Position numbers and translations under genes: made by a program. A DNA stretch of 47,813 nucleotides from positions 1-47,813 of the forward strand of contig NZ_JAJOMA010000040.1 in NCBI RefSeq assembly GCF_021129235.1. Reading direction: 5' to 3'. This document shows positions 1-47,813 of the stretch, piece by piece. This DNA is from Kineosporia mesophila (GTDB taxonomy: Bacteria; Actinomycetota; Actinomycetes; Actinomycetales; Kineosporiaceae). A model generated the notes under the pieces. It did no database searches and was not told the origin of the DNA. It saw only the letters and a program-made list of their open reading frames with translations. Positions within the stretch are counted from its first letter, which is position 1, and every line of letters starts with the position of its first letter.

Positions 1-48
1 CGGCTCGGCTCGGCTCGGCTCGGCTCGGCTCGGCTCGGCTCGGCTCGG
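1..48. repeat. CGGCT pentanucleotide microsatellite
   Basis: About nine and a half head-to-tail copies of the 5-bp unit CGGCT run from the first base of the window until the pattern breaks at position 49. The array is cut by the window edge, so its true length is unknown. No gene is attached to it inside the window. Confidence 0.9.
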
Positions 49-126
49 GTTTTCGCGGTCACCGCTCCAGGTCCGGGGAGTGGTGTGTCTCGGAGGGCCG
101 GTACCTACAGATGGACAGGATCGCGA

Positions 127-169
127 TGTGTACACATGGTACATCCGGTACCACGTGTACCTTTTGTAC
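127..169 (+). promoter_or_regulatory. Orphan GTAC-array operator, second copy of the toxin-antitoxin operator
   Basis: This 43-nt segment matches 38 of 43 positions of the segment just before the antitoxin gene at 34666. Both copies carry five GTAC tetramers starting at offsets 4, 13, 22, 31 and 40, an exact 9-bp spacing. All five differences fall between the tetramers. TGTACA-type cores are the known operator element of YefM-YoeB systems. Here no antitoxin or toxin reading frame follows, so the site is orphaned. It may be a relic of a lost module or a spare binding site for the remaining antitoxin. Confidence 0.65.
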
Positions 170-217
170 TCGATCGAGGGGAGCCGCCCGCCGGCTCCGG
201 GTGCCGGCAAAACGCAA

Positions 218-253
218 GACGCGTGGCCCGGAATCGAACCCGGGCCACGCGTC
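218..253. other. Perfect 14-bp hairpin with tRNA T-loop-like apex
   Basis: Two perfectly complementary 14-nt arms (218-231 and 240-253) enclose an 8-nt loop. On the minus strand the apex reads GGGTTCGATTCC, which resembles the T-loop of a tRNA, but one base is missing for a canonical 5-bp T-stem with a 7-nt loop. No acceptor, D or anticodon arm could be assembled around it, so it is not an intact tRNA. It could be the remnant of a tRNA 3' end, a common integration site, or an unrelated hairpin. Confidence 0.4.
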
Positions 254-296
254 CACTGCTGAAGAGTCACCGTCGAGAGGTCACCGCAGGTCCGGT

Positions 297-360
297 GCTC
301 GCGATGTCTGGGGCTCGCGATGTCTGGGGCTCGCGATGTCTGGGGCTCGCGATGTCTGGG
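297..360. repeat. Four perfect copies of a 16-bp tandem repeat
   Basis: The unit GCTCGCGATGTCTGGG occurs four times without interruption, and the first four bases of a fifth copy follow. The array ends at the stop codon of the DUF808 gene (363-365), so it forms that gene's immediate 3' flank. Sixteen is not a multiple of three and no reading frame of interest uses it. Confidence 0.9.
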
Positions 361-362
361 GC

Positions 363-1307
363 TCAGTGCTCGGCCGTGGCTTTCTTCTTCGGCACGAAGT
401 GCATGATCGTCACGACGACTGCGCCGACGACCAGGCCGATGAGGGCCGAGCAGAGCGTGTTGACGCACCAGGCCAGTACGCCGCCGACCCCGCCGACGTC
501 GTGCACGCTCTCCTCGAGGTGGTGCACCAGTTCGTAGGGGCCGTGCCAGCCGAGTTCGTCGACGCCGACGAGCAGGATGTGGCCGCCCACCCAGAGCATG
601 GCCGCAATGCCGACGGTCGAGAGCACCGACAGCACCTTGGGCATGGCGGCGACGAGGCCGCGGCCCAGGGAGGCGCGTGCGCCCGGACCGGACTCGATCA
701 GCTTCAGGCCGACGTCGTCGACCTTCACGATCAGGCCGACCAGGCCGTAGACGACGACGGTGACGACCAGCGCGACGAAAGCCAGGATGATCGCGCGGGA
801 GACGAACGGCTCGTCGGTGACCTCGTTGAGGGAGATCACCATGATCTCGGCGGAGAGGATGAAGTCGGTGGTGATCGCGCCCTTCACCATCGCCTTCTCA
901 GCGTCCGGCCCGAGGGCGGCCGCGGTCTTCTCGGGCTGGTGGTCGCCGTGACCGCCGAACATCTCGTAGACCTTCTCGGCGCCCTCGAAGGCCAGGTACA
1001 CGCCACCGCACATCAGGATCGGCGTGAGCGCCCATTCGGCGAACTGACTCAGCAGCAGGGCAGCCGGGAGGATGAAGAGAATCTTGTTGCGCAGTGAGCC
1101 CAGCGCAATCTTCCACACGATGGGCAGTTCGCGGTCGGGGGTGAACCCGTGCACGTAGCGCGGGGTGACGGCCGTGTCGTCGATGACGACTCCCGCTGCC
1201 TTCGTACTGGCTCGTCCTGCGGCCGCGGCCACGTCGTCCACCGACGCGGCGGCTGCCTTCGCCAGTACGGCGATGTCGTCGAGAAGTGCCGCCAGACCGC
1301 CTGCCAT
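363..1307 (-). CDS. DUF808 family inner-membrane protein
   Basis: A 314-residue membrane protein of the DUF808 (YedI-like) family, whose biochemical role is not established. The N-terminus (MAGGLAALLDDIA, then an Ala-rich stretch with DDVAAAAGRAS) and the VDDTAVTPRYVHGF-like segment are typical. Several hydrophobic segments follow, for example KILFILPAALLLSQFAEW and the valine-rich helix near residue 190, along with the conserved KVYEMFGGH. Length matches the family. The ATG at 1307 has a GAGGGAG ribosome site 4-5 nt upstream. It stands alone, divergent from the secreted-protein gene at 1586, with tandem 16-bp repeats directly downstream. Confidence 0.88.
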   Translation of the reverse strand: MAGGLAALLDDIAVLAKAAAASVDDVAAAAGRASTKAAGVVIDDTAVTPRYVHGFTPDRELPIVWKIALGSLRNKILFILPAALLLSQFAEWALTPILMCGGVYLAFEGAEKVYEMFGGHGDHQPEKTAAALGPDAEKAMVKGAITTDFILSAEIMVISLNEVTDEPFVSRAIILAFVALVVTVVVYGLVGLIVKVDDVGLKLIESGPGARASLGRGLVAAMPKVLSVLSTVGIAAMLWVGGHILLVGVDELGWHGPYELVHHLEESVHDVGGVGGVLAWCVNTLCSALIGLVVGAVVVTIMHFVPKKKATAEH

Positions 1308-1585
1308 CGAACTCCCTCACTCGTGATCCGGGTGGGCACGGGGGCCCAGTCGTGCGCACAGCATCCCGTACCCCACCCCTACGGCGAGGGGACTCGCACC
1401 CGATCGGTGTCGCGAGGAACGTCACCCGGCCGGACGGGAACTTTCACAGGATCTTGACGGCTCGCTCCCCGTGACCGGGCGGTGACCAGGGGGAGAGCAT
1501 ATTCCCGAACCCGGCGGGCGATTTGCGCGCGCGGGCGTAAGTGTGACGAAATGTCCCCGCCGCCCACCGAGATCGAGGGAAATCC

Positions 1586-2191
1586 ATGGCCCCGCACGTC
1601 GGAAAGTCACTCGTCGCACTCCTCGGGGTGACCGGTCTTCTCGGGGTCGGCCTGCTGGCCACCCGGGGCCTGGACGACGCCGAGGCGACCAGTGCGGTCG
1701 CGGCGGTGCTGAGCCCGGAATCGACGCTGTCGGCGAGCCCACTGGCTGTCGACGCGGTGACCGACATCGCCGAGAGCACCCGGCAGTGCGCGCTGATGTC
1801 GTTCGACCAGATCTCCACGGTGACCGGTGGCGTGGTCGGGTACGACCCCGACCCGGCCGCGTTCGGTGGCGACGTGTGCTGGTGGAAGATCTCCGGTTCG
1901 GGCAAGGTGCCGGCCGGCACGCTGCTGAGCCTGTCGGAGACGCGGGACCTGCCGGCCACGACCTTCCGCACGTACGCGGCCGCGGCGGTGAAGAGCGGCC
2001 GGGCGCAGCGCGTGAAGGGCCTGGGCGAGCCCGCGCTCGTGAACGAGGCCGGGGAACTCGAGGTGTACTCGGCCGGCAGCTCGTACCGGGTCGGGTTCGA
2101 CATCCAGGACTCCCGCCCCTCGTCCCAGGAGCTCAAGGCCCTGCAGATCGAGCTGGTGCGGGTCTTCGTACAGTCCGGCACCGGGGCCTGA
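1586..2191 (+). CDS. Secreted or membrane-anchored hypothetical protein, DUF3558-like
   Basis: A 201-residue protein with a short basic N-terminus and a hydrophobic segment (SLVALLGVTGLLGVGLLATR) that looks like a signal peptide or anchor. The rest is soluble with two cysteines (QCALMS and GDVCWW), and the spacing resembles the actinobacterial DUF3558 lipoprotein fold, though no lipobox cysteine follows the hydrophobic segment. GAGGGA lies 5 nt before the ATG. Its stop codon is only 5 bp from the stop of the convergent GGDEF-EAL gene, leaving no room for a separate terminator. Function unknown. Confidence 0.7.
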   Translation: MAPHVGKSLVALLGVTGLLGVGLLATRGLDDAEATSAVAAVLSPESTLSASPLAVDAVTDIAESTRQCALMSFDQISTVTGGVVGYDPDPAAFGGDVCWWKISGSGKVPAGTLLSLSETRDLPATTFRTYAAAAVKSGRAQRVKGLGEPALVNEAGELEVYSAGSSYRVGFDIQDSRPSSQELKALQIELVRVFVQSGTGA

Positions 2192-2196
2192 AGAGG

Positions 2197-4425
2197 CTAG
2201 ACCTTCTCCTCGCGGGGCACGCGCTGGTCGGCCAGCCAGGCGTGCAGGGCCACGGCCGCGAGCGGTTTGGCGATCAGGTAGCCCTGGATCAGGTCGCAGT
2301 CACCGGCCTGCAGCCAGGTCATCTCCTCCTCCGTCTCGACCCCCTCGGCGACCACGGAAAGCCCGAGCCGGTGCGCCATGTCGATGGTGCTGGCGACGAT
2401 GATGCCGGTGCGGGCGTCGGTGCTGAGGCGACTGGTGAAGGCCCGGTCGATCTTCAGCGTGGCCACCGGCAGGTCGTGCAGGTAGGCCATGCTGGAGTAG
2501 CCGGTGCCGAAGTCGTCGACCAGCAGCTCGAACCCCAGATCGCGCACGGCGAGCAGGAAATCACCGGCCCGGCCGTGGCTGTCGACCAGCAGCGACTCGG
2601 TGATCTCGATCTTGATGGCGGAGGCGGGCAGGCTGCGCCGGGCCAGGCGCTGGGCCAGTTCGTGCTCCAGCGAGCCGTTCATCAGGTCGCTGGCCGAGAG
2701 GTTCACCGAGACCGCGATGTTGTAGCCCAGGCGGCGCAGCGCGTCCGCCTCGTCGAAGGCCAGATCCAGCACGATGCTGGTGATCTGGGGCATCAGCCCG
2801 GCGTGTTCGGCCAGCGGCAGGAACACGTCCGGCGGCACGAAACCGCGCTCCGGGTGCGTCCACCGCACCAGAGCCTCGACCGACCGGATCTGGCGCGTGC
2901 GCGCGTCCACGATCGGCTGGAAGGCCAGGCTCAGTTGATGACGGTCGAACGCGAGCCGTAACGCCTCGATGGTGGCCAGACGGTCCCAGGCACTGCTGTG
3001 CTCGGCGTCGTCGTACGTCTCGAATCCGGTGCGGGCGGTCTTGGCCCGGTACATCGCCATGTCGGCCTGGGCCAGGGCGCGGCCCACCTGGGTACCCGGG
3101 AGCAGCGAGGTGATGCCGATGCTGCCGCCCACGTGCAGCAGGGTGCCGCCCACGGTGAACGGTTCCTCGAGCGCGGCGATCAGCCCGGCGGCCGTGCGGG
3201 CCGCCTCGTCCCGGGAGGTCAGGGGCAGGTGCACGGCGAACTCGTCGCCGCCGAGGCGGGCGATCACCCCCGGTTCCGGCACCCGGGCGGCGAACCGGGT
3301 CGCGACCTCCCGCAGCAGCTCGTCGCCGACCTGGTGGCCGAGGGCGTCGTTGATCTCCTTGAACCGGTCCAGGTCGATGATCAGCACAGCGCCGGTGCCG
3401 GTGGTCTTTCGCTCCAGGAGGTCGTAGAACGCGCGCCGGTTGGGCAGTCCGGTCAGGCTGTCGGTACCGGCCACGCGGCGCATGTCGGACAGGGCCACGA
3501 CCTCGCGCATGGTCAGCGCCGTGCGCACCGCGAGCGCGCCCAGCGCCCCGATGGCCAGCACGATGGCCAGGGGGCTGGTGGAGAGCGATCCCAGGACCAG
3601 CACGGCCAGCGGCGGCAGGCTGAACAGCAGCGGCGCGAGGAACTCGCGGTTGTTCACCGTGCTGCTGATGCGCGGTGGGCCGGTCTCCTCCGGGCGCAGG
3701 GCGGCCAGGGCGATGAGGGCGTCGGCGACCAGGTACGAGGCGTCGTTCCAGCCGCCGTGCTCGAAGGTGCCGTCGATCACCAGCACCAGGTACCAGGAGT
3801 CGGCCACGGTGAACGCGAGGAACCCGGTGACGAGCAGGACCCAGCCGGGCTGTCGCCAGGCGCCGAGCGCGGCCATGGCCCCCACCGCGGCGGCGGCCAG
3901 ACCGAGGTCGACGACGGGGTAGGCGAAATTGGTGACGATCTCGGCCAGCGATCCCTCGACGGCAGCGTCGGTGATCCGGGGGAAGAGCATCAGCGACCCG
4001 ACCGAGGCCAGTCCCAGGCCGGCGATCGCGCCGTCGAGCAGGAAGCTGCTGCGCCGGTGGATGCGGGCACGCAGCATCAGCCAGATCGCGGCCACCGACA
4101 GCGGCGCCAGGGCCAGCCAGAGGGCGTCGGCCGGACCGGGGTAGGGCACGTCGTCGCGCCCGTCGTACACCAGCTGCCAGAGCAGGCTGCCGAGGGCGTA
4201 GCTGGCCATCCCGGCAGCGATCAGTGCCCAGGCCCGCCGGTCGGCAGGCACCCGGGTGGCGCGCAGCCCGCAGGTCACGGCCGAACCGGCGAAGACGAGC
4301 TGCGGAAGGCCGACGACGACGAGCTGGTTCAGGGTCAGCACACCCGACTCGCTGAGCGCGACCAGGACGCAGTAGACGAGCAGTGCGGTCACGACGACAC
4401 CACACATCCATCGCACCGCGCGCAT
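2197..4425 (-). CDS. Membrane GGDEF-EAL c-di-GMP turnover protein
   Basis: A 742-residue protein with about eight N-terminal membrane helices (residues 1-300), then a GGDEF domain and an EAL domain. The diguanylate cyclase signature GGDEF is intact at about residue 392. In the phosphodiesterase domain the EAL motif (EALVRW, about residue 517), the IEITES glutamate, the DDFGTGYSS loop (about 636) and the lysine of LKIDRAF are all present, so both activities look possible. The ATG at 4425 is preferred over GTG 4443 because GGAGAGGGGG sits just before it. The membrane part probably senses an unknown signal. A PilZ c-di-GMP receptor-like protein is encoded at 31877 in the same window. Confidence 0.93.
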   Translation of the reverse strand: MRAVRWMCGVVVTALLVYCVLVALSESGVLTLNQLVVVGLPQLVFAGSAVTCGLRATRVPADRRAWALIAAGMASYALGSLLWQLVYDGRDDVPYPGPADALWLALAPLSVAAIWLMLRARIHRRSSFLLDGAIAGLGLASVGSLMLFPRITDAAVEGSLAEIVTNFAYPVVDLGLAAAAVGAMAALGAWRQPGWVLLVTGFLAFTVADSWYLVLVIDGTFEHGGWNDASYLVADALIALAALRPEETGPPRISSTVNNREFLAPLLFSLPPLAVLVLGSLSTSPLAIVLAIGALGALAVRTALTMREVVALSDMRRVAGTDSLTGLPNRRAFYDLLERKTTGTGAVLIIDLDRFKEINDALGHQVGDELLREVATRFAARVPEPGVIARLGGDEFAVHLPLTSRDEAARTAAGLIAALEEPFTVGGTLLHVGGSIGITSLLPGTQVGRALAQADMAMYRAKTARTGFETYDDAEHSSAWDRLATIEALRLAFDRHQLSLAFQPIVDARTRQIRSVEALVRWTHPERGFVPPDVFLPLAEHAGLMPQITSIVLDLAFDEADALRRLGYNIAVSVNLSASDLMNGSLEHELAQRLARRSLPASAIKIEITESLLVDSHGRAGDFLLAVRDLGFELLVDDFGTGYSSMAYLHDLPVATLKIDRAFTSRLSTDARTGIIVASTIDMAHRLGLSVVAEGVETEEEMTWLQAGDCDLIQGYLIAKPLAAVALHAWLADQRVPREEKV

Positions 4426-4476
4426 GTTCCCCCTCTCCACCACCGTCGCAAGCTATCGACGCGGTACGGACGGGAC

Positions 4477-4505
4477 TTGATGTTTGTCGCCGCCTGCTCC
4501 ATAGA
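4477..4505 (+). promoter_or_regulatory. Candidate promoter of the thioesterase gene
   Basis: TTGATG (4477-4482) and CATAGA (4500-4505) are separated by 17 nt, a reasonable housekeeping-sigma arrangement. A start about 7 nt downstream would give a leader of roughly 25 nt that includes the GAAGGAG site of the gene at 4538. Confidence 0.4.
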
Positions 4506-4537
4506 TGATCTCGATCGTTTTCCGTCGAAGGAGTGGT

Positions 4538-5296
4538 ATGCGGCAATCTGTGGACCTGTGGTGCCGGCGTTTCCGCACGCCGTCGGCGGCGGGGGTACCG
4601 GTCGTGGCCCGACTGGTGTGCCTTCCGCACGCGGGCGGCTCGGCGTCGTTCTACCTGCCGCTGACGCGGGCTCTGGCCCCGGCCGGGATCGACGTGGTGG
4701 CCGTGCAGTACCCGGGTCGTCAGGACCGCAGCGCCGAGACGCCGGTGCGCGACCTGAGGGAGCTGGCCGACCGGGTGGCCGAGGCGGTGGGCGCCCTGCC
4801 CGGCGAGGTGCCCCTGAGCCTGTTCGGGCACAGCATGGGGTCGGCGGTGGCTTTCGAGGTGGCCCGGCGGCTGTCGAGCACAGGACGCGTGCCCGCGCGG
4901 TTGTTCGCGTCGGGGCGGCGGGCGCCGTCGGTCTCCGGGGGCGGGACGGTGCACCGGAAGGACGACGCGGGCGTGCTCGCCGAGATCCGGAGCCTGAACG
5001 GCACCGCGTCCCTGGTGCTGCAGGACGAGGAGCTGATGCGCCTGGCGCTGCCGGCCCTGCGGGCCGACTACGAGGCGATCGAGCTGTACCGGGCCTCACC
5101 TCAGGACTGCGTGGACTGCCCGGTCACGGTGCTCACGGGTGACGCCGATCCCCGTACTCCCCTGGACGAAGTGGCGGGCTGGGCCGGGCACACCACGACC
5201 GGCTGTGAGGTGAAGGTGTTCCCGGGCGGGCACTTCTACCTCAGCGAGCAGGTCGACGGGGTCGCCGCCCTCCTCCGGGAACGACTGCTGCCCTAG
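4538..5296 (+). CDS. Type II thioesterase (alpha/beta hydrolase)
   Basis: A 252-residue serine hydrolase of the type II thioesterase family, which removes wrongly primed or stalled acyl groups from carrier proteins of polyketide and non-ribosomal peptide synthetases. The nucleophile elbow GHSMG (Ser at about residue 99), the CLPHAGGSA oxyanion region, the YPGRQDR segment, the aspartate in TGDADP and the catalytic histidine in GGHFYL near residue 232 are all present. The ATG at 4538 follows GAAGGAG; the in-frame ATG at 4505 has no ribosome site. No synthetase or carrier protein is encoded nearby, so it is an orphan here and may act in trans. Confidence 0.9.
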   Translation: MRQSVDLWCRRFRTPSAAGVPVVARLVCLPHAGGSASFYLPLTRALAPAGIDVVAVQYPGRQDRSAETPVRDLRELADRVAEAVGALPGEVPLSLFGHSMGSAVAFEVARRLSSTGRVPARLFASGRRAPSVSGGGTVHRKDDAGVLAEIRSLNGTASLVLQDEELMRLALPALRADYEAIELYRASPQDCVDCPVTVLTGDADPRTPLDEVAGWAGHTTTGCEVKVFPGGHFYLSEQVDGVAALLRERLLP

Positions 5297-5469
5297 ACCT
5301 GCTTGGGCATGCCCCAACTCCCGCTTGGCCAGGGGAAAGGCCCGGTGGCGAGGTCTCGTCCGCACCCTCTACGGTTCGCCCAGCGGTGCACCACACTTCA
5401 CAGCACCCGACAAACTCGATCTTGTTAGTCTAGAAACTCAGCTTTACCGGCGACACCAAGGAGCAGGAC

Positions 5470-8190
5470 ATGCCGGCCGACCGGGCTGCACGACCGACCA
5501 TCCTGATCGTGGGCGGAGGCGTGGCGGGCACGCTCGTCACCCTCCACCTGGCCCGCCTGGCCGCGCGCCGGTCCACCGGGATCGACCTCGTGGTGCTCGA
5601 GCCCAGCGATCTGCTCGGCCGCGGCGTGGCGTTCGGCACGCCGGAGGACCGGCACCTGCTCAACGTCCCGGCCAGCGGCATGAGCGCCCTGCCCGAAGAG
5701 CCCGGGCACTTCGTGGCCTGGCGCGCGGCCGACTACGACGGCCAGCCCACCCACCCGTACGACTTCACCTCGCGACGCGAGTTCTCCCGGTACGTGCGGC
5801 TGCTGCTGACTGAATCGCTGCACGCCGCAGGCGACTTCGTCACCCTGCGACACGTGCAGCAGCAGGCCGTGACAGTGCGCCGGTCCGGCGCCGGAGCCGT
5901 CGTCACCACCGCGGCCGGCGGTGCGTTCGCCGCCGACGCAGTCGTGGTCGCGACCGGCCTGCCCGCCGCGGGCTGGGACTGGGCCCCCGAGAGTCTGCGC
6001 GAGTCGGCGTTCTTCGTCCCCAGCCCGTGGGCCCCCGGGGCCCTGGACGTGATCCGCCGCGACCGCAGCGGGCCCGCGTCCGTCCTGATGGTCGGGGCCG
6101 GGCTGACGATGGTCGACGTCGCGCTCTCGCTCAGTGGTGAGGACGCCGGTCGCGACGACCGGGTGCTGCACGCCCTCTCGCGCAGCGGCCGCCTGCCCCG
6201 CACCCACGCGCGTGGCCCGAAACTCCCCACGATCCCCGATGTCTCGGACTGGGACACCTCGATCGAGGAACTACGCAAGCAGGTCCGGCGGCACTTCACC
6301 GAGGTGGTCCGGGCCGGCGGCGACTGGCGCCCGGCCCTGGACGGTCTGCGGGTGCAGGTCTCGCACCTGTGGAGCCGGATGAGTGACGAGGACCGCCTCA
6401 CCTTCCTGCGCGAGGACTCCGGCTACTGGAACGTGCTGCGCCACCGCATGCCGCTGTCCAGCTCGGACAAGCTCAACGCCCTGCGGGCCGCCGGCCGGCT
6501 GCACCTGCACTCCGGCGCCACGGTCGCCGGCGCCGAGCCCCTGCCCCGCGGCGGCCTGCACGTCACCCTGACCGACGGCTCCACCCGGGACGTCGGCTGG
6601 GTGGTCAACTGCACCGGCCCCCGCACGGACATCCGCGAGCTCGGCAACCCGCTGCTGAACGACCTGCTCGCCCCGGTGCACGGCGTCGCCTCGGCCACCG
6701 TCGCCACCGGTGGCATGGGCCTGCGCACGGTCAACGGGCGCCTCATCGACTCGGCCGGCAGCCCGGAGGCCCCGCTGTGGACCCTCGGCGCCCTGCGCCG
6801 CGGTGAACTCTGGGAGACCACGGCCGTTCCCGAGATCCGCACCCAGGCGCTCGCCCTGGCCACCACGCTGCTCGACACCCTGGCCCCGCTCCCCCGGCGC
6901 CTGGCCGACGGCCGCCTGGTCAGCGGTCACCACCCGGTGGCCCGGCCCCGCGACCTGCTGGGCCTGCCGCTGTCCACCACCGCCGAGGCCGCGGCCAGCT
7001 TCAACGCCGGGCTGGAGCGCGTCATGCGGCTGGAGGCCGGCGCGGAGGACCTGCTGCGTGAGGCCACCGAGCACGACCCGGACTTCGCCCTGGCCCACGC
7101 CGCCCTGGCCATGCTCGGCCACGAGGCGGGCGCCCACGCCGACGTCACCGCCTCCCTGGCCGCCGCCCAGCGCGCCGTGGCACTCAAGGGCGACGACCGC
7201 GAGCGCAGCTTCGTCGACGTGATCGAGCGGCGCGTGCGTGACGTGCGCCGCTCCGGGGCCCAGGCCCTGATCGCGCACATCGCCGCCTACCCGCGCGACG
7301 TGCTCGCGGTCTCGGCCGCGGTGCCCACGATCGCCTTCTCCGGTGTCACCGACCTGCAGCAGGAGACCTGGGCGCTGGTCGAGGGCCTGGCCCCGGCCTA
7401 CGGCGATCACTGGTGGTACATCTCGCTGCTGGCCTTCACCCGGCAGGAACAGTCCCGGTTCGAGGAGGCCGCGCTGCTGGCCGAGAGCGCGCTGGCCTGT
7501 GAGCCCTCGTCCGGGCACGCGGTGCACGCCCAGACCCACGTGATGTACGAGACCGGACAGCACGACGAGGGACGCGTCTGGCTGGACCATTGGGTCGGGG
7601 AGACCGGGCGCTCGGCCGGGTACCGGGCGCACTTCGCCTGGCACGCCGCCCTGCACGAGCTGGCGCTGGGCGATCTGGACGCGGTGCGCCGCCGCTACCG
7701 GGCGCACCTGGCGCCGCCGGCCGTGACCGGCGTCCGGGCCCTGATCGACTCGGCCTCGCTGCTGTGGCGCTGGCGTCTGGTCGGCGACCGGCCGCCGCCG
7801 GCCGGGCCGGTGCTGGAGGCGATCGGCGAGGGCCTGCTCAAGACCCCGCAGACGCCGTTCATCGCGCTGTACGCCGCGATCGCGCTGACCGCGAACGACG
7901 ATGTGAAGGGGCTCGACGAACTGCGGTTGCACGCCCTCGGCTCGTCCGAGTCGTCGATGCACACGCTCGTCGTGGCGGCCTGCGAGGCGCTCACGGCGGT
8001 GGTGGAGGAACGCTGGTCCGACGCCTGGCCGATCCTGGAAGACCTCTACCCCCAGCTCGACCACTACGCCGGATCGGCGGCCCAGCGGGAGGTGTTCCAG
8101 GACACGCTGATCCACTGTCTGGTGCAGGACGGTGAGCAGACGCGGGCCCAGGAGCTGCTGGCGGCGCGCCCGGCGCGTCACCGTTGCTAG
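5470..8190 (+). CDS. FAD/NAD(P)-binding oxidoreductase fused to a TTC38-like TPR region
   Basis: A 906-residue protein with two halves. Residues 1 to about 490 form a flavin oxidoreductase of the FAD-NAD(P)-binding (pfam13454-like) type: a Rossmann motif GGGVAG at residues 13-18, the LLNVPASGMSAL segment, a second nucleotide site VGAGLTMVD near residue 205, and the late VVNCTGP segment. From about residue 500 to the end the sequence is helical and resembles the TTC38 TPR-like family (EHDPDFALAHAALAML, HAVHAQTHVMYETGQHDEG, AHFAWHAALHELALGDLDA). The frame is open throughout and AAGGAG precedes the ATG. The substrate is unknown. The short gene at 8201 follows within 10 bp and may be co-transcribed. 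Confidence 0.8.
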   Translation: MPADRAARPTILIVGGGVAGTLVTLHLARLAARRSTGIDLVVLEPSDLLGRGVAFGTPEDRHLLNVPASGMSALPEEPGHFVAWRAADYDGQPTHPYDFTSRREFSRYVRLLLTESLHAAGDFVTLRHVQQQAVTVRRSGAGAVVTTAAGGAFAADAVVVATGLPAAGWDWAPESLRESAFFVPSPWAPGALDVIRRDRSGPASVLMVGAGLTMVDVALSLSGEDAGRDDRVLHALSRSGRLPRTHARGPKLPTIPDVSDWDTSIEELRKQVRRHFTEVVRAGGDWRPALDGLRVQVSHLWSRMSDEDRLTFLREDSGYWNVLRHRMPLSSSDKLNALRAAGRLHLHSGATVAGAEPLPRGGLHVTLTDGSTRDVGWVVNCTGPRTDIRELGNPLLNDLLAPVHGVASATVATGGMGLRTVNGRLIDSAGSPEAPLWTLGALRRGELWETTAVPEIRTQALALATTLLDTLAPLPRRLADGRLVSGHHPVARPRDLLGLPLSTTAEAAASFNAGLERVMRLEAGAEDLLREATEHDPDFALAHAALAMLGHEAGAHADVTASLAAAQRAVALKGDDRERSFVDVIERRVRDVRRSGAQALIAHIAAYPRDVLAVSAAVPTIAFSGVTDLQQETWALVEGLAPAYGDHWWYISLLAFTRQEQSRFEEAALLAESALACEPSSGHAVHAQTHVMYETGQHDEGRVWLDHWVGETGRSAGYRAHFAWHAALHELALGDLDAVRRRYRAHLAPPAVTGVRALIDSASLLWRWRLVGDRPPPAGPVLEAIGEGLLKTPQTPFIALYAAIALTANDDVKGLDELRLHALGSSESSMHTLVVAACEALTAVVEERWSDAWPILEDLYPQLDHYAGSAAQREVFQDTLIHCLVQDGEQTRAQELLAARPARHRC

Positions 8191-8200
8191 ATTCTGCGCC

Positions 8201-8716
8201 GTGCCTCCCCTGGAACCGCTGGAACCGCTGAACGACCTGCCGGCCGCCGCGCGCACCATCGCCCGCACCACGATCGAGGCGGTGGACGCGGCGCTGGCCG
8301 GTGACGTCATCGCCTTCGAGGAGGCCACCGCCCGGCTCGCGCTGTGCGAACCGGAGCAGGTGCGGCTGGTGCTGGGCAACGTGGTGCGTGACCTGCTGGA
8401 GCACCTGAACCCGGACGGGCTGGCCTCGGACGATCTGCTCGAGCTGATCCGCAGCTGCGCCCGCCGGGCCTTCACCTGGTACCCGACGATCGACGTGAAC
8501 GCGCTGATCGTGGTGCTCACCGGTGCGCTGGGTCTGCAGGAGGACGAGGACGAGACCAAGCCGCGCCGCTACACCCCGGCCCAGGTCGCGCAGCACGCCC
8601 CGCTGTTCATCACCGAACTGCTGTCCCAGCCCCGGCCCGCGCCCCTGACCCTCCCCCAGTACCTGCGCGCGGCCTTCGACCAGCTCCGAACGGCAGAACT
8701 GAACGAGATGCCCTGA
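8201..8716 (+). CDS. Conserved-looking hypothetical protein downstream of the oxidoreductase-TPR gene
   Basis: A 171-residue acidic helical protein (LEPLNDLPAAARTIARTT...) without a recognisable domain, signal peptide or membrane segment. The GTG start at 8201, 10 bp after the preceding stop, was chosen because longer in-frame starts would lie inside the upstream gene and add an Arg-rich tail. No clear ribosome site is visible, which with the tight spacing suggests translational coupling to the oxidoreductase-TPR gene. Confidence 0.6.
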   Translation: MPPLEPLEPLNDLPAAARTIARTTIEAVDAALAGDVIAFEEATARLALCEPEQVRLVLGNVVRDLLEHLNPDGLASDDLLELIRSCARRAFTWYPTIDVNALIVVLTGALGLQEDEDETKPRRYTPAQVAQHAPLFITELLSQPRPAPLTLPQYLRAAFDQLRTAELNEMP

Positions 8717-8920
8717 CGGCATGACGACTCCGGCGGGCATCTCGGTGGACTCGGGCGGGACCGCGCCCACCTCGTCCCGGCCGTCCGGGCCGATCGCGAC
8801 CGAATCCTCGCCCAGCTCGTCGAGGCTTCGGGACCGGTCCGGCCCGGCCGCCCGCACCGAGGCGTCCCGCGGATTGCCGCTGCCGGAGGTAGCGGCGCGC
8901 GTCGCCGGCTGAGGATTCGT

Positions 8921-9427
8921 TCAGGCGCCCGCCAGCAGAACCCCCGGCCGCCGGGCCAGTTCGGCCGCCGCCGGGCCGATCCGGCCGCTCCCGTGCGGCT
9001 GCGTGACCGACGTCAGCGCACGCCAGATCTCCTCGATCTGGGCGTCGAGCACCGCCGACGCGTTCCAGCGCACCACCAGGCGGCCCGCGTGCAGGGTCTC
9101 GCCGGTGAAGGGGCCACCCGGCTCGTGCCGGGTGGCCTGCACCTGAACCAGGGCCGCCACCCCCAGACCGGGCTCAGAGGTGACGCCGGCCCCGACCAGC
9201 GCGCCGTCGGGCGGCTGCGCCCCGGCGGGCAGCGGCAGAAAGCTCTGCACCCCGCTGCCACACGTCATGGCCTCGTCGGCCGCGGCGTGCGCGTGCACCT
9301 GCAACAGGCCCCGTGGGCCAGCCGGGCTGCACATCCACCAGGCGCCCGGCAGGGCGTCCCGCACCCGGGAACCGAACGCGCGCAGGTCGTCGTCCAGCAG
9401 CCAGAGCTGGGTCGTTCTCGTCGTCAC
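8921..9427 (-). CDS. Hypothetical protein
   Basis: A 168-residue protein starting at GTG 9427 (VTTRTTQLWLLDDDLRAFG). It is soluble, with no motif I recognise. Conspicuous features are WWMCSPAGPRG near the N-terminus and an Ala-rich C-terminus. It is convergent with the 8201 gene and divergent from the nucleotidyltransferase pseudogene. The 204-bp gap on its 3' side (8717-8920) holds only an unconvincing 63-codon frame. Confidence 0.55.
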   Translation of the reverse strand: MTTRTTQLWLLDDDLRAFGSRVRDALPGAWWMCSPAGPRGLLQVHAHAAADEAMTCGSGVQSFLPLPAGAQPPDGALVGAGVTSEPGLGVAALVQVQATRHEPGGPFTGETLHAGRLVVRWNASAVLDAQIEEIWRALTSVTQPHGSGRIGPAAAELARRPGVLLAGA

Positions 9428-9530
9428 GCCGCCAGTTTCCCAGCCCGTGCGCGACACCCCGGCGCAGGTCCCGAGGCGGCGGGCAGACGAGCCGGCGCCG
9501 GACCACCGGCGCGTGCAGCATCATGACGCC

Positions 9531-10130
9531 ATGGAGCAGCCCGATGTCCACGGCCCCAAGGCCCCGCTGACCATCCCCCAGGTACAGGCGCTCTTCGGCA
9601 CCCTGTCCGTTCGCTGGTAGCTCTCCGGCGGTTACGCGATCGATCACCGGCTCGGCCGGGTGAGCCGGGAACACGGTGACATCGACGTCAGCACGCTGCG
9701 CCCGCTGCTGCCGGTCCTGCTCGGCCGGCTGCCCCGCACCCTGGTGCCGTTCGCCGCGATGTCGGGGCGGGTGCGTCCTCTGTTCCAGCACCTCGACGAC
9801 CCATTGCTGCACAACATCTGGGTGCACGATCACCTCACGCGTCGGTGGGTTCTCCAGATCAACCTCGAAAACGGGGACGACGAGCACTGGGCCTACCGTC
9901 GTCACCCGGACATCACCTTGCCGTGGCACCGTGCCGTGCAGCCCGTGGACGGCGTGCCCACCGGGAGCCCCGCCACCCAGCTGCTGTGGAAGGCGAAGTC
10001 ACCACGGGCCGTCGACGAGCACGACCGCGCCGTCACCCACCTGTCTGCGGAAGACCAGGCCTGGCTCCAGCACTCGATCCGCACCGCTCATCCCGACTCC
10101 CCCTGGGCCTTACGCCACACCGACACATGA
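9531..10130 (+). pseudogene. Aminoglycoside-nucleotidyltransferase-like gene with an in-frame amber codon
   Basis: One reading frame runs from ATG 9531 to TGA 10130 and is interrupted only by TAG at 9618-9620. Around it the translation reads LSVRW, stop, LSGGYAID, then SREHGDIDVS. The family pattern is WW or WWxxGGWAID followed by HxDIDV, the nucleotidyltransferase GG...DxD core, so the stop most simply replaces a second tryptophan (TGG to TAG). Without the stop the protein would be 199 residues. It could be a nonsense pseudogene, an amber codon that is sometimes read through, or a sequencing error. Its 3' end overlaps the convergent methyltransferase by 43 bp. Confidence 0.8.
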
Positions 10131-10837
10131 CGTTCGCTGTCGGCGGTGAACGGTGTGCCGTCCCAGTCCTGGAGCCGCTGTTCCGGCGTCAGGCCGGCCA
10201 GCTGCGCCATCAGGTCGAGCTCGGAGGGCCACACGTACCGGAAGTGATGGTCCCCATAACGGTAACCGCCGCCGGGCTCGCGATGGAAGTGGTGCGAGGT
10301 CGCCTGCTGTGTGACCAGATCGAACGTGTCGAAACCGGTATGCGTCTCGCTGATCTCGAACGGCACCCCGACCTGGCCGGGCGGCAGTCGGCGCAGCGGC
10401 GGCACCAGCACCTCGATCACGAACCGCCCACCCGGCGCCAGGTGCCGGGCCGCGTTGGCGAAACACCGCACCTGCTCGGCCTGCGTACGCAGATTGCCGA
10501 TCGTGTTGAACACCAGGTAGACGAGCGAGAACTCGCCCTCCACGCGGGTGGTCGCCATGTCCCCGGTGACGACGGGCAGCTCGGCGGCGGAGATCTTCTC
10601 GCGCAGCTTGCCGGTCATCGGCGGCGACAGCTCGATCCCGGCCACCGGCACACCCCGGCGGGCCAGCGGCACCGCGATCCGTCCCGTTCCGCTGGCGAAC
10701 TCCAGCGCCCGACCGCCCTCGGCCTTCTCGACCAGGAAATCCACGACCGGGTCGATCTTTCCGGCCGAGAACATCTCCCCCGAGAGGTCGTCGTAGTGCT
10801 CCGCCTGATCCTGGGTCCAGAGGTCGCTACTGGTCAT
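10088..10837 (-). CDS. Class I SAM-dependent methyltransferase
   Basis: A 249-residue protein with a Rossmann methyltransferase core: motif I LEFASGTGRIAVPLA near residue 45, acidic end of strand 2 in VAGIELS, and the LVYLVFNTIGNL motif followed by HLAPGGRFVIEVLVP. Substrate not predictable. An in-frame ATG at 10846 would add three residues; ATG 10837 has AGGA 9 nt upstream. The 3' end overlaps the convergent nucleotidyltransferase pseudogene. Confidence 0.88.
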   Translation of the reverse strand: MTSSDLWTQDQAEHYDDLSGEMFSAGKIDPVVDFLVEKAEGGRALEFASGTGRIAVPLARRGVPVAGIELSPPMTGKLREKISAAELPVVTGDMATTRVEGEFSLVYLVFNTIGNLRTQAEQVRCFANAARHLAPGGRFVIEVLVPPLRRLPPGQVGVPFEISETHTGFDTFDLVTQQATSHHFHREPGGGYRYGDHHFRYVWPSELDLMAQLAGLTPEQRLQDWDGTPFTADSERHVSVWRKAQGESG

Positions 10838-10921
10838 GGGAGCCATCCTGGGCGAACACGCCGTCCCTGGCGAGCGAATATCCGGCGGTCGCATCGCGCC
10901 GACACCGCTACCGACCGCCGC

Positions 10922-11046
10922 GTGGAGTGGGCCCAGGACGACGTTTTCCGCCGGTTCCACCCCGGGCGCATCGGGGCCTTCACCGAGGCGGTGTCCGCCA
11001 TCGCCATGACCCTGCTCGTCATCGAGATCCCCGCAACGCCACCTCG
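10922..11046 (+). pseudogene. Truncated 5' fragment of a TMEM175-type (DUF1211) channel gene
   Basis: From GTG 10922 the frame encodes VEWAQDDVFRRF, then RIGAFTEAVSAIAMTLLVIEI. This is the first helix of the TMEM175/DUF1211 potassium-channel family, which has the pattern R...F(S/T)DxVxAIAxTLLVLEI. The match stops after about 38 codons, right where a long hairpin begins (11048). The other helices are absent. It is therefore a gene start left behind after a deletion or rearrangement. Confidence 0.65.
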
Positions 11047-11047
11047 T

Positions 11048-11107
11048 CGTGATCAGGCGAAGTGTCCCCGGCGTTCCGGAAGACCGGGGAGACTTCGCCT
11101 GATCACG
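11048..11107. terminator. Long inverted repeat, probable bidirectional terminator
   Basis: Arms at 11048-11071 and 11084-11107 are complementary over about 23 of 24 positions and begin CGTGATCAGGCGAAG. The hairpin contains the TGA stop of the LacI gene (11103-11105) and directly abuts the TMEM175 fragment. There is no T-tract, as is common for actinobacterial terminators. Confidence 0.7.
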
Positions 11108-12194
11108 AGAGGTTCCGGGCCAGGGCCGAGGCCAGGGTGCGGCCGTCGGCGCGGGGGGTGCTCTCGCGCAGCTGCACGTGGCCGGTGACCCGCACGGTCT
11201 GGACCGGGGTGCCGGGCTCGCGCAGCGCCAGTTCCACCGCTCGCTCCCCCAGTTCCTGCAGGGGCACACCGACGGTGCTCAGGGCCGGGGTGACGTCGCG
11301 CAGGGTCTCGATGTCGTCGAACCCCGCGATCGCCACGTCGCGACCGGCCACCAGACCGGCCTCGCGCAGCGCCGCCATCGCGCCCACCGCCATCACGTCG
11401 TTGACCGCGAACACGCACGACACCTCCGGGGCCCGGGCGATCAGGCGCTGCATGGCCTCGTAGCCGCCGTCCCGGGTGAAGGCCGCGCGCAGCACGTTCT
11501 CGCGGGCCAGGCGGGTGCCGGAACGGCGCAGCCCGTCCCGGAATCCGGCCAGCCGGTCCTGCGAGGTCAGCATCGCCGGGTCGCCCGCGAGCACCGCGAA
11601 CTCCTGGTGCCCGAGCTCGACCAGCGCCTGCGAGAGGGCCTGGGCCCCGGCGCGGTTCTCGATGGCCAGCGTGTCGACGGGGAGCACCGGCTGGGTGATG
11701 GCCGCGACCCGGCCGCCGGCCTCCACGTACGCCTCGAACTCCTCGATCAGGCGCGCGGTCGCGACCTGGTCGGCGGTGCGGCTGCCGACCAGCACGATCG
11801 CCCGCGCCCGCTGACGCCGCAGCCGGGCCACGCTCTCCAGCTCGGCCCCGGGACGGCGCCCGGTGGTCGCGATGGTGACGGCCAGGCCCTGGCCCTCGGC
11901 CCCCTTGATCACCCCGGCGGCGATCGAGGAGAAGTAGGGGTCGGCGATGTCGTGCATGACCAGGCCCACCGAGTCGGTGCGGCCGCGGGCCACCGCCTGG
12001 GCATTGGGGTTGGGCGCGTAGTCCAGGCGCCGGGCGGCCTCCAGCACCCGCTCGCGCAGGTCGTCGGCCACCCGCCGGTTCTTGCTGCCGTTCAGCGCCC
12101 GCGAAGCGGTGGCCAGCGAGACCCCCGCGAGGGCGGCCACGTCGGCGAGCGTCACCAGGGCCACGCCGCCGGAGCTTCTGTCGAGGTCACGCAT
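11103..12194 (-). CDS. LacI family transcriptional regulator of the sugar cluster
   Basis: A 363-residue LacI/GalR regulator. The N-terminal helix-turn-helix is intact (VTLADVAALAGVSLATASRALNG), followed by the hinge region (RRLDYAPNPNAQAVARGRT) and a periplasmic-binding-protein-like ligand domain (GLVMHDIADPYFSSIAAG, VFAVNDVMAVGAMAALREAG, VAIAGFDDI). It lies 72 bp downstream of the cupin gene, at the end of the minus-strand sugar operon, and is inferred to bind the two operators at 18254 and 18432. ATG 12194 has no strong ribosome site; GTG starts a few codons later (for example at VALVTLADV) are possible. Confidence 0.92.
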   Translation of the reverse strand: MRDLDRSSGGVALVTLADVAALAGVSLATASRALNGSKNRRVADDLRERVLEAARRLDYAPNPNAQAVARGRTDSVGLVMHDIADPYFSSIAAGVIKGAEGQGLAVTIATTGRRPGAELESVARLRRQRARAIVLVGSRTADQVATARLIEEFEAYVEAGGRVAAITQPVLPVDTLAIENRAGAQALSQALVELGHQEFAVLAGDPAMLTSQDRLAGFRDGLRRSGTRLARENVLRAAFTRDGGYEAMQRLIARAPEVSCVFAVNDVMAVGAMAALREAGLVAGRDVAIAGFDDIETLRDVTPALSTVGVPLQELGERAVELALREPGTPVQTVRVTGHVQLRESTPRADGRTLASALARNLS

Positions 12195-12266
12195 GGCACT
12201 GATTGTGCCGCAGGGTAGTCAGGGCCTTCAGCCGCCGTCACCCGGCCCTCCCGATCGCGATCCATG

Positions 12267-13004
12267 TCAGAGGTTCGGGACGGGGTAGGCGTTCAGGAAA
12301 CCGCACATACCGAGCGTGACCGGCTCCGGGCGTTCCGTGCGCGACACCGTGGCCTCCCGCAGATACGTGTGGTCACCCGCCGCCAGGGCGTCCAGTTGCG
12401 CTGCGGTCCGGGCAACGGACGCGGCGGCGCCGTTGGTGAGGATCCCTCGCCAGTCGTCGAGCACGGGTTGCACGAGACGGCTTGAGGACGCGTGGAACGC
12501 CTCCAGTGGTTGCCGGTCACCGGCCTCGAACGCCTCCCGCAGTTCCCGGAAACCCTCGACAGCCAGGTCACGACGCCGGCGGGCCCGGTCGGCGGAGGGG
12601 GTGCCGTCCGGGCCCGTCAGGTCGCGGGCCTCGAGATAGGTCTCCCGGTCGGCCAGGTACCGGGGCGGGAAGGTGAGCACGGCGTCGCCGGCCTCGGGCA
12701 GGCCGGAGTTCTGCATCAGCACGAGCACCTGGAGGTCACCGTCGTTGACCGCGCGGTGGATCGTGCCGGGGGTGAACCAGACCACGTCACCGGCGCCCAG
12801 CGGCTGCTCGCCGGACCCGTCCAGCGTCAGTGTCTGCAGCCGGCCGTGCCCGGAGACCACCAGATAGGCCTCGGTACAGCACAGATGCAGGTGCGGCGAG
12901 CCACCGCACAGGCCGTCGAGGGCTTCCCAGGGATACACCCGCAACGCACTCAGGCCCACGCTCCCCGGAAGGGGGGCGTCGTGCGTCCCCAGTTCCGGAC
13001 TCAC
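12267..13004 (-). CDS. Cupin domain protein of the sugar cluster
   Basis: A 245-residue protein with an RmlC-type cupin in its first half. Metal-binding motif 1 is HLHLCCTEAYLVVSG and motif 2 is DVVWFTPGTIHRAVND, so both histidine sets needed for a metal site are present. The second half is helical (DRARRRRDLAVEGFRELREAFEAGD). The GTG start at 13004 overlaps the stop of the upstream PmoA-like gene (GTGA), indicating translational coupling. It could be a sugar isomerase, an epimerase or a sensor of a pathway intermediate. Confidence 0.82.
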   Translation of the reverse strand: MSPELGTHDAPLPGSVGLSALRVYPWEALDGLCGGSPHLHLCCTEAYLVVSGHGRLQTLTLDGSGEQPLGAGDVVWFTPGTIHRAVNDGDLQVLVLMQNSGLPEAGDAVLTFPPRYLADRETYLEARDLTGPDGTPSADRARRRRDLAVEGFRELREAFEAGDRQPLEAFHASSSRLVQPVLDDWRGILTNGAAASVARTAAQLDALAAGDHTYLREATVSRTERPEPVTLGMCGFLNAYPVPNL

Positions 13005-13900
13005 CCGCCCACCCGTGAAAGGTAAGTCTCGATGGCGTCTTTGGACCAGGCGCCATCGGCGACGACGAACCGGTGCGCGAGCGTGAGAGTCTCCTCGGGG
13101 GCCAGCACGATCTCCCGGTGGAAGGCCGGCGAGGGCGCGACCGCCGGGAACGGGTCGTTGCGCACGAACCACTTCAGCGAGCCGTGCGAGGTCTCCCCGG
13201 CCACCGCGAGAATCGTGATCTCACCGTCGATGTCGTCGTTGCTCCCGCTGTAGGCCAGCCACGCCGACTCCGTGCCCATCGCCTCCGGGCCGGCCCCGTC
13301 CGCGGCCAGCACCGCACCGCCGGTGAGGTTGCGTGGACCGCGCCAGAACCAGCCCGTGTAGCCGGCGTTCTCGCGGCCGTGGGTGGTCGGGCTGCCCAGT
13401 TCGAGGTCGGCCCCGCGGATGTTGGTGAGCTCGCTGCGCACGTCGATCACGTACGAGGCGGTCGTGGTGTCCACCGAGTGCACCCGCAGACGACGCCGCT
13501 CCGACACCCAGTCCTCGCCACCCTGCGTCACCCAGGTGAGCTCCTGGTTCAGGGTCAGCTCGGTACCGTCGTGATCGATGGTGCCGAAGGCGTCGTGCCG
13601 CATCCCACCGACGTTCTCCAGCGGGACGTACCCCTCACCGTGCACGTAGGTGTTGCCGCCCCAGAAGTTCTGGCCCGACACGTGCGACCAGGTCATCTGA
13701 AGACCCTTGTGCCAGCGGTGGTCCCACGGCCGGTAGGCGGACACCAGGGCCCCCGACAGCGTCCGCATCGGGTGCAGGTAGGGCTTGGGCGCCTCGAACT
13801 GGGGCATGTCCGCGGCGTACACGTAGCGCAGGATCTCCACGCCCCCGACCCCGATCCCGATGCTGTGGCCGTGCTGGTGGTCGATCGTCAGCTGAGTCAT
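13001..13900 (-). CDS. PmoA family protein (DUF6807-like)
   Basis: A 299-residue protein matching the 'PmoA' (DUF6807) family of actinobacterial sugar clusters. The family name comes from a database label and does not imply methane oxidation. Recognisable segments are HPMRTLSGALVSAYRPWDHRWHKG, WGGNTYVHGEGYV, GRENAGYTGWFWRGPRN and WFVRNDPFPAVAPSPAFH. No signal peptide. The fold is expected to be a galactose-mutarotase-like beta-sandwich, so action on a sugar is plausible. Its ATG overlaps the preceding stop by 4 bp (ATGA) and its own stop overlaps the next start, placing it in the middle of a tightly coupled operon. Confidence 0.85.
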   Translation of the reverse strand: MTQLTIDHQHGHSIGIGVGGVEILRYVYAADMPQFEAPKPYLHPMRTLSGALVSAYRPWDHRWHKGLQMTWSHVSGQNFWGGNTYVHGEGYVPLENVGGMRHDAFGTIDHDGTELTLNQELTWVTQGGEDWVSERRRLRVHSVDTTTASYVIDVRSELTNIRGADLELGSPTTHGRENAGYTGWFWRGPRNLTGGAVLAADGAGPEAMGTESAWLAYSGSNDDIDGEITILAVAGETSHGSLKWFVRNDPFPAVAPSPAFHREIVLAPEETLTLAHRFVVADGAWSKDAIETYLSRVGG

Positions 13901-15009
13901 CGAGCAGCCTCCGGGGCCGTGCCGGGACGCGCGGGCCGGTACTGCCCGCCGCCGTCGAGCAGGCTGTAGAACGGGTTTGAGGGCCTGAGGTCCTCGCGCC
14001 GCACCGGCTGCCCGGTGATCGCCGACTGGTAGAGACCGGTGACCAGTTCCAGGCTGCGGCGGCCGTCGTGACCACTGGCGGGCGGGCGCACCCCGGCGTC
14101 CATCGCGTCCAGGTAGGCTTTCAGCTGGACCGTGTGCGAACTGGCCTCGTCGCTCGGCGGGGCCCAGGCGGCGCCGTCCACCCCGTCGCGGGGCGTCCAC
14201 GTCCAGTGCGAGTTGTCGTAGCCGTACAGGTGCGAGACCTCGACCGTGGCGTCGGTGAAGTCGAACCGCAGGTAGCTCTCCTGGCGCGGCGAGAGCACGC
14301 TGTTGACCACCGAGGCCAGCGCCCCGCTCTCGAACGAGACCGCGGCCACCGATACGTCTTCGGTCTGCACGTCGCGATCGAGAGTTCCCATCAGGGAGCG
14401 GATCTCGTGCCAGTCGCCGAGCAGCGAGAGCATCAGGTCCATCTGGTGGATGCCGTGGCCCATGGCCGGGCCGCCACCCTCGGTCTCGAAATGCCCGCGC
14501 CAGGGCACCGCGTAGTAGTCGTGGTCGCGGTACCAGAGGGTGTGGCAGATCGCGACGTGCGGGCGGCCCAGGGTGCCCTCGGCGACCTGCTGCCGCAACG
14601 TCCTGGCGGCCGAGCCGAAACGGTGCTGGAACACGTACCCGACGTACGGACCCTGGTCCGGTTCGGCCGCCGCCAGCTCGTCGTACTCGGCCAGCGACAG
14701 CACCGGGGGCTTCTCGCACCACACCCAGGCCCCTGCCGCGAGGCTCGCCAGGACGGCCTCGCGGTGGGCGCCGGGTGGGGTGCACACCGTCACCAGGTCC
14801 GGGTGGACGTCGGCCAGCAGGGTCGCGAGGTCGGTGAACACGGCCGGCACCCCGTGCTCGTCCGCGAACGCCGCCGCGCGCGCCCCGTCCAGGTCGGCGA
14901 CCGCGACGACCTCCGCCCGGTCGCCCAGATCCTCGACTGCCCCGGCGTGGGCCGCGGCGATGGCCCCGGCCCCGACGATCGCGACCCGGTACTTGTTCCC
15001 GCTCGGCAT
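13897..15009 (-). CDS. Gfo/Idh/MocA family oxidoreductase (minus-strand arm)
   Basis: A 370-residue NAD(P)-dependent sugar dehydrogenase. The Rossmann motif GAGAIAAAHAGA is near residue 12, followed by the acidic VADLDGARA. The family EKP motif is present (WCEKPP), and the catalytic-domain histidine lies in MGHGIHQMDLML. GGGAGGAC precedes ATG 15009 at good spacing. It lies 36 bp downstream of the binding-protein gene and overlaps the PmoA-like gene by 4 bp. It probably oxidises the imported sugar or a derivative. The second Gfo/Idh/MocA enzyme at 18518 is a distant paralogue. Confidence 0.93.
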   Translation of the reverse strand: MPSGNKYRVAIVGAGAIAAAHAGAVEDLGDRAEVVAVADLDGARAAAFADEHGVPAVFTDLATLLADVHPDLVTVCTPPGAHREAVLASLAAGAWVWCEKPPVLSLAEYDELAAAEPDQGPYVGYVFQHRFGSAARTLRQQVAEGTLGRPHVAICHTLWYRDHDYYAVPWRGHFETEGGGPAMGHGIHQMDLMLSLLGDWHEIRSLMGTLDRDVQTEDVSVAAVSFESGALASVVNSVLSPRQESYLRFDFTDATVEVSHLYGYDNSHWTWTPRDGVDGAAWAPPSDEASSHTVQLKAYLDAMDAGVRPPASGHDGRRSLELVTGLYQSAITGQPVRREDLRPSNPFYSLLDGGGQYRPARPGTAPEAAR

Positions 15010-15044
15010 CTGTCCCGTCCTCCCGGTCGTGCTGATCGGCACTG

Positions 15045-16367
15045 TTACTGGGCGTTCTCGACGGAGGCGGTGAGCTCCTGCACGTACTTCCTGCCCGCGT
15101 CCGCCGGCTTCTGCCGGCCGAACAGCACCTCCTGCATGTACCGGCCGGTGAGGTTGTTGATGTCGCTGGCGCCGGCCGGGGTCAGCGGCGGCGGGTCGGA
15201 GACCACCGAGGCCACCTTGTCGTTGAACGCGGCCGCGAGTTCCGACGTGGGATCGAGGTCGGCGCGGATCGCCGTGAGCGTGGCCTCGTTGGCCGGGATG
15301 CCCCGGTCGGTGCCCAGGATCTTCGCCGCGGCCGGGGAGCTGGCCAGGAAGTCGACGAACTTGGCCGCCTCGGCAGGGTGTTTCGAGCCGGACGCGATCG
15401 ACCAGTACATCGAGGGCTTGTAGTAGAAGCCGGGCGAGCTGCCGTCGGCGGCCTGGGGCAGCTGCAGCAGCTCGAACTTCTCCTCCTTGGTCGCGGCCTG
15501 CAACGACGTGATCTGGGTGTTGTAGTTGAAGTTCATCGCCTGCTTGCCCAGCACCAGCCAGGTCTGGTTCAGCGGGGCGGTCAGCTGCTCGGCGGTGGAC
15601 TCGGCCTTGGGCGCGCCCTGGCCCGCCATCGCCCGGGTCAGCTCCCACATCTGCGCGGGCACGGCCGGGTCGAGCACCACCTTGCCCTCGTCGTCGAACA
15701 CCTCACCGCCGTGCTGGCGGGCCCAGATCGTCAGCTGACCGGCCTCGACGCCCAGCGCCCCGGCGCCGGCCACGTCACCGCCGGAGTCCTTCATGATCTT
15801 GGCCGCGATCTCCTGGAAGTCGTCCCAGGTCCACTGCGTGTCGTCGGGCACGTCCACGCCGTACTTGTCGAACAGCCGGGTGTTGACCACCACCGACATC
15901 GAGCCGTTGCCGATGGGCAGCGCGTACTGCACGCCCTTGGCCTGGCCGGAGGCCAGCGACAGGTCGCTGAAGCCGTCGGTCTTCAGGAACTCCCTGGTCC
16001 TGGCCAGGTCGAGCAGCTGGCCCCGGTCTCCGTAGGTGCGCAGGTACAGCTCGTCCATCTGCACGATGTCGGCGGCGTCGTTCGCGGCGAAGGTGGTGGC
16101 CAGGCGGTCCCAGTAGCCCTGCCAGTCGGCGAACTCACCCTTGACCTTGATCTTCGGGTTCTCCTTCTGGAACGCGTCGATCGCCTGCTGGGTGAGCGCG
16201 TGCCGGGCGTCGGACCCCCACCAGGTGAACCGGAGCGTCACCTCCTCGTTGGAGAGGGCGACGTCGGTGTCGTCGTTCTGGCTGACCCCGCACGCGGCCA
16301 GGCTCAGGGCGGAGAAACCCGCGAACGCACCGCCGAGCAGCGTCCGGCGGGAGAAGGGGGTGGTCAT
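15045..16367 (-). CDS. Carbohydrate ABC transporter substrate-binding lipoprotein
   Basis: A 440-residue family 1 extracellular solute-binding protein. The N-terminus combines a Tat-like pair (SRRTLLGG) with a lipobox ending in LAAC (cysteine 26), so it is likely exported by Tat and lipid-anchored. The binding-protein signature VTLRFTWWGS and helical C-lobe motifs (SIASGSKHPAEAAKFVDFLAS) are present. Its start overlaps the stop of the upstream permease (TGATG). It supplies the ligand to the two permeases. No ATPase is encoded here, so a shared MsiK-type ATPase encoded elsewhere is probably used. Confidence 0.95.
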   Translation of the reverse strand: MTTPFSRRTLLGGAFAGFSALSLAACGVSQNDDTDVALSNEEVTLRFTWWGSDARHALTQQAIDAFQKENPKIKVKGEFADWQGYWDRLATTFAANDAADIVQMDELYLRTYGDRGQLLDLARTREFLKTDGFSDLSLASGQAKGVQYALPIGNGSMSVVVNTRLFDKYGVDVPDDTQWTWDDFQEIAAKIMKDSGGDVAGAGALGVEAGQLTIWARQHGGEVFDDEGKVVLDPAVPAQMWELTRAMAGQGAPKAESTAEQLTAPLNQTWLVLGKQAMNFNYNTQITSLQAATKEEKFELLQLPQAADGSSPGFYYKPSMYWSIASGSKHPAEAAKFVDFLASSPAAAKILGTDRGIPANEATLTAIRADLDPTSELAAAFNDKVASVVSDPPPLTPAGASDINNLTGRYMQEVLFGRQKPADAGRKYVQELTASVENAQ

Positions 16368-17281
16368 CACTTGCCTCCGGTGGTGGCGATGCCCTGGATC
16401 AGATAGCGCTGACCGAGCAGGAACGCCAGGAAGATGGGGACGAGGGACACGACGCTCATCGCGAAGAGAGAGCCGAAGGAGCTGTTCTCCTGGGCGTCGA
16501 TGAACGAGCGCAGCGCGACCGGCACGGTGTACTTGTCCGGGTCGGTCAGGAAGATCAGCTGGGTGAAGAAGTCGTTCCAGGTCCAGATGAACGTGAAGAT
16601 CGCCGTGGTGGCCAGCGCCGGTGTCATCAGGGGCAGGATGATGCGCAGGAAGATCCGGGCGTGGCCGGCGCCGTCGATGCGGGCCGCCTCGTCCAGCTCC
16701 CGGGGGATGCCGCGGATGAACTGCACCATCAGGAAGATGAAGAACGCGTCCGTGGCCAGCAGCTTCGGGGCGATCAGCGGCACGAACGTGTTGATCAGGC
16801 CGAGGTTGGCCCAGAGGATGTACTGCGGAACGATCACCACGTGCACGGGCAGCATGATCGTCAGCAGCATGATCGCGAACGCCGTGCGCTTGAACGGGAA
16901 CTCCAGCCGGGCGAACGCGTACGCCGCCATCGAGCACGACACCAGGTTCCCGACGATCGCGCCGAGCACCACGATCGCCGAGTTCAGCAGGTAACTGCCG
17001 AACGGCCGGGCCAGCGCGTTCCAGCCGTCCGGATAGTGCGAGGTGTCGAACGTGTTGACGAAGATGCCGTAGCTGCTGAAGATCTGGTTGTCCGGCCGCA
17101 GCGAGCTGGCGACCATCCACAGCAGCGGGTAGAGCATCACGAACGCCGCGGCGATCAGCAGCGCGTGCCGCAGGACCGAGCGCAGGCGGGAACCGTTGCT
17201 GCGGCGCGGGATGGCTTTCGCGGTGGGTGGTTTCGGCGGTGGCGCGGCTACGGGCGGAGCCACCGAGGCATCAGTTGTCAT
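16367..17281 (-). CDS. Carbohydrate ABC transporter permease (MalG-type)
   Basis: A 304-residue inner-membrane permease with six predicted helices. The EAA loop that contacts the ATPase reads ELDEAARIDGAGHARIF, and the C-terminus ends in the MalG-like GQRYLIQGIATTGGK. A proline-rich cytoplasmic tail of about 25 residues precedes the first helix. It overlaps the upstream permease gene by 11 bp and the downstream binding-protein gene by 1 bp. Confidence 0.95.
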   Translation of the reverse strand: MTTDASVAPPVAAPPPKPPTAKAIPRRSNGSRLRSVLRHALLIAAAFVMLYPLLWMVASSLRPDNQIFSSYGIFVNTFDTSHYPDGWNALARPFGSYLLNSAIVVLGAIVGNLVSCSMAAYAFARLEFPFKRTAFAIMLLTIMLPVHVVIVPQYILWANLGLINTFVPLIAPKLLATDAFFIFLMVQFIRGIPRELDEAARIDGAGHARIFLRIILPLMTPALATTAIFTFIWTWNDFFTQLIFLTDPDKYTVPVALRSFIDAQENSSFGSLFAMSVVSLVPIFLAFLLGQRYLIQGIATTGGK

Positions 17282-18215
17282 AGAAAACCCAGAATTTCGA
17301 GGCCCAGAAGTTGATGGCCGTGAAGACCGCGATGATGAGCAGCAACAGCCAGGCGAGCGCCGATGCGTAGCCCATGCTGAAGTTCACGAATCCCTGTTGG
17401 TACAGGTAGAGCGTGAAGAACAGCGTCGAGTCGGAGGGACCACCACGGCCGTCGGACACGATGAAGGCCTGGGTGAACGACTGGAAGGCCCCGATGAGAC
17501 CGAGCACGAGGTTGAAGAAGATGATCGGCGAGAGCATCGGCAGCGTGATGTTGCGGAACTGCTGCCGGCGCGAGGCACCGTCCACCGACGCGGCCTCGTA
17601 GAACTCCCGCGGGATCTGCCGCAGCCCGGCCAGGAAGATGACCATCGGTGCTCCGAAAGTCCATACGTGCAGCAGGATCAGCGTCGACAGGGCGGTCGAG
17701 GGCTGGGAGATCCAGCCCGGTCCGTCGATGCCGAACAGCGACAGGAACTGGTTGAACAGCCCGTCGACCCCGAAGACCCGCTTCCACAGCACGGCCACCG
17801 CAACGCTCGAGCCGAGCAGCGAGGGCAGGTAGAAGATCGAGCGGTAGAGCGAGAGCCCTCGCAGGCCCCGGTCGAGCACCACGGCCAGCCCGAGGGCGAC
17901 GGCCAGCTGGATCGGGGTGGAGACGAAGACGTAGACCATCGTGACGGTCAGGCTCTTCGCCAGCCGGGTGTCGTCCAGCATGCGCTGGATGTTCTCCAGG
18001 CCGGTGAAATTCGCGTTGCTGAGCAGGTTGTAGTCCGTGAAGGACAGATACAGCGACATCAGCATCGGGCCGGCCGTGATGGCGACCAGTCCGATGATCC
18101 AGGGTGCCAGGAAGACGACGGCCGCCTTCCCGTCGTGGGTCTTCACTCCTCGACCCTTGCGCCCGGAGCGCCCGGAAGGCTTTCTCAGCGTCCGGATCTC
18201 ACTGACCACACTCAA
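17271..18215 (-). CDS. Carbohydrate ABC transporter permease (MalF-type), first gene of the minus operon
   Basis: A 314-residue permease with six helices and the EAA motif FYEAASVDGASRRQQFRNITLPML. TTG 18215 is preferred because AAGGAGG lies 6 nt upstream; GTG 18209 would be too far from it, and longer in-frame starts would cross the ribosome site and operator. It heads the operon: permease, permease, binding protein, dehydrogenase, PmoA-like, cupin, then the LacI gene. The operator at 18254 lies in its leader or promoter region. Confidence 0.92.
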   Translation of the reverse strand: MSVVSEIRTLRKPSGRSGRKGRGVKTHDGKAAVVFLAPWIIGLVAITAGPMLMSLYLSFTDYNLLSNANFTGLENIQRMLDDTRLAKSLTVTMVYVFVSTPIQLAVALGLAVVLDRGLRGLSLYRSIFYLPSLLGSSVAVAVLWKRVFGVDGLFNQFLSLFGIDGPGWISQPSTALSTLILLHVWTFGAPMVIFLAGLRQIPREFYEAASVDGASRRQQFRNITLPMLSPIIFFNLVLGLIGAFQSFTQAFIVSDGRGGPSDSTLFFTLYLYQQGFVNFSMGYASALAWLLLLIIAVFTAINFWASKFWVFYDN

Positions 18216-18253
18216 GGCCGACCTCCTTGCCTGCCAAGCGACGTTGCTGCAGG

Positions 18254-18267
18254 GGAAAGCGCTATCC
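18254..18267. promoter_or_regulatory. LacI-type operator 1 of the divergent sugar locus
   Basis: GGAAAGCGCTATCC is a nearly perfect 14-bp palindrome centred on the CG dinucleotide typical of LacI/GalR operators. It lies 39 bp upstream of the permease start codon. Operator 2 (18432-18445) shares 11 of 14 positions. Inferred ligand: the LacI protein encoded at 11103. Confidence 0.65.
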
Positions 18268-18431
18268 AGCGCGGATCCAGTGAAACAGCTCACGCCGGTT
18301 CGGGCAATGCCCTTCTTGCAACTTTCCGTCGCCAACCGGACCTCTTCGGTTTACCGTCCGCAGGTGGGAGCGAGTGTGCGGCGAACGGTCACGCGGCTGT
18401 TGACCCTCGCCGCCGCGGGTGCCAGTCTGCT

Positions 18432-18445
18432 GGAAAGCGTTTACC
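18432..18445. promoter_or_regulatory. LacI-type operator 2 of the divergent sugar locus
   Basis: GGAAAGCGTTTACC repeats operator 1 with three changes and keeps the left half intact. It lies 73 bp before the plus-strand dehydrogenase ATG and about 26 bp downstream of a TTGACC hexamer (18400-18405) that may be a -35 element. The two sites are 178 bp apart centre to centre, so joint repression of both arms, possibly by looping, is plausible. Confidence 0.65.
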
Positions 18446-18517
18446 ACGAGGTCGTCGGCGAACCGCCTGCCGACGACCCGTTTCCCTGTGCGCGAAGCCA
18501 TCGAACGAGGAGTCGGC

Positions 18518-19714
18518 ATGGCACACGACCCCATCGGCATCATCATGAACGGCGTCTCCGGGCGCATGGGCTATCGCCAGCACCTGCTGCGCTCGGTCCT
18601 CGCGATCCGTGAGGACGGCGGCGTCCTGCTCTCCGACGGCACCCGGGTCCAGGTCGAGCCACTGCTGGTCGGGCGCAGCGAGGGCAAGCTCACGCAGATC
18701 GCGAAGAAGCACGACATCGACGACTGGACGACCGATCTGGACGCTGCCCTGAGCGATCCGCGGTGGAGCGTCTACGGCGACTTCCAGATCACCAGCGCCC
18801 GGGTCCCGGCCCTGCGCAAGGCGATCGCGGCGGGCCGGGCGATCTACACCGAGAAGCCCACCGCCGCAACCCTGGACGAGGCCCTGGAGCTGGCCGCGCT
18901 GGCCCGGGCCGCCGGGGTCAAGAACGGCGTGGTGCACGACAAGCTGTACCTGCCCGGCCTGCGCAAGCTCGCCCGGCTGGTGGAGTCCGGGTTCTTCGGG
19001 CGCATCCTGTCGATCCGCGGCGAGTTCGGCTACTGGGTGTTCGAGGGCGACTGGCAGGCCGCGCAGCGGCCCAGCTGGAACTACCGCAGCGAAGACGGCG
19101 GGGGCATCGTCGCGGACATGTTCCCGCACTGGAACTATTTGCTGGAGAACCTGTTCGGACCGGTCGAGGCAGTGTACGCGCGGGCCGTCACGCACCTGCC
19201 CAGCCGCACCGACGAGCAGGGGCAGGAGTACCCGGCCACCGCCGACGACGCCGCCTACGCGGTGTTCGAGCTGGCCGGTGGTGTGGTGGCGCAGCTGAAC
19301 TCCAGCTGGGCGGTGCGGGTCAACCGCAAGGAACTCGTGGAGTTCCAGGTCGACGGCACGCACGGCAGCGCCGTGGCCGGGCTGTTCGGCTGCCGGGCCC
19401 AGCACCGTACGGCCACGCCGAAGCCGGTCTGGAACCCCGACCTGGCCGAGACTCACGACTATGCCGCCGACTGGGCGCCGGTACCGGACAACGACGTGTT
19501 CGGCAACGGTTTCCGCGAGCAGTGGGAGCAGTTCCTGCGCCACGTCGCCGAAGACGCCCCGTACCACTTCGACCTGCTGGCCGGGGCCCGCGGCGTGCGG
19601 CTGGCCGAGGCCGGGCTGGAGAGCTCGCGCACCGGCCGGCGCATCGAGCTGGCGCCGCTGGAGACCGGCGGTACGGACGTGAGCCCCGGCGCCCAGACGG
19701 TGGGGTCCCTCTGA
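18518..19714 (+). CDS. Gfo/Idh/MocA family oxidoreductase (plus-strand arm)
   Basis: A 398-residue dehydrogenase of the Gfo/Idh/MocA superfamily, longer than the usual 330-370 because of N-terminal and central insertions. The N-terminus GIIMNGVSGRMGYRQH is the nucleotide-binding loop, the family lysine appears in YTEKPTA, and GGGIVADMFPHWNYLLENLFG carries the catalytic region. GAGGAG precedes ATG 18518. The next gene starts inside its stop (TGATG). Together the three plus-strand genes suggest oxidation, isomerisation and aldol-type cleavage of one sugar. Confidence 0.92.
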   Translation: MAHDPIGIIMNGVSGRMGYRQHLLRSVLAIREDGGVLLSDGTRVQVEPLLVGRSEGKLTQIAKKHDIDDWTTDLDAALSDPRWSVYGDFQITSARVPALRKAIAAGRAIYTEKPTAATLDEALELAALARAAGVKNGVVHDKLYLPGLRKLARLVESGFFGRILSIRGEFGYWVFEGDWQAAQRPSWNYRSEDGGGIVADMFPHWNYLLENLFGPVEAVYARAVTHLPSRTDEQGQEYPATADDAAYAVFELAGGVVAQLNSSWAVRVNRKELVEFQVDGTHGSAVAGLFGCRAQHRTATPKPVWNPDLAETHDYAADWAPVPDNDVFGNGFREQWEQFLRHVAEDAPYHFDLLAGARGVRLAEAGLESSRTGRRIELAPLETGGTDVSPGAQTVGSL

Positions 19715-20895
19715 TGCCGTTGATCGGCACCCTGGCCGCCGACGGGACCACCGGGAACCGGGAGCTGGGCGACGTCCGCCAGTTCACGCGTCCTCAATCC
19801 CCTCTGAGGTCACGCGTGGTCTACGCGGCCGCCCACGTGGTGCCCCGGGTGGCCGGTGACAATGTCCCCGGCGCCCCCGCCGACATCGACTGGGACGCCA
19901 CCCTGGCGTTCCGGCGTCACCTCTGGTCGTGGGGCCTCGGGGTCGCCGACGCGATGGACACCGCGCAGCGCAACATGGGGCTCGATCCCGTCGCGGTGCG
20001 GGAGCTGATCGCCCGCAGCGCCGCCGAGGCCGCCTCGGCGGGTGGCGCGCTGGTGGTGGGGGTGAACACCGACCACCTGAAGGACGAGGTGGTCTCCCTC
20101 GACGAGGTCGTCGCGGCTTACCTGGACCAGCTGGAGCACGCCGAGAAGCACGGCGCCGGGGTTGTTCTGATGGCCTCGCGGCACCTGGCCCGGGCGGCCA
20201 CGTCGGCGGCGGACTACGAGCGGGTGTACCGGGAGGTGCTGGCCCGCGCCGGATCCCCGGTGGTGCTGCACTGGCTCGGCGAGGCCTTCGACCCGCAGCT
20301 GGCCGGGTACTTCGGGCCGGAGCTCGACGTGGCCGGGCGGATCGGCGTGGTGGCCCGCATCATCACCGAGAACGCCGCGCAGGTCCGCGGGATCAAGATG
20401 AGCCTGCTCGACGCCGGGCACGAGATCTCGCTGCGGGCGCAGCTTCCCGCCGGTGCGGCGATGTTCACCGGTGACGACTTCCACTACGCCGGGCTGATCG
20501 CGGGCGACGGGGTGCGCCACTCCGACGCCCTGCTGGGAGCGTTCGCCGCCCTGGGACCGCACGCGTCCGCCGCCGTGCAGGCGCTGGACGCCGGCGACAC
20601 CGATTCCTACCACCGCATTCTCGATCCGACGCAAGCGCTGGCCCGGCACGTGTTCGAGGCGCCGACGTTCCACTACAAGACCGGGATCGCCTTCCTGGCC
20701 TGGCTGAACGGGCACCAGCCGGCGTTCACCATGGTCGGGGGGCTGCACGCGGCGCGGGGTCTGCCGCACCTGTCGCAGCTCGTCGAGCTGGCCGGCACCG
20801 TGGGGGCCCTCGAGGATCCGGAACTGGCGGCCCACCGCTGGAACCGTTTTCTCGGACTGCACGGAGTGGCCGTGCCGACGGTGGTGGGGGCATGA
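19714..20895 (+). CDS. DUF993 family protein, dihydrodipicolinate-synthase-like aldolase
   Basis: A 393-residue member of DUF993, a TIM-barrel family related to class I aldolases and dihydrodipicolinate synthases. The lysine in VRGIKMSLLDAGHE occupies the position expected of a Schiff-base lysine, followed by the FTGDDFHYAGL strand. Substrate and reaction have not been established. It overlaps the genes on both sides (1 bp and 4 bp), so strict co-translation is expected. Confidence 0.88.
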   Translation: MPLIGTLAADGTTGNRELGDVRQFTRPQSPLRSRVVYAAAHVVPRVAGDNVPGAPADIDWDATLAFRRHLWSWGLGVADAMDTAQRNMGLDPVAVRELIARSAAEAASAGGALVVGVNTDHLKDEVVSLDEVVAAYLDQLEHAEKHGAGVVLMASRHLARAATSAADYERVYREVLARAGSPVVLHWLGEAFDPQLAGYFGPELDVAGRIGVVARIITENAAQVRGIKMSLLDAGHEISLRAQLPAGAAMFTGDDFHYAGLIAGDGVRHSDALLGAFAALGPHASAAVQALDAGDTDSYHRILDPTQALARHVFEAPTFHYKTGIAFLAWLNGHQPAFTMVGGLHAARGLPHLSQLVELAGTVGALEDPELAAHRWNRFLGLHGVAVPTVVGA

Positions 20896-21752
20896 GCCAT
20901 CTGTCCCGCCTGTCGCTGAACCAGGCCACGATCAAGTACGCCGACCTGGCCACGGCCCTGTCGGTCACCGCCGGGGCCGGGATCGACGCGATCGGGCTGT
21001 GGCGCGAACCGGTCGCCGCGGTCGGGCCGGCGCAGGCCGCGCGGATGGTCGCCGACTCCGGTCTGCGGGTGTCGAGCCTGTGCCGGGGCGGTTTCTTCAC
21101 CGCGCCCTCCCCCGACCTGCGGCGGGAGGCGCTGGACGACAACCGCCGGGCCATCGACGAGATCGCCACGCTGGCGCAGGCCGGCGCTCCCGGCTCGGCG
21201 CCGGTGCTGGTGCTGGTCGCGGGCGGTCTGCCCGAGGGTGACCGCGATCTGGCCGCCGCCCGGGGGCGGGCCGCCGAAGCCGTCGGGGAACTGGCCGAGC
21301 ACGCCGCCGGGGTCGGGGTGGTGCTGGCCGTCGAGCCGATGCATCCGCTGTACGCGGCCGACCGGGGCGTGATCTCGACGCTCGGGCAGGCGCTCGACCT
21401 GGTCGCCGATCTGCCGGCCCCGGTCGCGGGCGTGGTCGTCGACACCTTCCACGTCTGGTGGGACCCGGCACTACCGGCCCAGATCGCCCGGGCCGGCGCG
21501 CAGGGCCGCATCGCCTCGTACCAGGTGAGCGACTGGATCACCCCGTTCCCCGGGGACGCCCTGCTCTCGCGCGGGATGATGGGCGACGGGCACATCGATT
21601 TCGCGTCCTTCACCCGCCTGGTACGGCAGGCGGGGTACACCGGCGACATCGAGGTGGAGATCTTCAACCAGGAGATCTGGGACGCCGATCCGGGTCAGGT
21701 CGCGGCCCGCACCGCGAAGGCCTTCGGCGAGAGCATCGGACCAGGGTTGTAA
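20892..21752 (+). CDS. Sugar phosphate isomerase/epimerase (TIM barrel)
   Basis: A 286-residue xylose-isomerase-like TIM barrel. Probable metal and substrate residues are seen in VLAVEPMHPLYA, VVDTFHVWWDP, GDGHIDF and DIEVEIFNQEIW, matching the E-D/H-H-E metal set of the family. ATG overlaps the DUF993 stop (ATGA). It is the last gene of the plus-strand arm; its stop codon lies in a small terminator hairpin. Confidence 0.92.
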   Translation: MSHLSRLSLNQATIKYADLATALSVTAGAGIDAIGLWREPVAAVGPAQAARMVADSGLRVSSLCRGGFFTAPSPDLRREALDDNRRAIDEIATLAQAGAPGSAPVLVLVAGGLPEGDRDLAAARGRAAEAVGELAEHAAGVGVVLAVEPMHPLYAADRGVISTLGQALDLVADLPAPVAGVVVDTFHVWWDPALPAQIARAGAQGRIASYQVSDWITPFPGDALLSRGMMGDGHIDFASFTRLVRQAGYTGDIEVEIFNQEIWDADPGQVAARTAKAFGESIGPGL

Positions 21753-21776
21753 CGGTCCATATTCCGTTACTTTTCG
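21750..21776 (+). terminator. Terminator of the plus-strand sugar operon
   Basis: TAACGG (21750-21755) and CCGTTA (21764-21769) form a 6-bp stem with an 8-nt loop, followed by CTTTTC. The stop codon of the isomerase gene is inside the first arm. Confidence 0.5.
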
Positions 21777-22011
21777 GGCACCCGCCCTCGCCCCGAACGG
21801 CAGCGGGACCGTCTCGTGAACGGTCACCGGTAGGTGGACAACCCTCGTGGCCATCACCCTGCCGCTTCCGATGGAAGACGCGCGTCCCTCACCGGTACCG
21901 TCCTGGAGGTGGCCGCACGCGGCCCCAGGGTGGGTACCTGCTAGTCTCCCCGCCCGAAGTGGGGGCATCTGCGGTTTTATGCCCCGAGGACGCGTTGCTC
22001 TGGGGCGGTTC

Positions 22012-23583
22012 GTGAATCAGCAGGATGCAGGTCAGCGGGAACCGGGCGATCCGGGGGCGGCGTCGGGGGCGGACCTCTGGCAGCGGCCGGAAGGAAACAC
22101 CGGACCCGGTCAACCGGATCCGTCGCTCTTCACCCCCCGGGTGGCACCGTCCACGCCCCCGCCGCACTGGGGCCCCGTCCTGGGCACCGGTTCCGGCCCG
22201 GCCAACGGTTACGGCCCGGCCAGCACTCCCGGCCCGGCCAGCACTTCCGGGCCCGTCTGGGGCGCCGCGGCCCCCGCCCCGATGTCCGGCCGGAACAAGC
22301 GCCTGGTCCTGGGCGGTCTGGGCGGCCTGGTGGCACTCCTGCTGGTCGCCGGGATCGCGTTCGTCGCCGTGCAGGGTTCCTCCGGTGACGACGGCCCCTC
22401 GGCCGAGCAACTGCGAGCGCCGTTCCTGGAGGCCGCCAACTCGCTCGGCGCCGCGCCCGGGATCGACTACGACGACGGCACGTACCAGGTGAAGCTCTCC
22501 CGGTACGGCGATTTCACCGGCACGTTCGAGGCCCGCTTCACCAGGTACCCGATCATCCGCACCGACGGCGTCACCTATGCGCAACTGGATGCGGCCACGG
22601 TGAGCCGGCTCCTGCCCTACGCGTCCACGACGACGGGCAAGTCCTGGGTCCGGCTAGGAGATGTGGCCTACGCGGGTCTCTTCGTCGATGCCCGGGTGCC
22701 CGACTCCCCGGAGGCACTGAGCCGGCGGATCCTGGCCGGGCTCAACGGCGCGGACGCCGACTTCACGCCGCCGACGGACTCCGCCGCACCCTCCACGGCC
22801 GAGCCGTCCTCGGGTGCGTCCAACACCTCGGTGACGTTCGAGGGCACCCCGGCGCTGATGGCGATGACCGGTGCCGGGGCGGTGTACGTGACCGAGGCGT
22901 CCCCGCACAAGCTGCTGCACCTGCCGGTCGAGCTGCTGACGGGCGAGAGCGGTCAGGAGGCCGGGCCGGACACGGCCGGCAGCGCACGGACCGGCCAGAC
23001 CGATGTCGTCTCGTTCTCCCGGCCCCGCACGTCGGGCGGCCCGGCCGTGGCCGCGTTCGCGGGCGTGAACCTGGCCGAGCTGAGCACCGGGCAGGTCGGC
23101 GACGCGTACGACGAGCTGCTCGACCGGGGCCGGGCGCTGACGGAGGTGCTGGACGGGGAGGCCGGACTGGCCCTGGGCCGGCCGAAGGTCAAGTGCACGC
23201 TCTCGACCTGTTCGTACCAGGTCAAGGTGACTGCGGACGCGGCGTCCCGGGTCGCGCTGACGGCCACCTTCGAGGTCGACGGCAAGAAGGGCGTGGGCGG
23301 ATGCAGCGCCGTCGTCACCTTCACGACGAGCCAGGCCCGCACGGTGGGTTGCTCGACGAAGTCGGCGGCGCCCGAGATGAAGGCCGCGATGGCCGACGCC
23401 CGCGCCGACGCCCTGGTGCGGTCACGGGCGCTGGGTGGCGCCCGGGTGAGTTACTCGGTGCCCTACTACGGCGAGGGCCGGGTGCGGGGCGTCGTGCCGG
23501 TCGGGGTCAAGAAACTGGCGAGCACCCTGCGGGAACGACGCAGCGAGTTCGGCCCGGCGCCGGGCGGCAGCGAAGCCCGGTGA
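22012..23583 (+). CDS. Membrane-anchored hypothetical protein with Pro/Gly-rich cytoplasmic tail
   Basis: About 523 residues. The first 100 are Pro/Gly/Ser-rich, with a short GPAST repeat, and end at a single membrane helix (LVLGGLGGLVALLLVAGIAFVAV). The rest is extracytoplasmic: one region with AQLDAATVSRLLPYA, a Ser/Pro/Thr linker, and a C-terminal part with cysteine pairs (KCTLSTCSYQ and GGCSAV...GCS). This layout is common for actinobacterial envelope proteins of unknown role. The start is uncertain: GTG 22012 follows GGGGCGG closely, while ATG 21979 and 21847 are in frame but lack ribosome sites. Single gene between two terminators. Confidence 0.75.
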   Translation: MNQQDAGQREPGDPGAASGADLWQRPEGNTGPGQPDPSLFTPRVAPSTPPPHWGPVLGTGSGPANGYGPASTPGPASTSGPVWGAAAPAPMSGRNKRLVLGGLGGLVALLLVAGIAFVAVQGSSGDDGPSAEQLRAPFLEAANSLGAAPGIDYDDGTYQVKLSRYGDFTGTFEARFTRYPIIRTDGVTYAQLDAATVSRLLPYASTTTGKSWVRLGDVAYAGLFVDARVPDSPEALSRRILAGLNGADADFTPPTDSAAPSTAEPSSGASNTSVTFEGTPALMAMTGAGAVYVTEASPHKLLHLPVELLTGESGQEAGPDTAGSARTGQTDVVSFSRPRTSGGPAVAAFAGVNLAELSTGQVGDAYDELLDRGRALTEVLDGEAGLALGRPKVKCTLSTCSYQVKVTADAASRVALTATFEVDGKKGVGGCSAVVTFTTSQARTVGCSTKSAAPEMKAAMADARADALVRSRALGGARVSYSVPYYGEGRVRGVVPVGVKKLASTLRERRSEFGPAPGGSEAR

Positions 23584-23587
23584 CCCC

Positions 23588-23610
23588 CGGACCCGGCGTG
23601 CCGGGCGTCC
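23588..23610. terminator. Hairpin between convergent genes
   Basis: GGACCCGGC and GCCGGG-GTCC pair around a GT turn with one bulged base. It lies in the 60-bp gap between the membrane-anchored protein and the VOC gene, which converge. No T-tract. Confidence 0.45.
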
Positions 23611-23643
23611 TCCATCATGAAGGTGACCGGCCCCGTCGGCCCG

Positions 23644-24396
23644 TCAGTTCTCCCAGACCAGGCAGAAGGGCTTGCCCGCCGGATCGGCGTAGACCCGCCA
23701 GTCCGGCCCGGACGCACCCAGCGAGGTCGCCCCGGCCTCGAGCGCAGCCTTCTCGGCGATGTCCACGTCCTCGACCATCACGTCGAGGTGGATCTGCTGG
23801 GGGTGGGCCGGATCCGGCCAGCCCGGCGCGGTGTACGGCTCGATCTGCTGGAACATCACCGGCTGGGAGCCGTCCTCACCGATCATGGCGATCCCGTCGG
23901 CCTCGAACGTCACCGCCTTGCCGAGCAGCCGGGCGTAGAAGCGGCTGAGACCCTTGGCGTCGGGGCAGTCGAGCATGACCCCGGCCAGGGTGATGCGGGG
24001 ATCGTCCGGGTTCAGGGCCAGGTCGAAGGGGTGGCCGGCCGGGTCGGCTAACGTGTGCCAGCGCTCGTTGCGACGCAGCAGGGTGGCGCCGAGTTCCTGG
24101 GCGCGGGCGGCGGCCGCGTCGATGTCCGGCACCCGCAGGTCCAGGTGGGCCTGCTGCGGGCGGTCCGGGTCGGGCCACTGCGGGGGCTCGTGGCCAGGGG
24201 CCTGCTGCAGGCCGATCCGCCAGCCGTCGTCGGTCGTCAGGCTGATCCAGTCGCCGTCGTCACCGGGCACGCGGTACCACCCGGCGAGTTGCTGGTAGAA
24301 CGTGGCCAGGCGTTCGATGTCGGGGGCGTCCAGGGCCACCGCCCGCAGCGAGCCGATCGCGGGCGAGACGGGCGATACCTGCGTCGTGGAGGTCAT
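23644..24396 (-). CDS. Two-domain VOC (glyoxalase/bleomycin-resistance fold) protein
   Basis: A 250-residue protein made of two tandem vicinal-oxygen-chelate domains. The first begins LRAVALDAPDIERLATFYQQLAGW and has HLDLRVPDID. The second begins GVMLDCPDAKGLSRFYARLLG and has HLDVMVEDVD. Each ends with the DPAGxPF signature. Paired domains of this type serve as dioxygenases, lyases or drug-binding proteins; the substrate cannot be told. ATG 24396 is preceded by GGGGAA. Confidence 0.88.
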   Translation of the reverse strand: MTSTTQVSPVSPAIGSLRAVALDAPDIERLATFYQQLAGWYRVPGDDGDWISLTTDDGWRIGLQQAPGHEPPQWPDPDRPQQAHLDLRVPDIDAAAARAQELGATLLRRNERWHTLADPAGHPFDLALNPDDPRITLAGVMLDCPDAKGLSRFYARLLGKAVTFEADGIAMIGEDGSQPVMFQQIEPYTAPGWPDPAHPQQIHLDVMVEDVDIAEKAALEAGATSLGASGPDWRVYADPAGKPFCLVWEN

Positions 24397-24448
24397 TTCC
24401 CCGATCCTGCCCAGGTCGGGGCTCGTCCGCCACGGGAAACGCCGTGGT

Positions 24449-24832
24449 TCAGGCCGGGGCCCCGTTGACGATCGGGCCCAGGGAGCGGGCGAGTTCGAGG
24501 CATTCGTCCTGGCTGCCGATGTCGTCGGAGTCGAAGGAGACGTCGCTCTCCTGGGTGGAACGCCCGATGCTCCAGCCCGAACCGGACCGCTGCACCACGA
24601 CGCTGGCCACCTCCACCCCCTGACCGTCCTGGAGGGTGACGACGGCGCAGTCGTCCCAGCCGTCGGTCCAGGCGACGGAGACCTCGGTGTCACCGGTGCC
24701 CCGGCGGTACTGCGTCAGGGCCGCCCGGGCGGCGGCGTCGGACTGGTGATGACCGTGCACGAGACCGCCCGTGACCAGGAGGGCGACGGTGCCCAGCACG
24801 CCGGCGACAAGAGACTGCTTCACGGGCACCAT
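24449..24832 (-). CDS. Small exported hypothetical protein
   Basis: A 127-residue protein with a signal-like N-terminus (VKQSLVAGVLGTVALLVTGGLVHG), followed by a soluble domain with one cysteine pair (DDCAVV and DECLEL). No lipobox. ATG 24832 chosen because it sits just before the signal segment. It lies 52 bp upstream of the VOC gene on the same strand and may be co-transcribed with it. Confidence 0.65.
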   Translation of the reverse strand: MVPVKQSLVAGVLGTVALLVTGGLVHGHHQSDAAARAALTQYRRGTGDTEVSVAWTDGWDDCAVVTLQDGQGVEVASVVVQRSGSGWSIGRSTQESDVSFDSDDIGSQDECLELARSLGPIVNGAPA

Positions 24833-24848
24833 GATGGGGGGAATTCCT

Positions 24849-24905
24849 GTCACCTCACGGCAACCTTCACAGCATCGGCTAATGCCATCCTGGAGATGAG
24901 GTGAC
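24849..24905. promoter_or_regulatory. Widely spaced 9-bp inverted repeat between divergent genes
   Basis: GTCACCTCA (24849-24857) and TGAGGTGAC (24897-24905) are perfect inverse copies 39 bp apart, in the 262-bp region between the exported-protein gene (minus) and the MMPL gene (plus). They could be two sites for one regulator or the base of a looped structure. A CG-rich alternating run follows at about 24918-24940. Confidence 0.35.
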
Positions 24906-25094
24906 CACGGTTTAATCGCGCGCGACGCGCGCGCGGGTTTGGGTAGGGTCGCCGGGTTACGCATGGGGATTCTCGGCTCGAGGTGGGCGTTCGGCGCGCA
25001 ATTCGTCCGTCAGTTGTCGGTTTTCGCAGGACGACGACGCTCATCACCGACCCGGCCAGTGACCGCACCACGTTGTGCGACGGAGGGGTAAGCA

Positions 25095-27263
25095 GTGACA
25101 CGCGTATTCAGAGGGCTCGGGCAGCTGGTGTCGCGGAGGCCGTGGTGGGTGATCCTCGGCTGGGTCGTCTTCGCCGTGCTGTCGGTGGTGCTCGCGCCGA
25201 CGGTGACCGCGACGACCGACCAGGCCGACTTCCTGCCGAACAAGTACGAGTCCATCAAGGGTTATGAGCTGCTGGAGAAGGCTTTTCCGCAGCAACAGCA
25301 GTCCGGGGCGACGATCGTCTTCGACCGCGGCGACGGGGCCGCGCTGACCGGGGCCGATCTGGCGAAGATCGCCGAGATCGGTAAGGGCCTGAAATTGGGA
25401 GACGCGTTCGGCTCGGTGGACGCACCGGTCCCCTCCCCGACGAATCAGGTCGCAATCGTCAACATCGGCCTGGCACAAGGGGTCACGGGTCAGGACCAGG
25501 AAGATCTCGACCAGGTCGCCGACCTGCGTGAAGCCCTGGGGAAGGCGGTCGACGGCACCGGTCTGGACGAGGGGGTCACGGGCTCACTGGCCCAGGGGTA
25601 CGACCAGACCCAGTCCGGCCAGAACGCCGAAATCATCGTCACATTCGCCACTCTGGGCCTGATCATCCTGCTGCTCGGAGGAATTTTCCGCAGCGTTCTC
25701 ATCGCCTTCATGCCGGTGGTGCTGGTCGGCCTGGTGTCGGTGGTGGCCGGCGGCCTGATCGCGATGGTGGAGAAGGCGTTCGACCTCAACCACGACCCGT
25801 CCACCAGCGTCATCCTGATCGTGGTGCTGTTCGGCATCGGCACCGACTACATCCTGTTCTTCCTGTTCCGCTACCGCGAGGCCCGGCGCGACGGCCAGGA
25901 GCACCGCGAGTCCGTGGCCTACTCGATCGAGCACGCCGGGGAGGCGATCGCCTCGGCCGGTGGCGCGGTGTTCGTCGCGTTCATGACCCTGGTGCTGTCG
26001 ACGCTGGGTATCTTCCGGTCGCTGGGCCCGTCGCTGGCCGTCGCGGTGGCGGTGACCCTGCTGGCGGCGCTGACCCTGGTGCCGGCCGCGGTGACGCTGC
26101 TGAACCGGGCGCTGTTCTGGCCCTCGAAGAAGTGGCGCGAGCAGCCCACCGGCACGCGTTTCGCCCGGGTCGGGGCGTCCCTGGGGCGGCACCCGGTGCG
26201 GTACGCGAGCGTCTCGGGCGCCTTCCTGCTGGTGCTGGCGGTGTTCGCGCTGCTGTTCAACCCGACCTTCGACCTGGCCGACAGCAATTCGGCCTCCGAC
26301 GTCGAGTCCGCCCAGGCCACCGCCACGATGGAGGCCAAGGGCTTCAGCGCGGGTGCCACCGACCCGACGCCGATCGTGCTGCACGCCTCCGGCGGCACGG
26401 CGCTCACAGAAGATGCGGTCAAGACCTTTGCGGACGCGATCGGTGCCGTCGACGGGGTCGGTCAGGTCAGCGCGACGACCCTCTCGCCGACCGATCCGAG
26501 CACGGCGCTGGTCATGACGATCCTGGACTCCGACTCGGCCTCGACCCGGGCGCTGGAGACTGTGAAGGACCGGCTGCGCCCGGCCGCCGACCAGGCCGCA
26601 CCGGAGGGGTCCGTGGCCTACGTGGCCGGTACCTCCGGAGTTTTCGTCGATTTCCAGGCCGCGATGAACCGGGACTACAAGGTCGTGTTCCCGGTGGCCG
26701 CCCTGATCATCCTGCTCATTCTGATGGTGCTGCTGCGCAGTCTGGTCGCGCCCTGGTACCTGATGATCGCGGTCGGGCTGGGCTTCGCGGCCACACTCGG
26801 TGCCGCGGTCATCGTCTTCCAGATGATCAAGGGCAACGACGGCCTGATCTTCCTGCTGCCGATCTACATCTACCTGTTCGTGGTGGCACTGGGCACCGAC
26901 TACAACATCCTCATGGTGGCCCGGCTGCGGGAAGAGGCCCGCGAGGGCAAGGAACCGAGAGAGGCTGCCGCGCAGGCGGTCCGGCACGCCGGGCCGACCG
27001 TGGCCGCGGCCGGCGTGATCCTGGCCGGCACCTTCGCCTCGCTCATGCTGGCGGGCAACTCGCTGCTGCTGACCATGGGCTTCGCGGTGTCGTTCGGCAT
27101 CATCATCGCGGCGGGCGTGATGGCCATGTTCTTCGTCCCCGCGCTCACCGCGCTGTTCGGGCACGCGGCCTGGTGGCCGGGGCACTCCGACACCGCTCCC
27201 CCGGCGCACCCGACCGTGGGAGCGGACGCACCGCTGGAGCCGCACAACGACCCGGTGTCCTGA
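25095..27263 (+). CDS. MMPL family RND-type exporter
   Basis: A 722-residue membrane transporter of the MMPL family, which moves lipids or hydrophobic compounds across the inner membrane using the proton gradient. It has the classical duplicated layout: one helix, a large external loop (residues about 40-175), five helices, a second external loop and five more helices. Family motifs are clear in both halves: GIGTDYILFFLFRYREA and GTDYNILMVARLREEA. The GTG start follows GGAGGGG. It stands alone, so cargo cannot be inferred from neighbours. Confidence 0.95.
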   Translation: MTRVFRGLGQLVSRRPWWVILGWVVFAVLSVVLAPTVTATTDQADFLPNKYESIKGYELLEKAFPQQQQSGATIVFDRGDGAALTGADLAKIAEIGKGLKLGDAFGSVDAPVPSPTNQVAIVNIGLAQGVTGQDQEDLDQVADLREALGKAVDGTGLDEGVTGSLAQGYDQTQSGQNAEIIVTFATLGLIILLLGGIFRSVLIAFMPVVLVGLVSVVAGGLIAMVEKAFDLNHDPSTSVILIVVLFGIGTDYILFFLFRYREARRDGQEHRESVAYSIEHAGEAIASAGGAVFVAFMTLVLSTLGIFRSLGPSLAVAVAVTLLAALTLVPAAVTLLNRALFWPSKKWREQPTGTRFARVGASLGRHPVRYASVSGAFLLVLAVFALLFNPTFDLADSNSASDVESAQATATMEAKGFSAGATDPTPIVLHASGGTALTEDAVKTFADAIGAVDGVGQVSATTLSPTDPSTALVMTILDSDSASTRALETVKDRLRPAADQAAPEGSVAYVAGTSGVFVDFQAAMNRDYKVVFPVAALIILLILMVLLRSLVAPWYLMIAVGLGFAATLGAAVIVFQMIKGNDGLIFLLPIYIYLFVVALGTDYNILMVARLREEAREGKEPREAAAQAVRHAGPTVAAAGVILAGTFASLMLAGNSLLLTMGFAVSFGIIIAAGVMAMFFVPALTALFGHAAWWPGHSDTAPPAHPTVGADAPLEPHNDPVS

Positions 27264-27272
27264 CACCGCGTC

Positions 27273-27324
27273 CTTGATCAGGGGCCGGGTGGGACATCTC
27301 TGTCCCGCCCGGCCCTTTGATCAG
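27273..27324. terminator. Bidirectional terminator between MMPL and MFS genes
   Basis: Two 24-nt arms (27273-27296 and 27301-27324) pair almost completely around a 4-nt loop, bounded by TTGATCAG-type ends. It lies between converging genes and the only short T-run is TTT within the distal arm. Confidence 0.75.
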
Positions 27325-27336
27325 ACCGGGCCGCAC

Positions 27337-27483
27337 TCAGCCGAACAGGGCCGAGACCTTCTGCACGGTCTCCCAGATGCCGTACGCCAGCAGGCCGCCG
27401 ACCACGACCCACAGGGCGATCGCCGCCCCCTGGACCGAAGCGGGGGCTGAGGCGGCCGCTGGGGTGCTCACGTCGTCCTTCAT
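27337..27483 (-). CDS. Small membrane partner of the OFA-type MFS transporter
   Basis: A 48-residue protein, MKDDVSTPAAASAPASVQGA followed by one membrane helix (AIALWVVVGGLLAYGIWETV) and QKVSALFG. Its ATG overlaps the stop of the MFS gene by 4 bp (ATGA), so the two are translated together. Short single-helix proteins directly downstream of oxalate/formate-antiporter-type MFS genes are known as 'MFS transporter small subunit'. Its role in transport is not established. Confidence 0.8.
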   Translation of the reverse strand: MKDDVSTPAAASAPASVQGAAIALWVVVGGLLAYGIWETVQKVSALFG

Positions 27484-28841
27484 TTACGCTCTCCTACCGG
27501 GGTTTCGGCGGACACGGCGCTGCTCTGAGGCAAAGCCCGCACCAGGGCGTTGGCGGCGAAGCCGACCACGAGAATGCCCACCATGATCTGGAACGACAGG
27601 GTGTAGAGGTCGGCGCCGGACTTGCCGGCGGCGTCCTGGTGATCGGCCACCCGGTTCACGACCAGCGGGCCCACCACCCCGGCCGCCGACCAGGCGGTCA
27701 GCAGACGGCCGTGGATGGCGCCGACCTGCAGGCCCCCGAAAAGGTCTTTCAGATAGGCCGGGACGGTCGCGAAGCCACCGCCGTAGAAGCTCAGGATCAC
27801 GCAGGCCGTCACGATGAACAGGCCCACGCCCGAGGTGCCCGACAACGCCAGCACGAGGTACAGCAGCGCACCGATGCCCAGGTAGATGGCGTAGATCGGC
27901 TTGCGGCCGATGCGGTCCGACGTCGTCGACCAGACGAAGCGCCCGGCCATGTTGCACAGCGACAGCAGGCCCACGAAGCCGGCGGCCTCGGTGGCATCCA
28001 CGTCGGAGAAGAAGTCCTGGATCATCGGGGACGCCTGCTCGAGGATGCCGATGCCCGCCGTGACGTTGCAGAACAGCACCGTCCACAGCAGCCAGAACTG
28101 CGGGGTGCGGATGGCCTGATTCGCCGTGAGGTCCGCGGGTGCGCCGTGCCCGAGCCCCGGGCGCCGGGCCGCCGCGACGACGGCCGCACCCGAGGAGAAG
28201 CCCGGCGGCGTCCAGCCTTCCGCGGGAACCCGGATTACCCAGGCCCCCAGCGACATCAGCACCACGTAGATCGCGGCGAGGGTCAGCATGGTCGGGGCGA
28301 TCGCGTCTTCGGGCTTGTCAGCGTAGGCGTCCAGCAGCCGGCTCGTCAGCGGCGAGGCCACCAGCGCGCCACCGCCGAAGCCCATGATCGCCAGGCCGGT
28401 GGCCAGGCCCGGACGATCGGGGAACCACTTGATCAGCGTGGACACCGGCGAGATGTAACCGATGCCCAGGCCGATGCCGCCGATCACGCCGTACCCGAGG
28501 TAGACCAGCCAGAGCTGATCGGTGGCCACACCCAGCGCGGCCACCAGGAACCCGGTCACCCAGCAGGCCATCGACACGGTCATGGCCTTGCGCGGGCCGT
28601 TGCGCTCGACCCAGGTGCCCCCGAACGCGGCGGACAGGCCGAGCATGACGATCGCGATCGAGAAGATGATCCCGATCGCCGTCAGGCTGGAGTCGAAGTG
28701 GGTGACCAGCGGGGTCTTGAACACGCTGAAGGCGTAGACCTCACCGATCGAGAGGTGTAGCGCGAGGGCCGCCGGCGGGACCAGCCACCGGTTGTACCCC
28801 GGCGGGGCGATCGTTCGATCACGGTCAAGAAAACTGGGCAT
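27480..28841 (-). CDS. OFA family MFS transporter
   Basis: A 453-residue, twelve-helix MFS carrier of the oxalate/formate antiporter family. Support comes from the N-terminal NRWLVPPAALALHLSIGEVYAFSVF, the GIGLGIGYISPVSTLIKWFPDRPGLATGLAIMGFGGGAL signature (shown by its start at about residue 125), and the second-half repeat SDRIGRKPIY. Substrate is a small carboxylate by family analogy only. GGAG lies 7-10 nt before ATG 28841. Confidence 0.92.
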   Translation of the reverse strand: MPSFLDRDRTIAPPGYNRWLVPPAALALHLSIGEVYAFSVFKTPLVTHFDSSLTAIGIIFSIAIVMLGLSAAFGGTWVERNGPRKAMTVSMACWVTGFLVAALGVATDQLWLVYLGYGVIGGIGLGIGYISPVSTLIKWFPDRPGLATGLAIMGFGGGALVASPLTSRLLDAYADKPEDAIAPTMLTLAAIYVVLMSLGAWVIRVPAEGWTPPGFSSGAAVVAAARRPGLGHGAPADLTANQAIRTPQFWLLWTVLFCNVTAGIGILEQASPMIQDFFSDVDATEAAGFVGLLSLCNMAGRFVWSTTSDRIGRKPIYAIYLGIGALLYLVLALSGTSGVGLFIVTACVILSFYGGGFATVPAYLKDLFGGLQVGAIHGRLLTAWSAAGVVGPLVVNRVADHQDAAGKSGADLYTLSFQIMVGILVVGFAANALVRALPQSSAVSAETPVGERK

Positions 28842-28924
28842 GCGCTCGCTCTCCGGCTCACCATCGGGCTGACGGGCATCAGGCTTGCACAGGTAAGAGA
28901 CTTTCGTCCCGTTATGCGGCAGCC

Positions 28925-28945
28925 GAACCGAAGAACGTTCGGTTC
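28925..28945. other. 8-bp hairpin or palindromic operator
   Basis: GAACCGAA (28925-28932) and TTCGGTTC (28938-28945) flank a 5-nt spacer. It lies 45 bp past the stop of the second MFS gene and upstream of the OFA-type gene, so it may end transcription of the former or bind a regulator of the latter. Confidence 0.4.
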
Positions 28946-28990
28946 CTGCCCCTTGAGGAAGTGGCCACCACGACCGATACGCCAGTTGCC

Positions 28991-30184
28991 CTAGACGGCG
29001 ACCGGTCTCACCGCGCCGGCCGGCAGGAAGCGCCCGACCACCGCCACCCCGCCGGCGGTCGCGGCGGCCAATCCGGCGAGCGCCAGCCAGGGCACGGCGT
29101 GGCCGACGGCGAAGAGGGCCGTGAAGGCGCCCGGGACCACGACACTGGCGATGGCGAAGCCGTACTGGAAACCGGCCAGGTACATGCCGCGGTGCTGGGC
29201 GGGTGCGGCGTCGGCGGCCAGGGCCTGGGCGACCGGGGCGTGGATCATCTCGGCCAGGCAGTAGACCAGCACGAGGACGGCGAGCATGACCGAGGAGAAG
29301 ATCAGCGACCGGACCGGCAGAACGGCCATGGCCAGGGCCCAGAAGCACCAGAGTCCGCCGGCGGCGGCCAGAGCCTGCACACGGGAGAAGCCACCGAGGC
29401 GGTCGGCGACGAACAGCTGCGCCGTGACGATGACGAGGGTGTTGAGCGCCAGCAGGGGCCCGAGCACGGCGACGTGGGCGATACCGCCCTCCTTCACGGC
29501 GATGGGCAGGCCGACCATCAGGGCGTCGCTGCAGATCGCGAAGCCGACGTCGACCACGATCAGGCCGAGGAAGGCGCGGTCGTGCAGCAGGGATCTGAGG
29601 CCGGACTGCCGCACGGCGGCGGGGACGGTGAGAGTCATCGGTACCTGGAGCAGGAGCACGGCGGCCACCAGGTAGGAGGCCACGTTGAACGCCAGGGCGA
29701 CCTGGAACAGCGGCACCGAGCCGTGCGCGACGAGCAGCCCACCGATCAGGGCCCCGACGCCGAACCCGACGGCCTGGGTCATGCCGGTCATGGCGAACAG
29801 GCGTTCCCGGGACAGCACCAGGGGCAGTCCGGCGAGCATGGAGAAGAAGGTCGCCCAGAAAACCCGCAGCCCGGCGGTCGACAGGACGAACGCGAGGAAG
29901 ATCGGCACCGGGTCACGGGCGACGAGGAACAGGATGTAGCCCAGCGCCTGGATGAGCTGCCCGGCCACGACCAGGGCACGGGGTGAGAAGCGGTCGGCCA
30001 GGCTCCCGGCGAAGAGTGGGATGACCAGGCCGGTCGTGGCGGCGACGCTGGCCAGCAGTCCCACCTGGGCCAGGGGCAGGTCGGCGACGCGGTGGAAGTA
30101 CAGCAGCACCATCGGCCCGGCCGTGCCCGATCCGAGGGAGTCGATGAGGAGGGACGCGAGCAGGACCGGGTGGACGCGGGTCAC
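28991..30184 (-). CDS. MFS transporter (multidrug-type)
   Basis: A 397-residue MFS protein with twelve hydrophobic segments and the loop 2-3 signature GSLADRFSPRALVVAGQLIQ. The second half contains VADRLGGFSRVQALAAAGG. It resembles drug-efflux carriers of the DHA1 type; substrate unknown. The GTG start at 30184 overlaps the stop of the small ORF upstream (GTGA). Confidence 0.88.
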   Translation of the reverse strand: MTRVHPVLLASLLIDSLGSGTAGPMVLLYFHRVADLPLAQVGLLASVAATTGLVIPLFAGSLADRFSPRALVVAGQLIQALGYILFLVARDPVPIFLAFVLSTAGLRVFWATFFSMLAGLPLVLSRERLFAMTGMTQAVGFGVGALIGGLLVAHGSVPLFQVALAFNVASYLVAAVLLLQVPMTLTVPAAVRQSGLRSLLHDRAFLGLIVVDVGFAICSDALMVGLPIAVKEGGIAHVAVLGPLLALNTLVIVTAQLFVADRLGGFSRVQALAAAGGLWCFWALAMAVLPVRSLIFSSVMLAVLVLVYCLAEMIHAPVAQALAADAAPAQHRGMYLAGFQYGFAIASVVVPGAFTALFAVGHAVPWLALAGLAAATAGGVAVVGRFLPAGAVRPVAV

Positions 30185-30309
30185 GTCGGGTCCGTGGTGG
30201 TGTCCGGGGTGGCGAGCACGTCCCGGCGCACGTCGTCCGCGGTCCGGAAGACCTCGCCGCAACGCTGGAACTGCCGGCTGCCCACCCACACGTACGCGCC
30301 CACGTCCAT
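30181..30309 (-). CDS. 42-residue ORF coupled to the MFS gene
   Basis: ATG 30309 is preceded by a strong GGGAGAGGGG and opens a 42-codon frame (MDVGAYVWVGSRQFQRCGEV...), ending in a TGA that overlaps the GTG start of the MFS gene. No membrane helix, one cysteine, no family recognised. The ribosome site and the stop-start overlap argue that it is translated, either as a small protein or as a leader that controls MFS translation. Confidence 0.5.
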   Translation of the reverse strand: MDVGAYVWVGSRQFQRCGEVFRTADDVRRDVLATPDTTTDPT

Positions 30310-30390
30310 GATCCCCTCTCCCGAACCCGCCGGTCCCTGAGGTTACTCAAGCATTACGCAGCGGTTTCCCTCCGGCGTACCGGGCAGACC

Positions 30391-30780
30391 ACGATCCTGC
30401 CGGGCACGCAGAGCGGGCTCAGCTCGGGCTTCCGATCGGTGGTCGGCCCCGGCCGGGCGCTGTGCGCGAGCACGGGGCTCTCCTGCTCGAGGACGACTGG
30501 GCCCCATCGACTCCGGCCCCCGTCCGCTGGCCGCGCACGACGACAACGGCACGTCATCTACCTGCGCTCGCTGACCAGGAGCCTGTCGCCCGCCCTGCGC
30601 ATCGGTGCCGTGATCGCCCGCGGGCGCGTGCGGGACCGGATCGCCGCCGACCGGGGGGCGGAAGGACTGTACGTCAGCGGTGTTTTGCAGGCCGCCGCAC
30701 TCGACGTGGTCACCCGGCCCGGATGGCGTACCCACCTGCGAGATCTGCGGCAGGGGCTACCGCGCCGGGCCCCGACCGGT
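30391..30780 (+). pseudogene. Decayed MocR-type (GntR/aminotransferase) regulator gene
   Basis: Fragments of one aminotransferase-like domain appear in order but in different frames: TILPGTQSGLSSGFRSVVGPG, then REHGALLLEDDWA, then PLAAHDDNG, then VIYLRSLTRSLSPALRIG with RDRIAADRGAEGLYVSGVLQ and HLRDLRQGL. Family members carry SLTKS, where the lysine holds pyridoxal phosphate; here it is SLTRS. The N-terminal GntR helix-turn-helix is missing. The gene is therefore an internally deleted, frameshifted relic. Confidence 0.65.
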
Positions 30781-30829
30781 TTGCCGAGGCCGCGCAGATT
30801 CTTCAGACCGTCATCGACGGGCAACCGCG

Positions 30830-30874
30830 GTGATCATGCACGGCCTGCCAGCGTCTTGACCGGCCGTGCATCAC
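30830..30874. terminator. Hairpin terminator between the MocR relic and the lipoprotein gene
   Basis: TGCACGGCC (30837-30845) pairs with GGCCGTGCA (30862-30870), and GTGA with TCAC extend the stem across a 3-nt bulge. It lies 16 bp past the lipoprotein stop. Confidence 0.6.
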
Positions 30875-30889
30875 CTCCGGTGACGCGAC

Positions 30890-31357
30890 TCAGCCGAGCC
30901 AGCCCCAGTCGCTCGGCGAGGCCGAGTACTTCACGTTGCCCCAGACCGCCTCGACATCGGTGTCGGGGGTCGGGGAGTCGATGTAGACGGTCCGGCGCAG
31001 ACCGTTCTTCTTGTCGTCCCTGGTGATGCCGACATTCGAGTCCGGGCACAGGTCACCCGGGATGTCGATGATCTCGGTGCAGACCCGCACCGTGCCGCTG
31101 GGGCCGGTGAACTCGGCGCTGCGGGCGATCGACTGAAGATCCCCGTTGCCGTCGTAGATGCTCGCCACCGACCAGATCCGCTTGAGCTGGTAACCGCCGG
31201 GCATCGTCGTCGGCAGAGGCAGCTTCACCCCGGACGCCTGGGCGTACGTGTCCTCGACCTTCACCCGCGCCTGGTTCTCCTGGACCTGCCCACAGCCGGC
31301 CAGAGCCAGGAGCACCATCCCCACAACAGACAGCTTCCTGCTTACACGCGCACGCAC
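30890..31357 (-). CDS. Small putative lipoprotein
   Basis: A 155-residue protein with a lipoprotein signal: VRARVSRKLSVVGMVLLALAGCGQ has a basic start, a hydrophobic core and the lipobox LAGC (cysteine 22). The mature part is soluble with two cysteines (RVCTEI and DLCPDS) likely to form a disulfide. GGAGGG lies about 10 nt before GTG 31357. Function unknown. Confidence 0.75.
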   Translation of the reverse strand: MRARVSRKLSVVGMVLLALAGCGQVQENQARVKVEDTYAQASGVKLPLPTTMPGGYQLKRIWSVASIYDGNGDLQSIARSAEFTGPSGTVRVCTEIIDIPGDLCPDSNVGITRDDKKNGLRRTVYIDSPTPDTDVEAVWGNVKYSASPSDWGWLG

Positions 31358-31731
31358 TTGCGACGGCCCTCCCCGAGCCTCGAACGGCCAGCCTAATCCG
31401 GGCATTTGCTGGCCTACAGCGCGAACCTTCGCACAGCAGGCCCCGGCTCGGTCAACTTCTGGGGCCGCTTTGGCGAAAGAATGACGCAGCGTGAAACACC
31501 GTGTTGGCATTGATGATTTGGACACCATCCGGAAAATACTCAGCGCGGTCACACCCCACCAGAGCGCTACCGCGGCCGGAAGGCGATCAGCCCCCGACCA
31601 TAGGGGTTTTCAGTCGGCTCCCGGACAATCGCGATCGTTACCCGGCCCGCCCCGGGAAGGCGCCACCCTGCGTCCACCGGCCGGCGCACGCTTCCCCGTC
31701 TGCGCTACTCCGGATGCATGACGCAACCCAC
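31358..31731. other. Gene-poor interval
   Basis: About 370 bp between the lipoprotein gene and the control region of the PilZ gene. Short frames exist on both strands, but none has a ribosome site, a typical codon pattern or a recognisable product. I see nothing else here. Confidence 0.5.
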
Positions 31732-31750
31732 TGACTGTGACCCACAGTCA
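31732..31750. promoter_or_regulatory. 8-bp inverted repeat upstream of the PilZ gene
   Basis: TGACTGTG and CACAGTCA flank a 3-nt centre. The repeat ends 6 bp before a TTGACA hexamer (31756-31761) and lies 127 bp before the PilZ start. Geometry fits a dimeric regulator, but no partner was identified. Confidence 0.4.
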
Positions 31751-31876
31751 CCTACTTGACACTCAGCGGTGTTAGCTTTGGGGGGTCGGGCATTCCGTCG
31801 TCGTCAGGCGAGCAGTGTGCCTCCCGTCGTGACCACCGGCGGAAGACAAGCAGCCTCCGACCGGAAGGGAACAGCC

Positions 31877-32281
31877 GTGAAATTGGTGCCTTGGCCGCGC
31901 AAGAACGACCGGACGTCCGCGGGACGGACCGGCCGTTCCCCCGTCGAGGCGCCCACCCAGCGCCGGCGTTTTGTCCGCGAGATGGTGCGGGTGCCGCTGG
32001 TGGTGCTCGACTCCCACGGCATCCGCCTGGCCACCGGCGCCACCATCGAGGTCAGTGAGGGCGGCGTCCGCGCCCACCTGAACCAGCATCTGCACGAGAA
32101 CACCCGGGTACGGGTGGAGCTGCACCTGGCCCGCGACCGCATCGTCGCCATTGGCGGCACCGTGCGGCGCGCCCCGGGCGACCGGCGGCCGATCGTGGTC
32201 GCGTTCGACCACCGGCACGCCCACCAGGACGACCTGCGGGCCCTGGTGTTCGCCGCCCAGCGGGCCAACGCCAAACGCTGA
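31877..32281 (+). CDS. PilZ domain protein
   Basis: A 134-residue protein with a PilZ domain, which binds c-di-GMP. The first binding motif is QRRRFVRE (RxxxR type) at about residue 33 and the second is EVSEGGVRA, a (D/N)xSxxG variant with Glu in the first place. The remainder forms the expected beta-barrel. GTG 31877 follows GGAAGGGA. It is a plausible receptor for c-di-GMP made by GGDEF proteins such as that at 2197. Whether the Glu variant still binds is uncertain. Confidence 0.75.
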   Translation: MKLVPWPRKNDRTSAGRTGRSPVEAPTQRRRFVREMVRVPLVVLDSHGIRLATGATIEVSEGGVRAHLNQHLHENTRVRVELHLARDRIVAIGGTVRRAPGDRRPIVVAFDHRHAHQDDLRALVFAAQRANAKR

Positions 32282-32341
32282 AGCCCCGCCGGTGTTCTGC
32301 CGAGACACCGGTTTCAGCCGAAGCGACGTCGGGGGAACGAC

Positions 32342-33055
32342 ATGGCGGTCACCGCCCTGAGGATCGGCCGGTTCAGCGTCTCGGTGGCCAAGGCCGAGAC
32401 CTGGGTGAGGCAGTACACCGCGGAACGTACCCGGCCCGTCTACGCCTACCCCGCGTACGACGGCTACCGGGAGAGCGAGCGGACCGGTCCCCTGGAGGAC
32501 GCCGACCTGCTCGCTCCGGTACTGCTCAACGTCCGGCCCACCCTCGAGTCCTACTACTGGCTGCAGAGCCGCCTGCCGGTGCTCAACGAGGCACTGGACC
32601 GGATCCCGCGCGACGCGTCCGTCCACGACACCGACCTGAACCTGCTCGAGCCGCTGTTCGCCGTGCTCGACGACAACACCCGCTGGGGTGTGCAGATGAC
32701 CACTCTGGCCAAGGTGCTGCATCGCAAGCGCCCCGGCTTCATCCCGTTGTGGGACAACCAGGTGCGCGCCTGTTACCTGGGCACAGACGCCCCGCTCCAA
32801 CGAGTGCCGAGCCGCAGCCGGGGCCAGTTCGCCGTGGCCGTGGCCACCGCCATGCGCGACGACCTCGCCGCGGCCGCCCCGGCCTGGGAAGCCCTGGCGA
32901 CCATCGCCTCCGAACCGGCGACCACTCCCCTGCGCGTCCTGGACATCGTCGCCTGGAATCTCGGCAAGGACGGCGAATCGGTGCCACGCCAGGCCGACCC
33001 GGCCGACCCGGCCAACCCGGCCGGGCCGGCCGACGCGATCGTCTCCGAGCCCTAA
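32342..33055 (+). CDS. DUF6308-like hypothetical protein
   Basis: A 237-residue soluble protein. Segments such as DLLAPVLLNVRPTLESYYWL, TTLAKVLHRKRPGFIPLWDNQVRACYLG and LRVLDIVAWNLG resemble the actinobacterial DUF6308 family of unknown function; the assignment is from memory. The C-terminus has a short Ala-Asp-Pro repeat (ADPADPANPAGPAD). GGGGGAAC precedes the ATG. Its stop overlaps the stop of the convergent WYL gene by 3 bp. Confidence 0.7.
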   Translation: MAVTALRIGRFSVSVAKAETWVRQYTAERTRPVYAYPAYDGYRESERTGPLEDADLLAPVLLNVRPTLESYYWLQSRLPVLNEALDRIPRDASVHDTDLNLLEPLFAVLDDNTRWGVQMTTLAKVLHRKRPGFIPLWDNQVRACYLGTDAPLQRVPSRSRGQFAVAVATAMRDDLAAAAPAWEALATIASEPATTPLRVLDIVAWNLGKDGESVPRQADPADPANPAGPADAIVSEP

Positions 33056-34020
33056 CCCTCACTGCTCCAGTCGAGCAGCCGCTGCGCGAGATCGGCCATC
33101 CGCTCCCGCAACTGCGCCGGCTCCTCGATCACGAAGGGCAGGTCGAGCCCGGCGATCAGGGCCGGCACCCAGTCCAGCCGCTCCGCGTTCAGCCGCACGC
33201 GCACCCAGCCCGGATCGTCCGCCGGCTCCTCCACCCGGGCCAGCCCGGGCGGCAGGCGCCGCGTCACGTCGCCCGCGCGGCCCTGCACCCGGACCGAGAC
33301 CGGATGCGCCCACGGGGTCCGGGCCAGGGACGTCAGCACCGTTGCCCCCGGATCGGCGTCGGGTGCCGGCTCAAAGGTGCCCGGCACCCGGGTGACCCGC
33401 GAGATCCGGTCCAGCCGGAACGTCCGTTGCTCTCGCTCTTGCTCCTCGACCGTCGCCGTCAGGTACCAGCGGCCCGCGTGCCCCACGACGTGGTGCGGCT
33501 GGATCACACGAATGGACGCGTGTCCCTCCCGGTCGGTGTAAGCGATCTCGACGCAACCCATCTCGTGGGCGGCAACGGCCAGGGACAAGAGGACGCCGGT
33601 GTCCACCGGCGGTTTGCGGGCCGCCGGGGCGGTGAACGCCGCCGTCGCGAGGAACGCCTGCATCCGCGTGCGGGAGGCGTCGGGCAGGACACGCCGTAGC
33701 TTGGCCAGGGCGCTCTCGGACGCGGTCGAGTCCGGCACCAGACCGGCCCGGCTACCGATGACCAGGCCGGTCATCACCGCGATCGCCTCGTCGTCGGTGA
33801 GCATGAGTGGCGGCATCCGGAATCCCGGGGCGAGCCGGTACCCGCCGTAGCGCCCTCGCTCGGACTGCACCGGGATGCCCAGATCGACCAGGTGCGCGGC
33901 GTAGCGCCGCACCGTGCGCTCGTCGACGTCCAGCCGCTGCGCCAGGTCCGCGACCCGGCGGGTGCCCCCGGCCTGGAGGATCTCGAGCAGCGCGAGTACG
34001 CGGGACGTCGGACGGGTCAT
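33052..34020 (-). CDS. YafY/DeoR-type regulator with WYL domain
   Basis: A 322-residue transcription factor. The N-terminal HTH_11 reads RVLALLEILQAGGTRRVADLAQRLDVDERTVRRYAAHL, followed by the GIPVQSERGRYGGYRLAPGF wing. The central WYL domain starts near residue 150 (VVGHAGRWYLTATVEE) and a WCX region closes the protein. It is divergent from a VOC gene 61 bp away, which it probably regulates in response to a small ligand or nucleic acid. Confidence 0.92.
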   Translation of the reverse strand: MTRPTSRVLALLEILQAGGTRRVADLAQRLDVDERTVRRYAAHLVDLGIPVQSERGRYGGYRLAPGFRMPPLMLTDDEAIAVMTGLVIGSRAGLVPDSTASESALAKLRRVLPDASRTRMQAFLATAAFTAPAARKPPVDTGVLLSLAVAAHEMGCVEIAYTDREGHASIRVIQPHHVVGHAGRWYLTATVEEQEREQRTFRLDRISRVTRVPGTFEPAPDADPGATVLTSLARTPWAHPVSVRVQGRAGDVTRRLPPGLARVEEPADDPGWVRVRLNAERLDWVPALIAGLDLPFVIEEPAQLRERMADLAQRLLDWSSEG

Positions 34021-34081
34021 CGGGAAAGAACATCACGAATACCGGGCGGATCCTGTCCGGAATCCCTCGTACGGTCGCGGC

Positions 34082-34498
34082 ATGACCACAACCAGCTTCG
34101 CCTCGATCCGCATCATCACCGCCGACGTGACCGGCCTCGTCGCCTTCTACGAGAAGATCACCGCCACCTCCGCCGACTGGGCCACCGACCTGTTCGCCGA
34201 GGTGCGCACCCCCGCCGCCCGGGTGGCCGTCGCCGGCACCGCGACCCTGGCTCCCTTCGGCATCAGCCTCGACCCCGCCGCCAACCGCTCGGTCGTCGTG
34301 GAGTTCCTGGTGTCCGACGTGGACGCCGAGTACGACCGCCTCAAGGGCGAACTGGACGGGCTGGACGTGGTGCAGGAACCCACCACCATGCCCTGGGGCA
34401 ACCGCTCCCTGCTCGTGCGCGACCCGGACGGCAACCTGGTGAACCTCTTCACGCCGGTGACCGAGGCCGCACAGGAACGGTTCGGGCAGGCCGGCTGA
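34082..34498 (+). CDS. VOC family protein next to a WYL regulator
   Basis: A 138-residue single-domain VOC protein: FASIRIITADVTGLVAFYEKIT at the start, VEFLVSDVDAEYDRL in the middle and the closing DPDGNLVNLFTP. The last motif carries the usual end of the VOC fold. Function unspecified. WYL regulators divergent from VOC genes are a frequent actinobacterial pair. ATG 34082 is preferred over in-frame starts inside the regulator gene. Confidence 0.87.
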   Translation: MTTTSFASIRIITADVTGLVAFYEKITATSADWATDLFAEVRTPAARVAVAGTATLAPFGISLDPAANRSVVVEFLVSDVDAEYDRLKGELDGLDVVQEPTTMPWGNRSLLVRDPDGNLVNLFTPVTEAAQERFGQAG

Positions 34499-34521
34499 GG
34501 GCAGCACCTACCGATGTCACG

Positions 34522-34548
34522 ACGGCCGGCCCGGTGGCCGTTTCTCTT
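34522..34548 (+). terminator. Terminator after the VOC gene
   Basis: ACGGCC (34522-34527) and GGCCGT (34536-34541) form a 6-bp stem with an 8-nt GC-rich loop, followed by TTTCTCTT. Confidence 0.5.
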
Positions 34549-34622
34549 GAGGCCCCACGGGAATCACCCAGAAATCGCGGCACTCGGGGTACGGAGGATC
34601 TCATGACGAAGCACTGATCGAT

Positions 34623-34665
34623 TGTGTACACACGGTACATCCGGTACCCGATGTACCGTTTGTAC
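34623..34665 (+). promoter_or_regulatory. GTAC-array operator of the toxin-antitoxin module
   Basis: Five GTAC tetramers occur at exact 9-bp steps (starts 34626, 34635, 34644, 34653, 34662), and the last one touches the antitoxin ATG. Several sit in TGTACA or GGTACC contexts. YefM-type antitoxins are known to bind TGTACA palindromes, so this is the likely autoregulatory site. Because the array runs into the start codon, the promoter overlaps it and the mRNA may be leaderless. A near copy lies at 127-169. Confidence 0.75.
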
Positions 34666-34974
34666 ATGATTGATCTACCTCGTCGGTCTGTCCGGGACGT
34701 CCGCGAGCGACTGGCAGACGTGGTGGACGAGGCCTGTCACGACCGGCCCACCGTGATCACCCGCCGAGGCAGGCCCGTGGCGGCCCTCGTCCCGATCGAC
34801 ACCCTGCGGCGCTACCTCGAGCTCGAAGAACGCGAGATCAACCGCATCATCGACGAGCGGATGTCCGGGCACCTGCAGAATGAGGACGAGAGCGGGGAAG
34901 CGGGCGGGCGGACTCCGGCCGGAGCCGTCCCCCTGGAGACCGTCCTGCGCGAAACCGTCTCTCGTGCAGAGTGA
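34666..34974 (+). CDS. Type II antitoxin, Phd/YefM family
   Basis: A 102-residue antitoxin. The N-terminal Phd/YefM DNA-binding domain is clear: SVRDVRERLADVVDEA, then RPTVITRRGRPVAALVPIDTLRRYLELEE. The C-terminal third is charged and probably disordered until it wraps the toxin. ATG 34666 starts directly after the operator with no ribosome site, pointing to leaderless translation; an upstream in-frame GTG (34624) would translate the operator itself and is unlikely. Its end overlaps the toxin gene by 11 bp. Confidence 0.9.
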   Translation: MIDLPRRSVRDVRERLADVVDEACHDRPTVITRRGRPVAALVPIDTLRRYLELEEREINRIIDERMSGHLQNEDESGEAGGRTPAGAVPLETVLRETVSRAE

Positions 34975-35239
34975 TTACCAGACGTTGGTGATGCCCGCAG
35001 CCCGCGGGGAACTGGCACGGGCCTCGCGGGCTGCGGCCCTGCGCATCCTGAGGAGCCTGATCGATCTCGAGACCGATCCTTACGGTTTCTTCTCGTCCGG
35101 GCCGGTCCCCTTCTCCTCCCGACCGGAACGTCGCATGCTGCAGGTGGGCGACCATCGGGTGGTCTACACGATCGAGCGGCAACACATCGTCGTCTGGACC
35201 GTGCGAACCACCGGGCACACGCCTGAGCCAGAGCAGTAA
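34964..35239 (+). CDS. Type II toxin, RelE/ParE superfamily
   Basis: A 91-residue toxin. The core reads SRPERRMLQVGDHRVVYTIERQHIVVWTVRTTGH, matching RelE/ParE proteins (RxLRVGDYRVxYxI...VxVxxVxxR). The helical N-terminus LARASRAAALRILRSLIDL also fits. Likely an mRNA interferase (RelE-like) or a gyrase inhibitor (ParE-like); the sequence alone does not decide. GTG 34964 lies inside the antitoxin gene, so translation is coupled. Confidence 0.87.
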   Translation: MQSDYQTLVMPAARGELARASRAAALRILRSLIDLETDPYGFFSSGPVPFSSRPERRMLQVGDHRVVYTIERQHIVVWTVRTTGHTPEPEQ

Positions 35240-35260
35240 TTCAGTACCGGCCGGGGAATG

Positions 35261-35315
35261 CCGGTGGGCCCGGTCGATCCCCGCAGGGATCGACCGGGCC
35301 CACCGGTTCTTTCTG
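35261..35315. terminator. Strong bidirectional terminator between toxin and katG
   Basis: Two perfect 21-nt arms (35261-35281 and 35286-35306) enclose the loop CGCA, and TTCTTTCT follows on the plus strand. It sits between converging genes. The arms contain GATC near the loop. Confidence 0.9.
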
Positions 35316-35336
35316 ACGTACTGAAAGACCTGAGGA

Positions 35337-37565
35337 TCAGGCCAGGTCGAACCGGTCGGCGTCCATGACCTTGACCCACGCCTTGACGAAGTCCGCGACG
35401 AACTTGTCCTGGGCGTCGGCGCTGGCGTAGACCTCGGCGAGGGCGCGCAGGATCGAGTTCGAGCCAAAGACCAGGTCCACCGCGGTGGCGGTGTACGTGA
35501 CCTCGTCGGTGCCCAGGTCGCGGATCTCGTAGAGGTTCTCGCCCTCGGCGGCGGCCTTCCACTTCGTGCCCGGGGAGAGCAGGCCGACGAAGAAGTCGTT
35601 CGTCAGCTGACCCGGCTTGTCGGTGAAGACACCGGCCGCGTTGCCGCCCACGTTGTTCCCGAGCACCCGCAGGCCACCCAGGAGCGCGGTCATCTCCGGG
35701 GCGGTCAGGCCCAGCATGTAGGCGCGGTCGACCAGCAGCACCTCGGGCTGGGTCTTCTCGCCCTCACGCAGGTACTGACGGAAACCGTCGGCCCGCGGCT
35801 CGAGCACCGCGAACGACTCCACGTCGGTCTGCTCCTGCGTGGCGTCGGTGCGGCCCGCGTGGAACGGCACGGTCACCTCGACGCCGGCATCCTTCGCGGC
35901 CTTCTCGACGGCGGCCGTACCGGCCAGCACGATCAGGTCGGCCAGCGAGATCTGGGCGCCACCGGCACCGTTGAACTCGGCGCGGATGCCCTCGAGCTTG
36001 CCCAGGACGGACGCCAGCTGCTCGGGCTGGTTGGCCTCCCAGCTCTTCTGCGGCTCCAGGGCGATGCGGGCACCGTTGGCGCCACCGCGCTTGTCGGTCG
36101 AACGGAAGCTCGCGGCGCTGGCCCACGCGGTCTGCACCAGCTCGGCCACGGACAGGCCGGACTCCAGCACCTTGGCCTTGAGCGACGCCACGTCGGCGTC
36201 GCCGACCAGGGCGCCCTCGGCCGCGGGAACCGGGTCCTGCCACAGCTGCGGCTCGGCGACCCACGGGCCCAGGAAGCGCTCGACCGGGCCCATGTCACGG
36301 TGCAGCAGCTTGTACCAGGCCTTGGCGAAGGCCAGCTGGAACTCGTCCGGGTTCTCCAGGAAGCGCTGGGAGATCGGGCCGTAGATCGGGTCGAAGCGCA
36401 GGCTCAGGTCGGTCGTCAGCATCGTCGGGCGGTACTTCTTCGACGAGTCGTAGGCGTCCGGGATGATCTCGTCGTCCGTCTTGGCCACGTAGTGCTTGCC
36501 GCCACCGGGGCCGGTGGTCAGCTCCCACTCGTACCCGAAGAGGATCTCGAAGAAGCGGTTGCTCCACTCGGTGGGCTTGTCGGTCCAGGTGACCTCCAGA
36601 CCGGAGGTGACCGTGTCCTTGCCCTTACCGGTGCCGTTCGGGTTCAGCCAGCCCAGGCCCTGGGCCTCGATGGCCTCGCCCTCGGGCTCGGGGCCGACCT
36701 CGGCCACGGACGCACCGTGCGTCTTGCCGAAGGTGTGGCCACCGGCGATGAGGGCGACGGTCTCCTCGTCGTTCATCGCCATCCGGCCGAAGGTCTCGCG
36801 GATGAAGTGCGCGGCGGCGCGGAAGTCGGCGCTGCCCTTCGGGCCCTCGGGGTTGACGTAGATGAGGCCCATCTCGGTCGCCCCGACACCGGGTAGCACC
36901 TCGTTGTCGGAGACGTAGCGGCTGTCGGCCAGCCAGGTGTCTTCCGGACCCCAGACGATCTCTTCGGGCTCCCACACGTCGGCGCGACCGAAACCGAAGC
37001 CGAAGGTCTTGAAGCCCATCGACTCCAGCGCCACGTTGCCGGCGAGCACGAGCAGGTCGGCCCACGAGACGGTCTGGCCGTACTTCTGCTTGACCGGCCA
37101 CAGCAGGCGGCGGGCCTTGTCCAGGTTGGCGTTGTCGGGCCAGCTGTTCAGCGGGGCGAAACGCTGCCCGCCGTCACCGGCGCCACCGCGGCCGTCCTCG
37201 ATGCGGTACGTGCCGGCTGCGTGCCAGCTCATCCGGATCATCAGGCCGCCGTAGTGACCGAAGTCGGCCGGCCACCAGTCCTGCGACGTGGTCAGGACCT
37301 CGACGATGTCGGCCTTAAGGGCCTCGACGTCGAGTTTCTTGAACGCCTCGGAGTACTCGAAGTCCTCACCCAGCGGGTTGCCCTTGGACGAGTGCGCGTG
37401 CAGCACCGAGAGGTCGAGCTGGTTCGGCCACCAGTCCCGGTTCGCACGCGGTGCGCTGGTCTTCGGGGTCGGCGCGCTGATCGCCGGGTTCTCGCTCTCG
37501 CTGCCGTTCGCCGTCACTGAGTCGTGCGCGACGGGGCAGCCGCCCGCGTTCTGGGTGTCGCTCAT
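35337..37565 (-). CDS. katG: Catalase-peroxidase KatG
   Basis: A 742-residue bifunctional haem catalase-peroxidase. The distal-site segment [13 protein letters not shown] (about residue 112) gives the Arg-Trp-His set, [11 protein letters not shown] supplies the Tyr of the Met-Tyr-Trp adduct and [12 protein letters not shown] the Met region. The proximal haem-ligand segment [13 protein letters not shown] is intact, and the second, catalytically silent, duplicated half is present. The N-terminus carries GGCPVAH. Start 37565 has GGAAGGA upstream; ATG 37571 is in frame but inside that site. It follows furA by 24 bp, the classical peroxide-stress operon. Confidence 0.98.
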
Positions 37566-37589
37566 GTGCATCCTTCCGGGGCTGGCCAA

Positions 37590-38018
37590 TTACTGAGATG
37601 TGCGTTCGGCCGTACAACGGGGGCACATGCCCCAGTAGACGACCTCCGCCTCGTCGACCACGAAGCCGTGGTCGTCCGCAGCGGTGAGACAGGGGGCGTG
37701 ACCCACGGCGCACGCCACGTCGGCGATCGCTCCACACGATCGGCACACGACGTGGTGATGGTTGTCGCCCACACGGGTTTCGTACCGCGCGTTGGCACCC
37801 ATCGGCTGGATCCGCCGGATCAGCCGGGTTTCGGTGAGTACACGCAGAACGTCGTAGACGGCCTGGTGACTCACTGCCGGCAGCTCGTCCCGCACCAGGC
37901 TGATCACCGTGTCGGTGTCGACGTGCGGGTGCTCGTGCAGGGCCGTCAGTACGGCCACGCGGGGCCGCGTCACGCGCAACGAGACCGAGCGCAGCTGGGC
38001 CTCGAAGTCGGACGTCAT
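37590..38018 (-). CDS. furA: Fur family regulator FurA
   Basis: A 142-residue Fur-family repressor. The winged helix reads LRVTRPRVAVLTALHEHPH and VSHQAVYDVLRVLTETRLIRRI. Metal ligands are visible in DNHHHVVCRSCGAIADV and the C-terminal MCPRC, so a structural CxxC...CxxC zinc site is kept. Linked to katG, it is expected to repress both genes until peroxide or metal changes inactivate it. Its own promoter appears to give an almost leaderless mRNA. Confidence 0.95.
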   Translation of the reverse strand: MTSDFEAQLRSVSLRVTRPRVAVLTALHEHPHVDTDTVISLVRDELPAVSHQAVYDVLRVLTETRLIRRIQPMGANARYETRVGDNHHHVVCRSCGAIADVACAVGHAPCLTAADDHGFVVDEAEVVYWGMCPRCTAERTSQ

Positions 38019-38026
38019 GCGGAAGA

Positions 38027-38055
38027 CCTTAAGGCACTTTTCTGGAGTAGTTCAA
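38027..38055 (-). promoter_or_regulatory. furA-katG promoter
   Basis: On the minus strand TTGAAC (38055-38050) and TTAAGG (38032-38027) are separated by exactly 17 nt. The -10 element ends 8 nt before the furA ATG, so the transcript would start at or within a few bases of the codon. The A-rich spacer is a likely place for FurA binding. Confidence 0.55.
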
Positions 38056-38419
38056 GTTTCTGGCTGGGTGAATCCGGGCAGACGAACGGTCAGGCGGCCC
38101 ACCTTGAGCCGGCCCGACATCCGCCCAGGCCGAGGCCGGCGCCCGGTTGCGTGCTTCGCCAAGGCTGATCGCTCTGCGCGAACCTCCGAACCGCCTCCGG
38201 GATTCCGGCGGCTACCAGCAGATCCGCGTCGCCACCGGCGGCGTGGCTCGCGAGCGCGGATCCGGGGCGAACCCGTTCCAGACGATCGCCGACGCCCTGC
38301 GCGTCCCTGCGCCGGCCCCTCTCGGCACCCTGAGGCGCAAGCGTCATTTCCGGTACCGAGGTGTCCGGGTCGTTCGGCGGGCGGACGGTCACCTGCTCGG
38401 TGTACTGAGAGAATCATCC
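38056..38419. other. Gene-poor interval upstream of the 99-residue ORF
   Basis: About 360 bp past the furA promoter. The plus frame that leads into the next ORF stays open (containing NPFQTIADALRVPAPAPL), and a minus frame of about 100 codons also exists. Neither has a ribosome site or a recognisable product. It may hold a decayed gene. Confidence 0.4.
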
Positions 38420-38719
38420 GTGCCCAAGACCGAGAAGAGCCCTGCCCCCGAAGATCCGCGCCGGCCTCTGGAGATACGGATCCAGGTGCTGGCCACGCAG
38501 GCCCAGGCCCTGGCCCTTCAAGACGTTCTCGGCGCGGCGATCTGCGGCGCAGAACTCGACCACGACGGCCCCTGCCGGATGGCCTGGACCACGGACGTGA
38601 ACACGGACCTCCCCAAGAAGGACCGCAAGTTCCTCCGGAAGCTCCTCGGGCCGGTCGAGACCTGGGAGAACACGGCGGTGAACAAGTCCCTGGGGATTGT
38701 GGACGAGAGCTCGGGCTGA
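38420..38719 (+). CDS. Hypothetical protein
   Basis: A 99-residue protein from GTG 38420: a charged start (VPKTEKSPAPEDPRR), then EIRIQVLATQAQALALQDVLGAA and DHDGPCRMAWTT with two cysteines. No family recognised. The frame is open upstream to 38147, so the start is uncertain. Confidence 0.5.
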   Translation: MPKTEKSPAPEDPRRPLEIRIQVLATQAQALALQDVLGAAICGAELDHDGPCRMAWTTDVNTDLPKKDRKFLRKLLGPVETWENTAVNKSLGIVDESSG

Positions 38720-38847
38720 TGACCAGCATCGATTGTCCCCATCAAGCCGGTGATGACTAGGCTCCGTGAGTGGAATCAGGTACGGGCACGCCCCGGAACG
38801 CCGAAGACCAGCCTTCTGCCGGCACCGCAGAGCGCGAGGACGGTCGG

Positions 38848-39801
38848 ATGGCTGATGTGCTGCCCTTCCCCGGAGCTCCCGGAGCCAAGCACGCAGGCGA
38901 GCCGGAGGCCGATGCGTTCTACCACCAGGGTCAGGCCCTGAACTCGGCCGGAGATGCCGCGGGCGCGCTGGATCACTTCGAGCGGGCTCTGGGCCGGTAC
39001 CGGGCCGCCGCCGACCGGGCGAACGAAGCCGCCACGCTGAACGAGATCGGCAGCACCTACTCCGATTCCGAAGACCCACGCCGGGCCTTCGAGCCTTTCG
39101 AGCTGGCTCTTCTCATCCTGCGGGAGACCGGCGACCGGTTCGGTGAGGCCACCGCCCTTCACAACATCGGCCATGCCCACCACCGGCTCGACGACACCAC
39201 GAAGGCCCTCGAATTCTTCCGGCAGGCCCTCCCGATCCGCCGGGCGGTCGGTGACCGGGCCGGCCGGGCCGTCACCCTCGTCAACATCGGCCTGGTTCAC
39301 GAGAAGCTCGGTGAGTACCTGCCGGCCGTCCACAACTACACGCAGGCCCTCACCCTTCAGAAGCAGCTCGGCGACCGGGCCGGTGAGGCCGCGACCCTGA
39401 ACAGCCTCGGCCATGTGCAGGATCTCCTCGACAATCCCCAGCAGGCCATCAACAACTACCATCTGGCCCTTCCGATCCTGCAGGAGCTCGGAAACCGTTC
39501 CGCCGAGGCCACGATCCTCAACAACCTCGCCGTGATCGCCCACAAGAACCGCTATCTGGAGCAGGCGCAGGCCTACATGGACCAGGCTCTGGAACTGGTC
39601 CGCGCTCTGGGCGACCGCTCCACCGAGGCCTCGTTCACCTTCGCCAGTGCCATCATCATGTACAAGCTGGACCGCCCGCAGGAAGCTCTCACGACGCTAC
39701 GCGGGGCGATCGACCTGGCCACCGAGGCCGGGAACCCTGATCTGACGGACATGCAGGAATTCCGGGAGCACCTCGAAAAGTCTCTCCCGACGCAGGGATA
39801 G
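38848..39801 (+). CDS. Tetratricopeptide repeat protein
   Basis: A 317-residue protein built almost wholly of about six TPR units of 40 residues, each with the pattern GDRxxEAxxLNxxGxxxxxLxxxxxAxxxxxxALxI. The 40-residue period (not 34) is that of TPR_12 units found in NB-ARC and AfsR-like regulators, but no ATPase or DNA-binding domain is attached. Probably a scaffold for protein contacts. ATG 38848 follows GAGGA; GTG 38770 is an alternative without a ribosome site. Confidence 0.85.
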   Translation: MADVLPFPGAPGAKHAGEPEADAFYHQGQALNSAGDAAGALDHFERALGRYRAAADRANEAATLNEIGSTYSDSEDPRRAFEPFELALLILRETGDRFGEATALHNIGHAHHRLDDTTKALEFFRQALPIRRAVGDRAGRAVTLVNIGLVHEKLGEYLPAVHNYTQALTLQKQLGDRAGEAATLNSLGHVQDLLDNPQQAINNYHLALPILQELGNRSAEATILNNLAVIAHKNRYLEQAQAYMDQALELVRALGDRSTEASFTFASAIIMYKLDRPQEALTTLRGAIDLATEAGNPDLTDMQEFREHLEKSLPTQG

Positions 39802-39830
39802 CCGCGGATCCGGGGCGACCACGACGTCCT

Positions 39831-41167
39831 TCATCGGTCGGTTTTCACCACCACCTCGACCTCGCGCACCTGCAACGCCGGGCTGAGCGACAGCACGCAG
39901 GCGGTGAGCACCAGGCCGGTGCAGATGAGCAGGCCGCGCTGCAGGCCGCTCGGGTGACGGTGACGAGGTCGGCGGTGAACATCACGCTGGTGACCAGGGC
40001 GACGCCGAACGTGGCCGAGAGTCGTTGCGTCAGCTGGAGAAAGGCCGCGGCGACGCCGTGGTGGGTCGGCGGGGCGAAGCTCAGGGTGATCGCGCGCAGC
40101 GGAGGTTCGAAAACGGCGGACGAGGTGCCGACGACGATCTCGATCGCGATCAGCGCCACCAGGAATGCCGCACGGTCGAGCGTCGTCCCCACGACGACCA
40201 GGCCCATCGTGGCCACGGTCTGAACCGCGAGCGCGAGCGGCAGGGTGCGCGGGCCGAGTCGGGCGTACACGCGGGAGGTCACGGACGAGGCGGCGACGCG
40301 GGCGAGCGCGCCGGGGATCAGGGTGGCGGCGACGGCCAGGGGGCTCCAGCCCAGGCCCTGCAGGAGGTAGATCGTGAGCACGGTCGAGTGGGCCAGGACT
40401 CCGCCGAACCACAGCAGGGCGACGAGGTTTCCGATCACGAATCCGCGGGCGGTCATGAGAGCCGGGACGAAGAGCGGGGTTCGGCCGCGGGCGGCGTAGC
40501 GGCGTTCCCAGATGACGGTCGCCACGGCCAGAAGCGCGCAGGCGCCGATGACGGCCCGCAGACGGGTGCCGTCGATCCCGGTGTCGATCACGGGAACGGT
40601 GACGAGCAGAACGAACGCTCCGACCAGGAGGATGCCGGGCAGGTCGAGATCGGTTCTTCGGGCGGTCCGGGCCTGGCGCGGGATGAACCGGAGCGTCAGG
40701 AGCAGGGTGGCGAGAATGAACGGCAGGTTCAGGGCGAGCACCACGCGCCAGGCAATGCTGTCGGGTGCGACGGTGAGCACGAGCCCGGCGCCGAGAGGGC
40801 CGATCACGGCGGCGGCTGCCCCGGCCGCGGTGTAGGCGGCCAGGGCCCGCACGCGTCGTATGCCGGTGAACTGGTCCTGGATGATCCCGAGTACCTGCGC
40901 GCTGATCAGCCCGGCGCCCAGGCCCTGCACGGCGCGAGCGCCTACGGCCGCCACGATTCCCGGAGCAGTGGACGAGGCGAGCGCCCCGAGGGCGAACAGG
41001 GCGAGTCCGGTGACGAACAGGGTGCGGCGACCGAGGACGTCCCCCAGTCGTCCACCGGGAACCAGCCCGAGACCGAAGGTGAGGGAGTAGATCGACAGGA
41101 ACCAGGCGACCCCGCTGCTCGGGGCGCCGAGTTCGGTGCCGAGCGACGGCGCGGCGTAATTGACCAC
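39831..41167 (-). pseudogene. MFS drug-transporter gene with frameshift and lost start
   Basis: A DHA2-type MFS carrier is readable from VNYAAPSLGTELGAPSSG through GGRLGDVLGRRTLF to VALVTSVMFTADLVTV. There the frame must change by one base near 39955-39970, at the slippery repeat GGTGACGGTGACG, to continue as SGLQRGLLICTGLVLTACVL and reach the stop at 39831. Upstream of GTG 41167 the frame still encodes helix 1 (GLLAACVGAGFATLLDSAV), but no ATG, GTG or TTG precedes it before a TAG. Two lesions make function unlikely. Sequencing error could explain the frameshift. Confidence 0.7.
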
Positions 41168-41275
41168 GGCCGAGTCCAGGAGCGTCGCGAAGCCGGCCCC
41201 GACACAGGCGGCGAGCAGGCCCCGTTGCTCCCGGGCGGCGAAATCTGCGGAATCGTTGACGTCAGCAACGTAACC

Positions 41276-41311
41276 TTGCCAATCGTCCTTTGTCCACTAA
41301 TCTGGTGGACA
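41276..41311 (+). promoter_or_regulatory. Promoter of the VOC gene with the -10 box inside an inverted-repeat operator
   Basis: TTGCCA (41276-41281) and TAATCT (41298-41303) are 16 nt apart. The -10 box lies exactly within the 7-nt centre of the inverted repeat TGTCCAC (41291-41297) and GTGGACA (41305-41311). A repressor bound there would block polymerase directly. The site also lies upstream of the broken MFS gene on the other strand. Confidence 0.6.
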
Positions 41312-41344
41312 TAGGTACGCCGGCACGTCTCGCAGGAGGTTCCG

Positions 41345-41698
41345 TTGAGTGATTTCGAGGTCCGCCAGATCGTTCTGTCGACCGACGACCTGGACGCGTC
41401 GATCCAGTTCTACACCGAGACCCTGGGCTTCACCCTGAAGTTCCGTGACGGCGCCCACTACGCGGCGCTCGACGGCGGGTCGGTCACCGTGGCCCTGGCG
41501 ACACCCGTGGACCACCCTCTGCCCGGCAAGACCGTGGTCGCCATCAAGACCGCTGACGTGGACGCGGCGGCGAAGGCGATCGAGGCCGGCGGCGGCGCCA
41601 TCGTGAAGGGGCCGTACAACGACGCCCACGAACGGCGTGCGGTGGTCTACGACAACCAGGGCAACGGGCTGGTGTTCTACAGCTCTCTGCCGCGATGA
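41345..41698 (+). CDS. VOC family protein with TTG start
   Basis: A 117-residue VOC protein: VRQIVLSTDDLDASIQFYTETLGF, then a central GGSVTVALAT, VVAIKTADVDAAAKAIE, and a closing VYDNQGNGLVFYSSL. TTG 41345 is preferred because a perfect AGGAGGT lies 5 nt upstream. Divergent from an MFS gene under a shared operator, it may have been part of a drug- or metabolite-response pair. Confidence 0.85.
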   Translation: MSDFEVRQIVLSTDDLDASIQFYTETLGFTLKFRDGAHYAALDGGSVTVALATPVDHPLPGKTVVAIKTADVDAAAKAIEAGGGAIVKGPYNDAHERRAVVYDNQGNGLVFYSSLPR

Positions 41699-41726
41699 GC
41701 CGAGCGCGCGGCGGTGCCCGAAGCTC

Positions 41727-42052
41727 CTAACTTTCGGCGACCAACCGGGGCCACCGCGCCTGCCCATCGATCTGCTGAGCGAAGTGCGCGGCGGCACGGA
41801 GAAGTTCGGCAATGCCCAGCGCCTGCTGCGCGGTCATCTCGAAGGTCTCGCCCAGGGTGATCCGGGGTGGGCTCGGGCATACCCCAATCGGCTCGGCGAG
41901 CAGGTCGAAGCCCACCCGCTGCGCAAACGCACCCGCACGATGTCGCCGGCGACAGCCACGGCACCGATCTGCCGCTCGTGATCGACGGCCTCCTCGTCCA
42001 CGACGGACGACCTGAACCAGCGATGCCCCTCGTCGTGCTCAATCTCCCGCAT
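41727..42052 (-). pseudogene. Frameshifted small hypothetical gene
   Basis: ATG 42052, behind a strong GGGAGGG, opens MREIEHDEGHRWFRSSVVDEEAVDHERQIGAVAVAGDIVRV (given by its first and last parts), then the sensible sequence continues in another frame: FAQRVGFDLLAEPIG, GETFEMTAQQALGIAELLRAA and WPRLVAES with stop at 41727. The switch lies near 41920-41940, in GTGCGGGTGCGTTTGCGCAG. Reading across gives about 107 residues. Family not recognised. Confidence 0.5.
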
Positions 42053-42097
42053 CAAAAACCCTCCCCGTCAGAACCATTCACAAATTGTCGACGAAGC

Positions 42098-42160
42098 CCC
42101 TGGCCCCCACGCAGCACTGGCCGGGCTGCCGGCCAGGTCTTCCCCACGCAGGGGCCAGGG
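42098..42160. other. Nested stem-loop structure upstream of the XRE gene
   Basis: An outer 10-bp stem, CCCTGGCCCC (42098-42107) with GGGGCCAGGG (42151-42160), encloses an inner 8-bp hairpin, CTGGCCGG (42117-42124) with CCGGCCAG (42129-42136). A further hairpin, GGCCGC...GCGGCC, lies near 42227-42245. No frame of interest crosses it. Role unknown: terminator, structured RNA or recombination scar. Confidence 0.45.
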
Positions 42161-42336
42161 CAGGTTCGGCGTCCCCCGTTGCGACTCCGCCCGGGAAAGG
42201 GGCGGGCGACACTGAACCCTTCTTCGGGCCGCGCTTCTTGCGGCCTGCGACAACTCTGGGCGAGAGAAGAGATCGCGGCAATGTCAGGTTTTAAGTCAAT
42301 TTTTCCATGACACTCTGGTCGTGTAATTCTTACGCC

Positions 42337-43143
42337 ATGTCACCCGTCGCTGATCAGACATGGTCGATCGCGCTGGAGTTGGGCGCAGAACTCAAGGCAC
42401 TGAGAAAACGAGCCAAGAAGACACAGAGTGATGTCAGCGCAGCCCTCCTTGGGTCGCGCGACAGAACCAATCGCATAGAAGCGGGGAAGGGTCCCTTCAA
42501 ATGGGAACATGTGCAGGCTCTCTGCAGCCTCTACGATGTCCCGGCCGCCCATACCTCGCTTCTCGTCGAGATGGCGAAATCCACTCAGGAGAAGGGCGAT
42601 TGGCTGGAGTCCAGCCCGCAGCGCTTCGGTCTCTACCTCCTGATGGAAAAGCGAGCCACGAGCGTCACGACGGTGACCCTCGACGTCATCCACGGGCTGT
42701 TACAGACGCCGGAATATCACGAAGCTCTGCAGGCCGACTATCCCTACCCATCGCCTGACGATGCCGTCGCCCAACGCAATAAGCGCCAGGAACGGCAAGC
42801 CGCCTTCTGGGATCGCGGCGACGCCTGCCTGAAGGTGGTGATGTCCGAGGCTGCCCTACGGCGGCTCGTCGGTTCCAGCGCCATCATGGCCGAGCAGATC
42901 ATCCGGCTTCGCTATATGGCCCGGCGAGATGGGGTGAGCATTCGCTACATCCCGCTGGATTACGCGACAGCGCCATCACTTCCGGGCGCCTTCACTCTCA
43001 TCACCACCGAACTGGGGACCAGTGCGTATACCGAGCACCTAGGTGGCGGGCGCGTACTGAGCGCCCCCACCATCGTCACTCAGGCCCGAGCTCTCGCTAA
43101 TCTCGCTACGAAGGCTTCACGCGACATAGGAGAGTGGCAATGA
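42337..43143 (+). CDS. XRE family regulator with DUF5753 domain
   Basis: A 268-residue protein. The N-terminal helix-turn-helix reads ELGAELKALRKRAKKTQSDVSAALLGSRDRTNRIEAG. The C-terminal DUF5753 region includes VTTVTLDVIHGLLQTPEYHEAL, ERQAAFW, VVMSEAALRRLVGSSAIMAEQI and TELGTSAYTEHLGGG. Codon use is noticeably less GC-biased than in its neighbours. ATG 42337 has no clear ribosome site; ATG 42307 is an alternative. Paired with DUF397 by a 4-bp overlap, a common actinobacterial development-related or toxin-antitoxin-like arrangement. Confidence 0.92.
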   Translation: MSPVADQTWSIALELGAELKALRKRAKKTQSDVSAALLGSRDRTNRIEAGKGPFKWEHVQALCSLYDVPAAHTSLLVEMAKSTQEKGDWLESSPQRFGLYLLMEKRATSVTTVTLDVIHGLLQTPEYHEALQADYPYPSPDDAVAQRNKRQERQAAFWDRGDACLKVVMSEAALRRLVGSSAIMAEQIIRLRYMARRDGVSIRYIPLDYATAPSLPGAFTLITTELGTSAYTEHLGGGRVLSAPTIVTQARALANLATKASRDIGEWQ

Positions 43144-43337
43144 TGGGTGACACCGAATGGATCAAGGCGAGCGCCAGCCAGGCTTCGGGTGACTGCGTAG
43201 AGATGCGTCGCCACGACGGCCTGATTCAGGTGCGGGACAGCAAAGACCCCGACGGCCCGATCCTCAGTTTCCCCCGTTCCCCGATGGCAGCCTGGCTGGA
43301 CGCCGCCGGCAACGGCGAGTTCGACGTCCTCCGCTGA
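43140..43337 (+). CDS. DUF397 protein
   Basis: A 65-residue DUF397 protein: WIKASASQASGDCVEMRR, then IQVRDSKDPDGPILSFPRSPMAAWLDAA. Overlaps the XRE/DUF5753 stop (ATGATG); AGGAGA precedes it. DUF397 proteins are the partners of DUF5753 regulators and in Streptomyces some modulate their partner's DNA binding. Confidence 0.93.
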   Translation: MMGDTEWIKASASQASGDCVEMRRHDGLIQVRDSKDPDGPILSFPRSPMAAWLDAAGNGEFDVLR

Positions 43338-43347
43338 CTCCCGGCCC

Positions 43348-43375
43348 GGATCCCCCGACGTCGGTCGGGGGATCC
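43348..43375. terminator. Perfect hairpin between convergent genes
   Basis: GGATCCCCCGAC (43348-43359) and GTCGGGGGATCC (43364-43375) form a perfect 12-bp stem with loop GTCG, between DUF397 and the RibD-like gene. Confidence 0.8.
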
Positions 43376-43393
43376 TCCACCGGGCGAACGGAT

Positions 43394-44002
43394 CTACACC
43401 GACCGATCGATGCGGTAGACGACGTGGGTGGCCAAGGGTGAGGCCGCGACGTCGATGGGCTCGGCCTTGAGGTCGGTGATGCCGTCGAAGAGCCGCTCGC
43501 CGCTGCCCAGCAGTACGGGGGCTGTGCTGAGCATGATCTCGTCGACGATCCCGCGCTGCAGGCCCTGCCGCACGGCGCTCGACCCGCCGGCAATCGTGAC
43601 GGTGTCGTTTCCGGCCGCCGTGACCGCCTGCTTGATCGCCTCGTCGAAGTCGCCGACGAAGTAGAAGGTGGTGCCACCCTTCATCTCGATCGGTGCGTGC
43701 GGGTAGTGGGTGAGCACGAAGACGGGCGCGTGGTACGGCGGCTCGTCGCCCCACCAGCCGCGCCAGTCGGAGTCGTCCCATTCTCCGCGGACCGGCCCGA
43801 ACATGTTGCGGCCCATGACGTACGCGCCGCGCGGCGCCATGAGTCGATCGTTCATGCGGCGGTCGGCGTCGTTCGCGAGCTCGCCGATGCGCCAGCGGTG
43901 CACCTCGATCCCGCCGACGCCGAGCGGGTTGTCCTGGCTCTGGTCGGGGCCGGCGACGAAGCCGTCGAGGGAGATGGAGAGGTGGGCGGTGATAGGAGGC
44001 AT
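43394..44002 (-). CDS. Dihydrofolate-reductase-fold (RibD C-terminal) protein
   Basis: A 202-residue reductase-like protein of the actinobacterial RibD_C/DHFR-like group. The N-terminus ITAHLSISLDGFVAGPDQS, the GRNMFGPVRGEW segment, VFVLTHYPHAPIEMKGGTTFYFV and the nucleotide-binding VTIAGGSSAVRQGLQRGIVDEIMLSTAPVLLGSGERLF stretch are characteristic. It probably binds NADPH; the physiological substrate is unknown. Stop is TAG at 43394. Confidence 0.9.
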   Translation of the reverse strand: MPPITAHLSISLDGFVAGPDQSQDNPLGVGGIEVHRWRIGELANDADRRMNDRLMAPRGAYVMGRNMFGPVRGEWDDSDWRGWWGDEPPYHAPVFVLTHYPHAPIEMKGGTTFYFVGDFDEAIKQAVTAAGNDTVTIAGGSSAVRQGLQRGIVDEIMLSTAPVLLGSGERLFDGITDLKAEPIDVAASPLATHVVYRIDRSV

Positions 44003-44031
44003 GCCCTACCGACTGCGCCCAACCATCAAAC

Positions 44032-44190
44032 TCATCGGGCTGCCGGCCCGACCGGACGGCCGGTGTCGATGCAGACGCCGAAGAACAGGTCGCCCGGCCG
44101 GGTGAGGATCGCCGCGGCCACACTCCCGGACAGCCGGTCGTCCACCTGCACCGGATTCAGATGGCCGGCGGCCAGGTCGATCAGCTCCAT
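44032..44190 (-). CDS. 52-residue ORF coupled to the TetR gene
   Basis: ATG 44190 overlaps the TetR stop (TGATG) and is preceded by GGGGGAGGA. The product (MELIDLAAGHLNPVQVDDRL, then AAAILTRPGDLFFGVCIDTG) is hydrophobic in the middle but has no clear membrane helix. It resembles no family I know and might be the N-terminal piece of a truncated enzyme. Ribosome site and overlap support translation. Confidence 0.5.
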   Translation of the reverse strand: MELIDLAAGHLNPVQVDDRLSGSVAAAILTRPGDLFFGVCIDTGRPVGPAAR

Positions 44191-44801
44191 CAGTCCTCCT
44201 CCCCCAGCAGGGCCCGCACCCCGTCCGAGTAGCCCTCGATGCTCGTACCGGGCATCAGCAGGTTCTGCACCAGGAAGCCCTGCGTGATGCCAAGCATGAC
44301 GGCACCCACCTGGGCCGGATCGGCCGCGGCCGGGAGATGACCTTCCGCCTGCCAGCGCTGAGCCACCTCGGAGTACCGGCTGCGCAGGCGCGAGATGGCG
44401 GCGTCAACCCGGGCGCTGAGGTCGGGATTGCGCACGGCCTCGGCCCAGACCTGGAGCGCGATGCGGGTCAGGTCCACGCCCTCGACTGTCTCGCGGGCCA
44501 CGTTGGTCATCAGGTGGTCGATCATCGTCGTGACGGCCTGGGCCGGGGAGGGCGCCGGGTCCATCTCGAGCAGCCGGGCGAACACCTCGTCGGCCGTGCC
44601 CAGGGCGCTCTCGGCCACCGCCCCGATCAGCTCCTCCTTACTGCGGAAGTAGCGGTACACCGCCCCGGCGGACAGCCCGGAGGCCGCGATGATGTCGGCC
44701 ATCGACGTGGCATGAAAGCCGTTTCGGGCGAACAGCTCCCCCGCGGCAGAGATGATCTCGCCGCGGCGGGCGGCACGGTATTCCTCGGTGACGCGGGGCA
44801 T
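44190..44801 (-). CDS. TetR family transcriptional regulator
   Basis: A 203-residue TetR-type repressor. The helix-turn-helix reads IISAAGELFARNGFHATSMADIIAASGLSAGAVYRYFRSKEEL and a C-terminal ligand domain follows. It is divergent from the membrane protein at 44899, with palindromic sequences in the shared region, so it probably represses itself and that gene. AAGGTGG precedes the ATG. Confidence 0.93.
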   Translation of the reverse strand: MPRVTEEYRAARRGEIISAAGELFARNGFHATSMADIIAASGLSAGAVYRYFRSKEELIGAVAESALGTADEVFARLLEMDPAPSPAQAVTTMIDHLMTNVARETVEGVDLTRIALQVWAEAVRNPDLSARVDAAISRLRSRYSEVAQRWQAEGHLPAAADPAQVGAVMLGITQGFLVQNLLMPGTSIEGYSDGVRALLGEED

Positions 44802-44817
44802 GCCACCACCTTAAAAG

Positions 44818-44859
44818 CGAACGTTCGTTCTTGACAACGGGACCTGCGGCTCCTAGCTT
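44818..44859 (+). promoter_or_regulatory. Promoter and TetR operator of the membrane-protein gene
   Basis: TTGACA (44831-44836) and TAGCTT (44854-44859) are 17 nt apart, a near-consensus promoter. Just upstream is the palindrome CGAACGTTCG (44818-44827), and AACGAATAACCGTT lies just downstream of the -10 box. These flank the start region as expected for TetR control. Confidence 0.65.
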
Positions 44860-44898
44860 GAAAACGAATAACCGTTCTCTTTTAAGGAGCGAACGTCC

Positions 44899-45930
44899 AT
44901 GTCCACGGACGGCGCCACGACTTCCCCCGCAGCACCCCGGCACTCCCCCTGGGCCCAGGTCGCCGTCACGGTGGCGATGCTGACCGTGCTGATCAGCCTG
45001 ATCCTCACCGCGTTCGCCTGGCCCGCGGCACGGTCATCGGCCCACGACATCCCGATCGCGGTGGCCGGCCCCGCCACGGCCGCCGACCAGGTGATCGCCG
45101 CCCTCCAGCAGCGCGACGCCGGGGCCTTCGACATCACCCGGGTCGACGACACCGCCGCGGCCGAGGCCGCCGTGCGCGACCGGGACGTCTACGGCGCGAT
45201 CGACGTCAGCACCGGCACCCCGCAGGTACTCATCGCCTCGGCCGCCAGCCCGGTAATCGCGCAGACGCTGCAGGCCGTGGGCACCGCCATGTCCCAGCCG
45301 GCCGGCCAGCCGACCACCGCCGTGCGCGACCTCGCTCCCCTGCCCGCCGACGACCCCCGCGGCGCCGGCCTGGCCGCCGGCTCACTCCCCCTCGTGCTCG
45401 GCGGCATGCTCGCCGCACTGCTGCTGACCAACCGGGTGCGCGGCGCGTCCCGGCGCATCGTCGGGGCCCTGGCCTACTCGATCACCGGCGGCCTGGCCAT
45501 GGCCGCGATCCTGCAGTTCTGGCTCGGCTCGATCGAGGGCAGCTACTGGGCCGACGCCGGGGCCATCGCCCTGGCCGTCGGTGCCACCTCGGTGGCCATT
45601 CTCGGCCTGGAAAGTCTGCTCGGCGCGCTCGGATTCGGCATCGGCGCGGCGACCATGATGCTGCTGGGCAATCCCTTCTCGGGCACAACCAGCGCACCCG
45701 AGATGCTGCCGGGCTGGTCAGGTCAGGTGGGCCAGTTCCTGCCGCCGGGCGCGGCCGGGCACCTGCTGCGCTCCACCGCCTTCTTCGACGGCCACGGCGC
45801 ACTGCAGTCGGTCGTCGTCCTCACCGTCTGGCTGCTGGCCGGAGCCGTACTCGTGACGATCGGCAGCACCCGCTCGTCCCGCCGCACCCGCCAGGCCATG
45901 GCGCAGCCGGCTGAACCCGCCCTGGCCTGA
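44899..45930 (+). CDS. Membrane protein of ABC-2/YhgE type
   Basis: A 343-residue inner-membrane protein: one N-terminal helix, an extracytoplasmic domain of about 110 residues (IPIAVAGPATAADQVIAAL, DTAAAEAAVRDRDVYGAIDV), then five helices (including LPLVLGGMLAALLLTNRV). This layout is that of ABC-2 and YhgE/Pip-like permeases, which act with an ATPase or alone; none is encoded nearby. AAGGAG precedes the ATG. It is the likely TetR target. Confidence 0.82.
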   Translation: MSTDGATTSPAAPRHSPWAQVAVTVAMLTVLISLILTAFAWPAARSSAHDIPIAVAGPATAADQVIAALQQRDAGAFDITRVDDTAAAEAAVRDRDVYGAIDVSTGTPQVLIASAASPVIAQTLQAVGTAMSQPAGQPTTAVRDLAPLPADDPRGAGLAAGSLPLVLGGMLAALLLTNRVRGASRRIVGALAYSITGGLAMAAILQFWLGSIEGSYWADAGAIALAVGATSVAILGLESLLGALGFGIGAATMMLLGNPFSGTTSAPEMLPGWSGQVGQFLPPGAAGHLLRSTAFFDGHGALQSVVVLTVWLLAGAVLVTIGSTRSSRRTRQAMAQPAEPALA

Positions 45931-45943
45931 ACGCCCCGCCCCG

Positions 45944-45990
45944 GATCGGGGAAGTTCCGTGCGCCGTGACCGCACGGAACTTCCCCGATC
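45944..45990. terminator. Strong bidirectional terminator
   Basis: Perfect 20-bp stem (45944-45963 with 45971-45990) around a 7-nt loop, in the gap between the converging membrane-protein and NOS-like genes. GATC ends the stem on both sides. Confidence 0.88.
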
Positions 45991-46024
45991 ACGGGTCGCA
46001 GCGGCCGGCCATGGATGAAAGAGC

Positions 46025-47698
46025 TCAGCCCTTGCGAAGGGCCGTGTGGTCCACCGGGCAGCCACCGTTCGCGGGGGCGCCCTCGTCCCCCCACACCGAT
46101 TCGTGCGGGTGCGGGGAGGTCGACCGCTCGGCCATCGTGATCGCGTGACGGCCGGAGCGCGAAGATTCCAGGTCGGCCAGGTGCACGGGCACGTCGGGGC
46201 GCAGCGACTTCACCGAGAGCCAGTGCTTGACCAGCGCGGCACCCTGCTCCTGGGGCTTGTGCGGCATCGGGTGACTCGGGAAGCGGAAGCGCGAGCCGAT
46301 GCGGTTGGACGTCCAGCCGGTGTCGTTCGGCGGCATCTCACCGTGCACCGTCTCGTGCCGCGTGCAGAACTTGGCGAAACCGTTCTGGCTGGAGGAGAGG
46401 TTGTTGAGCTTCATCCGGTTCTGCTTGAACCCGGCGCGCACGGCCCGCAGCGTCGCGATCTCGATCTGGGACATCTTATACTCGTCGAAACGGTCTGTGC
46501 GCGAGAGCATCTGCCGGTCAACCGGGCCGTGGATGGCCTCACTGATACGACCGGTCCAGTCGTAGCGGCGGGTGTCGAGGAAGTTGGTGGCCAGCTCCTC
46601 GTCCACGTACCAGCCGTTGAAGATCGTGCAGTACCGCTGCCCGGCGATGTCGATGTCGAAGTTCGTCTGCAGCGGGATCGCCGGCCAGCACGCGAACGGC
46701 TCGCCGTACGCGGCGTCGTCGCCCGCGGTCACGTCGGTCTCCGGGTGCCGCGGCCACGGGATGTCGATGAGGTACTGGGCGGCGTTCGGCACGGACGCCA
46801 TGACCAGCTCGCCCTCCTCGCCCATCGCGATCATCGGCAGCACATCGAAAGAGGCCGGGCGGTAACCGGTCGTCCGCTGGATGAGCGCGGATCCACCGTT
46901 ACGGTGCACCCAGTCGGTCACGTCGAGATAGCCGCCGTCACCGACCCAGCCGCCGTCCGGCGTGCGGTACCCCGCCGCGCGCAGCATCTGCTCGGTCACG
47001 AACATCGGGCCCAGCTCGCCGGGCGCCGTCGGCCCGCCCAGCACCGTGATCACGGTCTGCGGCGGAACCGGCGCGCTCATGGCAGTTTTCGCGTGATCGA
47101 CCACGGCCTTGAGCAGGTCGACCGCGCTGCGCGCCTCGGGCCGGTACTGAATCACGGCGTGCTGCAACGCGTGCTGACGCCCCGAGCAACGGTCGGAATT
47201 GATCCACGAATACCGCACCCAGAACTGCATCTCGTTCGGCTGCACGGTGAACGTGCGCCCGGGCCCGACCTCGGCCCGCAGCTCGCGGATCCGGGTGCTG
47301 CGCGCGGCGTAGGTCAGGTCGGCCGCGGTGAAACCACAGACCGAGGCCATCTCCTCGTCGCGTTCCAGCCACTCGTACATGAGCGCCCAGTCGCCCGCCA
47401 CCCGCTCGGGATCGATCGGCGCGCGCTCGGTGTCGTGCCGGAATGCCGTGGTGTTCCGGAACACCGGGTGCTCCGGCGGGGCCTCCGAGAACGAGCTGCT
47501 TGAGGACGACGTTGTCACCGCAGACGCAGTGGTCCCCAGAGAGTCGATGGCCGGGGAGGACGAGGCGGTCACCGCAGATGTGCTGACCGCCGCAGATGTG
47601 CTGGCCACCGCAGATGTGCTGGCCGCCGCAGACCGATGCGTCGCCGACGCCGGGCTCTCCAGATCGGTGAACGGCGGCACCGCGGCGATCGGCGGCAT
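46025..47698 (-). CDS. Divergent nitric-oxide-synthase-oxygenase-like haem protein
   Basis: Up to 557 residues from the first in-window ATG. After a Ser/Ala/Thr-rich low-complexity N-terminus (about residues 1-75) comes a NOS-oxygenase-like domain. SWINSDRCSGR (Cys at about 171) matches the haem-thiolate motif AWRNxxRCIGR. FDVLPM and LIDIPW match FDLLP and VIEVPI. FNGWYVDEELATNFLD matches FNGWYMGTEIGARNxxD with the arginine-binding Glu kept. The later DHHTA-like pterin region is not conserved (NNLSSSQNGF). The C-terminus has GGCPVDH. No reductase domain, as in bacterial NOS. ATG 47698 lacks a ribosome site and the frame stays open to the window edge, so the real start may lie outside. Confidence 0.72.
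   Translation of the reverse strand: MPPIAAVPPFTDLESPASATHRSAAASTSAVASTSAAVSTSAVTASSSPAIDSLGTTASAVTTSSSSSSFSEAPPEHPVFRNTTAFRHDTERAPIDPERVAGDWALMYEWLERDEEMASVCGFTAADLTYAARSTRIRELRAEVGPGRTFTVQPNEMQFWVRYSWINSDRCSGRQHALQHAVIQYRPEARSAVDLLKAVVDHAKTAMSAPVPPQTVITVLGGPTAPGELGPMFVTEQMLRAAGYRTPDGGWVGDGGYLDVTDWVHRNGGSALIQRTTGYRPASFDVLPMIAMGEEGELVMASVPNAAQYLIDIPWPRHPETDVTAGDDAAYGEPFACWPAIPLQTNFDIDIAGQRYCTIFNGWYVDEELATNFLDTRRYDWTGRISEAIHGPVDRQMLSRTDRFDEYKMSQIEIATLRAVRAGFKQNRMKLNNLSSSQNGFAKFCTRHETVHGEMPPNDTGWTSNRIGSRFRFPSHPMPHKPQEQGAALVKHWLSVKSLRPDVPVHLADLESSRSGRHAITMAERSTSPHPHESVWGDEGAPANGGCPVDHTALRKG
47571..47633. repeat. Imperfect 18-bp tandem repeats in the NOS-like N-terminus
   Basis: CGCAGATGTGCTGGCC-type units repeat three times at 18-bp steps, with a diverged fourth. 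In the protein they encode the repeated STSAV/STSAA segments of the disordered N-terminus. Being a multiple of three, changes in copy number would keep the frame. Confidence 0.75.
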
Positions 47699-47813
47699 CG
47701 GGGTGACGGGGGTGACCGGGGATGTCGGGGCGACCGAGGGCCGCGTGCCCGCCGAAGACCTCGCGGTCGGCGCAGATCTCGGGGTCGCCGACGGCCGAGC
47801 GGTCCCGGAAGGT

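Follow-up and report, generated by a model that had tools for sequence, protein, structure and literature searches.

A probable toxin-antitoxin operator built on a 9-bp lattice in Kineosporia mesophila, with a half-site that recurs in scattered palindromes

What is the role of five GTAC motifs placed exactly 9 bp apart against the start codon of an antitoxin gene, and does such an array belong to that gene alone? The array lies in a contig of Kineosporia mesophila (NZ_JAJOMA010000040.1), all 47,813 nucleotides of which were analysed and are called the window here. Its rungs start at 34626, 34635, 34644, 34653 and 34662; rung 5 ends at 34665, and the antitoxin ATG occupies 34666-34668. Direct reading and a pattern search both reproduced these positions and the contact with the ATG, as given in a preliminary description of the sequence. 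We think it likely that the ladder is the 9-bp-lattice operator-promoter of a Phd/YefM-ParE gene pair and that, in Kineosporia, its half-site has also been scattered as recognition units devoid of a promoter. The features concerned are the following:

34626..34665, + strand: five-rung ladder, (GTAC-N5)x4-GTAC, predicted antitoxin operator and imperfect palindrome; the lattice is kept upstream of homologues.
34654..34659, + strand: TACCGT, -10-like box overlapping rung 4 and ending 6 nt before the ATG; TANNNT occurs in 23/26 upstreams.
34666..34974, + strand: antitoxin, 102 aa, Phd/YefM family (PF02604), by profile match.
34964..35239, + strand: toxin, 91 aa, ParE/RelE superfamily (PF05016), by profile match; the gene pair is kept in relatives.
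130..169, + strand: second five-rung ladder, operator-like and asymmetric, found with a 3-rung pattern.

As a type II module the gene pair is ordinary: the genes overlap, and the pair is conserved across genomes. The antitoxin scores 45.6 bits against PF02604 (curated cut-off 29.8) and 36.7 bits against TIGR01552 (cut-off 20.8), while the toxin, which appears to start at a GTG overlapping the antitoxin end, scores 26.4 bits against PF05016 (curated cut-off 23). Against the Txe/YoeB equivalog the toxin reaches 14.6 bits, below the cut-off of 51.8, and the pair is therefore not assigned to canonical YefM-YoeB. Structure prediction for the antitoxin gave a low-confidence model (mean pLDDT 63.8, pTM 0.32). 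The 15 top-ranked PDB entries for this model are all antitoxins (prevent-host-death, Phd, YefM, RelB or VapB) or complexes containing them, with a best E of 0.036 and none at or below 0.001. A search of the PDB with the antitoxin sequence gave no match, nor did searches for it on plasmids and on phages. Matches to three Kineosporia homologues start at residue 1 of the 34666 start. In the antitoxin alignment, M1 is in part there by construction, as ATG starts were chosen.

The ladder is not a product of chance. A 3-rung pattern matches six times in the window, three times in each of the two five-rung ladders, and never in 100 dinucleotide shuffles of the window. Across the whole genome it matches 90 times per strand versus once for a reversed control, and a 42-bp form of the ladder, allowing up to 3 mismatches, matches 33 times (31 of them outside the window) versus 0 for the control. 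These shuffles and reversed controls rule out a chance origin; the ladder is real and far above expectation, yet not unique to the antitoxin gene. The second ladder in the window is close in sequence to the first; it has TACCTT where the first has its -10-like box, and TCG in place of ATG. No antitoxin or toxin remnant was found beside it (best E 0.14 for the antitoxin and 0.020 for the toxin). By eye, tandem GCTCGCGATGTCTGGG-like units lie near this ladder, at about 300-362, and short tandem repeats of CGGCT units occupy the contig start (1-48).

Conservation before homologous genes ties the lattice to the antitoxin. The genus sample comprised six genomes (G000, that of the window, to G005, with G004 from the sister species). 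The antitoxin is present in G000, G001, G002 and G003, with no match at E 1e-3 in G004, whose assembly is about 99% complete, or in G005. In all four antitoxin-bearing genomes the lattice can be followed by eye at -31, -22, -13 and -4. G000 has GTAC in every register, plus one at -40; G003 reads GTAC/GGAC/GTAC/GTAC, G001 GTAC/GGTC/GTAC/GTAC, and G002 GTAC/GAAC/GTAC/GTCC, the lattice there running upstream to -49. Five exact rungs are a peculiarity of the window copy; its relatives have 2-4, and the middle rung is often degenerate. At the nucleotide level the three other Kineosporia loci match the 31-40 kb region of the window over the gene pair alone, one of them, L096, over no more than the antitoxin; the genomic contexts of the Kineosporia loci thus differ.

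A motif-blind sample was drawn by searching an antitoxin profile against 394 genomes of the class, 34 of which, spanning 12 of 138 genera, gave a match. Of the 38 profile matches 30 had loci, and dropping the window's own, L175 and L183 (no usable start) left 27, to which three Kineosporia homologues were added (n = 30 upstreams, the window's own excluded). Exact GTAC pairs stand 9 bp apart in 9 of these upstreams, 18 in 13, 27 in 3 and 36 in 1; off the lattice, pairs occur at 10 bp in 1, 14 bp in 3 and 28 bp in 1. A 3-rung ladder with at least 10 of 12 matches is found at spacing 9 in 18/30 upstreams, as against 0-3/30 at spacings of 6-8 and 10-15 and a mean of 0.065 (maximum 1) in mononucleotide shuffles of the upstreams; 12/30 miss this threshold. 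The preliminary description had staked its reading on the 9-bp ladder being conserved before orthologous antitoxins, and it is. Three distant antitoxin relatives (L191, L192 and L194) form another spacing class, with GTAC pairs separated by 14 bp.

The operator half-site, GTGTACACNTGGNNCANNNGGTACC (25 bp), follows the same gene. Scanned in one genome per species, it occurred in 35 stretches, 29 of which contain the antitoxin by tblastn and 28 the toxin too. The others are one Streptomyces stretch that ends just past the antitoxin start, four Kineosporia stretches that do not contain the pair, and one stretch of a Bacteroidetes MAG, perhaps a chance occurrence. Streptomycetes have one half-site stretch per genome, nearly always at the antitoxin gene, and in the order outside the genus the half-site was found in 0/390 sampled genomes.

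The array also appears to contain the promoter. For this comparison L184 and L191-L194 (distant, start uncertain) were also omitted, giving 26 family upstreams (22, the window and the three Kineosporia homologues). A TANNNT hexamer ends 6-7 nt before the ATG in 23 of them and is absent from three, against a farther-upstream background of 0.0033 per position, and its TAC mostly belongs to a GTAC rung. A Shine-Dalgarno-like motif is present in 1/26. In the streptomycete group TTGTGT-17-TANNNT occurs in 8/9 upstreams. In the window, a sigma-70 consensus scan of 34520-34720 found no full promoter. The placement of TANNNT and the rarity of Shine-Dalgarno-like motifs suggest that one and the same stretch holds operator, promoter and a probably leaderless start, as had been proposed from the window alone; the arrangement fits what is probably a leaderless promoter within the operator.

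Published YefM operators are described as paired palindromes with a TGTACA core, their centres 12 bp apart (PMC7730913, PMC4803016). The E. coli yefM-yoeB and Enterococcus axe-txe modules resemble the window pair in combining a Phd/YefM antitoxin with a ParE/RelE-superfamily toxin and in having TGTACA-type dyads over the promoter, but they use a 12-bp palindrome pair in place of the 2-6 rungs at 9 bp found here (PMC7730913, PMC4803016). The 9-bp arrays extend to the start codon or to within about 9 nt of it. The Streptomyces lividans/coelicolor yefM/yoeBsl module (SCO2235/2236), likened here by description and not by protein sequence, is an actinobacterial YefM module too; the S. lividans complex is reported to bind its own 173-bp upstream region, and the palindromes lie 12 bp centre to centre, in contrast to the 9-bp lattice (PMC3303803). 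The two TGTACA-core palindromes 12 bp apart that define canonical YefM-YoeB are not found in the window, which has the lattice instead. The genus sample contains 27 PF02604 loci, four of them the antitoxin studied here; among the 23 others, GTAC pairs 12-13 bp apart occur in seven (L098, L099, L100, L101, L103, L105 and L106) and not in 16, and a four-rung 9-bp ladder at fewer than 5/16 mismatches is absent from all 23. The departure from the published layout noted in the preliminary description is therefore borne out. No 9-bp lattice operator was found described in the open-access literature searched, within which it would count as a novel variant of the Phd/YefM operator.

Taken with the gene family, the lattice is very probably the operator of the Phd/YefM antitoxin. 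Each GTAC would be a small dyad, and antitoxin dimers, probably bridged by the toxin, would occupy neighbouring rungs 9 bp apart, covering both the -10 box and the ATG of what is probably a leaderless mRNA and so providing autoregulation. A 9-bp step amounts to about six sevenths of a helical turn, and a row of dimers would therefore coil around the DNA, a point of geometry and not evidence. Of this scheme, the lattice and its conservation, the position of the -10-like box and the gene families are observed; the choice of rungs by the dimers, their cooperativity and leaderless transcription are inferred. The filament-like binding suggested in the preliminary description is hypothetical.

The half-site is not confined to this operator. 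Outside the window, G000 carries 33 ladder sites, all intergenic (L020-L052; 31 of the 33 rows of the 42-bp pattern plus two four-rung sites), and G004 carries 39 (L053-L091; 39 rows, two of which are one site, giving 38, plus one four-rung site). A relaxed palindrome pattern found three sites each in G001 and G003 and none in G002 or G005, and sites flanked as in G001 and G003 also occur in K. babensis and K. rhizophila records. The consensus of the scattered sites, CGTTGT-GTACACCTGGTACATCCGGTACCGGATGTACCAGGTGTAC-ACAACG, is fully palindromic over its 52 bp; it is the operator half-site mirrored about GGTACC. In the symmetry analysis, which covered 44 of 48 unique sites, 26 of the 44 five-register sites are perfect 52-bp palindromes and 23 match the consensus over the inner 42 bp. 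Where the operator has its -10 box, 55/72 sites read TACCGG, and none of the 71 hexamers listed ends in T; the promoter is thus not kept in the scattered copies, which look like recognition units without one. The window copy differs from them in being asymmetric and in keeping its -10-like box. This palindrome family was not found described in the open-access literature searched. BOX elements are a dispersed repeat family. In S. pneumoniae yefM-yoeB a BOX-element sequence lies within the promoter region, a parallel in which a dispersed repeat family meets a yefM operator; the pneumococcal BOX, however, lies beside the operator, whereas the Kineosporia repeat consists of the operator half-site itself (PMC4803016).

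The placement of the palindromes is unlike that of promoter operators. None of the 72 scattered sites overlaps a gene called by our own caller, whose starts and small genes may err. Gap orientation, classed for 44 of 48 unique sites and compared with gaps from the fetched loci only, is skewed: convergent gaps are over-represented (12/44 sites versus 5/67 other gaps, Fisher p 0.007) and divergent gaps under-represented (8/44 versus 28/67, p 0.013); two further gene-calling thresholds gave the same tendency. In tandem gaps, 19 of 24 sites are closer to the 3' end of the upstream gene. Uneven placement along G004 was rejected, as 4 of 26 neighbour gaps are shorter than 25 kb against a uniform mean of 5.6. 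Two further genes of PF02604 type, at G000:C1:10170-10328 and G004:C1:222487-222636, are each some 0.8-0.9 kb away from a palindrome and have no ladder upstream. The preliminary assignment of the ladder to the antitoxin very probably holds for the copy at 34626-34665, where a PF02604 gene follows and homologues keep the lattice, but the 33 and 39 sites elsewhere, the latter in a genome with no detected antitoxin, make an antitoxin operator alone an insufficient account.

The scattered copies are also under constraint. Of the 33 G000 sites, 24 are at places shared with G004, three of them (L034, L043 and L048) aligned by one flank alone. Over 22 of the 24 pairs (four-rung pairs omitted) the 52-bp cores are 97.2% identical and the adjoining 60 bp on each side 65.4%; per-position counts drew on 67 of 72 sites. 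These pairs show 48 deviations from the consensus in G000 and 54 in G004, so that decay in G004, the genome with no detected antitoxin, is not evident. Where arms deviate, 41 of 78 deviating pairs are still complementary, against a mean of 6.8 and a maximum of 19 in shuffled arms. Rungs 2 and 4 vary as GTTC/GAAC or GGAC/GTCC, the same kinds of change as in the antitoxin operators, and the shared site L026/L067 differs by exactly one 9-bp unit (four rungs versus five). The six palindromes of G001 and G003 are not at the places used in G000 and G004, a single 81-bp match excepted. Individual sites show further features: the palindrome continues into site-specific arms of length 32-38 in L047, L082, L084, L065, L040, L021 and L089, the flanks of the pair L047/L083 differ between species, and L085 (~2477-2527; G004:C11:45175-45225) is an asymmetric six-rung site with one rung GGAC. 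Long stem extension was rejected as a general feature, arms of 29-38 being present in just 10/78 sites, and past arm position 27 complementarity is about that of swapped flanks.

What keeps these copies is a separate question. With 39 sites, no antitoxin match and 54 deviations against 48, this antitoxin was rejected as the keeper of the G004 palindromes, and some other factor probably maintains them there. It is possible, and we entertain it tentatively, that the scattered copies in G000 and G004 are read by a different DNA-binding protein, nucleoid or regulatory, whose site resembles the operator by shared ancestry or convergence. Such a reader is compatible with the operator reading of the window copy. 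It would explain palindromes that persist in G004, where the reader is probably not this antitoxin, as well as an antitoxin in G002 that is accompanied by no palindromes, and the invariant positions reflect sequence and not symmetry alone. On the other hand, the antitoxin also occurs in three of the four palindrome-bearing species, the 25-bp half-site is common to operator and palindromes, and no candidate gene for another reader has emerged. A bolder proposal, which we regard as rather unlikely, takes the 33-39 mostly mirrored and promoter-dead operator copies as a constrained network, in which an antitoxin-derived or look-alike protein would multimerise along the ladder and the copies would serve as transcription-boundary or chromosome-organising sites near gene ends, even where the toxin-antitoxin pair is missing.

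Less probable still is that a dispersed intergenic palindrome, a REP-like or terminator-like hairpin, came first, and that the antitoxin ladder is a copy that landed beside the gene or was recruited by it. The 33 and 39 sites in two species, the complementary changes (41/78), the preference for convergent gaps and upstream 3' ends (19/24 in tandem gaps) and the avoidance of divergent gaps agree with such an origin, as does the 24-pair DNA hairpin (z -9.5) of the consensus copy. In streptomycetes, however, the lattice precedes the antitoxin, and the single half-site stretch scanned per genome is nearly always at this gene; the window copy is asymmetric and keeps its -10 box. A Y1 transposase accompanies many REPs, not all. 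The REP-type Y1 transposase (PF01797) is in neither G000 nor G004 and in one of the six genus genomes, G001, and repeats driven by it were rejected for the former two. A classical intrinsic terminator was likewise rejected, as a T-rich tail (at least 5 T in 8 nt) accompanies the stem on 1/144 palindrome sides, and so was a known RNA family, with no Rfam match in 6 loci. Like REPs, the Kineosporia copies are short intergenic palindromes repeated within one genome (0/72 in called genes, 26/44 perfect) (PMC12306157, PMC2817692, PMC3733652). REPs usually exceed 100 copies (PMC2817692), whereas the Kineosporia copies are 52-bp near-perfect palindromes numbering 33-39, with cores that are nearly the same from site to site; G000 and G004 have no Y1 transposase, and by eye the consensus has neither a GTAG nor a CGTC tag. 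The near-fixed primary sequence makes protein binding likelier than a hairpin by itself, but a hairpin role would also fit the symmetric changes and the preference for 3' ends.

That the ladder is a coding artefact is hardly credible: a 9-bp step does equal three codons, and from GTG 34624 there is an open frame, with YTRYIRYPMYRLY preceding the ATG and ORF 34624-34974 running across the ladder, but GGTACC stands 8 nt from the ATG in some streptomycetes and 9 nt from it in others, which shifts the reading frame relative to the ladder, the matches of the three Kineosporia homologues start at residue 1 of the 34666 start, and the other ladder sites lie outside called genes (0/72 overlap); coding periodicity was rejected on the first two grounds.

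The operator-promoter reading bears on how Phd/YefM repressors work, since these are a model for the tuning of operator occupancy by toxin level and the operators described for them have two sites at a 12-bp spacing. With its 2-6 rungs and a probably leaderless start, the conserved lattice may offer a natural series in which the number of rungs, their helical phase and bridging by the toxin can be compared. The palindromes, for their part, pose the question of whether toxin-antitoxin operator sequences can become independent genome-wide sites; were the network proposal true, a toxin-antitoxin recognition code would have left its operon.
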